In this document: one piece after another, positions 1 through 64,000 of the stretch
Position numbering within the stretch: position 1 is the stretch's first letter
Layout: each line of letters starts with the position of its first letter
Origin: an uncultured Clostridia bacterium
GTDB taxonomy: Bacteria > Bacillota > Clostridia > Christensenellales > Borkfalkiaceae
Length of the DNA: 64,000 nucleotides
Direction of reading: 5' to 3'
Assembly (NCBI GenBank): GCA_947631905.1
Contig: CANRND010000007.1
Span: 16,077-80,076 of the forward strand
Position numbers and translations under genes: made by a program
Notes under the pieces: model-generated
Told to the model about the DNA's origin: nothing
What the model saw: only the letters and a program-made list of their open reading frames with translations
The model's database searches: none

Positions 1-857
1 ATGTGCGCCACGGAGTCCCCTCTCGCGGGCGTTGGCGCAAGCGACAGATCGACGACCCCGAACGGAACGCCGAGCCGCCGCGCCGCTTCCTTTGCAACGA
101 GCTGCCCCGCGCGCGTGATTTTGAACGCCGTGCGTTTGATGATCTCCGCCGCCTCGGTGAGGTCGGCTTCGGGCGCGAACGAGAGCGCGTGTTGCACGAC
201 CCCCGGACCCGAAACGCCCACGTTGATCGTACAGTCCGCCTCGCCCACGCCGTGGAACGCCCCCGCCATGAACGGATTGTCCTCCGCGGCGTTGCAGAAC
301 GCGACGAACTTTGCGCAACCGATCCCCTCAGGCGTGAGCCGCGCCGTCTCCTTGACGAGTTCGCCCACCAGCTTGACGGCGTCCATGTTGACGCCCGAGC
401 GGGTGGAACCCACGTTGACGGAAGCGCAGAGCTTTTTGGTAGAAGCGAGCGCTTCGGGGATGGTTTTGAGAAAGGCTCTCTCGTAGTCCGCCGTCGCCTT
501 GTGGACGAGCGCGGAATAGCCGCCCAAAAAATCAACGCCCAACGCGTCCGCGGCGCGGTCGAGGGCGAGCGCGACGAGCGCGCTTTTCTCGGGAAACGCC
601 GCCGTGATGAGGGAAACGGGCGTGACCGACACCCGCTTGTTGACGATGGGAATGCCGTATTCGCGGGAGACCTGCTCCACCGTGGGAACGAGCTTTTCCG
701 CGCATTTGCAAACGCGGCCGTACACCGCCTCCGCCGTTTTTTCCGCGCTTTCGCGGACGCACGGCAAAAGGGAGATCCCCATCGTGACGGTGCGGACGTC
801 GAGGTGTTCTTTTTCGATCATATCGATCGTTTCGATAACGTCTGTGGAATTAAACAT
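1..857 (-). CDS. UPF0210 (DUF711/PFL-like) family protein, partial
   Basis: About 285 N-terminal codons are present; the gene runs off the left edge and so is missing from the ORF track. The ATG is at 857-855. The translation begins MFNSTDVIETIDMIEKEHLD and contains DVRTVTMGISLLPC and a glycine-rich stretch around NVGVSGPGVV, which fit the UPF0210 family (usual length about 450 residues). The biochemical role is unknown; the family resembles glycyl-radical enzymes only in fold. The gene directly upstream encodes an ACT protein (9 bp gap), and ACT (UPF0237) plus UPF0210 is a well-known conserved gene pair, which supports both calls. It is the last visible gene of a minus-strand operon. Confidence 0.85.
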   Translation of the reverse strand, partial: MFNSTDVIETIDMIEKEHLDVRTVTMGISLLPCVRESAEKTAEAVYGRVCKCAEKLVPTVEQVSREYGIPIVNKRVSVTPVSLITAAFPEKSALVALALDRAADALGVDFLGGYSALVHKATADYERAFLKTIPEALASTKKLCASVNVGSTRSGVNMDAVKLVGELVKETARLTPEGIGCAKFVAFCNAAEDNPFMAGAFHGVGEADCTINVGVSGPGVVQHALSFAPEADLTEAAEIIKRTAFKITRAGQLVAKEAARRLGVPFGVVDLSLAPTPARGDSVAH

Positions 858-866
858 AGCGCCGAC

Positions 867-1136
867 CTAAACCGTGTGCATGGCGTTGAAGATGTCCTCG
901 TGCTGGACGCGCACAGACATGCCGATGTCTCTGCCCATTTCGGCGGCTGCCGCGGAGACCGACGCAAGGTCCTCCGAACATTCCGAGGTATCCACCAGCA
1001 TGATCATCGCAAACCGGTCCCCCAAAATGGTCTGGGAAATATCGAGGATATTGATATTCTTTTCGCTGAGAAAGGCGCTCACCTGCGCGATGATCCCCTT
1101 TCTGTCCGTACCCGTTACGGTGACGACCGCTTTCAT
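867..1136 (-). CDS. ACT domain protein, UPF0237 family
   Basis: An 89-residue protein made of a single ACT domain: MKAVVTVTGTDRKGIIAQVS is the first strand and helix, with the typical ligand-loop pattern GTDRKGI. Small stand-alone ACT proteins are thought to bind an amino acid or similar ligand as oligomers. The ATG overlaps the stop of the upstream membrane gene (ATGA), and a good Shine-Dalgarno (GGAGG) lies about 8 nt ahead. It is paired with UPF0210 downstream, so it probably senses a ligand for that enzyme-like partner. The ligand cannot be read from the sequence. Confidence 0.9.
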   Translation of the reverse strand: MKAVVTVTGTDRKGIIAQVSAFLSEKNINILDISQTILGDRFAMIMLVDTSECSEDLASVSAAAAEMGRDIGMSVRVQHEDIFNAMHTV

Positions 1137-1654
1137 GTCTCTTCCTCCGAAAGTTCATAGGCGATGAGGAGGTTCCCCTGCGTGATGAGCTTAGCCGTCT
1201 TGCCCTCTTCGAATGCGGGGAACTCCTTTTCGCCGTCCACATAGATCTGGCGGGTCATGGTCTCGTCCTTTTTCACGTTCTTCACCGAAAAAAGCGCCAC
1301 GTTCACGTCTACGCCGTCCTTTACCGTCCAGTCGTCGATGCCCTCGAACGGAAGCACGGAATATTCTTTGAGTCCCACCGAGATAAATTTGAGCATCTTG
1401 CAGTAGGCTTTGCTCCGCTTGTAGCTGATCCCCATGTAGGGAAAGCAGAAGATGATGTAAAGCCCCGTTAAAACGCTTGTCCCCACCACATACCACACCG
1501 CGGTGGGATCGTTATAGGGCAGAAGGATATAAAACGCGAGAAGGGTCGCAAGGCCCGCGAGATAGACCGCGGTCGCGGCTAAGAAGCCCGCAAGCAGTCT
1601 CCGCTTTTGCCGCATCGCGTACACGAGGTCGAGATCGCCGTACAATTTTACCAT
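1133..1654 (-). CDS. Two-helix membrane protein of unknown function
   Basis: 173 residues. Two hydrophobic segments at about residues 20-45 (LLAGFLAATAVYLAGLATLL) and 53-74 predict a hairpin membrane anchor; the remaining 95 or so residues form a soluble beta-rich domain. I do not recognise a family. The start at 1654 has a GGAG Shine-Dalgarno, and the gene sits 3 bp after the degV stop and overlaps the ACT gene by 4 bp, so it is translated as part of the operon. Similar small membrane proteins often sit next to signal peptidase or DegV genes in Clostridia, but no function follows from that. Confidence 0.7.
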   Translation of the reverse strand: MVKLYGDLDLVYAMRQKRRLLAGFLAATAVYLAGLATLLAFYILLPYNDPTAVWYVVGTSVLTGLYIIFCFPYMGISYKRSKAYCKMLKFISVGLKEYSVLPFEGIDDWTVKDGVDVNVALFSVKNVKKDETMTRQIYVDGEKEFPAFEEGKTAKLITQGNLLIAYELSEEET

Positions 1655-1657
1655 AGG

Positions 1658-2500
1658 TCACTCCGCAATGAACAGCACGCCGAGGGTATTTTTGCCGCAG
1701 TGGCCCGTGATCACGGAACCCGCCACCGTTTCGATGACTTCCTCGAAGTCGAACAGTTCCTTTACTTTCTGCCGCGCGACTTCCACGATGGATTCCTCCG
1801 CCGTGCTGTGCGTGATGAACGCCCGCGTCCTGTCGTAAGCGGGATATTGCTCTTTAAGATCGGCAACGTAATTTGCGATGCACTTTTCCATCGTGCCGCG
1901 GTATTTTTTGCCCGCATAGAGCTGTCCGTCCTGCATTTCGATGAGCGGATGGATTTTGAGCAGGTTCGCCCCATACATCGCCATGCGGGAACATCTTCCC
2001 CCCTTATAGAGGTAGTCGAGACGGTCGGGGACGAACGAAGTGTTGATCTTGGGGGCGAGGGCGGCGGTTTTTTCCGCAATCGTTTTGGCGTCCATGCCCG
2101 CTTCGCGGTAGTCGACCGCTTTCATCACCATGAGGCCCTGCCCCGAGGAGAGCGCCATGCTGTCCACGACGAACACTTTTTTCCCGAACTTTTTCGCCGC
2201 TTCCGTCGCATAGTTGTAGGAGGAAGAGGACTTCACCGAGATGTCGAAGTGGACTACGGTATCCCCCCCGTCTACGTAGCGGGCGAAAAATTCCTCGTAA
2301 TCGCCGATGCTCGGCGCGGCGGTCTTGGGAAGATTGCCCGTCTTGTCCACATAGTCGAAGATGTCCTGCGGGGTGATGTTCACGCCGTCGCGGAAAGCTT
2401 CTCCGCCCAAAATGACGGAGAGCGGCATTACGCCGATGTTGTGTTTTGCGATCAGTTCTCCGAGATCGCAGGTGCTGTCTGTCGTAATTTTAACGCTCAT
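1658..2500 (-). CDS. DegV family fatty-acid-binding protein
   Basis: 280 residues from the ATG at 2500, chosen over the ORF-track start at 2536 because GAGGGG precedes it at proper spacing and the protein then begins MSVKITTDSTCDLGEL, the family's conserved N terminus (T-DS-CDL). DegV proteins bind a long-chain fatty acid between two domains and, in Firmicutes, can act as FakB subunits that present fatty acids to the kinase FakA. Conserved features include the DSMALSSGQGL segment and GGRCSR. No FakA gene is in this window. A second DegV gene lies at 26994. Confidence 0.92.
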   Translation of the reverse strand: MSVKITTDSTCDLGELIAKHNIGVMPLSVILGGEAFRDGVNITPQDIFDYVDKTGNLPKTAAPSIGDYEEFFARYVDGGDTVVHFDISVKSSSSYNYATEAAKKFGKKVFVVDSMALSSGQGLMVMKAVDYREAGMDAKTIAEKTAALAPKINTSFVPDRLDYLYKGGRCSRMAMYGANLLKIHPLIEMQDGQLYAGKKYRGTMEKCIANYVADLKEQYPAYDRTRAFITHSTAEESIVEVARQKVKELFDFEEVIETVAGSVITGHCGKNTLGVLFIAE

Positions 2501-2528
2501 GTTAATACCCCTCTCGATTTTTATATTT

Positions 2529-3146
2529 TTAAGCAAGAATGTTTTTGACCCACTTGAAAAAGGCGCCCCATCTTGAAACCTCTTTGTCCATCAGCGACCA
2601 CTTTTCGACCACTCCGACAACGTCGCCGAGCCGTAAACAGCCGACGGCGCGGGAATCGGTGCTGTTGGTGCGGTGATCCCCGAGGAAAAAGATCTCTCCC
2701 TCTCCCACCGTACATTCGAAAACTTCTTTCTCCGTGTAAGTGGCGCCTTTGGTGTAATCCTCTTCGAGCGGCACAAACTCCGTTTCGCCCGCGGCGCGGA
2801 GATAAACATTTCCTCCCGTGATACGCACGGTGTCCCCCTCTACCGCGATGAGGCGCTTGATGATGTTGTCGCCCGAGAAGCCGAACTTCTCGCGGTAATT
2901 CGTCACGTCGATGATGACGACGTCGCCCCGCGCGGGGACCGCATTGCGGTCGGCATAGAGGAAATCTCCGTTTTTAAGCGTATCTTCCATAGACACGCCG
3001 CTCACGTTTACGCCGTAAATATCCCGCAAAAAGCGGAAGTTGAGCAGTGTGAACGCGATCAAAATGCAGAGAAGCACCGCGGTCGCCGCGTTCCACAGGC
3101 TTTCGGGCTCCTGTCCGAGCATGTAAGGTCTCTTGATCTGTTTCAT
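2529..3146 (-). CDS. lepB: Signal peptidase I
   Basis: A membrane serine protease that removes signal peptides from exported proteins. The protein has 205 residues if started at MKQIKRPYML (ATG 3146). An N-terminal transmembrane helix spans about residues 18-38; the SGVSMEDTL box carries the catalytic Ser (about residue 52), and DNIIKRLIAVEGD carries the general-base Lys (about residue 97). GDHRTNSTDSR is the conserved C-terminal box, so the Ser-Lys dyad is complete. An in-frame ATG at 3179 overlaps the upstream gene; neither start has a strong Shine-Dalgarno, so the choice is tentative. It is distinct from the SipW-type peptidase at 29.5 kb. Confidence 0.93.
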   Translation of the reverse strand: MKQIKRPYMLGQEPESLWNAATAVLLCILIAFTLLNFRFLRDIYGVNVSGVSMEDTLKNGDFLYADRNAVPARGDVVIIDVTNYREKFGFSGDNIIKRLIAVEGDTVRITGGNVYLRAAGETEFVPLEEDYTKGATYTEKEVFECTVGEGEIFFLGDHRTNSTDSRAVGCLRLGDVVGVVEKWSLMDKEVSRWGAFFKWVKNILA

Positions 3147-3147
3147 A

Positions 3148-4827
3148 TCAAAGCCATTTGAGATTGTTGACAAGCACATCCCCCTCGCCTAAAAAGACGA
3201 CCGAGACCGCCTGCGAAAAATCGGGGAGGGATGCGCCCGTCTCCGATTTGAAGTCGGTGCATTTCAAAAGGAAGTTCTTCCATCTGCCGCCCGCGGGGAC
3301 GTCTCCGCGGAAGAGATACCCCTTCTTTTCGTCTGCGTCCATATAAAAGACGATGTTGAGCGCGCCGCCCGCCGCGCAGTAAGCGTCGAACTGGAAGCTC
3401 GCGCCCTCCTCGGGCTGGAAGCGGGGTTCGCTCACGCGGTAACTGATCACGCCGTTTACGGTATTCACGCCCACGATACCGCCGTAGCCCTCCGCAAGTT
3501 TTACGTCCGAACGGGCGCCGTCGGCAAAGCAATCGGCAACAGAGCTGGCGCGGCGGCGGAAACTCGCCACGCCCGCAACGCCCTCCGAACCCGCATAAAG
3601 AATGCGGCTTTTGAGGCAGGCGTTACGGTAGGGTTTTTTCAGGCTGACTTCCTGTATCTTGGACGTGACGGAAAAGCCGTTGGAATAGCGCACAAAGGTA
3701 TAAACGAGTACTTTTTGGCTCTTTTCGTACACTTCGAGCGGAAACACGACCGAACTATCTTTCATGTCGCGGAGATTGCCCATGACTCTCGTCCAGTCGC
3801 GCGCGCGGAAGCTGTCCGTCTTTTCCGAGAAGAAGATGCCGCATTCGATGGGATCGCCCTCTATATCGTAATTGCCGCGCACTTTGAGGTTCTCCTCTTC
3901 GTCGAATACCGTAAAGCCGATGGGCTTGCTGATATAAACCGCCCTGCCGCGCAGATATTTGTCGAGGAACATGTCCATATCCACGAACGAGTGTTGGCCG
4001 ATGAGTCCGTTCCCGTGCGCGGAATAGAGGATCGCCTTTTCCACCTCGGGATTGATCTGCTGGAAAGTGTCGTAAACGCGGTCGTAATTGCACTTTTTAT
4101 CGTTGATCGCCGAAAGCATCAAAACGGGGCATGCCGCGCGGGGGGCGTAGCTCTGCGAATCCAGGCCTGCGATAAAGCGGTGGCGTTCGGGATCGAAGCT
4201 CTTCTTCTCCCCGTCGCCGAATTTTTCCATATCGCGGTAGGCGAGCCAGCCCGCCGCGCACACGGCGATAAAGCAGGAAAGAGAGGCGTAAGGCGTGATC
4301 TTCCACAGCACTTCGCCGCCCGTTCTCAGCCCGATCGCGCCAAACGAAGTCACTTCTTTTTTGCTCTTTAAGTATTGCGCGGCATAGCGCGCCACCGCCG
4401 CCCACTCGTACCAGCTCGTCTCCTTTGCGGTGTTGTCGGCATATTCCATCGCCCTGCCCGCCCGCAGATAGTTCGCATAGTCGATGTCGCGGGGGTAGAT
4501 GGTGTGCCTGCCCTCTCCCATGTCTCCGCAGTAATCGACGCACAGCACGCCGTAGCCGAGTTCCACGAAATGGGAGACGAACTTTTCGTCGCACGGAAGC
4601 CCCGCCTCGAATAAAACCATTACGGCGGGATAGCTCTCCGCGCCTTTCGGGACATAGTATTTCGCGTATACTTTCACTCTGCCGTATACGCATTTCCTGC
4701 CCAGAAAGTAGACTTCGCGGAAGATACAGTTTTCCCGTTCCTCTTCCGAGAGGATCTCCTCGCAGAGGGGCAACGTGTCGTCGAAGTCCTTCCAAAGGGT
4801 GACGGGGGTGAGAATCGAATTTGCCAA
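3148..4827 (-). CDS. Alpha/beta-hydrolase-like protein with C-terminal beta domain, nucleophile missing
   Basis: 559 residues from a TTG start at 4827 with Shine-Dalgarno GAGG. Residues of about 55-310 look like an alpha/beta hydrolase of the acetyl-xylan-esterase/dienelactone-hydrolase type: YPAVMVLFEAG, then GYGVLCVDYCGDMGEG, the nucleophile-elbow region FGAIGLRTGGE, an acid-loop candidate SAINDKK and a late His in YSAHGNGLIG. The elbow should read G-x-S-x-G-G but has Arg (about residue 168) where the Ser belongs, so ordinary esterase chemistry is unlikely. The C-terminal 230 or so residues are beta-rich and may be a carbohydrate- or protein-binding module. No signal peptide is evident. It lies 9 bp after sbcC and upstream of lepB. 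Confidence 0.65.
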   Translation of the reverse strand: MANSILTPVTLWKDFDDTLPLCEEILSEEERENCIFREVYFLGRKCVYGRVKVYAKYYVPKGAESYPAVMVLFEAGLPCDEKFVSHFVELGYGVLCVDYCGDMGEGRHTIYPRDIDYANYLRAGRAMEYADNTAKETSWYEWAAVARYAAQYLKSKKEVTSFGAIGLRTGGEVLWKITPYASLSCFIAVCAAGWLAYRDMEKFGDGEKKSFDPERHRFIAGLDSQSYAPRAACPVLMLSAINDKKCNYDRVYDTFQQINPEVEKAILYSAHGNGLIGQHSFVDMDMFLDKYLRGRAVYISKPIGFTVFDEEENLKVRGNYDIEGDPIECGIFFSEKTDSFRARDWTRVMGNLRDMKDSSVVFPLEVYEKSQKVLVYTFVRYSNGFSVTSKIQEVSLKKPYRNACLKSRILYAGSEGVAGVASFRRRASSVADCFADGARSDVKLAEGYGGIVGVNTVNGVISYRVSEPRFQPEEGASFQFDAYCAAGGALNIVFYMDADEKKGYLFRGDVPAGGRWKNFLLKCTDFKSETGASLPDFSQAVSVVFLGEGDVLVNNLKWL

Positions 4828-4836
4828 AATATACCT

Positions 4837-7401
4837 CTAAACGTGGATCTGCGAACCGTGTCTGTCGGTCGCTTTTTCCACGGAAATTTTTTTTTCGACG
4901 CGGTGTTTGAGTTCTTCCACGTGGGAGATGATCCCGATGGAGAAGTGTTCGCTGCGGAGCTTTTCGAGACTGTCCATCACGGTGTCCACGAGGCTCGAAT
5001 CGAGGGTGCCGAACCCCTCGTCGAGGAAAAAGAACTCCATCGGGCGGGACGAGCGCGCGCAGATTTCCGCCGAGAGCGCCAGCGCGAGGGAGAGGGAAAC
5101 GAGAAACACTTCCCCGCCCGAGAGGGTATGCACCCCCCGCAAAACGCCGCCGTTGAGGTTATCGCCCACCGCGAACCCGCCGTCGTAGCGCAAAAAGTAC
5201 TTGCCCGAGGTGAGAGAAAGCAATCGCGCGCCCGCGTTTTGCGCCACGTTTTGCAGATACTCTTCCGCGATAAATTCCATGAATTTATTTGCTTCGAGCA
5301 ATTTTTTTAACCGCTCGGCAGTCGCCGTTTCCCGCCCGAGCGCTTCCGCCTGTTTTTCGAGTTCCGCTTTGCGCGCGAGCGCCTCTTCGCCCTTTGCAAG
5401 CTCCGTTTGTTTGAGAACGAGCGACGCCGAAACTTCGCGCACGCGCTCTTCGAGTTCCGCGATTTTGAGCCGCGCCGACGAGAGCGCCTCCTCGGTGGCG
5501 TCCGAAAGATCGCCCGAAAGTTCCTTTGCGCGCGCCGTGAGCGCCGCATATTCCTCGCGGAACCGCTTGATCTTCTCCTCCGCTTTTTCGGCTTCCCCGA
5601 ACCGTTTGATAAGCTCCACAGCCTCCTTGACGGAAGCGAATTTCCCCCGCCCGAGAGCTTCCTGCGTCCGTTTACGCGCCTCCCGCTCCCGTTCTTCCGC
5701 CGCGTTCTTCTTCTCCGCCGCGGCGGCGTATGCGGAGAGCGCCCGCTCGTTCCGCTTCCGCGCGTTCTCCCGTTCCTCCAAGCGGAATTTTCTCTCCCGC
5801 TTCTTTTCGAGCAATTCCCGTTCGACCGCCGCGCAAGGCTCGCCCACGCCCGCTTCCGCGAGCGATCCGAGCCGGTCCCGCAGTTCCACGCCCTCCGTCT
5901 GCAACTGTTGCAGGCGTTGCATGTGGTTGAGATAGCGCGCGTTCCGCTGTTCGAGCGCGACCCGCTCTTCCTGCAACTTCTTGCGCCGCGCTTCTCTCTC
6001 TTCGTACGCCGCGCGGAGCTTTGAAAAGTCCGTCTTTTCCCCCGATGAAAGGGCGGCATATTTTGCGGCGAGCGGGGAAACGTCCTCCTCCGTCTCGGGG
6101 TACTTTTTCACGATCCCGTTCAGCTCGTCCGCAAACACCGCGTATTCTCCGCGCAAAAGCGCGGCTTTTCCGTTCTCTTCGGCAAAGGAGAGAAAATCCC
6201 CCCCGCCGAGCGCGTGCAGAGCGCCGCCCAGACGGGTCCGCTCCTCTTCGTATGAAAAATCTTTGAACGCGTCCCTCTCGTCCGCGTACTCCCTGCGCAC
6301 CGCCGCGAGCTTTTTTTCGAGTTCCGCCCGATGTTTTGCGACGGTTTCCGACTGTTCCGCTCTCGCCTTGCGCGCGGTGAGCGCGTCGATCTCCGCCTGC
6401 GCCTTGTCCTCGTCCCAAAGGGAACATTGATCGAGAAGGCGTTCCGCCTCGTCTTTTTCCCGCGCCGCCCCGGAAAGCGCCGCCTCCGCATCACGGACAT
6501 TTTCGAGTACCATCATGAGATCCCCTGCGACGCGGCAGACTTCTTCTGCGGCATTCAGGCGGGACAGCTCCCCTTCGAGCGCGGCGATCTCTTTCTCCTG
6601 CCCCGCAAGCTGATTCAGCCGTGCGGAAACTTTCTCCTGTTCCCGCCGCTGTTTGCAGCGTTCGAGCAACCCGCTCTCTTCCGTCCGCGCGGTTTGCAGC
6701 TCTGCGCGCAGGGCGCGTTCCTCTTCCCCGAGGGCGGCCGCCTCGCGGGACAGCTCCGCATTGTGCGCTTCCGACACCTCGGCATACGGTTCGAGCCGCG
6801 TTTTGGCGACTTCGAGCGCCGCCGCGCAGTCACGGTAACGCATATTCGCTCTTTTTACTAGCCGTTCGCCGTAGATTTCGAGGTCGAACAGCCGCGAGAT
6901 GAGTTTGAGCCGCTCCGAGGGCGCCGCCTTTACAAATTGGGCGAACTCCCCCTGCGGCAGGGAAATACACTTTTCAAAGTCGCGCTGTTCCAGCCCGACG
7001 ATCCTTTTGAGCAGGCTCTCCCCGCTCGTGACCCCTTCCGCACGCACCACGCTCCCGCCGTCTTCGGACAATTCGATGACTTTGAGCGTCTGCGCGGAGT
7101 TTTTGCGTTTGAGTTCCCGCTCGATACGGAAGATCTTGCGCGCGCCCTCAAAGTAGATCTCAAATTCGAAATAGACGTACGCCCTGTCGAGACGGGTATT
7201 GATGATGTCGGCAAGTCCCGTGCGCACGCGCGGCGTGCCGCCGTAGAGCGCGAGGCTGATACAGTCTAAAATGGTACTCTTGCCCGAGCCGGTATCCCCG
7301 AAGATGCCGAAGATCCCGCTCTGCAAAAGTTCCGTAAAGTCGATTTTGGCGGGTTCCGAAAAAGAGTTGATCCCGCAAAATTCAAGATAGCGCGGCCTCA
7401 T
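4837..7401 (-). CDS. sbcC: Exonuclease SbcC, Rad50-like ATPase
   Basis: 854 residues. It partners with SbcD in the SMC-like nuclease that opens hairpins and trims DNA ends. Walker A is GDTGSGKST near residue 36, and the C-terminal head has TLSGGEVFLVSLSLALALS (ABC signature) followed by Walker B FFLDEGFGTLD. Between the heads are long charged heptad stretches, i.e. coiled coil. The protein is shorter than typical SbcC (about 1,000 or more residues), and I find no CxxC zinc hook at the middle, only an isolated Cys in GEPCAAVE. The ATG overlaps the sbcD stop (ATGA), so the pair is translationally coupled. Confidence 0.93.
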   Translation of the reverse strand: MRPRYLEFCGINSFSEPAKIDFTELLQSGIFGIFGDTGSGKSTILDCISLALYGGTPRVRTGLADIINTRLDRAYVYFEFEIYFEGARKIFRIERELKRKNSAQTLKVIELSEDGGSVVRAEGVTSGESLLKRIVGLEQRDFEKCISLPQGEFAQFVKAAPSERLKLISRLFDLEIYGERLVKRANMRYRDCAAALEVAKTRLEPYAEVSEAHNAELSREAAALGEEERALRAELQTARTEESGLLERCKQRREQEKVSARLNQLAGQEKEIAALEGELSRLNAAEEVCRVAGDLMMVLENVRDAEAALSGAAREKDEAERLLDQCSLWDEDKAQAEIDALTARKARAEQSETVAKHRAELEKKLAAVRREYADERDAFKDFSYEEERTRLGGALHALGGGDFLSFAEENGKAALLRGEYAVFADELNGIVKKYPETEEDVSPLAAKYAALSSGEKTDFSKLRAAYEEREARRKKLQEERVALEQRNARYLNHMQRLQQLQTEGVELRDRLGSLAEAGVGEPCAAVERELLEKKRERKFRLEERENARKRNERALSAYAAAAEKKNAAEEREREARKRTQEALGRGKFASVKEAVELIKRFGEAEKAEEKIKRFREEYAALTARAKELSGDLSDATEEALSSARLKIAELEERVREVSASLVLKQTELAKGEEALARKAELEKQAEALGRETATAERLKKLLEANKFMEFIAEEYLQNVAQNAGARLLSLTSGKYFLRYDGGFAVGDNLNGGVLRGVHTLSGGEVFLVSLSLALALSAEICARSSRPMEFFFLDEGFGTLDSSLVDTVMDSLEKLRSEHFSIGIISHVEELKHRVEKKISVEKATDRHGSQIHV

Positions 7402-8555
7402 GCTTCTTCCTCCTCCCGCAAGAGCGACAAAAACGCGCGGGTGAGTTCCTCATTCGGTTCCTCGCCGTAGACGGAACGGTAATAGAGGGAGAACAGTTCT
7501 TCCCGTTTCAGCAAAGCCCGCCGCTCCACCGCGATCTTCTCCTCGGAATGCACCTGCGGAATAATGGAGACGAGTCCCTCGCTTGCGTCGCGGAGAGACT
7601 TGGTCTCCCCCGCCGTGAGCGGCCCCGAGAGGTGGATCGTAAGTTCTATGTAACAATTTTCGTATTTCGGCAATAGTCCGAGCGCGGAGGCAACGGAATC
7701 GCATTCGAGCCGCACGAGCTTCCTCCCCGCATGCAGGGGGATGGTGCGGACCGCGGAAAAGCCCTTGCCCTCGGTGGAAAACAACAATACGCTCTTTTCC
7801 GTATTTGCCTCGTCGAAAGAATATTGCAGGACCGAGCCGCTGTAACGGGCGTTCCCGATCTGCTGGGGGCGGTGCAGATGCCCGAGGGCGACGTAGCCCT
7901 CTTGCGGCAACAGGCGCACAGGTACGGCGCGCGCACCGCCGAGGTCGATGTCCCGCTCGCTCTCGCTGACTTTTCCGCCCGCCACAAAGAGGTGGGAAAG
8001 GAGGATATGCGGCATGTCGCCGCGGTAGCCCTCGTCTCCGCGGGCGATCCAGCGCTCCATTTTTTCGGAGAAAGTCTCCTCCGACTTCCCCTCTTTGAAC
8101 CTCGCCTCGTTGGGATAGGGCAGGGCGTTGATATACACTTTGTCGCCCCTTTCGTCCTCGATGACGACGTAATATTCCCCCGCCTCCGCGGCGTGGACGG
8201 GGCGGCTTCCGCCCGTGGGGAACACTCTCGGGCGGTTTCCGAAGAGATAGATGCCCTCCTCTTCCGCAAGGGGCGCGCCCGCGGCGAGCCGCACGCCGTC
8301 GTCGTGGTTGCCGCTGACGATCACGACCGCGCGCCGATCTCCCGCAAGTTTTTTTACGGCGCGGAAAAACAGCTCCTCCGCTTCCGACGGTGGCAAAAAC
8401 GTATCGAAGACGTCCCCCGCGATGAGGACGAGGGAAACGTTCTCTTTTTCGCAAATCTCCGCGATTTCGCTTAAAACTTCCTCTTGCTCCGAAAGGCGCT
8501 CCCTGTCGAAGAGCCGTTTGCCGAGATGAAGATCGGAAGTGTGCAGAATGTTCAT
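7398..8555 (-). CDS. sbcD: Exonuclease SbcD, Mre11-like nuclease
   Basis: 385 residues from the ATG at 8555, chosen because it starts directly with MNILHTSDLHLGK and has a GGCGGAAAG Shine-Dalgarno; the ORF-track start is upstream of it. The metallophosphoesterase motifs are in order: DLHLGK, AGDVFD, SGNHDD and, near residue 230, LGHLH. It is the nuclease subunit that works with SbcC in repair of double-strand breaks and hairpins. It is transcribed from a promoter that abuts the divergent dnaD promoter. Confidence 0.95.
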   Translation of the reverse strand: MNILHTSDLHLGKRLFDRERLSEQEEVLSEIAEICEKENVSLVLIAGDVFDTFLPPSEAEELFFRAVKKLAGDRRAVVIVSGNHDDGVRLAAGAPLAEEEGIYLFGNRPRVFPTGGSRPVHAAEAGEYYVVIEDERGDKVYINALPYPNEARFKEGKSEETFSEKMERWIARGDEGYRGDMPHILLSHLFVAGGKVSESERDIDLGGARAVPVRLLPQEGYVALGHLHRPQQIGNARYSGSVLQYSFDEANTEKSVLLFSTEGKGFSAVRTIPLHAGRKLVRLECDSVASALGLLPKYENCYIELTIHLSGPLTAGETKSLRDASEGLVSIIPQVHSEEKIAVERRALLKREELFSLYYRSVYGEEPNEELTRAFLSLLREEEEA

Positions 8556-8576
8556 GTGCTTTCCGCCGGAAAAATA

Positions 8577-8605
8577 TTGCAAATCCCCGAAAGTTATGCT
8601 ATACT
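8577..8605 (+). promoter_or_regulatory. Sigma-A promoter of the dnaD-like gene
   Basis: TTGCAA (8577-8582), 17 nt, TATACT (8600-8605), with predicted +1 near 8612. The -10 box directly touches the -10 box of the divergent sbcD promoter. Confidence 0.8.
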
Positions 8606-8634
8606 ATTATACAACAGCTTGCGGGAAAAAGCAA
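8606..8634 (-). promoter_or_regulatory. Sigma-A promoter of sbcDC
   Basis: Read on the minus strand: TTGCTT (8634-8629), 17 nt, TATAAT (8611-8606), with predicted +1 near 8599 and a leader of about 44 nt. It overlaps the dnaD transcription start, so the two promoters should compete for polymerase. Confidence 0.8.
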
Positions 8635-8653
8635 GCATATAAGAGGAAAGAAG

Positions 8654-10360
8654 ATGTCTTTCGCCGCCTTTTCCAAAGATTTTACCGCGAATATGTTCAC
8701 AAGCGTGGAAAATCAGTTCATCACAAAATATCTGCCGCAAGTGGACGGCGACGCCGTGCGCGTCTATCTGTACGGACTCTATCTCTGTTCCTTAAAGACG
8801 GATACGGACGCCGAAGCGCTTGCCGCGCTCTTGAAGATCCCCTATCCGAAGCTCCTTGAAATCTTTGATTTCTGGGAAGAATGCGATCTCGTGCATGTCC
8901 TTTCCCGCGCGCCGCTCATGGTGGAATATCTCCCCGTGAACGCCGCCGTGGGCAAGCCCAAGCCCCTGCGGCCCGAAAAGTACGCGGAATTTAACCGCGA
9001 GCTTCTGCGCAGGCTCTCCAAGATCGGCAAAGACCTCAAACCATACGAGATCCGCCGCATTCTCGAATTTCTCGAAAACAACCCGATGGAACAGCAGGCG
9101 TTCTTGCTCGTTGCGGAGTACTGCATCAAAAAGGACGGGGAAAAGGTCACGGCGAACCACATCCTCAACAAGGCGAAAAAACTTTGCGAAGCGCATAAAT
9201 TTACATACGAACAGGTCCAGCTCGACCTTGCCGACTACAACAAAAACGAAAAAACTTTGACGAAGATCTTCTCCCTGCTCGGCATCTACCGCAAGCCGCA
9301 GGAGGAGGACTATGAGTTCCTCGAAGAGCGGCTCGCCCGCGGCACGGAACCCGCCGCGGCTATCGCCTGCGCGGGAACGCTCAAAAAAGGCACGCTCGCA
9401 AGCCTCGGCATGCTTCTCGACGAGCTGGAAGAAAAGGGGCTTCACACCAAAGCCGAAGCGGAAGAATATCTTGCAAAGCGGCAGGAACGCACCGATCTCG
9501 TGTACAAAGTGGCGCGCAAGCTGGGGGTAAAAGTGCAAAATCCCCGCGCCTACATCGAAACTTACGCCGAAAAATGGACGGAACGGGGGTACGACGAAGA
9601 GAGCCTGCTTTTGCTTGCGGGACAGGCGTTCAAACTCGGCTACGGGTTCGAAGAATTTGATTCTCTGATCGACAGCCTCTACCGCGGCGGCGTGGTGGAT
9701 GCGGCGGGCGTGAAAGAGTACTGCGCAGGACGGGAGCGCCAGATCAAACTCCTGCGGCAGGCGCGGTCGGTATGCGGCGCGGTGAAGATCAACGCAAGTT
9801 CCCTCGACATGGCGGCGGCATGGCTGAGCTGGAATTTTTCCGAAAGCATGATCCTCGAAGCTGCGAAGCGGAGCGCGGGGGCGGCGGCTCCCCTCTCGTA
9901 CATGAACAAGCTCCTCTCGGAATGGAAGCGCACAGGCGTGTTCACGCCGTCGGAGATCCCCGAGCGGCCCGCGGCGGCCGTCAGGGAGCTGAAAAGCGAA
10001 GCCGCCGTTGCCGCAGACAGGCGGGCAGACAGGGAGCGCTACTATGCGGCTCTCCGACAAAAGGCCGTGGACGGCGCCGAAGCCGTGCGCGCGCGGGCAG
10101 AGCAAGACGGCGCTTTCAAAGCCGCCGACAGCGCCTGCAAAAAAGCGGAGATCGAACTTGCAAAGGCGGAGGTCTTCTCCCCCGATACCGTTCCGGGCAT
10201 CCTCGCAAAACTCGAAGAAAACCAAAAAGCGCGGGCAAACGCGCTCGCGCGGCTCTCTCTTACCGAGGAAGATCTTCTTCCGAAATATCGTTGCGCCAAA
10301 TGCTCGGACACGGGCTTTTTGCCCGACGGCAAGGCGTGCGATTGCTATCCGGATAGCTGA
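8654..10360 (+). CDS. DnaD-domain replication protein with DnaC/DnaI-like zinc motif at the C terminus
   Basis: 568 residues, ATG with Shine-Dalgarno AGAGGAAAG. The N-terminal 100 or so residues (VYLYGLYLCSLKTDTDAEAL) match the winged-helix part of DnaD-like primosome proteins, followed by helical DnaD-type repeats. The last 90 residues change character: a Lys/Glu/Ala-rich helical stretch, then YRCAKCSDTGFLPDGKACDC. This C-x2-C-x-DTG...C-x-C pattern is typical of the N-terminal zinc domain of DnaC/DnaI helicase loaders, which normally precedes an AAA+ ATPase. Here the protein stops right after the motif and no AAA+ gene follows. The likely role is in loading the replicative helicase, but the loader ATPase must be elsewhere or absent. 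Confidence 0.75.
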   Translation: MSFAAFSKDFTANMFTSVENQFITKYLPQVDGDAVRVYLYGLYLCSLKTDTDAEALAALLKIPYPKLLEIFDFWEECDLVHVLSRAPLMVEYLPVNAAVGKPKPLRPEKYAEFNRELLRRLSKIGKDLKPYEIRRILEFLENNPMEQQAFLLVAEYCIKKDGEKVTANHILNKAKKLCEAHKFTYEQVQLDLADYNKNEKTLTKIFSLLGIYRKPQEEDYEFLEERLARGTEPAAAIACAGTLKKGTLASLGMLLDELEEKGLHTKAEAEEYLAKRQERTDLVYKVARKLGVKVQNPRAYIETYAEKWTERGYDEESLLLLAGQAFKLGYGFEEFDSLIDSLYRGGVVDAAGVKEYCAGRERQIKLLRQARSVCGAVKINASSLDMAAAWLSWNFSESMILEAAKRSAGAAAPLSYMNKLLSEWKRTGVFTPSEIPERPAAAVRELKSEAAVAADRRADRERYYAALRQKAVDGAEAVRARAEQDGAFKAADSACKKAEIELAKAEVFSPDTVPGILAKLEENQKARANALARLSLTEEDLLPKYRCAKCSDTGFLPDGKACDCYPDS

Positions 10361-10369
10361 AAAATAGGC

Positions 10370-10414
10370 CTATTATGTCACGCATAGTATTGTTATGTGT
10401 GACATAATACTATG
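10370..10414. repeat. Palindromic intergenic repeat, family TATGTCNNNCATA (2 copies)
   Basis: Two 13-mers in opposite orientation directly after the dnaD stop: TATGTCACGCATA (10374-10386) and TATGTGTGACATA (10394-10406), each nearly self-complementary. The same family occurs four times at 51085-51185. The copies can pair with each other to form a hairpin at the end of the dnaD transcript. Confidence 0.75.
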
Positions 10415-10466
10415 CAAACGGGCAAAAAGCGGGAATTTTTTCGTGGAAAATCCCCGCTTTTTCGGT

Positions 10467-10829
10467 TTATTCGTATTCTCCGTAATCGCGGCGGTCGGAG
10501 GGACCCCCGCGGTAGAAAGGCGGCGGATCGCGCGGCTCAGGGGGCGGCGGAGGCGGGTAATCCCCCCACTTCCCCTTTTTCTTATCCTGCTTGGCGGGTG
10601 CGGAGCGGATCTCCACGAGAACGACGTCCACGCCGATCTTCGTGACGTTTTTCAGATCGATGAAGAGGTCCGCTTTCCCCCAGCGGAATCCCCTCCCGCC
10701 GGGCGCGACGATCCCCTGCACCTTTCCCTCGGGATAGCTGAACACCACGTCGCACACCTTTCCGAGGCGCTTGCCGTCGCAGAGATTGACGACTTCCTTT
10801 TGCTTCAATTCCAAAAAACTCGTTTCCAC
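10467..10829 (-). CDS. YlmC/YmxH-family PRC-barrel sporulation protein
   Basis: 120 residues from a GTG start. Residues 1-80 form a PRC-barrel-like domain (LKQKEVVNLCDGKRLGKVCD, then VQGIVAPG and DLFIDLKNVTKIG), as in the YlmC/YmxH family found in endospore formers. The last 40 residues are a proline- and charge-rich tail (PPPPPPEPRDPP) that is unusual for the family. No Shine-Dalgarno precedes the GTG; instead TAGAAT lies exactly 6 nt upstream, suggesting a leaderless or alternative-start message. It is divergent from sigG, which fits a sporulation setting. Confidence 0.85.
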   Translation of the reverse strand: METSFLELKQKEVVNLCDGKRLGKVCDVVFSYPEGKVQGIVAPGGRGFRWGKADLFIDLKNVTKIGVDVVLVEIRSAPAKQDKKKGKWGDYPPPPPPEPRDPPPFYRGGPSDRRDYGEYE

Positions 10830-10873
10830 GCTATCATTCTATGCGGCGAAGAAAAAAAAGTTTCTGCTATACG

Positions 10874-10903
10874 GCATAAAAGCGCGCAAGGTTGCGGATA
10901 CTT
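10874..10903 (+). promoter_or_regulatory. Possible forespore-type (sigma-F/sigma-G) promoter of sigG
   Basis: GCATA (10874-10878), 18 nt, GATACTT (10897-10903) resembles the sigma-G consensus (GHATR, 17-18 nt, CATNHTA) with two mismatches in the -10. Known biology: sigG is transcribed by sigma-F and then by sigma-G itself. This is weak pattern evidence only. Confidence 0.35.
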
Positions 10904-10935
10904 TTAATCCGAGGGCTACATAAGGAGGAACGAAA

Positions 10936-11706
10936 ATGCTTCAAAAGGTGGTGATATGCGGCGTAGACACGTCGGGGCTTCCGAAACTTACGGCGGAAGA
11001 GAACGAGTCGCTCATGCGGGCGCTCAAAGCGGGCGATGAAAAGGCACGGGAAAAATTCATCATCGGCAACATGCGCCTCGTACTCTCCCTCGTGAAGCGG
11101 TTCTGGGCAAAGAACGCGGGCGCGGACGACGTGTTCCAGGCGGGCTGTGTGGGGCTTATCAAGGCGATCGATCACTTCGATCTCAAATTCAACGTCAAAT
11201 TTTCGACATACGCCGTGCCGATGATCTTAGGCGAGATCAAGCGGTACCTGCGCGACGGGAACTCCCTGCGCGTGAGCCGCTCCATCCGCGACACCGCCTA
11301 CCGCATCCTCAAAGTGCGCGAGGGGCTGGAAGAGCGGGACGAGGAGGCGACCATCGAGCGCATCGCCGCCGAGATGCAGGTGCAGGAGCGCGAAGTGGTG
11401 TATGCGCTCGACGCGATCTCCGATCCCGTGTCCATTTACGACCCCGTCTACAACAAGTCGGGCGACACTTTGGAGCTTTTGGACCAGCTTTGCGATGAGA
11501 CCCAGAGCGACGAGATCTGGACGGAACGGGTCGCCCTGCGGGAGGCAATCGCACGCCTTTCGGAGCGGGAGCGGAAAATTTTGCAGCTTCGGTACTTCGA
11601 GGGAAAGACGCAGACGGAGATCTCGGCGGAGGTCGGCATCTCGCAGGCGCAGGTGTCCCGCCTCGAAAAGAACGCCATCGGGAGCATCCGCAAGGAAATC
11701 GGCTGA
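10936..11706 (+). CDS. sigG: RNA polymerase sporulation sigma factor, sigma-G type
   Basis: 256 residues with a perfect Shine-Dalgarno (AAGGAGGAAC). The N terminus KVVICGVDTSGLPKLT carries the sigma-G signature V-TS-LP-L. Region 2 (NMRLVLSLVKRF, DDVFQAGCVGLIKAIDHFD), region 3, and region 4 (LSERERKILQLRYFEGKTQTEISAEVGISQAQVSRLE, quoted here only as a span) are complete. Sigma-G drives late forespore gene expression. In most Clostridia it sits right after sigE in the same direction; here it is on the opposite strand and separated from sigE by two genes. Confidence 0.96.
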   Translation: MLQKVVICGVDTSGLPKLTAEENESLMRALKAGDEKAREKFIIGNMRLVLSLVKRFWAKNAGADDVFQAGCVGLIKAIDHFDLKFNVKFSTYAVPMILGEIKRYLRDGNSLRVSRSIRDTAYRILKVREGLEERDEEATIERIAAEMQVQEREVVYALDAISDPVSIYDPVYNKSGDTLELLDQLCDETQSDEIWTERVALREAIARLSERERKILQLRYFEGKTQTEISAEVGISQAQVSRLEKNAIGSIRKEIG

Positions 11707-11718
11707 CCGCAGACAATA

Positions 11719-11764
11719 CGGCCGCCGCCGAGGCATTTTGCCTCGGCGGCGGCCGTTTTATTTT
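11719..11764. terminator. Intrinsic terminator after sigG (convergent, may serve both strands)
   Basis: A 16-bp GC-rich stem, CGGCCGCCGCCGAGGC with its complement around TTTT, followed by TTTTATTTT on the plus strand. Confidence 0.9.
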
Positions 11765-11769
11765 CGCAT

Positions 11770-11955
11770 TTATTCTTTTACAAACAGTTTACAGCCCGCA
11801 CGCAAGAATTCTTCGATCTTTTCTTTCAGCCGCTTTTCGCTCACATTCAGCCGCACGGAAAGACATTGCAGGCAGAGCGCCTCCCCGTCCGCCAAAAACT
11901 TCTTGCTCAGTCCCATTTCGTTGTAAGTGAGCGGCTTTCCGCAGACGCAATTCAT
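11770..11955 (-). CDS. Small zinc-ribbon-like protein
   Basis: 61 residues from the ATG at 11955; a GTG at 11979 would overlap the upstream gene. It begins MNCVCGKPLTYNEMGLSKKF and has a second pair in CLQCL, giving C-x-C...C-x2-C, a likely single zinc site, followed by a helical segment (SVRLNVSEKRLKEKIEEFL). Small uncharacterised proteins of this form are common in Clostridia. The function is unknown. It is 7 bp after the alpha-galactosidase stop, so the two are co-transcribed. Confidence 0.75.
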   Translation of the reverse strand: MNCVCGKPLTYNEMGLSKKFLADGEALCLQCLSVRLNVSEKRLKEKIEEFLRAGCKLFVKE

Positions 11956-11962
11956 CTGTCTT

Positions 11963-13078
11963 TCACCGAAAGCCGCCACACGGCGCAGTTATGGGGGCAA
12001 GTTCCTTGCAGAGTACGCCGTTCACCGCACGCACGGGCGCGTTCGTGTATGCCTCCACGCCGACGAGTGTCTTTCCGCTGAATTCGGGTACGCCGACGTC
12101 GTCCGCGGTGACCCAAAGATTCGCACCGCCGTCCGAAAGGTTGAAAAACCCTACCGCAATGTCGCCGTTCGCCAAAAGCCGCACAAAAATCGTCCAGTCC
12201 TCGTTTTCCCAGTTACGGAACAAATACGGGCGGTTGCCGCGTTCGTCTTTTGCGATCGAGAGAAGAACGGGGTCGGTCAGAATTGCTTTCGTCGTCTTGT
12301 CCATGTTCCGAACGTCGCAACCGATCATGAGCGGAGAGGCAAGCATGCACCACGCCGCAAAATGCAGGCGGTATTCGTCATCCGTGCAACCCTGTAATCC
12401 CACGTGTCCCTTGCCGTGCATACCCACAATGAGCATGTCCATATCGTTGAAGCACCCCGCGCCGCCATAGGGCAGAATGGCGTATTGCTGCTTGATAATG
12501 CTCTTGACGGAATCCCACGTGTCCACGATGTCCCCCGTCGAGCGCCAGATGTTTGCACCTGTGGTCCCGATCCACTCGTGGGTGTTGTCCGCCCCCCAGC
12601 TGCAACCGCTGAATAAAATATCTCTGCCGCAACCCGCAAGCGCCGCGCCCATACGGCGATACAGCGTCTTTCCGTCGAGCGAGAAAGGCTTGAAGCAGTA
12701 ATCGTATTTGAGATAGTCCACTCCCCAAAGGGCAAAGGCGCGTGCATCGGAAAACTCGCGGTTGAGGCTCGCGGGATAGCAGGCGCAGGTCATGCCGCCG
12801 CAACAGGAATACATGCCGAATTTCAGCCCCATTTTATGAAGTTCGTCGGCAACATACTTCATTCCGTGGGGAAATTTTTCGGGATCGGGTACAAGCTCGC
12901 CCGCCTTGTTGCGCTCGCGGAGCGACCAACAATCGTCTACGACGACATATTCATAGCCCGCCTCTTTCAGACCCGAAGAGACGAGCTTTTCTGCCGAGGA
13001 AAGTACGAGTTCCTCGTTGATCTTCTCGGCAAAGGTGTTCCAGCTATTCCAGCCCATGGGCGGAACGTTTTTGATCAT
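11963..13078 (-). CDS. Alpha-galactosidase, glycoside hydrolase family 27
   Basis: 371 residues from the ATG at 13078, with GGAG at good spacing. It starts MIKNVPPMGWNSWNTF, the GH27 signature. YLKYDYC carries the nucleophile Asp (about residue 126), and RSTGDIVDTW carries the acid/base Asp (about residue 183). GH27 enzymes release terminal alpha-galactose from oligosaccharides such as raffinose or melibiose. No signal peptide is present, so it acts on imported sugars. It has its own sigma-A promoter and is the only sugar hydrolase in the window, lodged between sporulation sigma genes. Confidence 0.93.
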   Translation of the reverse strand: MIKNVPPMGWNSWNTFAEKINEELVLSSAEKLVSSGLKEAGYEYVVVDDCWSLRERNKAGELVPDPEKFPHGMKYVADELHKMGLKFGMYSCCGGMTCACYPASLNREFSDARAFALWGVDYLKYDYCFKPFSLDGKTLYRRMGAALAGCGRDILFSGCSWGADNTHEWIGTTGANIWRSTGDIVDTWDSVKSIIKQQYAILPYGGAGCFNDMDMLIVGMHGKGHVGLQGCTDDEYRLHFAAWCMLASPLMIGCDVRNMDKTTKAILTDPVLLSIAKDERGNRPYLFRNWENEDWTIFVRLLANGDIAVGFFNLSDGGANLWVTADDVGVPEFSGKTLVGVEAYTNAPVRAVNGVLCKELAPITAPCGGFR

Positions 13079-13100
13079 CCTCTTTCTCCGTTTTTTCTTT

Positions 13101-13129
13101 ATTATAACAGAGCGCGAAAAAAGACGCAA
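13101..13129 (-). promoter_or_regulatory. Sigma-A promoter of the alpha-galactosidase gene
   Basis: Minus strand TTGCGT (13129-13124), 17 nt, TATAAT (13106-13101). +1 is near 13094, leaving a 16-nt leader that contains the GGAG site. It lies in the 56-bp gap after sigE. Confidence 0.75.
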
Positions 13130-13134
13130 GCAAT

Positions 13135-13845
13135 TCAAACCATCTTGGAAATCTCCCGCTTCAACCGCTCGATGATCTTTTTTTCAAGGCGGGAGATGTA
13201 GCTCTGCGAGATGCCGAGTTCGTCGGCTACGTCCTTTTGGGTCATCTCCTCCCTGCCGCCCAGCCCGAAGCGCATGTACATGATCCTGCGCTCCCGCTCG
13301 GGGAGCTTGCCGAGCGCCTCGGCGAGCAGTTCTTTCTCGACCCCGCTCTCCACGCCGCCGTACACAACGTCGCTGTCCGTGCCGAGTACGTCGGAAAGAA
13401 GCAGTTCGTTCCCCTCGAAATCGGTGTTGAGCGGCTCGTCGAAAGAGACCTCGCTTTTGAGCTTCACGGTGCGGCGGAGATACATCAGAATTTCGTTTTC
13501 GATGCAACGGGAAGCATAGGTTGCGAGCTTGATGTTCTTGTCCGTGCGGAAAGAATTGATCGCCTTGATCAGCCCGATGGTGCCGATGGAGATGAGATCG
13601 TCGGGGTCCACGCCCGTGTTTTCGAACTTGCGGGAAATGTAGACAACGAGCCGCAGATTGTGTTCGATGAGCTTTGCCTTGATCGCTTCCTGCTCCTCCC
13701 CCTCTTCGAGCTTTTTGAGCATTTCCGCCTCTTCCTCGGCGGAGAGCGGCAAGGGCAGCGCCTCGCTCCCGCAGAGGTAGTGAACGACGTTCTCGTTCCC
13801 CGTGATCTTTCTGATCCATTCTTTCAGCAACAACAAAAGTTTCAT
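13135..13845 (-). CDS. sigE: RNA polymerase sporulation sigma factor, sigma-E type
   Basis: 236 residues. The N-terminal 25 or so residues ([20 protein letters not shown]) form the membrane-associating pro-sequence removed by SpoIIGA. YYLxGSEALPxPL-type text ([15 protein letters not shown]) is diagnostic of sigma-E. Region 2 ([35 protein letters not shown]) and region 4 ([21 protein letters not shown] as a span) are intact. Sigma-E runs early mother-cell transcription. The ATG overlaps the spoIIGA stop, the normal coupled spoIIGA-sigE arrangement. Confidence 0.97.
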
Positions 13846-14627
13846 ATATTCTCCTCAAACGAAGTATGCAAGATGACGGAATATTCTTTGGACTCCACGT
13901 CCCCCACCGTAAAATACACTTTTTTGTTGACTTTCCCCCCGAGTTCGAGGCTGTCGCAGACGAACACGGGCGAAACCCTGCTTCCGTTCACGGTGGAAAT
14001 GCGGAGCCTGCCCACGGGCGGCGACCCCGAAAAGAGCGCCAGCGCGCCGAGCGCCGACACCACGCAGACGGGCTTTCCGCGGAAAGAGAGGCGGTTTCCG
14101 CTGTCCGCAAGTCCAGTCCAGCGCACCGTGTGCCGCCCTACCGTCATGCGGCAGGGGAAAAGGTCTTTCATGCGCCGCCTGTGGCGGTAAAAGGCGCGCG
14201 AGGCTTTGGTGACGGCGATGAGCAAGATCCCGCCGCCTGCGAGGACGAGCGCGACGGGCGCGCCCTCCACGAGGTAGCCCTCCCCCTCCGCGTAGGAGAC
14301 GCCGCAAAAAGAATATACGGCGACGAGCATTCCGCCGAGGACGAAAGTGAGCGCAAAGAACGCGCAGGCGACGATGAGGCTTGTTTTCAGCCCTCCTTTG
14401 GCGGCGATGAGCGCGAGGATCGCCCCGCCCGCAAATTTGACGAGATAGACGAGCGGCGCGGGCAGGGAAAACAGAGGAAAGAGCAACGCCTCTCCCGCGC
14501 CCGCCGCGGCCGCCAAAATGAGGCGCAGAGGACGGACTTCCGCGCGCGCGCATTTGAGCGCGAGATAGAGCAACAGACCGTCGATCAAAAAGTTTTCGGC
14601 AAAAGCGATTTCGATGTAAACGGTCAT
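13842..14627 (-). CDS. spoIIGA: Sporulation sigma-E factor processing peptidase SpoIIGA
   Basis: 261 residues. The N-terminal half has about five hydrophobic segments from [20 protein letters not shown] onwards; the C-terminal half is the aspartic protease domain with the catalytic motif GLADSGNRL (Asp near residue 175, DSGN in place of the commoner DTGN). It cleaves pro-sigma-E in the mother cell after a signal from SpoIIR. A Shine-Dalgarno GGGGG precedes the ATG. Upstream, TATAAT (14655-14650) has no recognisable -35 at 17 nt, as expected for an activator-dependent (Spo0A-type) promoter, although I see no clear 0A box. Confidence 0.93.
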
Positions 14628-14761
14628 ACCGCGCCCCCTTTGTGCAAGTATTATAACTTGATAGAAAAGGAGAAGAGTGGCTTTCTACGTCGCAGAGGCG
14701 CGAAATTTGGCTTGCCACTCCATGCAATTTTTTGCGCACGAAATCTACAAATTTACCGAAG

Positions 14762-14801
14762 TTATCCACAAATTGTCCACATTATTCCATGGTTTTCCAC
14801 T
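14762..14801 (+). promoter_or_regulatory. Cluster of DnaA-box-like sites
   Basis: TTATCCACA (14762-14770) is the exact DnaA box consensus. It is followed in the same orientation by TTGTCCACA (14773-14781) and TTTTCCACT (14793-14801). The cluster lies between spoIIGA and tRNA-Arg, outside any gene. Confidence 0.55.
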
Positions 14802-14845
14802 TTTCGGGGAAAAAATTGTGCAAACGGGGCGTTTTTTCTCATATA

Positions 14846-14880
14846 ACACAAGAGTACGCCCGAAAGGCGTACTCTTGTGT
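14846..14880. terminator. Perfect hairpin directly after tRNA-Arg (possible terminator)
   Basis: A 15-bp perfect stem, ACACAAGAGTACGCC with its complement around a 5-nt loop, begins at the base after the tRNA CCA end (minus strand). There is no clear U-run behind it, so it may act as a processing or termination structure. Confidence 0.55.
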
Positions 14881-14957
<77 letters not shown>

Positions 14958-14975
14958 AACTTACTCTGCTATATT

Positions 14976-15004
14976 ATTATAGCTGTTCCGATGCGGTTTG
15001 TCAA
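14976..15004 (-). promoter_or_regulatory. Consensus sigma-A promoter of tRNA-Arg
   Basis: Minus strand TTGACA (15004-14999), 17 nt, TATAAT (14981-14976): a full consensus match. +1 is near 14969, 12 nt before the mature tRNA. Confidence 0.9.
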
Positions 15005-15069
15005 TGATTTTTTGCGGGCAACCAAAATTCCACGCAAAAAATTTTTTGCGGAATTGAGGATGGCGATTT

Positions 15070-15242
15070 CCCCCCTCCCCTACCCCTCCCCCAACAAGTT
15101 GGGGGAGGGCAAGATAAGGCAAGTTTTGAGGCTTGCCTCAACAAGTTGGGGGAGGGCAAGATAAGGCAAAATTGAGGCTTGCCCCAACAAGTTGGGGGAG
15201 GGCGAGATAAAAAAGCAAGGGCAAGATAAGGCAAAATTGAGG
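15070..15242. repeat. C-rich palindromic element followed by a 46-47-bp tandem repeat
   Basis: In the 386-bp gap between tRNA-Arg and the LRR gene. It opens with CCCCCCTCCCCTACCCCTCC and a short palindrome around AACAAGTT. Then units starting CAACAAGTTGGGGGAGGGCA occur at 15092, 15139 and 15185 (47 and 46 bp apart) with a partial fourth near 15219. The same C-rich head is found at 30895. Short ORFs through it are low-complexity and not genes. Confidence 0.8.
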
Positions 15243-15278
15243 GAAAAGACCGCGGCGATTGCGGGGTTTTGATATACC

Positions 15279-15311
15279 AAAAAAGAGAAGCGTGGAGCGC
15301 TTCTCTTTTTT
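15279..15311 (-). terminator. Intrinsic terminator of the LRR surface-protein gene
   Basis: A 14-bp stem, AAAAAAGAGAAGCG with its complement around TGGAG; read on the minus strand it ends in a U6 tract. Confidence 0.9.
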
Positions 15312-15343
15312 GAGTTTTGTTTGGGAGATGTTCCCGTTTGGGA

Positions 15344-18300
15344 TCAGTCGGCCTCGGGTTCGGGATCGATGATCTGCGCATAGCAACCGCGCGCCCAATT
15401 CTGATTCCATTTGCTGCTATTGGCGTCAGTGGTTCCCGTATCCATCGAAAGCTCGCTGCGAGGCGTTGCCAAATAGATCTTTTGGTCCGCCGTCCAGCCC
15501 GAGAACGCGTCCGCCTGCACGGTGGTGATGGCTTTCGTGAACGTGAAACTTTCAAGCGAAACGCACCCGCGGAACGCATTTACGCTGATCTTCTTGATGT
15601 AGGTAAGCGCGTCGTCGCCGAAAGTAAGGGTGCTGAGAGACGAGCATCCGTCGAACAGCGCGGTGCCGATCTCGGTAATGCGCGAACTCGTGTTAAGATG
15701 CACGGTCTTCAACTCCTTGCAATTCGAGAAGACGTTGTTGCTGAGAGTTGTCACCGTACTGCCGACCGTAAATTCGGTGATGCCCGTTCCAGCAAACGCG
15801 TAGGCGTTGAACTGCGTTGCGCTCGGGAAAGAAAGAACTTCTTCGGTAAGCAGCTTGCAGTTCTCGAACGCATTGCCGGAAATCTGCCCGATGGGTTTAT
15901 CCTCGATTTCGGGGAACTGAATCTCTTTGAGCGAGGTGCAGTTCTTGAAAATCGCCGAGCTGATGGAAATTGTGGTCCCCGAACCCGTAAATGTTTGAGG
16001 ATACTTGAAGCTTTCGAGGCTTGTGCATCCCTCGAAGAAGCTGCTTCCGGGCATACCCGAAGCGGTGAGCATACTCATATCTACGCTTCTCAAACTCGTG
16101 CAACCCGCAAATACGCTGGAACTGTTCAAGCTACGCGCAGTCCTTATATTAGGGGAAAATTCCACCGTTTGGAGATTTACGCAGTTCTGGAACACATTGC
16201 TCACGACGCTGCCGAGGTTATGGACGGCGGTAAGGTTCTTACAGCCCGCAAAGGCGTATGTTCCCATATTCGAAGTTGTGGAGGCGTCTACAACTTCGAG
16301 CGGAAGGGTCACTTCACGGATACCCGAGTTACGGAAGGCGTATTGTCCGATGATCAACACTTCTCCGCCGAGATGGGAGAAATCGAACTCTTCGAGCGAA
16401 GCGCATCCGTCGAACACATAGTTGCCGATCTTTTTCACGCTCTCAGGCATGTTGATGGACGAAAGACTTGCGCAGTTCTGGAACGTATTCGTCCCGAGCG
16501 AGGTGAAGCCTTCGGGAAGTTTCACCGTAGCGAGTTTTTCGCTTTCGGCAAACGCGTAGTTCCCGAAGCCCGTGAAGCGGGCGGGGATGTTGATACTCAG
16601 AAGCGAATCGCAATTATAGAACGCGCGTTGGCCGATCATCGTTCCTTGCTCCGCAGGTTCGTCTGCTCCCGTGAAGTTCACGTCGCGGAGTTTTGCGGCC
16701 TCCGCAAAGGCATAATCGCCGATCTCCGTAACGGTTTCGGGAATGAACACTACGCTGATGTCCGAGCCGCGGAACGCGCCGCTACCGATCTTGGTGACGC
16801 CTTCGGGAATGTTGAACACATCGACCGCGCTCAGAACGGAGACAAGCGTTCTCATTCCGTCTGCATAGAGCGCCTTGCTCACATCCGTCTCTTCGAGATC
16901 GAACGTATCGTTCAAAGTGGACACGGTGACCTCTTTTACGCCGAGGAACGGGTTCGCGCCGACGGAGAGAAGGCTTGCGGGGATTTCGAGTTCGGTGATG
17001 TTGATATCGCCCGAGAATGCATAGTCGCCGAGCGTTTCCACGCCGACCGCGAAGCTGACTTTTTGAAGCCCCGTGCATCCCTCGAACGCGCTGTTGCCGA
17101 CGGTGGCAACGTTGCCGGGGATATTGATGGTTGTGAGCGAAGTGCAATCCTTGAACGCCTCGTTGCCGATGGCAGTGAGCGTAAGGGACTGAGGAATGTC
17201 GATCGCAGGCAGGGACGAGCAACCCGAGAACGCCTTGGCCGCAATGGAGGTAAGCGTATCGGGTAACGTGATATTTGCAAGCGAAGAGCAATTCAGGAAT
17301 GCGCCCTCCCCGAGATTTTCGAGACCATCGGGCAACACGACCGTTTCGAGCGAGGTGCAGTTCTTGAACAGGCCGCCCAACGTTCCGCCGGGAAGCGTGG
17401 TGACGGGGCTATTCTTTTCGAACGTGACTGTGTGCAGCGAAGCGCAATTTTCAAACGCACTGCTGTTAATAGTATCGACGGTAGCGGGGATCGTGATCTC
17501 TTCGAGCGCGCTGTTTGCAAACAGGCTGGCATTGAGCGCCGTAACACCCGCAGGGATCTTCAACGTTTTGAGGCCCGTGCCATAGAACGTGGAACCGCCG
17601 AAATAGGTGACGCTTTCGGGGATATTGATCTCGGTGAGCGAAGAGCAACCCTTGAACGCGTTCCCGTCTATCGACTTCAACGTATTGTCGCTGAGGAAGG
17701 TGACGGAAGAAAGGCTCGTGCAACCCTCAAACACACTGCCGTTGTTGCTGTTGCCGCCGAGTTCGGTGACGCCCGCGGGGACCTCGATGCTTCTGAGCGA
17801 AGAGCAGCCCTTGAACAGGTTCCCCCAGAAAGACGTCAGTTTGCATCCGGGCGCAAACGTGACCGTTTCAAGCGCCGTACAACCGTCGAAGATCGTAGTG
17901 GTGTAGCCGCTACCGTAATGGAGTTTTGTAATGGTGGAGGGAAGAGACACGCTTACAAGTTGCGCACACTTCTGGAATGCGCCGCTCTCCACCGCGGTCA
18001 CGCCCTCGGGAACTACCACGTTTCTGAGCTTTGTTCCATTGAAGGAGTCGCTCTGAATGAGCGTGATACCCTCGGGCAGGGTGACGGTTTCCAGCTCGGT
18101 CTCCTGGAACAACTTATACTGGATCTCTTCCAACTGGGCGCCGTTGAAGTCCACGGTCTTCAGTTTGGAGTACTGGAACGACTGTCCGCCGAGGTAGGTA
18201 AGACGTTTCGGGAACTTGATGCTGGTGATCGAGGTAGCGCTGAATACGGCGCTCTTTGTATCACGGTCTCCGACCTTAGTCGGTTTAGTACCGATCACGA

Positions 18301-21300
18301 GTTCCGCTACGCCGCCGCCGACGGGCGCGTCCACATCTTCAAAGGTCACTTTGTTCAACGGGTATATGGCACTCTTGCTCGTACCGCCGCTGAACGCGTA
18401 TGATTGGATCAGTTGCACGCTGACGGGGATCGTGATCTCGGTAAGTCCCGGGTGCTGATAGAACGCATATGCCGCGATGGTCAACACGCCGTCGGGAACC
18501 CGATACGCACCCTTAAACCCGAGCGGGCAATAGTAGAGCGTCGTCTTATCCGCGTTGAAGAGCAAACCGCTGTCATCCGACGAGAAGTTCTTCTGGGCGC
18601 CCGTCCCCTCGGTGACGATGAATTTTTCCAGAGAGGTCGTACCCTTAAAGATAAGCACCTGACCGCTCCACGTATTTTCCAGCGTATCGGGGAAGGAGAC
18701 CGTTTCGAGCGCGACGCAGGAGTCAAAGACGCTGGCCCCGATCTTTTTAAGGGAAGCGGGGAACGTGATTGTTGTAAGGCCGCTCTTGCTGAACGCATTG
18801 TTCCCTACCTCCGTGAGCCGGTTGCCGTCGGCAAAGGTGAACGTAGTGAGCGCTTCGCAGCTGTCGAACGCATTCGTCGAAATGACGGTAACGTCTTTGG
18901 GAAGTTCGAAACTTCTCAACGCGCTGGCCTGGAACGCATAAGTGCCGAGCGAGTTGAGTTTGCTCTCCTTGGTGAAGGTGACCGTCTTCAAGCCAGAAGC
19001 CTGGAACGCATAATTGCCGATCGTCGTCAGACTGTCGGGAAGTGCGATCGTCGTAAGGCCGCTCTTCCAGAACGCATACGTGCCGATCGTAGTGAGATTT
19101 TCGTTCGAGGCAAACGTGACTGTGGTGAGGCCCGTTGTGCTTTCAAAGGCATTGGTCCCGATCTCGGTGATGGACGCGGGCAGGGTGAAACTTGCAAGCG
19201 CACTGCACTGGCGGAACATGTATCCCGAAAGCAGGGTGAACTCTTCGCTCGTCGTTCCGAAGTCGACTTTCTGCAAGTTTTCGGAAACTTCGAACGCGCG
19301 TTCGCCGATCTCTTTGATGGAGTTGGTCCCCTCCGTCGGGAAGGTGACTTCTACGAGTCCGCTTGCCGAGAACGCCTTTTCTCCGATCGAGATGAGCGAA
19401 GAAGGCAGACGGAGATACTTCACTTTGGTCTGGTAGAAGGCGTAAGCGCCGAGCGAAACAAGGCGTTCGGGGAGTTCTACCGTTTCCACACCGCCGAAGC
19501 CGCCGAACACGCTCGTATCGGAAAGGTACGACGTTTTGTTGGTGTTAAGAGCTGCGTCTACAACGGTGAGGCCCACCGCATCGGTCCCCTCGGGCGTGGG
19601 CTGGAACGTCAAGCCCGTAAGGCCCGTTACATTATAGAACGCGGCGATGTCGATCGTTTCTACCGTGTAAGGCACGGTGACGGAATTTGTATTGCCGCCG
19701 GGGCAGACGATGAGCTTCGTCTTGTCGTAATCGTACAACACGCCGTCCTGCACGGAGAAAGTCTTGTTATTTGCGCCGAGCTTGATCTCTTTCAAGCTGT
19801 TCGCCGTGGAGAACGCGCGAGCGCCGATCGTCGTGACCGACGAGGGAATTGTGATCTCGGTGATGCCGCTGCTCTTGAACGCTTGCTCGCCGATCTCCGT
19901 CAACTCCGTATCGCTTGCGAAATTCACCTTCGTGAGATCGTGGCAGGCAAAGAAGGTTTTCTCGGGGATCACGGTTACGCCCGCGGGAATGGTAATTTCG
20001 CCCGCAAGGCCCGAAGAATCGAATGCGCTTGCGCCGATCTCGGTGACCTTTTCGGGGATCTTGAACTCACCGAGCGCCGTGCAACCGTTGAACGTATTCG
20101 CGCCGATCGACGTGACGGAAGCGGGAAGTTCAACATCATGCAACTTCTTGCACCCGCTGAAAGTGCCGGATACAGACTCCAACTTGCTACCGGGCGAGAA
20201 CGTGACCGTTTCGAGGCCGTTCATGTCTGTAAACACCGCGCCGAGCGAGGTGATGCTGGCGGGAATATTGACGGACTTGATCGCATGGCAACCCTCAAAC
20301 ACCTTTGTACCGAAGGTCGGGTTGATGCCCTCTTCGAAAATGACTTCTTTCAAACCGCCGACAGGGTCGCCGTTTTCGTCCGTGATGATTGTGTCTGATT
20401 TGACGTCTTTCGACACGCAATCCTTAAACACGCCGTCGCCCAAACTCGTAACGCTCTTGGGAATGGTGATCGAGGTGAGGTTCTGCGCTTCGCGGAAGAC
20501 ATAATTCCCGAGTTTTTCCAGCTTCTGCGGAAGCGTGATTTCCGTGATGTTGGTCTTATAGAATGCGCTCAGCGCAATCTCCGTCACGGTTTCGGGAATG
20601 TCGATATGAAGAGGCTTTTCGGCGTCGTACCTTGCCGTAGACGGCTGGAAGGCCTGATCGCCGATTCTGACAAGTTGGCTCGGATGGGTCTCGTCGCCGA
20701 ATGTGACCTCTTCGAGGGTGTTGGTCGCATAACCTGCCCTCACCTCCGTCATACGGGCGGGGAAGTGAATGACTTTCAGCCCGCTCCCCGTAGCGATGTT
20801 TGTTACGTTAGTGGGATTTGTCGTAGGACTGCTCTTGAATTGCCATTTGATATCTTCGGTGCCGCCCTCTTCAAATTCGATCTCTTCGAGGCCCAACATG
20901 TAGGAGAACGCATTACTGCCGACATACGTAACGGTGTTGGGGATCACGATCTTCTTGACTTTGGTCGGCAAAAAGGCGCTGTAAGTGGAAGTGGAGCTAC
21001 CATAGAACATGCCGTTGGCGATCTCCGTAACGCCCTCTTCGATGGTGATCTTTTCAAGGTCGCGCAGGTAAGCGTAAATGCCGTTGCTTGTGCTGTACGC
21101 ATACGTCACGCCCTTGCGGACGGTAACTTCTTTGAGACCCGTGAATTGGAATGCCTGCAAGCCGACCGTCGTCACGCTTTCGGGCATATCGAACTCTGTC
21201 AAACATATTTGCCCGATAAACGCCTGCTTGCCGATCGAGGTAAGCTCGCTCTTATGGGTCTCGTCGCCGAACGTCACTTCTCTGAGTACTGCTTTCGGCG

Positions 21301-24300
21301 GGTTGGAGGGAGCAGAGGTACCTACAAAGAATACGAAATCGGGCAATGCTTTCAAACGCGCGGGGAAATGGACCTCGGCGAGCGAGGAGCAACCTGCAAA
21401 TAAGCCCGTCGAAGAGGAGGTCGCATTCACCAGTTCGAGCGACTCTGCTTCTTCCCCGTCCTTGGGTTCGAGGAACGTGACCGTTTCGAGCGCCGTGCAA
21501 TTGTAGAACGCGCCCGCAGCGATTTTCGTCACGCTCGCGGGGATCACGATGCCCGTGATCGATGTGTTTTTCTGGAATATGTCTTTGGAGATCTCCGTGA
21601 TCGTTTCGGGCAATTCGAAATCGCCCGCCTTGCCCAACGGATAGAAGACAAGTTTCGTCATACCCTTGTTGAACAGAACGCCGTTTACAAGTTCGAAACT
21701 CGCATTGTCGGGATCGAGATAGAGATTGGCAAGGGAAACGCATCCCGTGAACACGCTGTCCATGCTCGTGACATTGGCGGAAATGTGCAACGTGGTAAGC
21801 GCTTCGCACGTGTCGAACGCGCCCGCCACCAACGTGAGGCTGGGGGAATCTTTCGTGCCGTCCATGAAGATCTCGGTGAGCTTCGCGCATTTCTGGAAGG
21901 CATTCTTATCGATCTTCACGACGGTTGCGGGGATATGAAGCACGGTGACCCCTGCGCCGCTGAACGCCTCCTGCCCGATCGTCACGATCTTGGTCCCCTC
22001 TTCGAACGTCAGAGTTTCGGCTTTGGTGCAACCGCTGAACGCTTTGGAGCCGATCGTAACGTCGCCGATCGCGTTTTTGTTACTGAACTTGATATAGGTG
22101 AGCGCGGAGCATCCGCTGAATGCGCTCGTATCGATCGTGGTGATGTACCCAGGGATGGTAACGCCCTCGAGCTTGGTGCAGCCGCTGAACGCGCTCGCGC
22201 CGATCTCCGAGATGCCGTTCCCAAGCGGGATCGTCAGTTCGCCGCTCTTCCCTTTCGGGCAATACACGATCTTCGTTGCCTGGCAGAGCATGCCGTCCAA
22301 CGATTCATAGTGGGTGTTGCCTGCCGTGATCGTGATGCTTTCCAGCGAGGAGCAACCGCTGAACAGCGGCTTGTCGCCCGTGAGCGGGAGTTCGCCCGTC
22401 TGCTTGGGAAGTTGCACCGACGTCAAAGCGGTACAGTCATAAAACGCCCTCTCGGCGAACGTAAGCTCGGTCGTCACCACGCCGTCTACGTCCTCTATGC
22501 TCACGCTTCTGAGCTGTTTGCACTGGTAGAACGCCTGCGATTCGATGCTCGTGACCGAAGCGGGAAGGGAAACTTCCTCGATCATCGCACTTGCAAACGT
22601 ACGGGTGGGAATGGATTTTACGCCGTATTCTTCGGGAAGAGAGAACGAACCCGTCTTGCCCTGCGGGAAGAACACAAGCCTGTTCGTGGGGGTATCTTCG
22701 ATGTCGCGCTTTTCGATGAGCGCGCCGTCGTGCGAAGCATAGTGCGCTTCCGCCCTCTTGTTATTGAGCAGTTCGGACTCATAGACCACAACTGCCTGCA
22801 AGTTATCGCAACCCTGGAAAGCGTTCGAGCTGACGAGCATGATGCTGTCGGGGATCTCCACCGTGAGCAACTTCTTGCACTTCTCGAAGCCGAGCGCATT
22901 TATAAGGGTAACGGGTTTTTGGTTGTAGGTCTCGGGAATGGTGACCTTGCTGACATTGTCGATATACGGTCCCTTGCCCACCGAGTACTCTTTTACCGTG
23001 ATGCCGTCTAATTCATAGGTAGGCGTAAATTTGAGAACTTCCGCCCAATAAGGGTAGACCGTCATATCGGACGCGATCGTCCACGGCGCCACGCTGTTGC
23101 CGTCCGAATCGGTGTACTGGGTACCCATCCCGTTCACCGCGCTGAACCAGCCGTAGAAGCCCGAAGTCTCGTCTTTGGGCGTGGGAACGTCGAGCCGGTA
23201 ATTCTCGCCGTACACCACCGTATCCGTTCCGGAAGTCCCTTCCGTATAAGAATAGGTAATGGTGTAGCTCTTCGGCTTCCAGTTCGCGTAGAGCATGATG
23301 CCCGTGTTTTCATTATAATATTCGTCGGTATATTCTTTGGCGTTGCCGTTCGCTCCGCCGAGCGCGTTATACCAACCGTCGAAGTCATATCCCGCGAGGG
23401 TCGTATCCGTGGGAAGCGTTACCTTGTCCCCCGTCGCCAGATAGATCGGGTCCACCGCGCTGCCTTTGCGAGTGTCGAACTCCACCGCATACGCTTTCAC
23501 CGTGATGGATACCCAGTCGGAATAGCGCCTGCCGTTGTAGAAACGCACGGAGAGAACGTTGTCTCCCTCTTTCGTGAGGGTGATGGGCGCCGAACAGCCG
23601 TCTTCGACGTCCACCGCCTCGCCGTCGTTCACTTTCACCTGATAGCGCGTCGCGCCGATCACGGGTTCCCAGCTCAGAACGCTCTTCCCATAGGTGAGCG
23701 CCTCGGAGAGCGCAACGTACCGCACGTCGAGCGGTTCGCTCCACGCCGAGTCGTTGGTACCCTTTGCGCGTACCGAGAGGGTGTAATCGCCGCCTTCGCT
23801 GAGCGTAAGCCCCGACAGCGTGGCGATATCCACACTCGTCCCCGTCACGGGGTATGTTTTGCCGTTGATCCGCACTTCGTAAGAGAGCGCGCCCTCTATG
23901 GCGGACCAGCTCAGTTCGGTGCCTTTGATTTTGAGGTTTGAAGGCGTAGCCAGTTTGTTCTTATGATAGGTCAGCGAAGTGGGCTGGGGCGAGTTGTAAC
24001 CTTTGGTATAAGGATACACGTTGATTATGATGCCGCCGTCCTGCTCCTCGCATTCTTTCAGATCGAAATAGGTGTTGCTCCCCACGTTCACCAGAGAGTG
24101 ATCGTGCGCGGGATTACCGCAGGAGACCGACACCACATAGTTCGCGGCGTTGGGAACGGAGTTCCAGGTCACGACCTGGTTTTCTTCGTCCACATGCAAA
24201 TTGGTCACCGCCGCTAGCGATCTGTCGTACTTGAACACCTCCGACTCGGACGAAGCATAGCCGTTTGCCGCGGCCACGACCGTAAACTCGATGCCGCCCG

Positions 24301-25531
24301 CTTTCATCTCGCAGTTGGAGAAGTTGTAATTCGTGGAGGGACCGTTATCCACCATCTCGTGGCGGTGTCCCTCGTTCCCGCACTTTACCGTAATATAATA
24401 CTTCTGCGCGTTTTCCACCGCATTGAACAAAAGGGTGGAAGGCTCAATCACGCTGAACAGCGATACGCGCGCCAACGCCTTGTTTTTATAAAATCTCACG
24501 GTGGGCGCCGCGCCGTTCGCCTTGACGGTGATGGTATAATCCCCCGCAGGCGCGTTTGCAAAGTCTACGGGTACGGTCGTCGCGGCGACGGTCCCCGAAA
24601 TCGTCTTAAATTCCGAGGGGCCTTTCACTTCATATTCATAGCTCGCGGCAACACCCGTACTGCTCCAACTGATGCTGTCGGATTTGACGCTCACGAGCGG
24701 CGACGCGGGAAGCGCCGAAGCGGAATTGTCCGTCCACACCGCGTACAGCGTGGTATTCGCATTGAACGCCGTCTCCGCCGTCCATTCCGCCGTGAGTTTG
24801 TCCGCATCTTCGTAATCGCTCATCCACCAGCCCACGAACTTATGGCCTTCCCATTCGACGGAGGGCAATTCGTACAGCTTCTGGCCGATCGTTTTGACGG
24901 GTTCGGGCGTCTCCGCTCCCGTGTACCCCGGGTCAAAGTTGATTGTATACTCGGGCTTTCCTTCGTAGGTCTCCGCCCAACGCGCATACAGCGTAAGGTC
25001 GCCCGTTACCGTCTGCGTGCCGAAGATAAAGGGATGCTCATACTCCTTATCCGTATACCAACCCAAAAACGCATGGCTCTCTTTGGAGGGATCGCCGGGC
25101 TTCTCCATCGTTTTTCCGTTTACAACGTACTCCTCCCCGACGGCGCTTCCGCCCTCGGAATCAAACGTGACGGTATACGTGATCTTTTTCAAAAATCTCA
25201 TCTGTGAGCCGTCTTTTTCGAGCGTAAGCACGTTGTCTTTGAGCGTTGCGCTCACCTGTGCGTCCGTCTCGGTGGAAAACCGCAGATCGAGCGTTTCGCC
25301 CTCCAACGCATATGTACCCGACTTGTTCTCTCCGTCTACCGAGTAGGTGAACATGTGTCCGCTGCTCAAAGTGATGAGATATTCGTCGTTGCGGGCGTCG
25401 TAGTAATACACGCCCATTTCGGGACCGTCTTGGAGAACATCGCCCTTGCACGCCGCGACCGCAAACCCCATGAGAGCTACGGTGAGCGCGAGCAGCGAGC
25501 AGATCCAATTCCTCTTGGTCTTCGACTTCAT
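15344..25531 (-). CDS. Giant BspA-type leucine-rich-repeat lipoprotein with InlB B-repeats
   Basis: 3,395 residues from the ATG at 25531 (Shine-Dalgarno GGAAAGGAG), not the ORF-track start. It begins with a lipoprotein signal, MKSKTKRNWICSLLALTVAL, then lipobox VAAC. Next come a small beta domain, two InlB-type B-repeats (VTFDSEGGSAVGEEYVVNGK, GWYTDKEYEHPF), fibronectin-III-like domains (to about residue 660), two more B-repeats, and then some 2,500 residues of BspA-like LRRs of the form TEIGASAFSGCTKLEGVTIP. Such proteins are exported, lipid-anchored and thought to bind host or bacterial partners. There is no LPXTG signal. It probably forms one long solenoid. It has its own promoter and a strong terminator, so it is a single-gene unit. 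Confidence 0.93.
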   Translation of the reverse strand: MKSKTKRNWICSLLALTVALMGFAVAACKGDVLQDGPEMGVYYYDARNDEYLITLSSGHMFTYSVDGENKSGTYALEGETLDLRFSTETDAQVSATLKDNVLTLEKDGSQMRFLKKITYTVTFDSEGGSAVGEEYVVNGKTMEKPGDPSKESHAFLGWYTDKEYEHPFIFGTQTVTGDLTLYARWAETYEGKPEYTINFDPGYTGAETPEPVKTIGQKLYELPSVEWEGHKFVGWWMSDYEDADKLTAEWTAETAFNANTTLYAVWTDNSASALPASPLVSVKSDSISWSSTGVAASYEYEVKGPSEFKTISGTVAATTVPVDFANAPAGDYTITVKANGAAPTVRFYKNKALARVSLFSVIEPSTLLFNAVENAQKYYITVKCGNEGHRHEMVDNGPSTNYNFSNCEMKAGGIEFTVVAAANGYASSESEVFKYDRSLAAVTNLHVDEENQVVTWNSVPNAANYVVSVSCGNPAHDHSLVNVGSNTYFDLKECEEQDGGIIINVYPYTKGYNSPQPTSLTYHKNKLATPSNLKIKGTELSWSAIEGALSYEVRINGKTYPVTGTSVDIATLSGLTLSEGGDYTLSVRAKGTNDSAWSEPLDVRYVALSEALTYGKSVLSWEPVIGATRYQVKVNDGEAVDVEDGCSAPITLTKEGDNVLSVRFYNGRRYSDWVSITVKAYAVEFDTRKGSAVDPIYLATGDKVTLPTDTTLAGYDFDGWYNALGGANGNAKEYTDEYYNENTGIMLYANWKPKSYTITYSYTEGTSGTDTVVYGENYRLDVPTPKDETSGFYGWFSAVNGMGTQYTDSDGNSVAPWTIASDMTVYPYWAEVLKFTPTYELDGITVKEYSVGKGPYIDNVSKVTIPETYNQKPVTLINALGFEKCKKLLTVEIPDSIMLVSSNAFQGCDNLQAVVVYESELLNNKRAEAHYASHDGALIEKRDIEDTPTNRLVFFPQGKTGSFSLPEEYGVKSIPTRTFASAMIEEVSLPASVTSIESQAFYQCKQLRSVSIEDVDGVVTTELTFAERAFYDCTALTSVQLPKQTGELPLTGDKPLFSGCSSLESITITAGNTHYESLDGMLCQATKIVYCPKGKSGELTIPLGNGISEIGASAFSGCTKLEGVTIPGYITTIDTSAFSGCSALTYIKFSNKNAIGDVTIGSKAFSGCTKAETLTFEEGTKIVTIGQEAFSGAGVTVLHIPATVVKIDKNAFQKCAKLTEIFMDGTKDSPSLTLVAGAFDTCEALTTLHISANVTSMDSVFTGCVSLANLYLDPDNASFELVNGVLFNKGMTKLVFYPLGKAGDFELPETITEISKDIFQKNTSITGIVIPASVTKIAAGAFYNCTALETVTFLEPKDGEEAESLELVNATSSSTGLFAGCSSLAEVHFPARLKALPDFVFFVGTSAPSNPPKAVLREVTFGDETHKSELTSIGKQAFIGQICLTEFDMPESVTTVGLQAFQFTGLKEVTVRKGVTYAYSTSNGIYAYLRDLEKITIEEGVTEIANGMFYGSSTSTYSAFLPTKVKKIVIPNTVTYVGSNAFSYMLGLEEIEFEEGGTEDIKWQFKSSPTTNPTNVTNIATGSGLKVIHFPARMTEVRAGYATNTLEEVTFGDETHPSQLVRIGDQAFQPSTARYDAEKPLHIDIPETVTEIALSAFYKTNITEITLPQKLEKLGNYVFREAQNLTSITIPKSVTSLGDGVFKDCVSKDVKSDTIITDENGDPVGGLKEVIFEEGINPTFGTKVFEGCHAIKSVNIPASITSLGAVFTDMNGLETVTFSPGSKLESVSGTFSGCKKLHDVELPASVTSIGANTFNGCTALGEFKIPEKVTEIGASAFDSSGLAGEITIPAGVTVIPEKTFFACHDLTKVNFASDTELTEIGEQAFKSSGITEITIPSSVTTIGARAFSTANSLKEIKLGANNKTFSVQDGVLYDYDKTKLIVCPGGNTNSVTVPYTVETIDIAAFYNVTGLTGLTFQPTPEGTDAVGLTVVDAALNTNKTSYLSDTSVFGGFGGVETVELPERLVSLGAYAFYQTKVKYLRLPSSLISIGEKAFSASGLVEVTFPTEGTNSIKEIGERAFEVSENLQKVDFGTTSEEFTLLSGYMFRQCSALASFTLPASITEIGTNAFESTTGLTTVTFASNENLTTIGTYAFWKSGLTTIALPDSLTTIGNYAFQASGLKTVTFTKESKLNSLGTYAFQASALRSFELPKDVTVISTNAFDSCEALTTFTFADGNRLTEVGNNAFSKSGLTTITFPASLKKIGASVFDSCVALETVSFPDTLENTWSGQVLIFKGTTSLEKFIVTEGTGAQKNFSSDDSGLLFNADKTTLYYCPLGFKGAYRVPDGVLTIAAYAFYQHPGLTEITIPVSVQLIQSYAFSGGTSKSAIYPLNKVTFEDVDAPVGGGVAELVIGTKPTKVGDRDTKSAVFSATSITSIKFPKRLTYLGGQSFQYSKLKTVDFNGAQLEEIQYKLFQETELETVTLPEGITLIQSDSFNGTKLRNVVVPEGVTAVESGAFQKCAQLVSVSLPSTITKLHYGSGYTTTIFDGCTALETVTFAPGCKLTSFWGNLFKGCSSLRSIEVPAGVTELGGNSNNGSVFEGCTSLSSVTFLSDNTLKSIDGNAFKGCSSLTEINIPESVTYFGGSTFYGTGLKTLKIPAGVTALNASLFANSALEEITIPATVDTINSSAFENCASLHTVTFEKNSPVTTLPGGTLGGLFKNCTSLETVVLPDGLENLGEGAFLNCSSLANITLPDTLTSIAAKAFSGCSSLPAIDIPQSLTLTAIGNEAFKDCTSLTTINIPGNVATVGNSAFEGCTGLQKVSFAVGVETLGDYAFSGDINITELEIPASLLSVGANPFLGVKEVTVSTLNDTFDLEETDVSKALYADGMRTLVSVLSAVDVFNIPEGVTKIGSGAFRGSDISVVFIPETVTEIGDYAFAEAAKLRDVNFTGADEPAEQGTMIGQRAFYNCDSLLSINIPARFTGFGNYAFAESEKLATVKLPEGFTSLGTNTFQNCASLSSINMPESVKKIGNYVFDGCASLEEFDFSHLGGEVLIIGQYAFRNSGIREVTLPLEVVDASTTSNMGTYAFAGCKNLTAVHNLGSVVSNVFQNCVNLQTVEFSPNIRTARSLNSSSVFAGCTSLRSVDMSMLTASGMPGSSFFEGCTSLESFKYPQTFTGSGTTISISSAIFKNCTSLKEIQFPEIEDKPIGQISGNAFENCKLLTEEVLSFPSATQFNAYAFAGTGITEFTVGSTVTTLSNNVFSNCKELKTVHLNTSSRITEIGTALFDGCSSLSTLTFGDDALTYIKKISVNAFRGCVSLESFTFTKAITTVQADAFSGWTADQKIYLATPRSELSMDTGTTDANSSKWNQNWARGCYAQIIDPEPEAD

Positions 25532-25714
25532 ATTGCCTTCTCCTTTCCAAATTTTTCGTTTTGAAACGTCCGATCTTCGCGGTTCTCTTTTATGCAAAAA
25601 ATATGTATACCGTTTTTTGCTCCGAAAATGCGCCGCAATGGAATGTTTTTTCCTGTTTTGTTACTTTTTTACGCTTTTTGCAAGATAGAATGCTCCACGA
25701 TCGGATTATTTATT

Positions 25715-25743
25715 ATTTTATTAAATTTCCGTTTATTTGTCAA
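25715..25743 (-). promoter_or_regulatory. Sigma-A promoter of the LRR gene
   Basis: Minus strand TTGACA (25743-25738), 17 nt, TAAAAT (25720-25715). The predicted leader is about 177 nt and AT-rich; no obvious terminator lies within it. The whole 25532-25903 interval holds only this promoter, its leader and the rightward promoter at 25847. Confidence 0.75.
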
Positions 25744-25846
25744 CTAAAATAGTATTTATTCTATCTTTATAAATTCTAATCATCTTCTTAAATAGTATAA
25801 GATGTGCTTATGGCCGACAAAAAGGGATAATTTTTTTGAATTTTTC

Positions 25847-25875
25847 TTGACATCGCGGACCGCGCTCGATATAAT
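25847..25875 (+). promoter_or_regulatory. Consensus sigma-A promoter of the DUF1295 gene
   Basis: TTGACA (25847-25852), 17 nt, TATAAT (25870-25875). +1 is near 25882. Confidence 0.9.
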
Positions 25876-25903
25876 AAGTAGTAGAAAAATATCGGGGGCA
25901 ACT

Positions 25904-26779
25904 ATGGTCAACGGAAAAAGAGAACCTTTCCGGTTCCTTATCGTGTTTTTTGTGTATCTTGCCGCAGTCGCGGTGGGCGTAGCTGTCATGTACGCACTTC
26001 CCCTGCAATTCTGGCTCTCTCTTCTCATTGCGGACGTTGCGGCGACTCTCGTGGTGTTTGCGTTCAGTCTCGTCTTCCGCAACGCGTCCGTCTACGATCC
26101 CTATTGGAGCGTCCAGCCGATCGTCATCGTGATCGGGCTTGCATGCCTGCAAAAATCTTTCCCCGTCACGGTGATCCTGCCCATGATCGCCATCTTCCTC
26201 TGGGGGATCCGCCTTACGGCGAACTGGGCGTATACGTTCAAGGGCCTCGACCCCGCCTATCAGGACTGGCGCTATACCATGCTCCGCGAAAAGACGGGCG
26301 GCAACTATATCGCCGTGAACCTCTTTGGCATCCATCTAGTTCCCACGCTGATCGTATATGCGTGCATGTTGCCCGTGATCTTCGTCTTTGAGAAAACGCC
26401 CGCTTTCAACGCGGGTAGCGCGGTTTTCTTCGCGGTATCCGTTCTGGCGGTCCTTCTCGAACTCGTTGCCGACTGCACGATGCACAAATTCAAGCGCGGC
26501 GGCGGAGAGGGTTTCCTCCGCAAGGGGGTATGGAAGTATTCCCGCCATCCCAACTATTTGGGCGAGATCGCCTTTTGGTGGGGAATCGCCCTCGCCACAG
26601 TGTGCGTGCTTCCCTCTTATTGGTGGACGATCGCGGGAGCTTTCCTCAATACCCTGCTCTTCCTCTTTGTCAGCATTCCGATGGCGGACGGACACCAGGC
26701 GCGGAAAGAAGGCTTTGCGCTCTACAAGAAAAACACGCGCAAACTCTTCCCGATCTACAAAAAGCAATCCGAAAACTAA
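25904..26779 (+). CDS. DUF1295 / steroid 5-alpha-reductase-like membrane protein
   Basis: 291 residues from ATG 25904 (GGGGG upstream), chosen because the promoter's +1 lies downstream of the ORF-track start. About six to seven hydrophobic helices. The C-terminal motifs LRKGVWKYSRHPNYLGEIAFW and GFALYKKNTRKLFP are the hallmark of DUF1295 and of isoprenylcysteine methyltransferase/5-alpha-reductase-like enzymes, which bind a nucleotide or SAM cofactor in the membrane. The substrate is unknown. It is a single-gene unit with its own promoter and terminator. Confidence 0.9.
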   Translation: MVNGKREPFRFLIVFFVYLAAVAVGVAVMYALPLQFWLSLLIADVAATLVVFAFSLVFRNASVYDPYWSVQPIVIVIGLACLQKSFPVTVILPMIAIFLWGIRLTANWAYTFKGLDPAYQDWRYTMLREKTGGNYIAVNLFGIHLVPTLIVYACMLPVIFVFEKTPAFNAGSAVFFAVSVLAVLLELVADCTMHKFKRGGGEGFLRKGVWKYSRHPNYLGEIAFWWGIALATVCVLPSYWWTIAGAFLNTLLFLFVSIPMADGHQARKEGFALYKKNTRKLFPIYKKQSEN

Positions 26780-26788
26780 CTGCTCAGA

Positions 26789-26822
26789 AAAAAGAGCGCT
26801 CCGCTACGGAGCGCTCTTTTTG
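26789..26822 (+). terminator. Intrinsic terminator after the DUF1295 gene
   Basis: Stem AGAGCGCTCCG/CGGAGCGCTCT with a short loop, followed by TTTTTG and preceded by an A-run. Confidence 0.9.
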
Positions 26823-26934
26823 ATACGGGACGGCAATTCTACCCTAAGTAGAGTTCATTTTGGCGCGGTAGAGCCGAATTTCCCGAAATAGACCCGCGGC
26901 GGGCAACAGGAGAGCGGTTTTCGGGAAAAGTAGG

Positions 26935-26963
26935 TTGTAAAATCGCCCGTTTTGCGATATGCT
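26935..26963 (+). promoter_or_regulatory. Probable sigma-A promoter of the second degV gene
   Basis: TTGTAA (26935-26940), 17 nt, TATGCT (26958-26963). +1 is near 26970; the Shine-Dalgarno CGGAGG follows. Confidence 0.6.
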
Positions 26964-26993
26964 GTAATATAGAAATGCACGGAGGTTTTTCCC

Positions 26994-27941
26994 ATGAAAG
27001 CATTCGATATTTATGCGGACTCGGGCGCGAACATCCCGCAGGAGATCTCAAAGAGCCGCGGGATCCGCACCATTTCCTACCGCATGACGGTGAACGGCGA
27101 GGAGCGGCTCTGCTATGAAGAGGGCGTCTCTTTTGAAGAGACCGCCAAAAAATTCTATGACGACATGCGCGCGGGTGCGGAAGTAAAGACCTCACTCATG
27201 AACGCGTACACCTTTTACGAAGCGCTCCTCCCCTCTTTGCAAGCGGGAAGGGACGCGATCTTATTTACGATCTCCTCGGGGATCAGCGCCACGAACAAGC
27301 AGGCGCAGGAAGCGGGCAAAATGCTCGAAGCCGACTTTCCCGGGCGGAAAGTGTATGTGATCGACAGCGAGAACGCCTCGATGGGCGAGGGACTGCTCGT
27401 CCTTAAAACGGCGGACCTAAGGGACCTCGGCGAGAGCGCGGAGGCCTGCGCAAAGTGGGCGCGGGAGAATGCGTTCAAAACGAACAGCTACCTCACCGTG
27501 GGAGACCTCAAATACTTAAAGCGCACGGGGCGCATCTCCGCAACGCTTGCCATCGCGGGGACCCTCCTCAACATCAAGCCCGTTCTGCGGGCGGACGGGA
27601 GTGCGAACACCAAGATCGTATTTTACGGCAAGGAGAGGGGCAGGAAAAAAGCGCTCATGGCGCTCGCGGAAGCGTACAGAGAGCGCGCCACGGAATATGA
27701 AAAACAGACCGTCGCCATCTGCCACGGCGACTGCGCGGAAGACGCGGAGTACCTTGCGGGCCTCATCCGCGAGATCGGCGCGGCGGAGATCATTACCGAA
27801 TATTACGACCTCTGCACGGGTTCGCACGTAGGTCCCGGCACGGTGGCGCTCTTCTTCTTCGGAAAAGACAGGCGGGGCAATCTCCCCGCGGCAGAGGCGG
27901 AAAAGAAGCCTCACGGAAAAGTCGTGACCGATAAAATTTGA
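26994..27941 (+). CDS. DegV family fatty-acid-binding protein, second copy
   Basis: 315 residues with Shine-Dalgarno GGAGG. It begins MKAFDIYADSGANIPQEISK (family box D-yaDS-aNip) and has FTISSGISATNKQA, DSENASMGEGLL, the YLKRTGRIS loop and the late THGDC-like ICHGDCAED. It binds one fatty acyl chain and may supply FakA. It is about 35 residues longer than the copy at 1658 because of a Lys-rich tail. It is alone in its transcription unit. Confidence 0.92.
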   Translation: MKAFDIYADSGANIPQEISKSRGIRTISYRMTVNGEERLCYEEGVSFEETAKKFYDDMRAGAEVKTSLMNAYTFYEALLPSLQAGRDAILFTISSGISATNKQAQEAGKMLEADFPGRKVYVIDSENASMGEGLLVLKTADLRDLGESAEACAKWARENAFKTNSYLTVGDLKYLKRTGRISATLAIAGTLLNIKPVLRADGSANTKIVFYGKERGRKKALMALAEAYRERATEYEKQTVAICHGDCAEDAEYLAGLIREIGAAEIITEYYDLCTGSHVGPGTVALFFFGKDRRGNLPAAEAEKKPHGKVVTDKI

Positions 27942-27955
27942 AAAGCATGAGAAAA

Positions 27956-27991
27956 GCCGCGGGGCGCTTTCGGAAGAAAGCGCCCCGCGGC
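27956..27991. terminator. Convergent terminator between degV and the XRE gene
   Basis: A 16-bp stem, GCCGCGGGGCGCTTTC with its complement around GGAA, followed on the plus strand by ATATTTTAT. Confidence 0.8.
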
Positions 27992-28002
27992 ATATTTTAT
28001 AC

Positions 28003-28491
28003 CTACTTCTTTTTGAAAAACAAAACGAGCGCGGAAATGAGGAGTCCCGCAGCAACCACGCAAAGGGGGATCCCGCCGAACATCGGCGTAAAGATAACGA
28101 CCGAACTCGTCGTGTTGCTTTCGTAGGGCAATACGATGAGTACGATCCCGACCGCAATGAGTGTGGCGGCAAGCATGGCGAGTAACAGGGCAAACACCGT
28201 CCCTCTCCGCGTCTTAACGGGTGTTCTCGGCTTCTCTTGCGGAACGTTTACGCTTTCTTGCGGCGCTTCCGCGGAAATTTCCGCAGGCGCAATGTCCGTC
28301 TCCAAGAGCGCGTCCGCACTCACATGCAATGTTTCGCACAGCTGTTTGAGCTTATAGGCGTCCGGAGTCGCCCTGTCATTCTCCCAGTTGGAGACGGTCT
28401 GCCGCGACACACCGAGCAGTTCCGCAAGCTCCTCCTGCGAAAGCCCCCTCTTCTCCCTCAGCCGCCAGATCTTTTCACCCAACAATTTCAT
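28003..28491 (-). CDS. XRE-family regulator with membrane domain
   Basis: 162 residues. Residues 1-60 are a Cro/CI helix-turn-helix (SQEELAELLGVSRQTVSNWE); a linker rich in Glu, Pro and Ala follows, then two hydrophobic helices (ALLLAMLAATLIAVGIVLIV and the C terminus ending FFKKK). So it is a membrane-tethered DNA-binding protein, a layout common in Clostridia. The ATG is at 28491. The -10 box TATAAT ends 6 nt before it and there is no Shine-Dalgarno, predicting a leaderless mRNA. The target genes are unknown. Confidence 0.9.
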   Translation of the reverse strand: MKLLGEKIWRLREKRGLSQEELAELLGVSRQTVSNWENDRATPDAYKLKQLCETLHVSADALLETDIAPAEISAEAPQESVNVPQEKPRTPVKTRRGTVFALLLAMLAATLIAVGIVLIVLPYESNTTSSVVIFTPMFGGIPLCVVAAGLLISALVLFFKKK

Positions 28492-28497
28492 GCCCAC

Positions 28498-28526
28498 ATT
28501 ATAACACGCCGTCTTACCTTTTGCAA
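28498..28526 (-). promoter_or_regulatory. Sigma-A promoter giving a leaderless XRE mRNA
   Basis: Minus strand TTGCAA (28526-28521), 17 nt, TATAAT (28503-28498), then 6 nt and ATG. +1 falls on the A of the start codon. The -35 overlaps the last codons of the upstream membrane-protein gene. Confidence 0.8.
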
Positions 28527-28762
28527 CGGCTTTTTCTCACTGCGCGGAGAGATAGCGAAGTCACGAGCCAAGCGAGCAGTACCGCCGCAACGCCAAGGGC
28601 ATAAAAAGGAAGAGGCAGTACAAACGCTCCCCATGTTGGGAAACTCGTGAGATAGGGATCCCAGGTAATTTCGGCAATGATCCACGCGACCATGCCGTGG
28701 ATGAGTCCAGCAGCAAACGCGCACAACGCGGCGATCCCGAATCCGAGGTGTAATTTTTTCAT
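28514..28762 (-). CDS. Small two-helix membrane protein
   Basis: 82 residues from ATG 28762, with a strong Shine-Dalgarno (GGAAAGGAG). Two hydrophobic helices (GFGIAALCAFAAGLIHGMVA and FVLPLPFYALGVAAVLLAWL) are joined by a short loop, with a basic C terminus. I recognise no family. It is followed after 22 bp by the XRE regulator, so the two may be functionally linked, e.g. regulator plus accessory membrane protein. Confidence 0.7.
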   Translation of the reverse strand: MKKLHLGFGIAALCAFAAGLIHGMVAWIIAEITWDPYLTSFPTWGAFVLPLPFYALGVAAVLLAWLVTSLSLRAVRKSRCKR

Positions 28763-28856
28763 GGAAATACTCCTTTCCTTTTTTCTCCATTGTCGCAGAC
28801 CGCCGCGAAAAAGACAAGAAAAGAAGTTTGTCAAACACGTAAAAATGTTGGTCAAT

Positions 28857-29426
28857 TCAGCGCAAATACTTTTCGAGCCGCGCCGTGAGAAAGGCGGCGG
28901 CGGCGAGCTTTACGAGATCGGGCAGAATGTATGGCGTAACGCACAACATGAGCGCATAGCCCACCGTGCAGTCGAACATCAACACGAACCACACCGTGCC
29001 GAAGAAATAGCACACGGCAAGGCCGAGTAAGTTGCCGAGATAAAAGAGCGCGGTCCTCGCCCAAAACTTTTTGACGGGCAAGAGTTTGAAAAGGGCGGGC
29101 AAAAGCGCCGCGAACAAAAAGCCGAAGATATAGCCGCCCGTAGGGCCGAACAGCGCGACGACGCCGCTTTTGAACCCCGCGAACACGGGAATTCCGACAA
29201 GGCCCATGAGAATGTAGACGGCGACGGCGGCTGTCCCCCGCTTCCACCCGAGAAGTCCCCCCGCGAGTGCGACGGAAAGCGTCTGCAAGGTGAAAGGAAT
29301 GGGGCCGACGGGCAGGGAGATCCACGCGCAGACGGTGATGACGGCGACCGCAAGCCCGATATAGGCGGTCTCCCTCGCCGCACTGCGGAAGCGTTTGGAA
29401 ACGGTGTTGTTTGCAGAGTTTTTCAT
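28857..29426 (-). CDS. bioY: Biotin transporter BioY (ECF S component)
   Basis: 189 residues from ATG 29426. Six hydrophobic helices; the conserved BioY text is present: VGPIPFTLQTLSVALAGGLL near the N terminus, then VGIPVFAGFKSG and LFGPTGGYIFGFL. BioY binds biotin with high affinity and works with the shared ECF energising module (EcfA1/A2/T), which is not in this window. No biotin synthesis genes or BirA are nearby. The start is inferred to be leaderless (TATGAT ends 6 nt upstream, no Shine-Dalgarno). Confidence 0.95.
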   Translation of the reverse strand: MKNSANNTVSKRFRSAARETAYIGLAVAVITVCAWISLPVGPIPFTLQTLSVALAGGLLGWKRGTAAVAVYILMGLVGIPVFAGFKSGVVALFGPTGGYIFGFLFAALLPALFKLLPVKKFWARTALFYLGNLLGLAVCYFFGTVWFVLMFDCTVGYALMLCVTPYILPDLVKLAAAAFLTARLEKYLR

Positions 29427-29432
29427 GCGGTT

Positions 29433-29461
29433 ATCATAGCACAATTTTATGAAAAAATCAA
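29433..29461 (-). promoter_or_regulatory. Sigma-A promoter giving a leaderless bioY mRNA
   Basis: Minus strand TTGATT (29461-29456), 17 nt, TATGAT (29438-29433), AACCGC, ATG. +1 is on the start codon. No BirA-type operator palindrome is evident. Confidence 0.75.
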
Positions 29462-29505
29462 GCGGAACGGCATTGTTGCCGCCTTTTTTCCCTTCCCTTG
29501 CCCGA

Positions 29506-29537
29506 AAAACACGCCGAAGCAAATGCTTCGGCGTGCC
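29506..29537 (-). terminator. Intrinsic terminator of the SipW-TasA fusion gene
   Basis: Minus-strand stem CACGCCGAAGC/GCTTCGGCGTG with loop ATTT, followed by TTTTT. Confidence 0.9.
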
Positions 29538-29549
29538 GCATTTATCCCG

Positions 29550-30818
29550 CTATGCCGCATTGATCTTCTGCACGGCGTGGATGCAAAGGTCGAACAGGAC
29601 AAATTTACTTTCCACTTTGTTGTTGTTTGTATCGTCGAGGAATTTCAGCGTCACGGTAAAATTTTCCGATTCGCCGACGCCGACCGACCCGACCGCCTCG
29701 CTCTCTTCGCCCAACGTAAGCCCGTCGCTAAGACGCACTTCGCGCTGCTCGCCGTCCTCTGTCGAGACGGTAAGCTGCAACATGGAAGCGAACGTCGGAT
29801 CGCTCACGACCGCATTGCAAAAAGTTTCGAGATAGTAATAAAACGCCACGTTGCCGCCGTTTGCGATCCGCATTTCGGCGGTAAATGTGCTGCCGGGCGC
29901 GGCTACCGTTCCCGCGGTGATGCCGAAAATATTGTCCTGATTTGCCGTAGAAAAGTCCTTGACCTTGTCATCGACGACGCTCGAAAAGTTGCCGTCACTG
30001 CCGAGATTGTAGGTCGTGAGTTTCACCCGTTCGAGCGTCGCTTTCAGTGAGCCAGCCACGAGATGGGTTTGGAAGGACACTGTTTCGTCGTACAGACCGT
30101 AAGATACACCGATCAAAAGCGCAACACAGCACAAAAAAAGTGCAACAATCGGTACAAATATCTTTTTTTTCATAGTTCCCTCTGTGCGGAGGGACTTCGG
30201 CCCGAAAGAAAGACTGCCCTTATCTTTGAGCGTTTCCATGAGCGTTGCCGCCAAAACGGCCATACACAAGACGACAAAACTCTGCGGTTGCCGCAAGATG
30301 CATAGCAGGACCCCGAGGAAATGGCTTTTGGCGACGACTTTGCCGATCACACGGTTAGGACTCTGCGGGTCGGACGTATCGATTTTTTGCGTCCCCACAT
30401 TCGTCCCATTGTCGCCGCTAAGAACAATGGTGTACCCGTCTCCCCGCCGTTCGATGCTCTGGATCCTGTGCGTGACCACCGTGCTTCCGCCGATGACCCG
30501 ATAAGAAAACGTCAGAACGTCGCCCGCTTTGAGGCTTGAATAAAATCTGCCGCGCGCGCGTTCGCTCTGCGGGACAAGTTTTATCAAGATCAAACTCCCA
30601 ACGGGGATCTCCTCTATGGCATAAGGTTCGGAGCCCGCCTGCGGGTCTTTCTCCATCGACGAGGACATCACGATCCGCGCCTGGTAGCCGAACAGCCCGC
30701 GGCCGCCGAGGCAAAATATCATGATAACGCCGCCTGCCGCGATGAGGAGCAGAACGGAGACCAGGATATATTTGATGATACTTCGGGTACGTTTGCGCCC
30801 GTCTTTTGTGTTTGTCAT
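29550..30818 (-). CDS. SipW-type signal peptidase fused to a TasA/camelysin-like secreted domain
   Basis: 422 residues in one uninterrupted frame. Residues 1-200: an archaeal/ER-type (S26B) signal peptidase like SipW, with a TM helix at 15-37, the MSSSMEKDP box (catalytic Ser about 54), the VVTHRIQSI box (catalytic His about 117), LSGDNGTN and a second TM near 172-192. Residues 216-422 start with Met and look like a complete TasA-type pre-protein: MKKKIFVPIVALFLCCVALL (SipW-type signal), then YDETVSFQTHLVAGSLKATL, APGSTFTAEMRIANGGNVAF and a beta-sandwich. SipW normally cleaves TasA, a biofilm fibre protein. A weak Shine-Dalgarno (GAGGG) precedes Met216, so separate internal translation is possible. 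Which form is made is unknown. Confidence 0.75.
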   Translation of the reverse strand: MTNTKDGRKRTRSIIKYILVSVLLLIAAGGVIMIFCLGGRGLFGYQARIVMSSSMEKDPQAGSEPYAIEEIPVGSLILIKLVPQSERARGRFYSSLKAGDVLTFSYRVIGGSTVVTHRIQSIERRGDGYTIVLSGDNGTNVGTQKIDTSDPQSPNRVIGKVVAKSHFLGVLLCILRQPQSFVVLCMAVLAATLMETLKDKGSLSFGPKSLRTEGTMKKKIFVPIVALFLCCVALLIGVSYGLYDETVSFQTHLVAGSLKATLERVKLTTYNLGSDGNFSSVVDDKVKDFSTANQDNIFGITAGTVAAPGSTFTAEMRIANGGNVAFYYYLETFCNAVVSDPTFASMLQLTVSTEDGEQREVRLSDGLTLGEESEAVGSVGVGESENFTVTLKFLDDTNNNKVESKFVLFDLCIHAVQKINAA

Positions 30819-30894
30819 GGGATAGGGAAATCCTTCTTCTCACAAAGAACCCTCCATTATAATTTATGAATTTTTTTCAAAATGTGAGTATTTA

Positions 30895-30943
30895 CCCCCC
30901 TCCCCTACCCCTCCCCCGCGCGGAACGCGCGGGGGAGGGCGGG
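30895..30943. repeat. C-rich palindromic element, second copy
   Basis: In the 374-bp gap 30819-31192. The head CCCCCCTCCCCTACCCCTCC is the same as at 15070, but the palindrome core here is GCGCGGAACGCGC instead of AACAAGTT, closing with GGGGGAGGG. It is probably a dispersed intergenic element. Confidence 0.75.
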
Positions 30944-30969
30944 AATAAGCGCGCACCATTCTTAATTAC

Positions 30970-31055
30970 GTCATTCCGTGCGTAGTCGAGGAATCTCTAC
31001 CTTATTTTTTTAATGCTGAGATTTCTCGATTCCGCTCCGCTCCACTCGAAATGAC
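30970..31055. repeat. 86-bp imperfect inverted repeat (REP/MITE-like)
   Basis: The left arm starts GTCATTCCGTGCGTAGTCGA and the right arm ends CCACTCGAAATGAC, with GGAATCTC/GAGATTTC pairing inward. Elements with this GTCATTTCGAGCG-type end are widespread in gut Firmicutes genomes (recall). The rest of the gap shows nothing else apart from the metK terminator. Confidence 0.65.
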
Positions 31056-31117
31056 AAATAAAAGAATGTGCGGGGCGAAATGACAGAAAAGAGAAAACAC
31101 GCGGCCGGGGCATAAAA

Positions 31118-31152
31118 TAGCGGCGCGGCCTCGAACGAGGCCGCGCCGCTTC
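31118..31152 (-). terminator. Terminator of metK
   Basis: GC-rich stem AGCGGCGCGGCCTCG/CGAGGCCGCGCCGCT; on the minus strand it is followed by ATTTTATG, a short weak U-tract. Confidence 0.7.
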
Positions 31153-31192
31153 CTTTAATATTCACAATTCAATATTCAATCTTTATCCGCTC

Positions 31193-32353
31193 TTACAAAT
31201 ACTTTTTCAAGTCCTCGGTGCGGTCGACAAGCTCCCACGGGTAGGCGTCCCGCCCAAAATGCCCGTAAGAAGAGGTCTGCGCATAGATGGGCGCGCGCAA
31301 GCCGAGCTTTTTGATGATCGCCGCGGGGCGCAGGTCAAATTCCTTTTTCACCACTTCCGCAATCTTGTCGTCGGAGAGCTTCCCCGTGCCGAACGTATCC
31401 ACAAACACCGAGACGGGCCGCGCCACGCCGATCGCATAGGCAACTTGCAGTTCCATTTCGTCCGCAAGCCCCGCCGCCACCATGTTTTTGCAGATGTACC
31501 GCGCCATGTACGCCGCGCTCCTGTCCACTTTGGTGGGGTCCTTGCCCGAAAACGCCCCGCCGCCGTGCGGGCATCTGCCGCCGTAGGTATCGACGACGAT
31601 CTTCCTGCCCGTCAGCCCAGAATCCCCCTCGGGACCGCCGATCTCAAACCGCCCCGTAGGGTTGATGAAGTACTTTGTATTTTCGTCCAAAAGCTCTGCG
31701 GGAATGACCGCCTTTGCCACAAGCTCTATCATGTCGCGCTCGATCTGCTCGTGCGTAACGTGGGTGTTGTGCTGGGCGGAAATGACGACCGCGTCCACGC
31801 GCACGGGCGTTTTGCCCTCGTATTCGACGGTGACCTGCGTCTTGCCGTCGGGGCGGAGATAGCCGACGATCTTTTCCTTGCGGAGTTGCGCCAAACGGAA
31901 CGCGAGTTTGTGCGCGAGGACGATGGGAAGCGGCATCAGCTCTTCCGTTTCGCGGCAGGCGTAACCGAACATCATGCCCTGGTCGCCCGCGCCGATGAGG
32001 TCGCTCTCGTCGCCGCCCGCCTTGTTTTCGAGCGAGCGATCCACGCCGAGCGCGATGTCGGGCGACTGCGCATGCACGAGCGCGATAACGTTGCACTTAT
32101 CGTAGGCAAAGTCCCCCGCGTAATATCCGATCTTTTGAATGACCCTGCGCGCGACCGCCTCGTAATCGACATGCGCACGGGAAGTGACTTCCCCTGTGAT
32201 AAAGAGGGTATTGTAGGCGGCGCAGCACTCCACCGCCGCGCGGGTGGAGGGGTCCTGCTTTAAGAGTTCGTCTAAAATGCTGTCCGAAATGCAATCACAC
32301 ACTTTGTCGGGATGCCCTTCCGTCACGCTCTCACTCGTAAAAAATCTTCTCAT
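31193..32353 (-). CDS. metK: S-adenosylmethionine synthetase
   Basis: 386 residues from ATG 32353 (Shine-Dalgarno GAGGAAA), beginning [20 protein letters not shown]. It makes SAM from methionine and ATP. Signatures: [12 protein letters not shown] (adenine binding) and [16 protein letters not shown] (P-loop-like). Length is normal. It is a single-gene unit with a near-consensus promoter; no S-box riboswitch is seen in the roughly 20-nt leader. Confidence 0.98.
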
Positions 32354-32380
32354 CGTGTTTCCTCGCTGTTGTACCTTATT

Positions 32381-32409
32381 ATTATAGAAAGCGCGCGCGG
32401 AAAAGTCAA
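32381..32409 (-). promoter_or_regulatory. Sigma-A promoter of metK
   Basis: Minus strand TTGACT (32409-32404), 17 nt, TATAAT (32386-32381). +1 is near 32374. Confidence 0.9.
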
Positions 32410-32486
32410 CCGAAAACACGATCTTTTTGCGCCGCAAAGCGCGGGGATATAAGCGCCCTCCCCCCCCCTTTTACTCTATATGGAAA

Positions 32487-32516
32487 GGAGCCGACGGCAA
32501 TTTGCCGTCGGCTCCC
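32487..32516. terminator. Terminator after the giant repeat-protein gene
   Basis: Stem GGAGCCGACGGCA with its complement around ATT. A T5 tract follows on the plus strand and a weaker TTTCC on the minus strand, where the gene ends. Confidence 0.7.
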
Positions 32517-32552
32517 CTTTTTCGGTTTGTTGCTTAGGCAAGAAACCCGATT

Positions 32553-35500
32553 TTAAGTAGCCTCAACCCACTCGCCCGTGATGACAATGTCACTCGTGTC
32601 ATAAAGCGTTGCACCGTTATAGGTGTACTTGATTTGCACATGTGCGCGCGGCGTATCGGCGGGTTCTACTCTTTCTTGTTGCGCGGAAATTACGCCCTCC
32701 GGAGGATATTCTCCTGTCGTAGTCTTTGTCCCGATTGCTCGTACAATATCGCCGAGAACCGCTCTTTCAGTAAAGGCCTCGAAAGAATACGTCAATTCGA
32801 GCGTCACTTGATCTGCGAATGCGCCGACGAGTTTCCCGCCCGAAAGCACCGCTTCCATCGCGTAATCGCAGTACGTTGTTCCACCGACATGGCCCACAAA
32901 GGGGATGTCACGACCTCCTTCAACTCTTTCATTGCTTTTCTCCGTCTTTGTGAGCGTCACGGTGAGGTTGCTCACCCAAAGGGCTTCGAGGGTCGTTTCC
33001 TTATGATCCGCACCGAGTTCATATTTGGCGCCGACATTTACCTTTGTCCACGAGCCGTCCTCTCTCTGCTCATACCAACCAACAAACGTGTAGCCTTTGG
33101 CGGTGGGTTCATACACGGTGTGATCTGTGCCATAGTCCACCGTAAGCTCATACGCGTTCTTTATGACGCCCTTGACTGTAAACGCAACGTCGCTCCGATA
33201 GACAATGCGATCGGGATCGTATTCCGCAACAAATGTTGCGCCGTCCAAATCGATCTCGGGGTTCTTCTGCCAATGTCCGTCGCGGGTTCCGAATGTAAAG
33301 TCGGGAACAGGATAATCATCGAGATCGAATACGGTCTTGTCGTCCGTCACGGTCTCGGTGGTATTGCCGAAGGTAATTTGCGCGCCGTACCACATATCAA
33401 CCTTATAGTACCAATCATCTTCCGCTTCGTCATAAAGCCAGTTGTTGCCGAGTTCCGTTTTTGAGCGGAAGGTGACTTCTAAGGGGCGTCCGTGCGCCAT
33501 TGTCCAAACAACGTAGTCTCCGGAAAGGGTCTCGCCGGGATCGACTTCCGCCCAACCCATGACCTGCGTGGGATCGGCGGGTGCATACTTTTCGGCGGAA
33601 ACGTCGGGATAGCCGAGCGCACTATACAGTGTATTTGCGGAATTGCCGTCGGCACCCGTGGAGGCGATGACTTCCTGCGTGCCGAGCGTCTCCTCTCCTT
33701 CTGTGCCGTGGTGCTTGAAAGTGACGGTCTGCCTCTGTCCTTCGAGGAAAGTGGCAAAACCGATGTAGTCCTCCGTACCCCAGCCCTGGGCAAACAGTTT
33801 CTCCGTCATGCCGCCGAAGCCGCTCGCCTTATCGTCGAGATTATCTTCTTTGATAATGTCATGCGTTTGATCGGTGACGCCGTCCTCCATCGATCCACCG
33901 GGATTGCGCCAATGAAGCGTAACCGTAGCGTCGATAATCGAAACGACCGAGGTGCTCGCGGTGATGTCATGAATATAGCCGTTTGTATTCTCTGCGATTG
34001 TGACATGAAGGTCACCGAGAACGCCCTTGACAAGCGCATCGCCGTTGAGCGTGAGATCCCACGAGGCGGGCTTTGTAATTTCTCCCTGTTCGTTCTTCTG
34101 CTCAGCTGTGAATGAGTATGCGCTAAGCACATCGGAAAGGCGTTTGCCAAAGTCAACCTTTACCGCCGTTGACGACGTGGAACCAGAACCGGAGCCAATC
34201 GCGGAACTGAGAGCGTTCGTAACCGTATCGCCGAAGTTGAGGATAAATCCGATATGGTCGAGGATATCCGCCGTGAAGCTGCTGAGCGGTGCGACACGGT
34301 AGAGCGTGATAGGCGTATCGTAATCTGTCCAACCAGAACTCCAATCTAATAAAGTGGCTGTTTTATAATAGCTCGTCTGCACGCGCTTCATGTAGACCAT
34401 GCCGCCCTTGATGGTGATATCCACCGTCGAACTGCCGTTGATCAGCGTAACCACCGCGCGCGAACCCTCATACGCGAGACGGATATTGATCCCAAGCTCG
34501 CCGTTTTCATCCACAGTGACCGAAATTGCAATGACGTTGATTGTGATGTCTGTCAATTTCAGTCCGCCGAGGTGGAGTTTGATCGTCGCTGTCCCGTCGA
34601 TATAGAAGTTGTTATTTACCACATAGTGGTGCGGGGTCTCCTCGCCCGAGATGATCTTATCCGTCTGTTCGCCCGCCTCGTTGACGCCGTGCGTGGCGCT
34701 CTTTGCAATGGCGAGAATGAGTTTCTCCGCGCCGAGGAAGCTCTGATATTCGCCGCTCGGAACATCGGGCGTTACGACATTGTAATCAATGGTACCTTGT
34801 AGCGAAGTGTTGAGTTTGCCCGTCTTATCATAGATGTTGAAAAGATCGAGGCTTGTAAAGTTGCCGTAATGATAGCCCTTTTCGTCCTCTGTATCGGCCT
34901 CTTTTTGAAGGGTCGCCGTGACGTTTTGAAGCCCCGCTATGCCGTAGAGTTTCTCAGAGTTGAGTTCAATGGAGAGTTCCTCCGCCGTGACCGTAAGCCC
35001 TTTCAGATAGTCTTTTATGAGCAACGGCTCTGCGGGCGTTTCGGGTTCCGCGGTATCTGCGGAGTCTGCGGGTTCCGTTGTGTCTGCGGGTTCTTCGGAC
35101 GTTTCTTTTGCGCCGAGAAGACCCGAAAGAAGCGGGGAAACAAGGTCGCCAAACGCTTTGAGCTGCGCCACGTTTTCGAGCGAGAGCCACTTTGAGATCA
35201 TGTAGTTGTTGAGGATCTCCACGTCGATGCCGAACATGGGAAGCGCCGAAGAGAGAATGGTGAGGATCTCGTCCGACGGCGCGTACAGCCGCACGGGATT
35301 GTAGCCCGCTACCGTCTCCGCAGTGGAATCTGCGGGGCCGAACTGCGAGAGGGTGACGTAGAAGTCGAGCATGTTGTCCGTTTTATATTTTACTTTGCCC
35401 GCTTCGTCCAAAACGGTATTGCCCTCTGCATCCTTCTCGGCGGCGCCGTCGAGGATAAACAGGTCGATATAGAGGCTGTTGTCCGCTTCGTGCGTCGCCT

Positions 35501-38500
35501 TAATATTGATGGAGGCGTGCGCGAACACATCGGTATCTACCCAGAGATTATTTCCGTCTACATCGAGATGGATGAGGTTGCTCTGGCCGCGGTGGGTCGA
35601 CATGGACGCTTCGATCGTGTACTTGGTCCCGAACTCCTCTCCCTCTGCGGGCGGATAGGCCTCCTTATCCGTCGAGGTGACTTTGCCGCTAAACGTGAGC
35701 GTAAGGTCTTTCGTATTGAGCAGGTCTACCGCAGAGCCGAGATAGCCGATGAACGCCTTAAATTCTTCCGTGCCGAGATAGGTGATCTCAGGCATTTCGG
35801 GGAACTCAACAATGTTCTTCCCCGTCTCGTCCTTACCGCTGTACGGTGCGTTTTTCAGATGGAGCATGCCGTCGAGTTTGAGCGCAGAATTTCCGAGAGA
35901 GCCGCTCAGTTCCACACCGAGGAAGCCGTTAGCGGACGGGAAGAAGAGCCGCGCAATGAGATCGCCGTATGTGGCGAGGATGTCCGTCTGCCTCGTTTGG
36001 AATGCGAGCGCTTTGACGATTTCCGTCCATACGGGCGCGGCAGGCTCGCCATCGCCCGAGGTCCCATTGAGCGTCTTCTCGAAATCTTCGGGTGCGGGAA
36101 GCGGATTTTTACTCTTGTCTACAAGCATATCCCCGACGATCGAGTACAGATCGCCGTAGACATCAAGGAGCGCCTCTTTCAGAGAGCCGAGTTCACTGAT
36201 GACGATCTCCGCGCCGAGCGCGCCGCATGCAAGCCGCACCGTTCCGTTGTCGTAGCCGAGGAACACTTCGAGCTTCACTTGCTTCTGCAAGTAGATGAAA
36301 GCATGCAGGCGGAACATTATCCCCTTTTCAAAGGAGAGTACGGCGTTTTCGATCTCCACGTCGATTTCAAAGTCATCATTCAATGTAAGTACGACGTCTC
36401 CGCTCAGTGCAAGAGCCTTATCCGTAAGGACCGTTGCAACATTTTCGAACAAGGGCGTGAGATCGAGGTATCCCTCGGTCGCCACGGAGAAATCGCTCCC
36501 GCTCTTTACCGTAATTTCCGCACCCAAAACCTTTGCGGTGATCCCCGTTTGGGTAATTTCCACTTCCACGTTCCCGAGTTTGAACTCCACCCCGAGCGCG
36601 CTCAGAAGTTCGTTGCCCGCAACGGTAAGTTGAAGAATATTTTCTTCGGATACTTCGCCTTCTTCGGATACATAGCTTCTTTGGACTTCTTGGAATACGG
36701 GAATAAGTGTTTTCAGATCGACGGAGAGCAGCTTTTCGATGAGCGCTTCCGCTTTCGTATCCCCGCTTGCTCCCACAAGAGAGGTGACAAGCGCGACCGC
36801 TTTCTTCGCGTCGAGAGACACTTTGAGGCTTTCCGCGGGGTTCCCGTCATATACCGTGAGATAGAGACCGTCTTCCGCGTACACGATCCCGATCTGTTTG
36901 AGCGCATCCTCGCCATATTTGAGCGCGAGCTGTGCGCCGGCTTTAAGGGGATCGATACCCAGAGCTACGGTTCCCGTGACGATGAGATCGCCCGCCGTGT
37001 AAGTGACGTCCGCGCTGAGATACCCGCTCTTGATCATCGTTGCAATGGTGCTTGCATAGTCGACGATGCCGATATAATTATCCGTGTTCGTCTCGAAAGA
37101 CGCACCCTGTTTGATTGTGATCACTGCGCCGAGCGCTTCGGCCGTCACGCTGTCGCTGTCTACCGCAAGCGTCACTTGCCCGAGTTTGAACTTCACGCCG
37201 AGGGCGTTCAAAAGTTCTGTACCTGCGATCGCAAGGGAGAGCGTATTCCCTTTTTCCGTGAGCGTGAATACCTTTTCAAAGTTCAGGGAGAGCAATGTTT
37301 CGATGAGGCCGGTTGCCTCGGTATCGACCGTGGGAATATTTACAAACTGCCCGATGAGAGCGATCGCCTTGTCCACATCCGCAGAGAATTTCATCCCGTC
37401 CGCTTCGAGATAGACAACGCCCGCGCCGTAGATGATATTGATGTCTTTGCTTGCTGTTCCGTAGGTAAGCGTGAGGTTACCCTGCACTTGAAGAGTTTTT
37501 TCGAGCGCGATTTGGAGATTTCCCGAGACGGATAAATCATCCGCGGTGTAGGAAACATCTGCGGACAAATACCCGCTCTTGATCATGTTTGCGACCGTGC
37601 TTGCGTAATCGATGATGTCTATGTAACCCGTAGTTTCTACGTCGAACGGTTTGCCTGCCTTTACCGTAATTACCGCGCCGAGCGCTTCGGCCGTCACGCT
37701 CTCGCTGTCTACCGCAAGCGTCACTTGCCCGAGTTTGAACTTTACGCCGAGGGCGTTCAAAAGTTCCGTTCCCGCAATGACAAGTAAAAGCGTATTCCCG
37801 TTCTCTTTGAGCGTAAATACCTTTTCAAAGTCCAAAGAAAGCAACGATTTGAGGAGGTCTTTCTCTTCACTGTTGCCCGTGGGAAACTGCCCGATGAGGG
37901 CGATCGCCTTGTTCACATCCGCAGAAAGTTTCATCCCGTCCACTTCGAGATAGACCGTGTTCTCGTCGTAGATAATATGGATATCTTTGCTTGCCGTCCC
38001 GTAAGTGAGCGTGAGGCTTCCCTGTACTTGAAGAGTTTCAAGCGCGATTTGGAGATTTCCCGTGACAGAAAGATTACTCGCGTTGTAAGTGACATCCGCG
38101 CTGAGATACCCGCTCTTGATCATGTTTGCGATCTTGCTTGCGTAATAGACTACATTGATATAGCCCGTGGTGTCTACGGTGAACGGTTTGCCAGCCTTTA
38201 CCGTAATTACCGCGCCGAGGGCTTCGGCTTTCACGCTCTCGCTGTCTACCGAGAGGGTGACTGTTTGAAGATCGAACTCCACCCCGAGCGCGTTCAAGAG
38301 TTCCGTTCCCGCGATCGCAAGGGAAAGAGTATCTCCCTTTTCCGTAAGCGTAAATACCTCTTCAAAGTTCAAAGAAAGCAACGATTTGAGGAGGTCTCTC
38401 TCTTCGCTGTTGCCTGCGGAAATATTTGCAAACTGCCCGATGAGGGCAATCGCCTTGTTCACATCCGCAGAGAGCTTCATTCCGCCCACTTCGACATAGA

Positions 38501-41500
38501 CCGTATTCTCGCAGTAGATAATATGGATATCTTGGCTTGCCGTTCCGTAAGTGAGCGTGAGACCACCCTGTACTTGAAGAGTTTCGAGCGCGATTTGGAG
38601 ATTTCCAGAGACGGAGAGATCGCCCGCCGTGTAGGTGACCTCTGCGGACAAATACCCGCTCTTGATCATGGTTGCGATTGTGTTCGCGTAGTCCATGATG
38701 TCAATGTAATGATCCGTGTCCGTCTCGAAAGGCGCACCCTGTTTGATTGTGATCGTTGCGCCGAGGGCTTCGGCTTTCACGCTTTCGCTGTTTACCGAGA
38801 GGGTGACTGTTTGAAGCTCAAACTCCACGCCGAGCGCGTTCAAGAGTTCCGTCCCTGCGATCGCAAGGGAAAGCGTATCTCCTTTCTCCGTGAGCGTGAA
38901 TACTTCTTCAAAGTCCAGAGAAAGCAATCCTTCGATGAGATCGGTTGCCTCGGTATCGCCTGCGGGAATATTTACAAACTGCCCGATGAGGGCGATCGCC
39001 TTGTTCACATCCGCAGAGAGCTTCATCCCGCCTACTTCGAGATAGACCGTATTCTCGCCATAGATGATGTTGATGTCTTGTTTCGCGCTTCCATATTCCA
39101 GCGTGAGCGAGGCTTTCACTTTGAGCGTTTCAAGCGCAATTTGGAGATTTCCCGACACGGAGAGATCACCCGCCGTGTAGGAAACATCCGCGGACAAATA
39201 CCCGCTCTTGATCATCGTTGCAATGGTGCTTGCATAATCGACGATGCCGATATAGCCCGCGGTTTCTACGGTGAACTCCGCGCCCGCCTTTACCGTAATC
39301 ACCGCGCCGAGCGCCTCGGCTTTCACGCTCTCGCTATCTACCGACAGGGTAACTGTTTTAAGATCAAACTCCACGCCGAGGGCGCTTAAAAGTTCCGTTC
39401 CCGCGATCGCAAGCGAAAGCGTATCCCCTTTCTCCGTGAGCGTGAATACTTCTTTAAAATCCAACGAGAGCAATGCTTCGATGAGATCGGTTGCCTCGGT
39501 ATCGCCCGCGGGAATATTTACAAACTGCCCGATGAGCGCCACAGCCTCATTGATATTGGCGGAGAGTTTCATGCCGCCTAATTCGAGATACACAACGCCC
39601 GCGCCATAGACGATGCTGATGTCTTGGCTCGCGCTTCCATATTTCAGCGTGAGCGCGGCTTTTACCGCGAGGGAATTGAGTGCAAGCTCTATCTTGCCCG
39701 ACACAGAGAGATTGCCTGCATTGTAGGAGACGTCTGCGCTGAGATACCCGCTCTTGATCATCGTTGCAATGGTGCTTGCGTAGTCTACGATGTCGATATA
39801 ATGATCCGTGTCCGTCTCGAAAGGCGCACCTTGTTTGATTGTGATCGTTGCGCCGAGGGCTTGCGCCGTCACGCTGTCGCCGTTTATGGAGAGAGTAATG
39901 GTGTCGAGTTCGAACTCCACGCCGAGCGCGTTTAAGAGTTCCGTCCCTGCGATCGCAAGGGAAAGCGTATCTCCTTTCTCCGTGAGCGTGAATACTTCTT
40001 CAAAGTCCAGAGAAAGCAATTCTTCGATGAGATCGGTTGCCGCGGTATCACCTGCGGGAATATTTACAAACGGCCCGATGAGGGCAATCGCCTCGTTGAT
40101 ATTGGCAGAAATCTTCATCCCGCCCACTTCGAGATAGACCGTATTCTCGCCGTAGATGATGTTGATGTCTTGTTTCGCGCTTCCATATTTCAGCGTGAGC
40201 GCGGCTTTCACCGCGAGGGAATTGAGTGCAAGCTCTATCTTGCCCGACACGGAGAGATCGCCTGCCGTGTAGGAAACCTCTGCGGACAAATACCCTCTCT
40301 TGATCATCGTTGCGATCGTGCTTGCGTAATCGATGATGTCGATATAGCCCGCGGTCTCTACGGTGAACGGGCTGCCCGCCTTTACCGTAATTACCGCCCC
40401 GAGCGCTTCGGCTTTCACGCTCTCGCTGTCTACCGAGAGGGTGACAGTTTGAAGATCAAACTCCACCCCGAGCGCATTCAACAGTTCCGTACCTTTGAGC
40501 AAGACTGTGAGCGTATCGTTTTCTTCACCGAGGGTGATTACCGAACCGAAATCGAGCGCAAGCACCTTGTTGATGAGCGCTTTTGCGTCGAGGTCGCTCT
40601 CCGCGCCCGTCAGCGAGGAGACAAGCGCGGCCGCCTCGTTGACGCCTGCTTTGATCCGCAATCCCTCTACGTCCAGATAGACAGAGCCACCCTCGTAGAT
40701 CACGGAGAGCGTCTTCTCTGCATTTTGATAGCCGAGAACGATCTCCCCTACCGCCGTTTGCGAAGCGAGATTGAGCATGATTTCGCCCGCCGCCGTAAAG
40801 CCGCCCCCCGCATAGGAGACGGAAATCAAAAGATTTTCATGGGAGAAGAGGTCTATGAGCGTCTGCACATAGGGAAGGACCGATGTGTAGCCGTCCGTAT
40901 CGAGCGTAACGTCTGTTCCCGCCGTGAGATCGATCTCCGCGCCGAGAGCGGTTGCGGATAGGCCGTCCCCTACCGCGATCTTCACGTCGCCGAGGGCGAA
41001 ATTTACCCCGAACGCCGAGAGCAATTCGCTCCCCTTGACGGCAAGGAGGAGCCCGTTCTCTTCCGAAGAGGAGAAGAGCGCGGCAAACTCATCCGAAAGC
41101 AGGGTGTTGATCAGCGCGCCGAGATCGAACCCCGAGAGCGCGCCCTCATCGGGCAATTCGGGCAATGCGACATATTGTTCAAGAAGCGCAATGTCTTCCT
41201 CCAAAGTTGCCTGCACCTTAACGCCGTCGAGATCGAGATAGAACGTGCCGTCCGTAAAGGAGAGGCCGACCGTTTTGGAAAGTTCAACGCCGTCCAAAGA
41301 GACGTCCACCTGCAACCGGCCCGCAAGGGCAAGCTCTTTGATCCTCAGATCGAACCCGCCCGAAAGCGCGATCCCCTCGCCCATGTAGGAAATATCCGCA
41401 TGCAGAACGTCCGAAGAAAAGAGTCCGATGAGTTTGTTCACATAGGGCATGAGCGGGACATATTCCGTCTTTTGGGAAGCGCCGAGCGCGGGAAGATGAT

Positions 41501-42749
41501 CGCTGCCGAAGCCCAACTGCGCGCCGATCGAAAGGGTATCGCCGAGCGACACGGTTGCGGTAACTTTCTCGACCGAAATTTCGTTATTTTCTCCGATGGA
41601 GAAGTAGAAGTCAACGGGGATATTCAGCCCGAGAAGAGGCAGCACGGAATGGAGTTCCGCCTTGCCGTCCGCCAGCGTAAAATCGCCGCTCCCGAGCGCA
41701 GAGAGAAGATCGTCCCCCTCTTCCGCCTGCACGTCCGGCTCCGCCTCCTGCGTCAAATCTTTGACGAGCGAAATCAGCTCGTCTAATTTGACCGCAAATT
41801 TCAAACCGCCGTAGTTGAGATAGGCGTTGCCCTCTTCCACCCAGAGCGAAAGCGGGCCGAGCTTGACCTTAGCAGCGAGTTTCGTCGGATCGAATGCGGC
41901 AAAGTCCGTTTGGCTCAGGTCGAGATCGACGGTCCCGCGGTAGGGCGTGTCGCCGACCGTGAGGTCGAGGTCGAGAACGGTCGGCTCGGTAAGCACGCTC
42001 CCGAAGCCTTCCGCAAGGCAATCGAGCGCCGTGATCTCTTTCACGACGGGCGCGTTGTTCGCTTCTCCCTCGGCGTATTGGTAGAAATACTCCTCGTATG
42101 CGTCCGAATGCGCCTTTTCGGTGTTATATTCATATCTTGTGGTGGATGTGGATACGCAGGGCGCCGCGATGGGGCCGTACTTTGCCGAATATTTTTCCTC
42201 AATATCCGTTTGGAATACCTGCCAGTTCTCGTCGAAAGTAAAGGTAACGGAGATGGCGTTGAACTCGGGAGGCGTGGTGAGGCCGCCCGTGAAGATCATT
42301 TGATTGATGTAATAGGCGGTGGCGCCCTTTGTGGTGAGAACGCCGTCCACCTCTTCCTGCCACGTTTCGGGCTTCAACTCGTAGGTGATCTTGAATTTGC
42401 CGTCCTCCGTGGGCGTGACGGGGCTTGTACTTGCCACCGTGTCCTCTTCGATGACGTACACGCTGAGTTCGTAGGCGGGCAAGCCGTTTGTGGCTTTGAA
42501 CCCGTGTTCGCCGCCGATCGTCATGATGTTGTAGGGCGCGCCCGTCTTCCATTCGGTATCCAGGCCGTTGTAGTTTTTGGAGGCGGGTTTGCGCCAAATC
42601 ACCCTGTCTTTTTCTTTGAGATAGCAAAACTGGCTCGCGCCCTTGATGAGCGAACTCTCCGTGAGGTCGGCGGAGATGAGGACGCCGTTCTCATACTGCT
42701 TGTATGTAGTGACGGACTGTTGGATGACCGTATCTACGGTGCCGTGCAT
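32553..42749 (-). pseudogene. Giant repetitive surface protein, main part (3,398 residues), downstream of an in-frame stop
   Basis: This ORF lacks a Shine-Dalgarno and signal sequence, and is in the same frame as the 109-codon ORF just upstream, separated only by TAA at 42770-42768 and six codons. It is best read as the body of one 3,515-codon gene. Layout: about 250 residues of N-terminal domain, then about nine repeats of 182 residues each (marked by AGTELLNALGVEFELQTVTL and DYASTIATMIKSGYLSADVS), a long beta-rich region, and near the C terminus an InlB-type B-repeat (YTFVGWYEQREDGSWTKV). The family is not recognised; the repeat pattern suggests an extended cell-surface adhesin or fibre. 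No sortase signal is present at the C terminus. Confidence 0.75.
36900..40960 (-). repeat. Tandem array of 546-bp (182-residue) coding repeats
   Basis: The same point in the repeat (codons for LGVEF) falls near 37189, 37738, 38275, 38821, 39367, 39913 and 40459: steps of 549, 537, 546, 546, 546 and 546 bp. Seven copies are very similar; flanking copies are more diverged. The boundaries given are approximate. Confidence 0.85.
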
Positions 42750-42767
42750 CTCGGCATACCAGAGAGA

Positions 42768-43097
42768 TTATTGGGAAAATTTCCAGTTCAGGCGGGCAAA
42801 GACGTCCACGGGGGAATAGTCGCCCGTGAGGGAATACACCTCCCCTTCCGCCACGGCAACGGACGGAGAACCGTAGTTGAGGTCGACGGTATTCCGCTGG
42901 GTCTCTTTGAAAAACGCCGACCCGACGCCGTAGATCCCCAATACCAGCACAAGCGCCGAACAGAGGGTTACGACCGCTTTCGACGTGCGGGACATTCTCC
43001 TTTTGGCGTGCAGATGCAGGCCGTCCTTTTTATTTTTTACGGCGCGCGGACGGCGCTTATTTTTGATCTCATGCATTCCGTTTTCGGCTTTTTTCAT
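42768..43097 (-). pseudogene. N-terminal fragment of the giant repetitive surface protein
   Basis: 109 codons with a strong Shine-Dalgarno (GGAAAGGAG), ending at TAA 42770-42768. It is very basic at the start (HEIKNKRRPRAVKNKKDG), then has a hydrophobic segment (KAVVTLCSALVLVLGIYGVG) that would be a signal anchor, then SVAVAEGEVYSLTGDYSPVD. It stops in FARLNWKFSQ, and the frame then continues SLWYAEMHGTVDTV into the large ORF without any shift. So a single nonsense codon separates the export signal from the body. It could be a true mutation, a sequencing error or a recoded stop. Confidence 0.8.
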
Positions 43098-43175
43098 ATT
43101 TTTTTTCTCCTTTCCCGCGCGGCGAAAAGCTCCGTCACTCCGAGAAATTACATTATCATAAAAGTTTATGACAAT

Positions 43176-43204
43176 ATTCTATCAGATTTATGACGGGATG
43201 TCAA
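43176..43204 (-). promoter_or_regulatory. Sigma-A promoter of the giant repeat-protein gene
   Basis: Minus strand TTGACA (43204-43199), 17 nt, TAGAAT (43181-43176). +1 is near 43169, with a leader of about 72 nt. An imperfect palindrome, ATTATCATAAA/TTTATGACAAT (43152-43175), covers +1 and could be an operator. Confidence 0.8.
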
Positions 43205-43308
43205 CAGAATCTTGAAAATTTTACCGGAAAATACTACAAAAAAATTTAAATTCCTGCAACAGAAAAGGCTCCCCCGCTCACGGGGAAGCAAAGGCGGGCA
43301 ATATAGAA

Positions 43309-43343
43309 TGTCGCGGGCAGGCGCATATAGCGCCCGCCCGCGA
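43309..43343. other. GC-rich hairpin between the MATE and giant genes
   Basis: GTCGCGGGC...GCCCGCGAC with an inner GGCGC/GCGCC pair. It lies just past the MATE stop on the minus strand; no U-tract follows, so termination is uncertain. I see nothing else in 43205-43368. Confidence 0.5.
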
Positions 43344-43368
43344 CTATTATAAACTGTATATTTTCCCT

Positions 43369-44772
43369 TTATGCCGCAAGAGGGAGCGGAGCCGAAACGC
43401 GGGGAGAAAACTTTTTGCGCATGACCCCCGCGAGCATGACAAACGAGACCGCCGCCGTGAGGGCTTCGGCAATGGGAAACGCCCACCAGACGAGTTCGGC
43501 CGCGTCCGGCGCGAGGGTAAACAGCCAGACGGCGGGAAAGACGAACACCGCGAGCCGCAGGCAGGAGATAAGCAGAGGAAAGAACGCATACCCGAGCGCC
43601 TGCAACACGCCCTGCACGGCGATACTCAATGCCATAAAGACATATCCGATACTTGCGATCCGCACGGCGAGCGCGACGGTGCGGATGAGCGCTTCGCCGC
43701 CCTCCCCGCTCGCCATGCCGAAGAGGTGCGCGAGCGGCGACGCCAAACTTTCGAAGAGCGCCGTAATGACCGCCGCCGCGGCGACCGTGAACAGGATCCC
43801 CCACTTGATACATGCGCGGGAGCGGGCTTCGTCCCCCATGCCGAAGTTGTAGGAAAGCACGGAGATGATGGTGTTGGAAAGCCCGAAACAGGCGAACAGC
43901 GCGAACTGCATGATCTTATAATATACGCCGAAACTCCCTTGAAGAAGAGAGGCGTTTTCCGCCGTGCCGAGAATGAGATTTACGCCGAGCATCATCACCG
44001 AGAGCATGCCTTGCATGAGCGCCGCCGAAAGCCCGATGTGATAAATTTCCTTGATGATCTTCCCGCTCGGAACGAGCGCTTTCAGACGGTTGCCAAGCTC
44101 TTTGTTGGCCAAATAATGGAAGAGCATGGCGACAGCAAGAGACAAGATCTGCCCGATGACCGTTGCCCACGCCGCGCCCGCAACGCCCATGCGGAGAGGG
44201 TAAATGAACACATAGTCGAGCAAAATATTCGCCGCCGCGCCCGAAATTTGGGAGACCGTGGAAAACATCGTCTTGCCCGTACTCTGTAAAAAGCGTTCGT
44301 AGATCGTAAAGCCGATCGCGCCGAACGAGAAACAGCAGCAGATCGTGAGATATTCCGCCCCCATTTCGGCGACCCGTTCATTCCCCCGCGCCTGCATGGC
44401 GATAAACGGCTTTGCGCCGAACAGCCCGAAAAGAAGAAAGACGAGATAGATGACAAGCCCCAAAAAGATGCCGTTTCCCACCGTTCTGTCCGCCTTTTCG
44501 CGGTCGTTTTCGCCGAGGGACTTGGAGAGCAACGCGTTCAGCCCGACGCCCGTTCCCACGCCGACGGCAATGATCAAAAGCTGGATGGGAAAGGCATAGG
44601 TGAGCGCGAGATTGCCCAAAGCGCCCTCTTCGCCCATGTTGATGACGAACGCTGTGTCCACGATGTTATAGACGGCTTGCAGGATCATGGAGACGATCAT
44701 GGGAAGCCCCATCCCGAGGATGAGTCTGCCGACAGGCGCCGACGACATCTTGTTTTGTTTGATTTCTTTCAT
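43369..44772 (-). CDS. MATE-family multidrug/sodium exporter
   Basis: 467 residues from ATG 44772 (GAGGT upstream). Twelve predicted TM helices in two similar halves. The N terminus PVGRLILGMGLPMIVSMILQ and the LYNIVDTAFV-type segment (AVYNIVDTAFVINMGEEGAL) are typical of the MATE/NorM-DinF superfamily, which exports cationic drugs or metabolites with Na+ or H+. The reading frame is open 44 codons further upstream, and an in-frame ATG at 44841 starts a 23-codon leader that runs through a terminator into this gene. The substrate is unknown. Confidence 0.93.
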   Translation of the reverse strand: MKEIKQNKMSSAPVGRLILGMGLPMIVSMILQAVYNIVDTAFVINMGEEGALGNLALTYAFPIQLLIIAVGVGTGVGLNALLSKSLGENDREKADRTVGNGIFLGLVIYLVFLLFGLFGAKPFIAMQARGNERVAEMGAEYLTICCCFSFGAIGFTIYERFLQSTGKTMFSTVSQISGAAANILLDYVFIYPLRMGVAGAAWATVIGQILSLAVAMLFHYLANKELGNRLKALVPSGKIIKEIYHIGLSAALMQGMLSVMMLGVNLILGTAENASLLQGSFGVYYKIMQFALFACFGLSNTIISVLSYNFGMGDEARSRACIKWGILFTVAAAAVITALFESLASPLAHLFGMASGEGGEALIRTVALAVRIASIGYVFMALSIAVQGVLQALGYAFFPLLISCLRLAVFVFPAVWLFTLAPDAAELVWWAFPIAEALTAAVSFVMLAGVMRKKFSPRVSAPLPLAA

Positions 44773-44795
44773 AATATACCTCTTTTTGCACAAAA

Positions 44796-44829
44796 AAAGG
44801 GCGCAAACCCAACTGGATTTACGCCCTTT
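44796..44829 (-). terminator. Intrinsic terminator inside the MATE 5' leader (candidate attenuator)
   Basis: Minus-strand stem AAAGGGCGTAAATCC/GGGTTTGCGCCCTTT with loop AGTT and a following T7. It lies between the promoter's +1 (about 44844) and the MATE Shine-Dalgarno, so it would stop transcription before the gene unless overridden. Confidence 0.85.
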
Positions 44830-44838
44830 CAAGCTACG

Positions 44839-44879
44839 CATTGTAAGAATATTATATGAAATTTTTCGGAAAAAGTCAA
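44839..44879 (-). promoter_or_regulatory. Sigma-A promoter of the MATE gene with near-leaderless leader ORF
   Basis: Minus strand TTGACT (44879-44874), 17 nt, TATAAT (44856-44851). Nine nt later is ATG (44841), opening MRSLKGRKSSWVCALFLCKK in frame with MATE. Confidence 0.8.
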
Positions 44880-44888
44880 CCGAATTTA

Positions 44889-44922
44889 CGCGGGCGGCGG
44901 GCAATTTTTTCCGCCGCCCGCG
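44889..44922. other. GC-rich hairpin after the 163-residue paralogue gene
   Basis: CGCGGGCGGCGG/CCGCCGCCCGCG around a 10-nt loop, upstream of the MATE promoter. It may end transcription of the 44980-45471 gene, although no U-tract follows on that strand. Confidence 0.5.
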
Positions 44923-44979
44923 GCGAATTTTCCGAAAAATACGCTGATTTCGTGCCGATACGCCCCCCCTTTAATGCGC

Positions 44980-45471
44980 TCACGGACGGAAGACAAGTTC
45001 CAGATCGGTTTCCAAAATGGAACAATCGATCGTGTCCGCACCCGTTTCATCGGGGAAATACACAAGCCAACTTCCGTAACTCTTTTCCGGTTCGAGGATC
45101 GTCCCGACCATCCCTTTATGCACCCCGAATTTTGCATAGTTCTCTTTTTCGACCAACACTTTCACAGAGTCGTATTCCCGCAGATGTGTTTCCGTAAATC
45201 TTGTCTTTTTTGTGGGGTCTTGCGTTTTGAACCATTCCGCCGTGTCCAAAGCAGTCTCTTTGCAGTACGGTTTCCGGTAATATTCCAAATCGTCATTTCC
45301 CACCCATGCGAACGCATAATCTCCGAGGTCTTCCCGATTATAAAATATCACAAGACTGCGCTCCTCTCCCGTTTTCATGACCGTACCGAAACACCCCTTG
45401 TGAATGCCGCACTCTGCAAGCTCTTTCACTTCGTTTTTTAAGTGAATATCGTCTAATTCTTCCAGTTTCAT
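44980..45471 (-). CDS. DUF4926/KOW-like protein, tandem paralogue 2
   Basis: 163 residues with Shine-Dalgarno GGGGTGA. Two short beta-barrel-like halves repeat the pattern 'x-HKG-x-G-T': CGIHKGCFGTVMKTGEERSL and FGVHKGMVGTILEPEKSYGS, reminiscent of the small SH3/KOW-like DUF4926 domain, joined by an acidic, Tyr-rich linker. It is about 70% like the gene just upstream by eye and ends identically (ETDLELVFRP). No signal peptide. The function is unknown; DUF4926 proteins often sit in toxin or immunity neighbourhoods, but no toxin is visible here. Confidence 0.65.
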   Translation of the reverse strand: MKLEELDDIHLKNEVKELAECGIHKGCFGTVMKTGEERSLVIFYNREDLGDYAFAWVGNDDLEYYRKPYCKETALDTAEWFKTQDPTKKTRFTETHLREYDSVKVLVEKENYAKFGVHKGMVGTILEPEKSYGSWLVYFPDETGADTIDCSILETDLELVFRP

Positions 45472-45489
45472 TTTGTCACCCCAAAAACT

Positions 45490-45978
45490 TCACGGACGGA
45501 AGACAAGTTCCAGATCGGTTTCCGATATGGGACAGTCGATCGTATCCGCTCCCGTTTCATCGGGAAAAAATACAAGCCAACGCCCCTCGATCTTCTGCGG
45601 ATCGAGGATCGTCCCGACCATGTCTTTATGTACCCCGAATTTTGCGTAGTTCTCTTTTTCGACCAATACTTTCACCGAGTCATATTCCCGAAGATGTGTT
45701 TCTTCAAAACGAAGTTTTTTTGTGAAATCTTCGGTCGCCATTTTTTGCATCATCTCTTTTTTGATGTGATCGAGCAACTTTCTGTAATATTCAAGATCGT
45801 CATTATTCGCCCATGCGTAGGCATAATCCCCGAGATCTTCGGGATTATAAAAAAGGACAAGGCTTCGTTTTTCGCCCAATTTTATGATGACGCCCCTGCA
45901 ACCCTTGTGAATGCCGCACGCCGCAAGTTCTTCCACTTCGCGTTTCAAATGAACGCCGTCATACTCTTCCAATTCCAT
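45490..45978 (-). CDS. DUF4926/KOW-like protein, tandem paralogue 1
   Basis: 162 residues from ATG 45978 (GGGGGTGG upstream); the ORF-track start would overlap the hydrolase gene. It has the same two-half design as its neighbour: CGIHKGCRGVIIKLGEKRSL and FGVHKDMVGTILDPQKIEGR, with the acidic WANNDDLEYYRKLL linker. It differs most in the linker (IKKEMMQKMATEDF against KETALDTAEWFKTQ). It lies 18 bp from the second copy, so the pair arose by tandem duplication and is co-transcribed, probably from the upstream hydrolase promoter. Confidence 0.65.
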   Translation of the reverse strand: MELEEYDGVHLKREVEELAACGIHKGCRGVIIKLGEKRSLVLFYNPEDLGDYAYAWANNDDLEYYRKLLDHIKKEMMQKMATEDFTKKLRFEETHLREYDSVKVLVEKENYAKFGVHKDMVGTILDPQKIEGRWLVFFPDETGADTIDCPISETDLELVFRP

Positions 45979-46036
45979 TTTGCCACCCCCGTAAAAGCTG
46001 TTGAACAACTCCGCGTTTCCCGAAAATACGTTACTT

Positions 46037-46813
46037 TCACTCTCCATGCGTTGCATGCGCTTCCAAAAAGCGGACCGCCGCGCCGATTGCACGTTTGAGC
46101 GCATCGCCCGAAAAACCGTGTCCCGCGCCCGCGATCACGGTGAGCGCCGCCCGCTCCGCGCCGTATGCCTTTACCGCGCCGCCGATAACTTCTTTCGGCA
46201 CGATCATGTCGCGGTCCCCCCACACGATGCACACATCTCCCCGAAAATTCCCGATGACGGAAAACGGGTCGAGCGTCTGCACGGACCTTACGTATTCCGC
46301 GCCGACAAAATAGCCCATGAGCGGCGTTTCCCGTTCGGGCTTGCACCGCCAATCGGCGGGAATGTTGAGCGCGGGGAAGTAAAGCACGATCGCACGGACC
46401 CGCTCCCGTATCTCCTCATCCGCCGCCGTGAGCGCCGTCACCAACCCGCCCTGGCTGCCTCCGAAGAGAAAAAGACGGGTCTTATCCACCTGCACGAGCT
46501 TTTCCACGTCCGCGATCGCCGCGCAAAGGTCCTCTTTCATCGTGAACGGCGTGTAGGCGGAAGCCGTTCTCCCCTCGCTCGCGCCGTCTGTCTGCGCGCC
46601 GCAGAAGTCGAACGCATAGCACACGAAGCCGCGCCTTGAAAGCGCCGCGCACTCCGCGGAAAAATCGCCGCCGTGACCGTTGAAGCCGTGGCTGAAAATA
46701 ACGGCGGGATACTTCCCCCCGCCCTGCGGCTCCCAAAGCGTGCCGCAGAGAGTGATCCGCCGCCCCGCTTCGTCCGTATACTCCAACCGATGTTCCCTTT
46801 TTTGGATCTCCAT
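46037..46813 (-). CDS. Alpha/beta hydrolase (serine esterase/peptidase-like)
   Basis: 258 residues from ATG 46813. Core motifs are complete: the oxyanion-side strand YPAVIFSHGFNGHGGDF, nucleophile elbow LFLFGGSQGGL (Ser near residue 120), acid-loop Asp in VWGDRDMIVP and the terminal His in AGAGHGF. So unlike the protein at 3148 this enzyme should be active, most likely as a carboxylesterase of the BAAT/dienelactone-hydrolase group. The substrate is unknown. The message is predicted leaderless (TACAAT ends 6 nt before ATG). It heads an operon with the two DUF4926-like genes. Confidence 0.9.
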   Translation of the reverse strand: MEIQKREHRLEYTDEAGRRITLCGTLWEPQGGGKYPAVIFSHGFNGHGGDFSAECAALSRRGFVCYAFDFCGAQTDGASEGRTASAYTPFTMKEDLCAAIADVEKLVQVDKTRLFLFGGSQGGLVTALTAADEEIRERVRAIVLYFPALNIPADWRCKPERETPLMGYFVGAEYVRSVQTLDPFSVIGNFRGDVCIVWGDRDMIVPKEVIGGAVKAYGAERAALTVIAGAGHGFSGDALKRAIGAAVRFLEAHATHGE

Positions 46814-46819
46814 ACCCTT

Positions 46820-46848
46820 ATTGTAGCACAGCCCGCCGCGCAAGTCAA
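46820..46848 (-). promoter_or_regulatory. Sigma-A promoter giving a leaderless hydrolase mRNA
   Basis: Minus strand TTGACT (46848-46843), 17 nt, TACAAT (46825-46820), AAGGGT, ATG. +1 is on the start codon. Confidence 0.8.
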
Positions 46849-46912
46849 CGGGCAAACGTTTGAACCGCATGAGCTTCCGAAGAAGAAACCGCAAACGCCG
46901 CGTTGGCGGGAG

Positions 46913-46941
46913 TTGACTTTTGCTTGAAAATCTGTTACACT
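46913..46941 (+). promoter_or_regulatory. Sigma-A promoter giving a leaderless PflX-like mRNA
   Basis: TTGACT (46913-46918), 17 nt, TACACT (46936-46941), TCCCCT, ATG at 46948. +1 is on the start codon and there is no Shine-Dalgarno. Confidence 0.8.
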
Positions 46942-46947
46942 TCCCCT

Positions 46948-47808
46948 ATGGAATGTCATCTTTGCCCCGTGAACTGCGGGGCGGACAGAACGGCGCGGGC
47001 GGGGCGGTGCGGCGTTACGGGGCTGACCGTCGCAAAATACTATCTGCACCCGTTCGAAGAACCCTGCCTTTCGCCGAACGGCAAGAGCGGCACGGTGTTT
47101 TTCGGCGGATGCAATCTGCGCTGCGTGTTCTGCCAAAACTACGAGGTGAGCAGAGCGATGCGCGGCAGAAGCGTCACGCCCAAAGAGCTTGCCGAAATTT
47201 TCAAAGAGTTGGAAGAAATGGGGGCGGAGAACCTCGATCTCGTCACGCCCGACCACGTCTCCCCGCTCATTGCCGAGGCGCTTTCCCTCTATAAGCCGAA
47301 AATTCCCGTCGTGTATAATTCGAGCGGATACGCTCTCCCCGCCGCGCTCCGCGAGATCGACCCCTTGATCGACGTGTATCTGCCCGACTTCAAATTTTTC
47401 TCGCCCGAACTTTCGGAGCGGTACACTGGCAGACGGGACTACGGCGAGGTGGCCCGCGCCGCCCTCTCCTTTATGGCGCAAAAGCCGATCATATGGAGCG
47501 AAGACGGAAAATTGCTCTCGGGGATCGTGGCGCGGCACCTCGTTCTGCCGATGTGTACTTCCGATTCTCTGCGCGTTCTCGACGCGTTGAAAGAAATTCT
47601 GCCCGCGGGCGCGCCCGTCTCTCTCATGCGGCAATACACGCCGATGGCCGAGATTTCGGGCTTCCCCGAGCTGAACCGAAGAGTTACTTCCCGCGAGTAC
47701 CGCCGCGTGGCCGATCATGCCCTCGCGCTCGGCTTTTCGCCCCTCTACACGCAGGAAAAGGACAGCGCGGAGAAGAAATTCATTCCCGATTGGGACGACG
47801 GAACATGA
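46948..47808 (+). CDS. PflX-like radical SAM protein
   Basis: 286 residues from ATG 46948. The N terminus is MECHLCPVNCGADRTARAGR, a Cys-rich motif typical of the PflX group (COG1313-type), then GGCNLRCVFCQNYE, the radical-SAM CxxxCxxC (Cys near 55, 59, 62) that holds a 4Fe-4S cluster. PflX is often annotated as a pyruvate formate-lyase activating enzyme homologue, but no glycyl-radical enzyme lies nearby, so the substrate is unknown. Divergent from the hydrolase operon, 134 bp apart, and convergent with galE. Confidence 0.9.
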   Translation: MECHLCPVNCGADRTARAGRCGVTGLTVAKYYLHPFEEPCLSPNGKSGTVFFGGCNLRCVFCQNYEVSRAMRGRSVTPKELAEIFKELEEMGAENLDLVTPDHVSPLIAEALSLYKPKIPVVYNSSGYALPAALREIDPLIDVYLPDFKFFSPELSERYTGRRDYGEVARAALSFMAQKPIIWSEDGKLLSGIVARHLVLPMCTSDSLRVLDALKEILPAGAPVSLMRQYTPMAEISGFPELNRRVTSREYRRVADHALALGFSPLYTQEKDSAEKKFIPDWDDGT

Positions 47809-47817
47809 CAAATACAA

Positions 47818-47852
47818 GGCGCGGCGGCGGGCAATTTGCCCGCCGCCGCGCC
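47818..47852. terminator. Bidirectional terminator between the PflX-like gene and galE
   Basis: A 16-bp stem, GGCGCGGCGGCGGGCA with its complement around a short AT loop, at the point where the two genes converge. The U-tracts are weak. Confidence 0.7.
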
Positions 47853-47870
47853 GTATCGATCGGTTTTCGG

Positions 47871-48884
47871 TTACTCTCCGTAGCCGTCCGGATTGTTCTT
47901 CTGCCAGTTCCACTGGTCGCGGCACATCTTTTCGAGGTCGTACTCCGCACGCCAGCCGAGTTCCTTTTCCGCCTTTTCCGCCGAGGCATAGCAGGCGGCG
48001 ATGTCCCCCGCTCTCCGCGGCTTGATCTTGTAGGGAAGCTCCTTTCCGCACGCTTTGGAAAACGCCTTGATCATGTCCAGCACGCTGTATCCGACGCCCG
48101 TGCCGAGATTGTAGACATAAACGCCCGCCTTTTTAAGTTTTTCGATCGCCGCAACGTGACCGCGCGCGAGATCGACAACGTGGATGTAGTCCCTTACGCC
48201 CGTGCCGTCGGGAGTGGGATAGTCGTTGCCGAACACGCCGATCTCGGCAAGTTTCCCGCTCGCCACCTGCGCCACGTAGGGCATGAGATTGTTCGGGATT
48301 CCCTTGGGGTCCTCGCCGATCAGCCCGCTCTCGTGCGCGCCCACGGGGTTAAAGTAGCGCAAGAGCGCCACCGTCCAGCCGTTGTCCGCGGCATACACGT
48401 CGCGCAGGATGTTCTCCTGCATCACCTTTGTCGCGCCGTAAGGGTTTGTGGTCGGGTTAAGACGGGTCGTCTCCTTTAAGGGCAGTTCGGCGGGGTCTCC
48501 GTACACCGTTGCCGAGGAGGAGAACACAATCTTTTTCACGCCGAATTTTTGCATCGTTTCGAGCAGTACGAGGGTGGAAACGAGGTTGTTGTCGTAATAC
48601 GCCACGGGTTTTGCAACGCTCTCCCCCACCGCTTTGAGCCCCGCAAAGTGGATGACCCAATCGATCTCGTGCGCCGTGAAGATGAGTTCCATCGCGGCGC
48701 GGTCGCGCACGTCGTTCTCGTAGAACACGACCTGTTTGCCCGTGATCTTCTCCGCGCGGGAGATCGCCTCCCTGCTCGCGTTGGAGAGATTGTCCACGAC
48801 GATCACACAGTATCCCTTGTCCAAAAGTTCCACCACGGTATGCGAGCCGATGAAGCCCGCGCCGCCCGTCACCAAGATATTCAT
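47871..48884 (-). CDS. galE: UDP-glucose 4-epimerase
   Basis: 337 residues from ATG 48884 with Shine-Dalgarno AAGGAG. It interconverts UDP-glucose and UDP-galactose using NAD. It begins MNILVTGGAGFIGSH (NAD-binding glycine motif); catalytic Ser in VFSSSATVYG and Tyr/Lys in NPYGATK are present. Length is normal. It may feed galactose from the GH27 enzyme into metabolism or supply UDP-galactose for the cell surface; no galK or galT is in the window. Confidence 0.97.
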   Translation of the reverse strand: MNILVTGGAGFIGSHTVVELLDKGYCVIVVDNLSNASREAISRAEKITGKQVVFYENDVRDRAAMELIFTAHEIDWVIHFAGLKAVGESVAKPVAYYDNNLVSTLVLLETMQKFGVKKIVFSSSATVYGDPAELPLKETTRLNPTTNPYGATKVMQENILRDVYAADNGWTVALLRYFNPVGAHESGLIGEDPKGIPNNLMPYVAQVASGKLAEIGVFGNDYPTPDGTGVRDYIHVVDLARGHVAAIEKLKKAGVYVYNLGTGVGYSVLDMIKAFSKACGKELPYKIKPRRAGDIAACYASAEKAEKELGWRAEYDLEKMCRDQWNWQKNNPDGYGE

Positions 48885-48902
48885 ATTACACTCCTTTTTC
48901 CC

Positions 48903-48931
48903 ATTATAGCAGAAATGCGGAAAGATTGCAA
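48903..48931 (-). promoter_or_regulatory. Sigma-A promoter of galE
   Basis: Minus strand TTGCAA (48931-48926), 17 nt, TATAAT (48908-48903). The leader is about 12 nt and contains AAGGAG. Confidence 0.85.
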
Positions 48932-48973
48932 CCGAACGCAAGGGCAGAACGCATTCCGCGCAAAAGTTTTCGG

Positions 48974-49002
48974 TTGACTTTTTTCCGCTTTTCCGTTACA
49001 AT
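48974..49002 (+). promoter_or_regulatory. Sigma-A promoter of the ABC-F gene
   Basis: TTGACT (48974-48979), 17 nt, TACAAT (48997-49002). +1 is near 49009, giving a 164-nt leader. Confidence 0.8.
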
Positions 49003-49010
49003 GGACAAGG

Positions 49011-49142
49011 TCAGCCGTTGAGCCAATCGTCTTTGAGCTTTACAAGCTCTTTGGCGAGTTTTCCGCACTCGGCGGGCGAAGCGCCTTTCAAGCGCTCTTC
49101 GAGGGCGCGCACGGCGAAAAGCTGTCTGCATTTTTTCTTCAT
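49011..49142 (-). CDS. Possible 43-residue small protein antisense to the ABC-F leader
   Basis: ATG at 49142, ending at TGA 49013-49011. MKKKCRQLFAVRALEERLKG then ASPAECGKLAKELVKLKDDW is amphipathic and soluble-looking, but it has no Shine-Dalgarno and no promoter I can see. It may be chance. It is listed because it fills most of the ABC-F 5' leader. Confidence 0.25.
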   Translation of the reverse strand: MKKKCRQLFAVRALEERLKGASPAECGKLAKELVKLKDDWLNG

Positions 49143-49172
49143 ATTCTTAGTTTCGGAAGGCGGCGGAAAGTT

Positions 49173-51029
49173 ATGCTTCTCTCCCTCGAAAACGTCACGT
49201 TCGGCTATCTCGGCGTTCCCACGGTGGAAAACGTCTCTTTTTCTCTGCACGAAAAGGAGCGCGTGGGGCTTTTGGGCGGCAACGGCGCGGGAAAAACCAC
49301 CCTTTTGAAACTCATTTTGGGCGAACTTTCCCCCGACGGCGGCAACGTGTTCGTAAAGAGCGGGCTTCGCATCGGCTACCTTGCGCAGAGCGGCGGGTTC
49401 GAGTCGGACTCCACCGTGTACGAGGCGATGAAAGAGGTATTTGCGGAGGACGAACGGCTCATTTCCCGCCTTGCCGAAACGCAGGAGCAATTTGCCCGCG
49501 CCGCGGAAGCGGAACGCCCCGCCCTCTCTTCGCAGATCGAGAGCCTGCAAAAACGCATCGCCGCGCGGGACAGTTACCATACCGACGTGCGCATCCGCAC
49601 CGTTCTCGGCGGCATGGGGTTCGGGGAGATGTTCGATCAGACCGTTTCCACGATGTCGGGCGGGGAAAAGACGCGGTTACAGCTCTGCCGCCTCCTGCTC
49701 GAAGATCCCGAACTGCTCATTTTGGACGAACCGACCAACCACCTCGACGTAAAGACCCTCTTCTGGCTCGAAGACTATCTGCTCACCCTGAAAGGCGCGC
49801 TCCTCGTCGTCTCGCACGACCGCTATTTTTTGGACCGACTGACTTCGCGCACCCTCGAACTCGAAGGCAAAAAGGTGACCGCTTACAAGGGCAACTATTC
49901 CAAGTATAAAATTTTGAAAGAGGAGCGGTACAAAGAAGAACTCCGCGCCTACGAAAAACAGCAGGAAGAGATCGCAAAACTGCAAGGATATGTGGATAAA
50001 AACCTTGTCCGCGCGACCACCGCAAAGAGCGCGCTCTCCCGCATGAACAAGCTCGAACGCATGGAAGTTCTCGAAAAACCGGCTCCCCCGCCCGCGCCGC
50101 CGCGCTTCCATTTCGAATACGACGAACGGCCGTATGAAACCGTGATCTTCGCTCCCCGCTTCGACCTCTATGCCGAGGAAAAACTTCTGCTTAAAGACGC
50201 GTCGTTCACCCTCATGCGCGGGGAAAAGTGCGCGCTCGTGGGCGAAAACGGCACGGGAAAATCCACTCTCCTCAAATTTTTGAAGAAAGAAAGCGACAAA
50301 GTGCGGCACGCGAAGTTTGTGAAGATCGGCTATTATGACCAGGAGAACGCCGACCTCGACCCCGAGGAGCGGGTCCTCGACGCCTTTTGGGGGAAACATT
50401 CCCGCCTTACGCAAACGGACGCGCGAAAGGTTCTGGCGCAGGCGGGACTTTTTGCCGAAGACATGGAAAAGAAAGTGAAAGAGCTTTCGGGGGGACTTCG
50501 GGCAAAACTCTCGCTCGCGGTCCTCGAAGAGGAGCGCGCAAACGTCCTCTTTCTGGACGAGCCTACCAACCACCTCGACCTGCCCGCGCGCGAATCGCTC
50601 GAAGAAGGCCTGAAAAATTTCGGCGGCACCCTCCTCTTTGTCTCGCACGACAGGCGGTTCATCGAGGCGCTCGCGGATAAGATCGTTCTCATCGAAAACG
50701 GCAGGCTGAGGGTATTTGCGGGCAATTATGCGGCCTTTCTCGAAGAACAGCGAGCGCGGGAAAGCGCGCCCGCCGCAAAAAAGGAAGAGAAAGAAAAAAG
50801 CGCCTCCTACCGCAGCAGGGAGGAGCGCGCCAAAGAGGCGAGGACGAAACAGCGCACCAAAGAGATCGAAAGCCGCCTCGAAGCGCTCGAAGCGGAGGAA
50901 GAGGCGCTCAACGTATCGCTTGCGGAATGCGCGGCGGATTACCGCAAAGTGCGGGAGATCACCGCGCGTTTAGAAGAACTGCACGCCGAGTCGGACGCGC
51001 TCTACGCGGAATACGAAACGCTCATCTGA
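49173..51029 (+). CDS. ABC-F family ATPase (ribosome-associated)
   Basis: 618 residues, ATG with upstream GGCGGAAAG. Two ABC domains without TM segments: Walker A GGNGAGKTTLLK and GENGTGKSTLLK; signatures MSGGEKTRLQ and LSGGLRAKLS; Walker B LLILDEPTNHLD and VLFLDEPTNHLD. Between them is the interdomain linker (EKQQEEIAKLQGY...), and at the C terminus a charged coiled coil (about 520-618). ABC-F proteins act on the ribosome as translation factors or give antibiotic resistance. Nothing in the sequence fixes which subgroup; the C-terminal coiled coil is reminiscent of Uup/YkpA-like members. The 164-nt leader may be regulatory. Confidence 0.93.
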   Translation: MLLSLENVTFGYLGVPTVENVSFSLHEKERVGLLGGNGAGKTTLLKLILGELSPDGGNVFVKSGLRIGYLAQSGGFESDSTVYEAMKEVFAEDERLISRLAETQEQFARAAEAERPALSSQIESLQKRIAARDSYHTDVRIRTVLGGMGFGEMFDQTVSTMSGGEKTRLQLCRLLLEDPELLILDEPTNHLDVKTLFWLEDYLLTLKGALLVVSHDRYFLDRLTSRTLELEGKKVTAYKGNYSKYKILKEERYKEELRAYEKQQEEIAKLQGYVDKNLVRATTAKSALSRMNKLERMEVLEKPAPPPAPPRFHFEYDERPYETVIFAPRFDLYAEEKLLLKDASFTLMRGEKCALVGENGTGKSTLLKFLKKESDKVRHAKFVKIGYYDQENADLDPEERVLDAFWGKHSRLTQTDARKVLAQAGLFAEDMEKKVKELSGGLRAKLSLAVLEEERANVLFLDEPTNHLDLPARESLEEGLKNFGGTLLFVSHDRRFIEALADKIVLIENGRLRVFAGNYAAFLEEQRARESAPAAKKEEKEKSASYRSREERAKEARTKQRTKEIESRLEALEAEEEALNVSLAECAADYRKVREITARLEELHAESDALYAEYETLI

Positions 51030-51042
51030 CGATTGTGCGTAA

Positions 51043-51080
51043 AAAACCGAGGCTTTTCCGCCTCGGTTTTTCCTTTTTTA
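51043..51080 (+). terminator. Intrinsic terminator after the ABC-F gene
   Basis: Stem AAAAACCGAGGC/GCCTCGGTTTTT around TTTTCC, followed by CCTTTTTT. Confidence 0.92.
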
Positions 51081-51084
51081 GTAC

Positions 51085-51185
51085 TATGTCTGTCATAATC
51101 GCAATACTATGTCACGCATAATAACCGTGTTTATGTCTGACATAGTATTACTAAAAACGCAAGGCGTAGTATTATGTCACACATA
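51085..51185. repeat. Palindromic intergenic repeat array, TATGTCNNNCATA (4 copies)
   Basis: TATGTCTGTCATA (51085-51097), TATGTCACGCATA (51108-51120), TATGTCTGACATA (51132-51144) and TATGTCACACATA (51173-51185), spaced 23, 24 and 41 bp. TATGTCACGCATA and TATGTCACACATA are identical (or reverse-complement identical) to the two copies at 10374-10406. Confidence 0.8.
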
Positions 51186-51202
51186 GTATACTATATTTTG
51201 TT

Positions 51203-51616
51203 TTAATCGATGTTGATGGTTTTGGACACGGGCTTTTTTGGCTGCATCTTGGGAACGCTGAGGCTGAGGATCCCGTTTTCATACTTTGCTTTCACGTTTT
51301 CCTGCTCCACGTCCTCCCCCACGTAGTAGCTTCTGCGGCAGGACACTCTGCACTCCCTGCGCAGATAGCGCGCGTTCTTGTTCTCCTCTTTCTCCGCCTT
51401 TTCCGCACCGACGGTGAGATAGCCGTTTTCCAAAGAGACGCTGATCTCGCTCTTCTCAAAACCGGGAAGTTCGATTTCAAGCTCGTAGCTTTGGTCTGTT
51501 TCGCGGATGTCCGTGCGCATGCTGTCGAGCTTTTCGTCGTAGAACATGGGGCGGAAGAAGTCGTCGAGCGCGTCGAAAATGTCGTTTTGGGGTCTTGTCT
51601 GTAAATAATTTTTCAT
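51203..51616 (-). CDS. Hsp20 / alpha-crystallin small heat-shock protein
   Basis: 137 residues with Shine-Dalgarno GGAAAGGAG. The alpha-crystallin domain is complete: SYELEIELPGFEKSEISVSL, then the C-terminal GILSLSVPKM motif and a short extension. It is an ATP-independent holdase that binds unfolding proteins as oligomers. I see no CIRCE operator upstream, so heat control by HrcA is not supported by this sequence. Two Arg/Cys-rich stretches (RRECRVSCRRSYYVG) are slightly unusual. Confidence 0.95.
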   Translation of the reverse strand: MKNYLQTRPQNDIFDALDDFFRPMFYDEKLDSMRTDIRETDQSYELEIELPGFEKSEISVSLENGYLTVGAEKAEKEENKNARYLRRECRVSCRRSYYVGEDVEQENVKAKYENGILSLSVPKMQPKKPVSKTINID

Positions 51617-51710
51617 CCTTTTTTCTCCTTTCCCTTGCGGGAGTTTCTTTTCATCTTATTTATACCTCTTTTTCGAAGTTCTAAAACGATCGGAAAAAAA
51701 TTTCATAAAA

Positions 51711-51737
51711 AAAGGAGGGGCTCGCCCTCTTTTTTTG
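51711..51737. terminator. Bidirectional terminator upstream of the Hsp20 gene
   Basis: AAAAAAAGGAGGGGC/GCCCTCTTTTTTT-type hairpin with A- and T-runs on both sides; it terminates the minus-strand gene ending at 51748. Confidence 0.8.
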
Positions 51738-51747
51738 TGAAATTCCG

Positions 51748-52545
51748 TCAGTTGTTCGAAGAACCGCTGCTCGCGCTCCCCGCCGCCGAAGCGATTTGGA
51801 GAATGTAGTAGAGCAGTTCGAGCGCCGAGAGGATCAGATCGTTGACATATTGGATGTTGTAGAGCTTAAACAGCTTCTTTATGTCCTCGATCTCCTCCTC
51901 GGTCGCCATTTCGTTTTCGCGGAGAAGTTCATAGGCCCTTTCCTGCGCTCTTTTTTCCGTTTTAAGCGTCATCAGCGAAAGAACAAAGGAGAGCAGATAG
52001 AACCCCGCGCCCAGCGCCGCGAAGACGATCGTCACCCAGCCGTTCGTATGTAACAGCAGAAAATCGAGCAAAACGCCCACGACAATGAGCGGGATAAAGG
52101 CAAGGGGACCGAACGTGATGAGCGGGATGAGCCGTATCCGCGCTTTCATTGCGGGATCGCCCTCCTTGTCGAGTACGGCAAGCGCGGACTTCTGCACCCC
52201 CATAGCGAGCGCGGTAACGCTCTTTTTGTGCCTTGTGAGCCTTCTGAGACGCACTTTCTTGAAATAGTGGCTGTAACTGTTGCCGAACATGAGCGAACCC
52301 ACCGTTTTTACCTTGATGTGTTCCAGCCCGTTGGCGTCCAAGATCTTTCTCGCCGCTTCCACGCCCGTGAGGCCCGCGCTGTTCTCTTTGCGGTTGAAGC
52401 GGAAGTACTTGATACCGAGTACGATGCTTACCGTCAGGGAAACGAGCGCGACAAGAATGATGAGCGCGCCCACGACCAGGATGGCAAGCCCGAGCGACGG
52501 GTTGCCGTTGCCCGCTTCGTTGAGCAATTCTTCCCAAATATCCAT
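51748..52545 (-). CDS. YugP-like (Zn_peptidase_2 fold) membrane protein lacking HExxH
   Basis: 265 residues from ATG 52545 (AGGGAGA upstream). One N-terminal TM helix, then SAGLTGVEAARKILDANGLE, which matches the opening of the YugP-type membrane zinc peptidases, two central TM helices (LIPLITFGPLAFIPLIVVGV and GWVTIVFAALGAGFYLLSFV) and a C-terminal TM near YVNDLILSALELLYYILQIA. Between them YugP has HECGH; here the same stretch reads VTALAMGVQKSALAVLDKEG, with no His at all. So it keeps the membrane layout but cannot bind zinc in the usual way. It is probably a non-catalytic paralogue. Confidence 0.7.
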   Translation of the reverse strand: MDIWEELLNEAGNGNPSLGLAILVVGALIILVALVSLTVSIVLGIKYFRFNRKENSAGLTGVEAARKILDANGLEHIKVKTVGSLMFGNSYSHYFKKVRLRRLTRHKKSVTALAMGVQKSALAVLDKEGDPAMKARIRLIPLITFGPLAFIPLIVVGVLLDFLLLHTNGWVTIVFAALGAGFYLLSFVLSLMTLKTEKRAQERAYELLRENEMATEEEIEDIKKLFKLYNIQYVNDLILSALELLYYILQIASAAGSASSGSSNN

Positions 52546-52660
52546 GACAAATCTCCCTTTTTTTGATTTTATTCCATTATACGACAAATATTTTAAGCGG
52601 TCAAGCGTTCCCGAAAAAAATGCCCGCCGCGGAATGTCCGTAGCGGGCTATCGAAACATC

Positions 52661-53833
52661 CTAAATTTTGGCTACGCCCGAGGCCCTCGCCGCCGCCGCG
52701 ACCGCTCGCGCCACCGCCTCGTGCGCCCGCATATCGTAGGCGTAGGGCAGGATATAGCCTCTTCCGAGTTCCTCTTCCTCTACACAGGAGGCGATCGCCT
52801 GCGAAGCCGCATACATCATGCCGAAGTCGATCTTTTTCGCCCGCACGTCGAGCGCGCCGCGGAAAAGCCCCGGGAAGACGAGAACGTTGTTGATTTGGTT
52901 GGGTTTTTCGGAGGAACCCGTGCCGACGACCGCCGCGCCCGCCTCCAAAGCGTCCTCCCGCGAAATTTCGGGGGTGGGATTGGCGCAGGCGAACACAACG
53001 GCGTCCCGCGCCATCGAACGCACCATCTCTTTCGTGACGCAATCCGGACCCGAAACGCCGATAAACGCGTCGGCGCCCTTCATCGCGCCGGAAAGCAGGC
53101 CTCTGCGGCGTTCCCCGTTGGTTTTCAGGGCGATCTCCCGTTGCGCGGGCGGAAGCCGTCCGTCCCTCTCGTCGAGGATCCCCTGCCTGTCGCAGAGAAC
53201 GACGTCCCCCACTTTCATCTTCAACAAAAATTCGGCAATGGCAACGCCCGCCGCCCCCGCGCCGTTGATGACGACGCGCACATGTTCCATTTTCTTCCCC
53301 ACAAGTTTGAGCGCGTTGAGAAGCGCCGCCGCCACGACAATGGCCGTCCCGTGCTGGTCGTCGTGAAAGACGGGGATATCGAGGTCCTCGATGAGCCGCC
53401 GCTCGATCCCGAAACAGCGGGGGGCCGCTATATCTTCGAGGTTGATGCCGCCGAACGAACCCGACAGAAGCTCTATGGTGCGGACGATCTCCTCGGGGTC
53501 TTTCGTGCGGAGGCACAGCGGAACGGCGTCTACGCCGCCGAACGCCTTAAAAAGGGCGCATTTGCCCTCCATGACGGGCATGCCCGCCTCGGGGCCGATG
53601 TCGCCCAGGCCCAAAATTGCGGTGCCGTCCGTGATCACCGCAACCGTATTCCAGCGGCGGGTGAGTTCGAAGCTCTTTTCAAGGTCCTTTTGGATGGCAA
53701 GGCACGGCTCCGCCACGCCGGGGGTATAGGCGAGGGAGAGTTTTTCGCGGCTGTCCACCTCCACGCGGGGCGTAATTTCGATCTTGCCCCGCCACTCGGC
53801 GTGTTTTTTGAGGGATTCTTCTCTGTAATTCAT
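52661..53833 (-). CDS. NAD(P)-dependent malic enzyme
   Basis: 390 residues from ATG 53833 (AGGAGAAG upstream). It oxidatively decarboxylates malate to pyruvate. Conserved text: SLAYTPGVAEPCLAI (substrate/metal), TDGTAILGLGDIGPEAGMPV, FHDDQHGTAIV and the NAD-binding VINGAGAAGVAIA; NPTPEISRED follows. It is of the short bacterial form without the phosphotransacetylase domain. It is a single-gene unit with its own promoter. Confidence 0.95.
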   Translation of the reverse strand: MNYREESLKKHAEWRGKIEITPRVEVDSREKLSLAYTPGVAEPCLAIQKDLEKSFELTRRWNTVAVITDGTAILGLGDIGPEAGMPVMEGKCALFKAFGGVDAVPLCLRTKDPEEIVRTIELLSGSFGGINLEDIAAPRCFGIERRLIEDLDIPVFHDDQHGTAIVVAAALLNALKLVGKKMEHVRVVINGAGAAGVAIAEFLLKMKVGDVVLCDRQGILDERDGRLPPAQREIALKTNGERRRGLLSGAMKGADAFIGVSGPDCVTKEMVRSMARDAVVFACANPTPEISREDALEAGAAVVGTGSSEKPNQINNVLVFPGLFRGALDVRAKKIDFGMMYAASQAIASCVEEEELGRGYILPYAYDMRAHEAVARAVAAAARASGVAKI

Positions 53834-53857
53834 CTTGCGCTTCTCCTGTTCCGCACC

Positions 53858-53887
53858 ATTATAGAGCAGAACCCCCCTTTCCGTCAA
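53858..53887 (-). promoter_or_regulatory. Sigma-A promoter of the malic enzyme gene
   Basis: Minus strand TTGACG (53887-53882), 18 nt, TATAAT (53863-53858). The 18-nt spacer differs from the usual 17 here. Confidence 0.75.
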
Positions 53888-53926
53888 GCGTTTGCCCTGC
53901 GCGGTCCGCTTGAAAACGCGCCCGCG

Positions 53927-54634
53927 TCAGGAAAAACAGTCGCCCGCATTCACAATGGCAAGGCACAGTTCCGCTTGCAGGTACCTTAAATCCTTTGCAT
54001 AGAGAATGCCGTCCGCGATCTCCGTTCCCCGCCGCTCCGCCGCGGCAAGGCGGACGTTCCAAAGCCCGAAAAGGTTTTCTTCATTCCCGCCGCGCAACCC
54101 TTTGAGCGCTTTTACCACGCCGCGCACCGCGACCCGCGCTTCTTCCTGCGAAAGGTCGGCGCGTTCCAGCCCGTTGGCCGTGTCATAGAGAATGCGCGCG
54201 CAGGTCTCCGCCGTTTCGAGATTTCCCTCCACACGGCTTTTTTGCGCCGCATTTTTGCCCTCTAAGACGAAATCCGAGCCGCTCAGGGTGAGAATGCGGG
54301 TTGCGATCTCTTTCTCTTCCATCGCGCTTTGCACGCGCTCTGCGTCCGTCACGCGGAAGTAACAGGCGAGAACGACGCAGCTCCCGCCCGCCGTATCCAG
54401 ACGGAATCCCGCGCCGCCCGAAAGATATACCTGCCCCGCGACCGCCGCCGCGGTGGTCTCCTCGCAGTCGCGCACGAGAAAGTAGTACTCCCTCTCCGCC
54501 GAGACGCGCGCGTAATCCCGCCCGTACCAGAAGAACACGCCCACGAACAGCCCCACCGTCAATAAAAACACCGCGAGAGCGGCAAGAAACGTCGCCGCGC
54601 TCAGACGGCCCCCGCTCTTTTGAAAACTTCCCAT
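53927..54634 (-). CDS. Membrane-anchored SPOR-like protein
   Basis: 235 residues from ATG 54634. One N-terminal TM helix (TFLAALAVFLLTVGLFVGVF), then an outside domain. Residues of about 60-130 (CVVLACYFRVTDAERVQSAM, then ATRILTLSGSDFVL) resemble a SPOR domain, which binds denuded peptidoglycan at division or spore septa; this match is by eye only. The rest is helical. Similar proteins recur next to peptidase U32 genes in Clostridia. The function is unknown. Confidence 0.55.
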   Translation of the reverse strand: MGSFQKSGGRLSAATFLAALAVFLLTVGLFVGVFFWYGRDYARVSAEREYYFLVRDCEETTAAAVAGQVYLSGGAGFRLDTAGGSCVVLACYFRVTDAERVQSAMEEKEIATRILTLSGSDFVLEGKNAAQKSRVEGNLETAETCARILYDTANGLERADLSQEEARVAVRGVVKALKGLRGGNEENLFGLWNVRLAAAERRGTEIADGILYAKDLRYLQAELCLAIVNAGDCFS

Positions 54635-54650
54635 ACCCCATTTTATGCAG

Positions 54651-54681
54651 AGCCGCGCGGCGTTTATCACGCCGCGCGGCT
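54651..54681. other. Perfect GC-rich hairpin between U32 and the SPOR-like gene
   Basis: AGCCGCGCGGCGT/ACGCCGCGCGGCT around a short loop; no U-tract, so termination of the U32 transcript is possible but not certain. Confidence 0.5.
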
Positions 54682-54689
54682 CATCGGGT

Positions 54690-55880
54690 TTATCGCCTGC
54701 GTCTTAACATGTCTCCCTCTTGAAGGGGATACGGGCATTCGAACGTGTACCGCTCTTGCACGAGTTTTGCATCGGGACAGGGTTCTCCCGCAGCGTTGCG
54801 CAGATCTTTTACGGCGATCTCTCTCCCGAAATACCCGTCGGGAGACAAAATTTCGAGCGTGTCGCCCTCGCGGAAGCGGTTGCGCATCTCCACGAGGACC
54901 CGCCCGTCCCGTGAGCCGAGAACGTTTGCGATATATACGCATTTCCCCTCGGGGACGGAATTTTCATAGTCCTCCGTTTCGCGGTTTTCGCCCAGCGCAT
55001 AGGCAGTGGTGAACGCGCGGCGGGCGGCGCAGCCGAGTTCCCCGCCCAAAGCCGCGGTATATCCGCCGTCCATGATGCGGCGGTAGGCGTTTACGACCGT
55101 CGCAAGATAGTATTCGCTCTTCATTCTGCCCTCGATTTTGAACGAACACACGCCCGCGGCGGCAAGTTCTTTGAGATAGCGGCTCATGTTGAGGTCGCGG
55201 CTGTTGAGAATGTACGCGCCACGCCCGTCCTCTTCGATCTCGTACCACTCTTTCGTCCTGCTCTCCCCGCTCTGGATGCGGTAACGCCAGCGGCACGCCT
55301 GCACGCACTCGCCGCGGTTGCTCTTCCTGCCGTCGAGGTAGTCGGAAAGGAGACACCTGCCGCTGTAAGAGATGCACATCGCGCCGTGGACGAACGCTTC
55401 CAATTCCAGATCGGGAACTGCGGCGTGGATCTCGGAAATCTCTTCGAGGGAAAGCTCGCGGGCAAGCACGGCGCGGACTGCGCCGAGATCGCGGTACATG
55501 GCGGCAGTCTCGCGGTTGAGGGTGTTCGCCTGCGTGGAAATGTGAACGGGAAGCTCGGGCGCGACTCTCCTGCAAAGGCGGAACGCCCCGAGATCGGAGA
55601 TGAGGACGCCGTCCGCTTTGAGTTCATTAAGAAGCCCGAAATACCGCGTAAGCGCGGCGAAATCGCCGTTCCGTGCAAAGATATTGGCGCAGATGTACAC
55701 CTTTTTGCCGCAACCGTGGGCAAAGGAGAGCGCGGCGGCAAGTTCCTCGTCGGTAAAGTTATCCGCAAAAGAGCGCAAAGAAAACGCCTTGCCGCCGAGG
55801 TAGACGGCGTCGGCGCCGTAGTAGATCGCGGTTTTGAGTTTTTGGAAATTGCCCGCGGGGGCGAGAAGTTCGGGTTTCAT
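54690..55880 (-). CDS. Peptidase U32 family protein (YrrN/RlhA-like)
   Basis: 396 residues. MKPELLAPAGNFQKLKTAIY with YGADAVYLGG is the family opening; EAFVHGAMCISYSGRCLLSD, NRGECVQACRW and the Cys-bearing CSFKIEGRMKSEYY complete the pattern. In this superfamily the Cys residues hold an Fe-S cluster and members hydroxylate RNA (RlhA: 23S rRNA; TrhP: tRNA), so an RNA-modification role is more likely than proteolysis. Four-bp overlap with the O-methyltransferase gene matches the yrrM-yrrN order in Bacillus. Confidence 0.9.
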   Translation of the reverse strand: MKPELLAPAGNFQKLKTAIYYGADAVYLGGKAFSLRSFADNFTDEELAAALSFAHGCGKKVYICANIFARNGDFAALTRYFGLLNELKADGVLISDLGAFRLCRRVAPELPVHISTQANTLNRETAAMYRDLGAVRAVLARELSLEEISEIHAAVPDLELEAFVHGAMCISYSGRCLLSDYLDGRKSNRGECVQACRWRYRIQSGESRTKEWYEIEEDGRGAYILNSRDLNMSRYLKELAAAGVCSFKIEGRMKSEYYLATVVNAYRRIMDGGYTAALGGELGCAARRAFTTAYALGENRETEDYENSVPEGKCVYIANVLGSRDGRVLVEMRNRFREGDTLEILSPDGYFGREIAVKDLRNAAGEPCPDAKLVQERYTFECPYPLQEGDMLRRRR

Positions 55881-56467
55881 CGTTTGATACTGACGGCGAT
55901 TCCCTCGCCGTAATCGTAAAATTTTGTCTCAAAGACGGGATCGTTTTGCAGTTGCTGCCGATATTCTGCAAGGTGTAAGGCGAGCATCCTCCGCTTCTTC
56001 GGCACGGCTTCCATCTCTTTCCCGAGGAAAAAAACGTCGTCCGAGAGCAAAACGCCGCCCCGCTTCAACAGCCGCTTGCAGTCGGGAAGATAGCGCAGAT
56101 ACTGCACTTTCGGCCCGTCCGCAAAGATCAGGTCGTACTCCCCTTGGAGCAAGGGCAGGATCTCCCCCGCGTCCCCCTCGAAGAGGGTCACGCGGTCGGA
56201 AAATGCAAACCGTATGAAGTTTTCGCGCGCTTTTGCCGTGCGCACGGGGTCAAGCTCGATCCCCGTATAGCGGGCGCCGCACACCGTGAGCATGGCGCAC
56301 GCCGTCAGCCCCTCGGCCGTCCCGATCTCCAAAATGCGCGCGGGAGAGCGCTCCCTGCACAGGGACAAGAGATATGCGAGCGTTTCGTCCGCGCATGTGG
56401 GGTCCCGCACCGTTTTAGCGGCTTCCCTGAGCGCAAGCAGGGCGGGCGGCAATCCGTTCAGTTCCAT
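55877..56467 (-). CDS. SAM-dependent O-methyltransferase (YrrM/TrmR-like)
   Basis: 196 residues, class I methyltransferase fold: ARILEIGTAEGLTACAML (motif I), YTGIELDPVRTAKARE (motif II), YDLIFADGPK and LLKRGGVLLSDDV. It matches the YrrM group; B. subtilis TrmR (YrrM) methylates 5-hydroxyuridine at tRNA position 34, and the following U32 gene is its hydroxylating partner. Context therefore points to tRNA wobble modification. It overlaps the upstream membrane gene by 10 bp. Confidence 0.88.
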   Translation of the reverse strand: MELNGLPPALLALREAAKTVRDPTCADETLAYLLSLCRERSPARILEIGTAEGLTACAMLTVCGARYTGIELDPVRTAKARENFIRFAFSDRVTLFEGDAGEILPLLQGEYDLIFADGPKVQYLRYLPDCKRLLKRGGVLLSDDVFFLGKEMEAVPKKRRMLALHLAEYRQQLQNDPVFETKFYDYGEGIAVSIKR

Positions 56468-57126
56468 TCCGCTTCGCTCGCGGCAACGCGCGCTTCATAG
56501 GCCCTTCCCAAAATACGCCCGAGGACGGGGAAAGGAGAATTTACCGCCGCCTGCGGGAGCGGTTCGTTGTTGTTCGTGCAGAATACGCGGTGAAAGACCG
56601 CCGTTAAAACCGCGATCTGGTCCTTGTAGATCTCGGCATGGGCGCACTCGGTGCGAAATTCCTCGTACTCGGTGCGGGCGGTGGAAATATCCCCCTCGTC
56701 GAGCTTGATGAGGATGAAATAATACGCCGTCATGTACTTCCAGCCCTTGCCGCCGTTGTGGCGGAGAACGTCGACGTACCGCTTGGCGGCGGGAAGATCA
56801 TCGAGCGCCATGCTCGCGCGGATGTACCGCATGATCGCCACGATGCGCACGAGGAAGAAAAAGGGACTCTTCATCTTTTTTTCGATGAGGGCGCGCTCCT
56901 CGTCGTATTTTTTCTCCTCGCAAAGTTTGCCGCATTTCAGATTGAGATTGTCCTGCATGACGATCTTTGCAAGGAGAAGAAGTACAAACACGGCAGCGGC
57001 GAGAAGAATGACGCCGCCGACGATCTCGCGGGGCTCGCTGTCCAAAACGAGGACGACGATCCCGAACGCGAGGAAGATCGCCGCGCAGATCGGCAAGCCG
57101 ATGTAGACAAACAAATTCCGTTTCAT
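56458..57126 (-). CDS. Two-helix membrane protein with helical C-terminal domain
   Basis: 222 residues from ATG 57126 (AAAGGAG). Two adjacent TM helices (FVYIGLPICAAIFLAFGIVV and GVILLAAAVFVLLLLAKIVM) are followed by about 160 residues of helical, TPR-like text (SMALDDLPAAKRYVDVLRHN, KLDEGDISTARTEYEEF). I do not recognise the family; it may be a TPR-containing membrane scaffold. It lies 53 bp after RNase J and overlaps the methyltransferase gene, so it is part of one operon. Confidence 0.7.
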   Translation of the reverse strand: MKRNLFVYIGLPICAAIFLAFGIVVLVLDSEPREIVGGVILLAAAVFVLLLLAKIVMQDNLNLKCGKLCEEKKYDEERALIEKKMKSPFFFLVRIVAIMRYIRASMALDDLPAAKRYVDVLRHNGGKGWKYMTAYYFILIKLDEGDISTARTEYEEFRTECAHAEIYKDQIAVLTAVFHRVFCTNNNEPLPQAAVNSPFPVLGRILGRAYEARVAASEAEWN

Positions 57127-57179
57127 ATTTTTTCTCCTTTCACGGTGTTTGTTTCGGAAAACCGCCAAACGCCGCGGTC

Positions 57180-59207
57180 TTACACATCTACGAGAATGGG
57201 AATGATCATGGGCGATTGTTTCGTCTTTTTGAAGAGATAATTTTTCAAAGCGCGTTTGAGCGCGGCGCAGAGTTCTTCGCGGTTTTTCGCGCCCGTACTC
57301 TCGATCGTCTTTTCCGCGATCTCTTTGAGGTCGCGCATATAGTCGTGTTCATCCGAAAAGACGAAGCCGCGGCTCTCGACGCCGACGTCGGACAGCACCG
57401 CGTTCCCCGAAACGGCGACCGTGACGATGAATACCCCCTCGCTCGACATGCGGAGACGGTCTTTGAGGACCTCGCCCGTGGAATCCTCGTACCCCTCCCC
57501 GTCGATGAGACGGGAACCCGCGGGGAAGCTCTCGCCCTGCGTGAGGCTTTCGTCCGTGACTTCCACGCACGTGCCGATGTCGGGGATAAAGATGTGCTCG
57601 GGGCGCATGCCCAGCTCCTCGGCAAGGAGGGCGTGGCGCTTCAAGTGGCGGTACTCCCCGTGGACGGGGATAAAAAACTTGGGGCGGAGCAAAGAGTGCA
57701 TGATCTTATGCTCTTCCTGGCAGGCGTGGCCCGAAACGTGGATCTTTTCGAGGCTCTCGTACACGACGTTCGCCCCCAGCTTGAACAGGTTGTTGATGAC
57801 GCGGTAGATCATCCGCTCGTTGCCCGGGATGGGGCTTGCGGAGATGATAATAGTGTCGTTTTTGCCGATGGCGATCTTGTTGAAATCGCCCGCGGCCATG
57901 CGCGTGAGCGCGCTCATCGGCTCGCCCTGCGAACCTGTGGAGACGATCACGATCTCGCGGTCGTAAAAATTCTTAATCTTTTCCACGTCCACAAGCACGC
58001 CCTCGGGAATGACCAGCTCCCCGATTTTGAGCGCCGCGTCGACGACGTTGAGCATGCTCCTGCCCGAAAGCGCCACTTTTCTGCGGTACTTCACCGCAAT
58101 GTCGATGATCTGTTGCAGGCGGTGTACGTTGGACGCAAACGTCGCAATGATGAGACGGCGGTCGGCATTCTCCGAAAAAAGATGTTCGAGGGTGGTACCC
58201 ACCACCGTCTCGCTCATGGTGTATCCGGGGCGCTCGATGTTCGTCGATTCGCCGAGATATAGTAGCACTCCGCGCTTGCCGTATTCGGCGATCTCGGCAA
58301 GGTCGATGGGTTTGCCCGCAACGGGCGTCAGATCGATCTTGAAATCCCCGCTGTGGAAGATCACGCCGTAAGGCGTTTCCACGGCGAGCGCCAAAGCCCC
58401 CGCAATGGAGTGGTTTACGTTGACGAAATTCACCGTAAACACGCCCGCTTTCACCTTTTCGCCCGGGGAGACCGTGATCATTTTTACGGTATTCAGGCGA
58501 TGTTCGCGCAGCTTGTTGTCTACAAGGGCGAGCGTGAGTTTGGTGCCGTAGACGGGGGCCGAGATCTCTTTCATGAGATAGGGTACGCCGCCGATATGGT
58601 CCTCATGCCCGTGGGTTAAAAACACGGCGCGGATCTTGTGCTTGTTCTTGACGAGGTAGGTGATGTCGGGGAATACGAGGTCAATGCCCGGCATCTCCTC
58701 CGTGGGGAAAATGATGCCCGCGTCGATCACGATGATGTCGCTCCCGTACTCGATCGCCGTCATGTTCTTGCCGATCTCCCCCACGCCGCCGAAAAACAGC
58801 ACTTTTACGGGCTGTTTTTTGCGCTTTTTGGGAGCGCGTTCTCGCGCGGGAACGGGAGCGGGAACGGAAGCGGCCGCGCTCTCCTGCGTTTCCCGTCTGG
58901 CGGGAGCGGCCTGCTTTTGCCGCTTTCCTTGTTTTTGCGGCCCGCCCGTTTTTACGCGGCTCTCCTGCGCGGGCGCTTCGGGGAGCCGTGCGGGCGTTCC
59001 CTTGCCTTTGGCGCGGGACTTGCGGCGGGGCTTTAAGCCCGCCTCTTCCATCGCCTCTTTGGTGCGGGTCTCGCCCGTGTGCGCGGGTGCGGATCTTGCG
59101 GGAGGGTTCTTTTTCGCCTGTTCGCGGTTATACGCCTCGATGCCATTGAGGATCGCCAGCTCGATGGCGCTCTTCCCCTCCTGCCCTTTTTTGCCTTTCT
59201 TATCCAA
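57180..59207 (-). CDS. rnj: Ribonuclease J with a long basic N-terminal extension
   Basis: 675 residues from TTG 59207. The ORF-track ATG at 59312 lies upstream of the promoter's +1, whereas AAGGAGA sits 6 nt before this TTG. Residues 1-130 are Lys/Arg/Ala/Pro-rich and disordered-looking (KSRAKGKG, PKKRKKQ), unlike the short start of most RNase J. The catalytic core begins near 134 (VKVLFFGGVGEIGKNM), with the metallo-beta-lactamase motif THGHEDHIGG near 199-204, HSGDFKID, the beta-CASP part and VHGEYRHLK. RNase J degrades and matures mRNA and rRNA with both endo- and 5'-3' exonuclease activity. Confidence 0.95.
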   Translation of the reverse strand: MDKKGKKGQEGKSAIELAILNGIEAYNREQAKKNPPARSAPAHTGETRTKEAMEEAGLKPRRKSRAKGKGTPARLPEAPAQESRVKTGGPQKQGKRQKQAAPARRETQESAAASVPAPVPARERAPKKRKKQPVKVLFFGGVGEIGKNMTAIEYGSDIIVIDAGIIFPTEEMPGIDLVFPDITYLVKNKHKIRAVFLTHGHEDHIGGVPYLMKEISAPVYGTKLTLALVDNKLREHRLNTVKMITVSPGEKVKAGVFTVNFVNVNHSIAGALALAVETPYGVIFHSGDFKIDLTPVAGKPIDLAEIAEYGKRGVLLYLGESTNIERPGYTMSETVVGTTLEHLFSENADRRLIIATFASNVHRLQQIIDIAVKYRRKVALSGRSMLNVVDAALKIGELVIPEGVLVDVEKIKNFYDREIVIVSTGSQGEPMSALTRMAAGDFNKIAIGKNDTIIISASPIPGNERMIYRVINNLFKLGANVVYESLEKIHVSGHACQEEHKIMHSLLRPKFFIPVHGEYRHLKRHALLAEELGMRPEHIFIPDIGTCVEVTDESLTQGESFPAGSRLIDGEGYEDSTGEVLKDRLRMSSEGVFIVTVAVSGNAVLSDVGVESRGFVFSDEHDYMRDLKEIAEKTIESTGAKNREELCAALKRALKNYLFKKTKQSPMIIPILVDV

Positions 59208-59300
59208 AAAATATCTCCTTCCTGCGGAACATACGGAAAAACGAGAGCAAACGCGCTCCCATTCCCGAAGAAGTTCCGTTTTCCAATCTTTTCCGGTAAT

Positions 59301-59329
59301 ATTGTACAACAAATCCGCGCAAAAGGCAA
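59301..59329 (-). promoter_or_regulatory. Sigma-A promoter of rnj
   Basis: Minus strand TTGCCT (59329-59324), 17 nt, TACAAT (59306-59301). +1 is near 59294 with an 87-nt leader. Confidence 0.75.
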
Positions 59330-59377
59330 TCCCTTTTCCCCGCTTTTCTCAAACGGGGACAGAATTTTTTGCAAAAG

Positions 59378-59401
59378 TTATTTCGATATATATCGAAATA
59401 A
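59378..59401. promoter_or_regulatory. Perfect 24-bp palindrome upstream of rnj (operator candidate)
   Basis: Half-site TTATTTCGATAT followed by its exact complement. It lies between the BrkB-family gene stop (59431) and the rnj promoter, about 50 bp upstream of the -35. Palindromes of this type are typical of MarR, ArsR or PadR operators, but no regulator gene is adjacent. Confidence 0.5.
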
Positions 59402-59430
59402 TGAAATTTTTTATTTTGATAAGTGTCTAA

Positions 59431-60231
59431 TTATAGGGTTTTATGCTCCAAATTGCGTAAATTCATGCGGTGGCGGTTGAATACGACCCCCGCCGTGAAG
59501 CAGATCATCATCCAATAGAGCCACAGAAAAAAGATAATGAGAAGGGAAAGCGCGCCGTAGAGCCGCTCCTGGTTTGTGAAATGCAGGTAGACGGAGAACG
59601 CGCCCGAGGCGATGAGCCATGCCGCCGCCGTCAACAAACTTCCGAGTAAAGTCTCATACGGCTTGCAACGGTAGGGACAGATGTAAGCGTTGAGCATCCA
59701 CGCCGCGAGAAACCCGAGGCAGAGGACGAGGGAATACAGCACGAGATAAAAGAGCCATTTCGGCAGTGTGCGGGCGAAGTAGTTGACCCCCAACAAAAGA
59801 GACCCCGCCGCGGCGAAGAAGAGAAGTACGGCAAAAGTGAGCAAAACTGCCGACAGGCGCACTTTCCAGCCGTGCTTTTTGCGGCGGTAATCGTATAAAA
59901 TTTCCCCGCTGCGGCGGAGATGGTAGAAAAAACTTGTGCTTGACCAGAGCGTGGTAGCCAAAAACAGCGCGCTCACCCCCGCCGTTGCGCCCACGGCGTT
60001 CTGTTTGAGATAGACGAGCAGTTCCCGCGCCCAGCCGAACAGTTCGAGGCTCATGATCTGCTCCACGCCGAAAGCGGAATTTCCGAAAAGCAACACGAGC
60101 CAAAAACTGAGCGGTACAAGGGACATGATGAGAAAGAACGTCAGCGTCCCCGCCACTGTCGTATATCTTCTTGCCGAAAGCGCGCCAAACGCGCGTTTCC
60201 CCCACCGCCATGCCCTTTTCGCAAATTCCAT
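59431..60231 (-). CDS. YihY/BrkB family membrane protein
   Basis: 266 residues, six hydrophobic helices. RRYTTVAGTLTFFLIMSLVPLS and NRHRMNLRNLEH are typical of the family (formerly 'ribonuclease BN-like' and now regarded as membrane transporters or channels of unclear substrate). No strong Shine-Dalgarno precedes ATG 60231. It follows the tuf terminators, so its expression is likely low or from an unrecognised promoter. Confidence 0.88.
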   Translation of the reverse strand: MEFAKRAWRWGKRAFGALSARRYTTVAGTLTFFLIMSLVPLSFWLVLLFGNSAFGVEQIMSLELFGWARELLVYLKQNAVGATAGVSALFLATTLWSSTSFFYHLRRSGEILYDYRRKKHGWKVRLSAVLLTFAVLLFFAAAGSLLLGVNYFARTLPKWLFYLVLYSLVLCLGFLAAWMLNAYICPYRCKPYETLLGSLLTAAAWLIASGAFSVYLHFTNQERLYGALSLLIIFFLWLYWMMICFTAGVVFNRHRMNLRNLEHKTL

Positions 60232-60257
60232 ACGGGCAGTATGCGCAACTCCATAAA

Positions 60258-60283
60258 AAAAGCACGGCGCAAAGCCGTGCTTT
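60258..60283 (-). terminator. Second terminator downstream of tuf
   Basis: Minus-strand stem AAAGCACGGC/GCCGTGCTTT followed by TTTTTTT. It shares its GCACGG stem with the first tuf terminator. Confidence 0.85.
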
Positions 60284-60348
60284 CCCCGTTTCTGCCCCCG
60301 CCGCAGGGAAAAACCGCATGCGGCAGGAAAACGGATGATACGACAAAA

Positions 60349-60367
60349 AGCACGGACGAGCCGTGCT
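60349..60367 (-). terminator. First terminator of tuf
   Basis: Stem AGCACGG/CCGTGCT around ACGAG, followed on the minus strand by TTTTTG. Confidence 0.85.
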
Positions 60368-60390
60368 ATTTATCTTGTCGTTTCAAATCC

Positions 60391-61611
<1,221 letters not shown>

Positions 61612-61714
61612 TTTGAGTGATCCTCCGATTATTTTATAATTTTGATAACTTCTTCCCTCAGGAAGCGCAGCTATCTATCATCCGATAAAGAGCTGATTTT
61701 TGCTTATCGAGGTT

Positions 61715-61743
61715 ATTATACCCCAATCTTTGAAAATTTGCAA
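61715..61743 (-). promoter_or_regulatory. Sigma-A promoter of tuf
   Basis: Minus strand TTGCAA (61743-61738), 17 nt, TATAAT (61720-61715). +1 is near 61708 with a leader of about 96 nt that includes small hairpins. Confidence 0.85.
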
Positions 61744-61782
61744 ATGTTTTTATGCAAATTTTTCCGAAAACGGGAAAACTGC

Positions 61783-63864
61783 TCAGTCCCTCTTTGTGCG
61801 GCCCGAAATGATCTTTTCGGAGAGGCTCTTCGGGACTTCCGCATAGTGGTCGAACTGCATCGTGAACTGTCCTCTGCCCTGCGTTCTCGAACGCAGATCG
61901 GTGGCGTAGCCGAACATCTCCGAAAGCGGCACTTCCGCGTCGATGATCTTCGCGCCGTTCCTATCGTCGGTGCCGAGGATGTTGCCGCGGCGGCCCGAGA
62001 TGTTGCCCATAAGGTCGCCGAAGTAATCTTCGGGGGTGACGATCTCCACTTTCATGATGGGTTCGAGCAAAACGGGCTGCGCTTTTTCCAAACCGTTTTT
62101 GAGCGCCATGGAACCCGCGATCTTGAACGCCATTTCCGAGGAGTCGACCTCGTGGTAGCTTCCGTCGTAGACCTCGACTTTGAAGTCCATGATCTCATAG
62201 CCCGCGAGGAAGCCGTTTTTGGCGGCCTCCTGGATGCCCTTGTCGATGGCGGGGATATATTCTTTGGGAATAGAGCCGCCCACCGTCTGGTCCTCAAAGC
62301 TGTAACCTGCGCCGCGCTCCTGCGGGATGAGCCTGATCTTGCAGTGGCCGTATTGGCCCTTGCCGCCCGACTGCCGCTTGTACATGCCCTCCGCTTCGAC
62401 CGCTTTTTTGAACGTTTCGCGGTAGGCGACCTGCGGCGCGCCGACGTTGGCTTCCACATGGAACTCGCGCAGAAGCCTGTCCACGATGATGTCGAGGTGC
62501 AACTCGCCCATGCCCGCGATGATGGTCTGCCCCGTCTCCTGGTCGGTATAAGTGCGGAACGTGGGGTCCTCCTCGGCGAGCTTGACGAGCGCCATCGTCA
62601 TCTTCTCCTGCCCCGCTTTCGTCTTGGGTTCGAGGGAGAGCTGGATGACGGGTTCGGGGAACTCCATCTTTTCGAGAATGATGGGGTTCTTCTCGTCGCA
62701 GAGCGTATCGCCCGTCGTGGTGTTTTTAAGCCCCACGATCGCGCAGATGTCGCCCGAATAGATCTTGTCGATGTCCCGCCGCTCGTTCGCGTGCATCTGC
62801 ACGAGACGGCCTACGCGCTCTTTTTTGCCCTTTGTGGAGTTATACACATAGGAGCCCGCTTCGAGTACGCCCGAGTAGCAACGGAAATAGGCGAGCGTTC
62901 CCACATAGGGATCGGTCGCAATTTTGAATGCAAGCCCGGAGAAAGGTTCCTCGTCCGAAGTCTTACGTTCCTCTTCCTGCTCCGTGTCGGGATTGACGCC
63001 CTTTACGTGGTCGACGTCGAGAGGGCTGGGCAGGAAGTTGATGACCGCGTCGAGCAAGAACTGCACGCCCTTGTTGCGGTAAGAAGAGCCGCAGAGCATG
63101 GGAATGGCGTCCGATTTCAGACAGCGCATACGCATGCCCTTGATGATGTCCTCTTCGGAAAGATCCCCCTCTTCGAGGAATTTTTCCATCAGTTCGTCAT
63201 CTGCGAGCGCCGCTTCCTCCGCGAGCTTCGCGCGGTATTCTTTGGCGGTCTCCATGAGGTCGGCGGGAATGGGTTCCTTGCGGAAATCCTTGCCGAGATC
63301 GTCGTAGTAGACCTCCGCCTCCATCTTGATGAGGTCGATGATGCCGCGGAAAGAGCCTTCCTTGCCGATGGGAAGCTCGATCGGAACGGGGTTCGCGCCG
63401 AGCCGTTCGCGGATCATTTGCTCCACATGGAAGAAATCCGCGCCGTTGATGTCCATCTTGTTGACATAGGCGATACGCGGGACCTTATACTTGTCCGCCT
63501 GCCGCCATACGGTTTCGGACTGCGGCTCCACGCCGCCCTTTGCACAGAAAGTGGCGACGGCGCCGTCGAGGACGCGGAGCGAACGCTCCACTTCCACCGT
63601 AAAGTCGACGTGGCCAGGCGTATCGATGATGTTGAAACGATGCCCTTTCCAGATACAGGTGGTGGCGGCGGAAGTAATGGTGATGCCGCGTTCCTGCTCC
63701 TGCACCATCCAGTCCATCGTCGCGGCGCCCTCGTGGACTTCGCCCAGCTTGTGCGTCTTGCCCGTGTAGAACAAAATACGCTCGGTGGTGGTGGTCTTTC
63801 CGGCGTCGATATGCGCCATGATCCCGAAATTTCTGGTATGCGCTAAATCGTATTCTCTTGGCAT
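61783..63864 (-). CDS. fusA: Elongation factor G
   Basis: 693 residues. A GTPase that drives translocation. [20 protein letters not shown] is the usual start; [15 protein letters not shown] (G1), DTPGHVDFT (G3), NKMDINGAD (G4) and the [18 protein letters not shown] domain-IV text are all present. It follows the rpsG stop by about 18 bp in the str operon order rpsL-rpsG-fusA-tuf. Confidence 0.99.
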
Positions 63865-63882
63865 AAGTTACTTGTTCTCCTC

Positions 63883-63957
63883 TCAGAATCTGAAATGAGC
63901 AAACGCCTTGTTGGCTTCCGCCATTCTGTGGGTATCTTCTTTCTTCTTCACGGACGC
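63883..63957 (-). pseudogene. rpsG: 3' fragment of rpsG (ribosomal protein S7)
   Basis: Twenty-four codons plus stop: ASVKKKEDTHRMAEANKAFA, then HFRF, the S7 C terminus. The frame is broken just upstream by TAG (63960-63958), where the sequence becomes a mirror image. The missing part is therefore best explained by a chimeric or fold-back sequence end rather than by a real gene defect. Confidence 0.85.
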
Positions 63958-64000
63958 CTATAACAATACGGGCGCGTCCGTGAAGAAGAAAGAAGATACC
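63931..64000. repeat. Perfect 27-bp inverted repeat at the end of the window
   Basis: 63931-63957 and 63974-64000 are exact reverse complements with a 16-nt loop. The right arm duplicates rpsG coding sequence on the opposite strand. Confidence 0.9.

Follow-up and report, generated by a model that had tools for sequence, protein, structure and literature searches.

The leader of a MATE family efflux transporter gene, recovered in a window of 64 kb (the whole stretch of DNA analysed) from an uncultured Clostridia bacterium, contains two mutually exclusive conserved folds, with covariation and a fixed promoter and gene context. It is likely a compact cis-acting ON switch in which an aptamer fold competes with a terminator, with a small molecule as candidate signal. 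Judged from sequence, the leader is best read as representing a candidate new class of ON riboswitch that overlaps its terminator and responds to a compound which these pumps handle. With somewhat less assurance, we favour the broader view that such ~36-nt RNAs form a new riboswitch class, which senses drugs or toxins, has its aptamer overlapping the terminator and activates MATE, MFS and DUF2798 genes of gut Bacillota. In this view, another MATE gene in this genome bears a sister class of RNA (core GUAAAUCUGAUYACGGUAC) that may respond to another compound. We infer the direction of control, a small-molecule signal, and export of that signal or a related toxin by the pumps.

Architecture of the MATE leader

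The regulated gene encodes a MATE family efflux transporter of 467 aa (43369..44772; PF01554, E 1.8e-28; TIGR00797 above cut-off). Its predicted promoter (44851..44879) consists of a -35 hexamer TTGACT (44879-44874), a 17-nt spacer and a -10 hexamer TATAAT (44856-44851), and matches 11 of 12 consensus positions. The near-consensus promoter reported in a preliminary description of this DNA was thus borne out, as was the exporter Shine-Dalgarno, recognized in the sequence as AGAGG (44779..44783) ahead of the start ATG (44772-44770). From the predicted +1 at ~44843, transcription would enter a predicted intrinsic terminator, P2 (44792..44830), with a stem of 16 bp (44830-44815/44810-44795) including two G.U pairs, a loop AGUU and a U tract (44798-44792). 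P2 has a predicted energy of ~-25 kcal/mol, and equal stability was reached in 0 of 200 shuffles. The strong terminator of the preliminary description therefore stands, but its "15-bp stem plus T7" does not: the full stem has 16 bp, and four of the seven T lie inside the stem and had been counted twice. A leader ORF of 23 codons (MRSLKGRKSSWVCALFLCKKRYI; 44773..44841, ATG 44841-44839) runs in frame with the MATE gene. Promoter, terminator, Shine-Dalgarno and leader ORF are all on the minus strand, as are the exporter gene and the elements of the second fold.

This second, aptamer-like fold (44809..44844) starts with a helix, P0, recognized by pairing and covariation, in which the 5' strand CAAU (44840..44843) pairs with GUUG (44813-44810). 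P0 leads into an internal loop with the conserved box GNGYN, here GCGUA (44835..44839), on the 5' side and the strand GUAARUCCR, here GUAAAUCCA (44814..44822), on the 3' side, the latter also being part of the terminator 5' arm. The P1 hairpin GCUU-GAAA-GGGC (44823..44834) has counterparts in 64 leaders. Covariance model R2 matches the whole fold with 39.1 bits (E 1e-7); this is its sole match in the 64 kb, the window being among the 50 sequences from which the model was built.

Between the promoter and the upstream gene lies a very GC-rich 12-bp inverted repeat (44891-44922) that lacks a minus-strand U tract. Further upstream, two adjacent minus-strand genes (44980-45471 and 45490-45978) encode similar proteins of ~163 aa each that have no Pfam match and apparently arose by tandem duplication.

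Conservation and covariation of two exclusive folds

The genome that holds the window, 60 related genomes and named public genomes supplied the orthologues; the nearest of the public genomes are MAGs of uncultured Clostridia, several of which bear the label Lapin. Statistics on P0, P1, the box and the leader ATG refer to 64 distinct leaders, terminator covariation was calculated on an alignment of 40 leaders (A1), and P0/P1 covariation on an alignment of 50 sequences (A2). A loose IUPAC pattern applied to 399 genomes matched about as often as the reversed control and was dropped in favour of covariance models. The first of these, R1, holds the terminator pairs only, without P0; its matches with E >1e-4 were mostly ordinary terminators (e.g. 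L131, L132, L135, L136, L150).

The leaders share a pattern of GNGYN box, short variable stretch, GUAARUCC, loop, complementary arm and U tract, which is kept even where exporter identity is only ~45%. The box begins with G in 63 of 64 leaders, has G as third base in all 64 and U (58) or C (6) as fourth; GUAA and CC of GUAARUCCR are invariant (64/64) and followed by R. P0 pairs the bases just 5' of GNGYN with those just 3' of GUAARUCCR over 3-4 bp. Its pairs 1-3 are formed in 63, 63 and 62 of 64 leaders (188 of 192 cells), compared with 58, 39 and 61 in the best of 2000 shuffles and with 39-98 of 192 cells in slid controls. In the P1 hairpin, which is closed by the variable stretch, the first two pairs are formed in 64/64 leaders as CG, UA and UG types, and the third in 39 of 57 (24.7 by shuffle).

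Taken together in A2, 92.9% of P0 and P1 cells are paired (71.7% by shuffle), two-sided changes occur in 90 cells (28.3 by shuffle) and affect 7/7 pairs, and covariation is 0.620 compared with 0.259 by shuffle and 0.036-0.130 in slid controls. The P0 pair of columns 4 and 38 is formed in 50/50 sequences, as UA (17), AU (16), GC (11), CG (5) and GU (1). In a held-out test, 12 distant leaders found by the P0-blind model R1 formed 35 of 36 P0 pairs; shuffling gave a mean of 25.6 and a maximum of 32, with 0 of 5000 shuffles reaching 35. The terminator is itself conserved as structure: 96.6% of P2 cells in A1 are paired and 44 show two-sided changes (0/500 shuffles), with a wealth of G.U pairs that includes U.G in 24/40 and 20/40 leaders at two positions.

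Because the GUAARUCC arm is nearly invariant while its partner strand in the terminator varies, this arm has a second duty. It is reused, with the 3' arm of P1, as the terminator 5' arm; P0/P1 and the terminator need the same strand and thus cannot coexist. L221, L073 and similar members have another terminator, which pairs with the GNGYN side and still destroys the aptamer-like fold. In most of the 64 relatives, the end of the best -10 hexamer is 7-14 nt 5' of the box G, and mostly 9-11 nt, a spacing which implies that the RNA begins at or just before P0.

Proposed mechanism

RNA polymerase would start at the 5' strand of P0, and the emerging P1 and GUAARUCC strand would then allow the P0, internal loop and P1 fold to form. 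Without signal, this weak fold would yield to the terminator hairpin and transcription would stop ~50 nt in, leaving the exporter OFF by default. Stabilization of the aptamer fold by a signal, for which a small molecule seated in the invariant internal loop is the likeliest candidate, would block the terminator and permit transcription of the exporter (ON). The aptamer-like fold has a predicted energy of -1.7 kcal/mol and the terminator one of ~-25 kcal/mol, and the latter is predicted to dominate only beyond ~42-48 nt of transcript; together these values point to a default OFF state with a short window for ligand-held read-through. Two features of P0 speak against the proposal: the helix has only 3-4 bp, and it is not what energy minimization predicts for the RNA alone.

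A leader shared by non-homologous genes commonly indicates a riboswitch. The leader combines features by which riboswitches are recognized, namely an aptamer-like structure with covariation, strands common to aptamer and expression platform (GUAARUCC and the P1 3' arm), and a consistent sense position before several non-homologous gene families. If a ligand does bind, the element would rank with the smaller riboswitches of the terminator type, and the ligand would indicate what several unassigned multidrug exporters naturally transport. Gut bacteria would, moreover, possess an RNA-based means of sensing a xenobiotic or a compound resembling an antibiotic.

Distribution and gene context

The MATE orthologue occurs in 14 of 61 related genomes, and the motif (E<=1e-4) was found in exactly the same 14. 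A search of these genomes also placed the element before a MATE gene of another subfamily (L117), and R1 and R2 searches of the wider phylum retrieved MATE genes of other subfamilies with the element (L142, L144, L147, L234). As judged by Pfam for some downstream genes and by sequence likeness for the remainder, the element precedes, in sense orientation, non-homologous families comprising MATE transporters, MFS transporters (L140, L141, L143, L145, L148, L225, L232), DUF2798 membrane proteins (L152, L185, L237) and CarD-like proteins or regulators (L221, L227, L236). The R2 match L233 and copy L146 have no obvious target gene directly downstream. Locus L059, whose contig bears the label Treponema, has the element twice in its variant form, at L059:1912 and L059:3445; one copy lies before a MATE gene, the other ahead of a short ORF, after which an HPr-like protein is encoded. 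A second conserved block, AUAUGGUURUGGCAGCUUUCCGAAAAAGUCUCC, lies between terminator and MATE start in L053, L058, L060, L063, L064 and L069-L077. Its UCUCC is complementary to a GGAGG Shine-Dalgarno and it is not a conserved ORF (the ATG is absent in L063), and a possible role is translational control on top of the switch.

The genome has another MATE gene (L002 = L253), whose longer, very conserved leader contains the companion motif ACGACACAYGUDGCGC..GCGCGUAAAUCUGAUYACGGUAC (G000:C23:22673-22691) and a long terminator. The companion motif is carried by loci L238-L255, and its core was found in 17 of 90 searched relatives and also in Lachnospiraceae. Loci L075 (companion at 3549) and L076 (3537) contain both motif versions, each before its own MATE gene. 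From its sequence, the companion looks like a sister class, possibly of other specificity.

Alternative explanations

The same RNA switch might be operated by a protein, an antiterminator or anti-antiterminator that binds the fold in place of a small molecule, which we consider unlikely although it is the strongest of the alternatives. CarD-like regulators are among the associated genes, and hairpin-binding antiterminators occur in these phyla. This internal loop, however, is found again in distant families whose genes differ, an unsystematic look revealed no regulator gene shared by the loci, and the many strictly conserved unpaired bases in a very short RNA suit a ligand pocket at least equally well.

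That the element belongs to the guanidine-IV riboswitches (mepA/GGAM-1), or varies only slightly from them, is distinctly improbable. Guanidine-IV, in role the nearest known class, also precedes MATE genes, acts as a terminator ON switch and has a pairing strand followed by GAGUA (PMC7736828), and guanidine-IV and Gd4v share with the present element the terminator expression platform and the occurrence in Bacillota and gut bacteria (PMC7736828, PMC9788692). Guanidine-IV spans ~92-95 nt, and a loop-loop pseudoknot connects its two hairpins (PMC7736828, PMC9788692), whereas the element described here is a single nested stem of ~36 nt, and an RNA that starts at about P0 leaves no space for another hairpin. 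Guanidine-IV is found mostly on SMR (sugE) genes and Gd4v on transaminase genes; 30 SMR loci tested gave no R2 match and only chance-level R1 matches. Four SMR leaders that are guanidine-IV-like by eye (L190, L195, L198, L212) matched neither R2 nor Rfam.

A shade less probable still is that a ribosome which stalls within the leader ORF of 23 codons relieves termination ahead of the exporter, as envisaged in the preliminary description, where the leader was proposed to be a translation-coupled attenuator. The ORF is present as described, ~3 nt after the expected start, in frame with the MATE gene and overlapping the hairpin, and the fusion is open in seven more leaders, mostly of close relatives. 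Conservation strongly supports the conditional read-through of the terminator in this proposal but not the stalled ribosome as its sensor. Of the 64 related leaders, 18 have a leader ATG, and the frame is open into the gene in 8, which have a nearly identical leader peptide except for L043; the ten remaining ones stop within 3-58 codons, among them L115, whose genome is closely related and belongs to the same genus. The hairpin, which covaries in 40 leaders, is conserved in relatives, but frame and length of the leader peptide are not; it is RNA pairing that is kept and not codons. Since the leader ATG lies ~3 nt from the expected transcription start, there can be no Shine-Dalgarno before it, and the ATG itself is composed of the end of the P0 strand (..AU; here ..AAU) and the conserved box G. 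The leader ORF is a by-product, although it may be translated in this species. P0, P1 and the internal-loop bases are kept across unrelated genes, which argues that the sensor is, most likely, the RNA fold itself.

The long inverted repeat directly after the promoter could also be read as conserved operator DNA or as a constitutive promoter-proximal terminator without signal, a reading that is largely refuted by covariation and has next to no probability, given that the G.U-rich P2 would be mismatched in DNA and that the P0/P1 covariation and invariant loop bases would be left unexplained. Ribosomal RNA mimicry, an idea based on a GUAGCGAAA...GUAAGU string that we take to be 23S-like, was dropped because the P1 bases involved covary.

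Comparison with known systems

No Rfam 15 family matched the element at gathering score, a result that is weak alone since the guanidine-IV-like leaders are likewise unmatched; matches at 44798-44832 (Atu_C9, trpB, others) were below gathering scores and were rejected as generic terminator hairpins. The motif was not described in the open-access literature searched, with the 2017 list of 224 candidate RNAs and subscription papers outside that search. The riboswitch-like fold is widespread and apparently undescribed.

Leader-peptide attenuators of antibiotic-resistance genes resemble the MATE leader in having a promoter, a terminator and an ORF in the leader, and differ in that here the RNA fold is conserved and the ORF is not. 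The yjdF (azaaromatic) riboswitch (RF01764) senses toxic aromatic compounds and occurs in the same 3-kb loci as the element in L221 (2638-2736, minus strand) and L227 (1289-1386, minus strand), near the element-bearing CarD-like genes; it is ~100 nt long, has another fold and lies on the opposite strand. This neighbourhood is a hint that the ligand could be an aromatic toxin. In logic, the closest analogue of the proposed switch is the HMP-PP riboswitch (thiS motif), which has a terminator-embedded aptamer (PMC7266159). The thiS motif controls thiamin genes, and the leader described here is unmatched in Rfam 15. In both, the aptamer overlaps the terminator within a very short leader, and the ligand has to bind, or in our candidate would have to bind, before the terminator is completed (PMC7266159).
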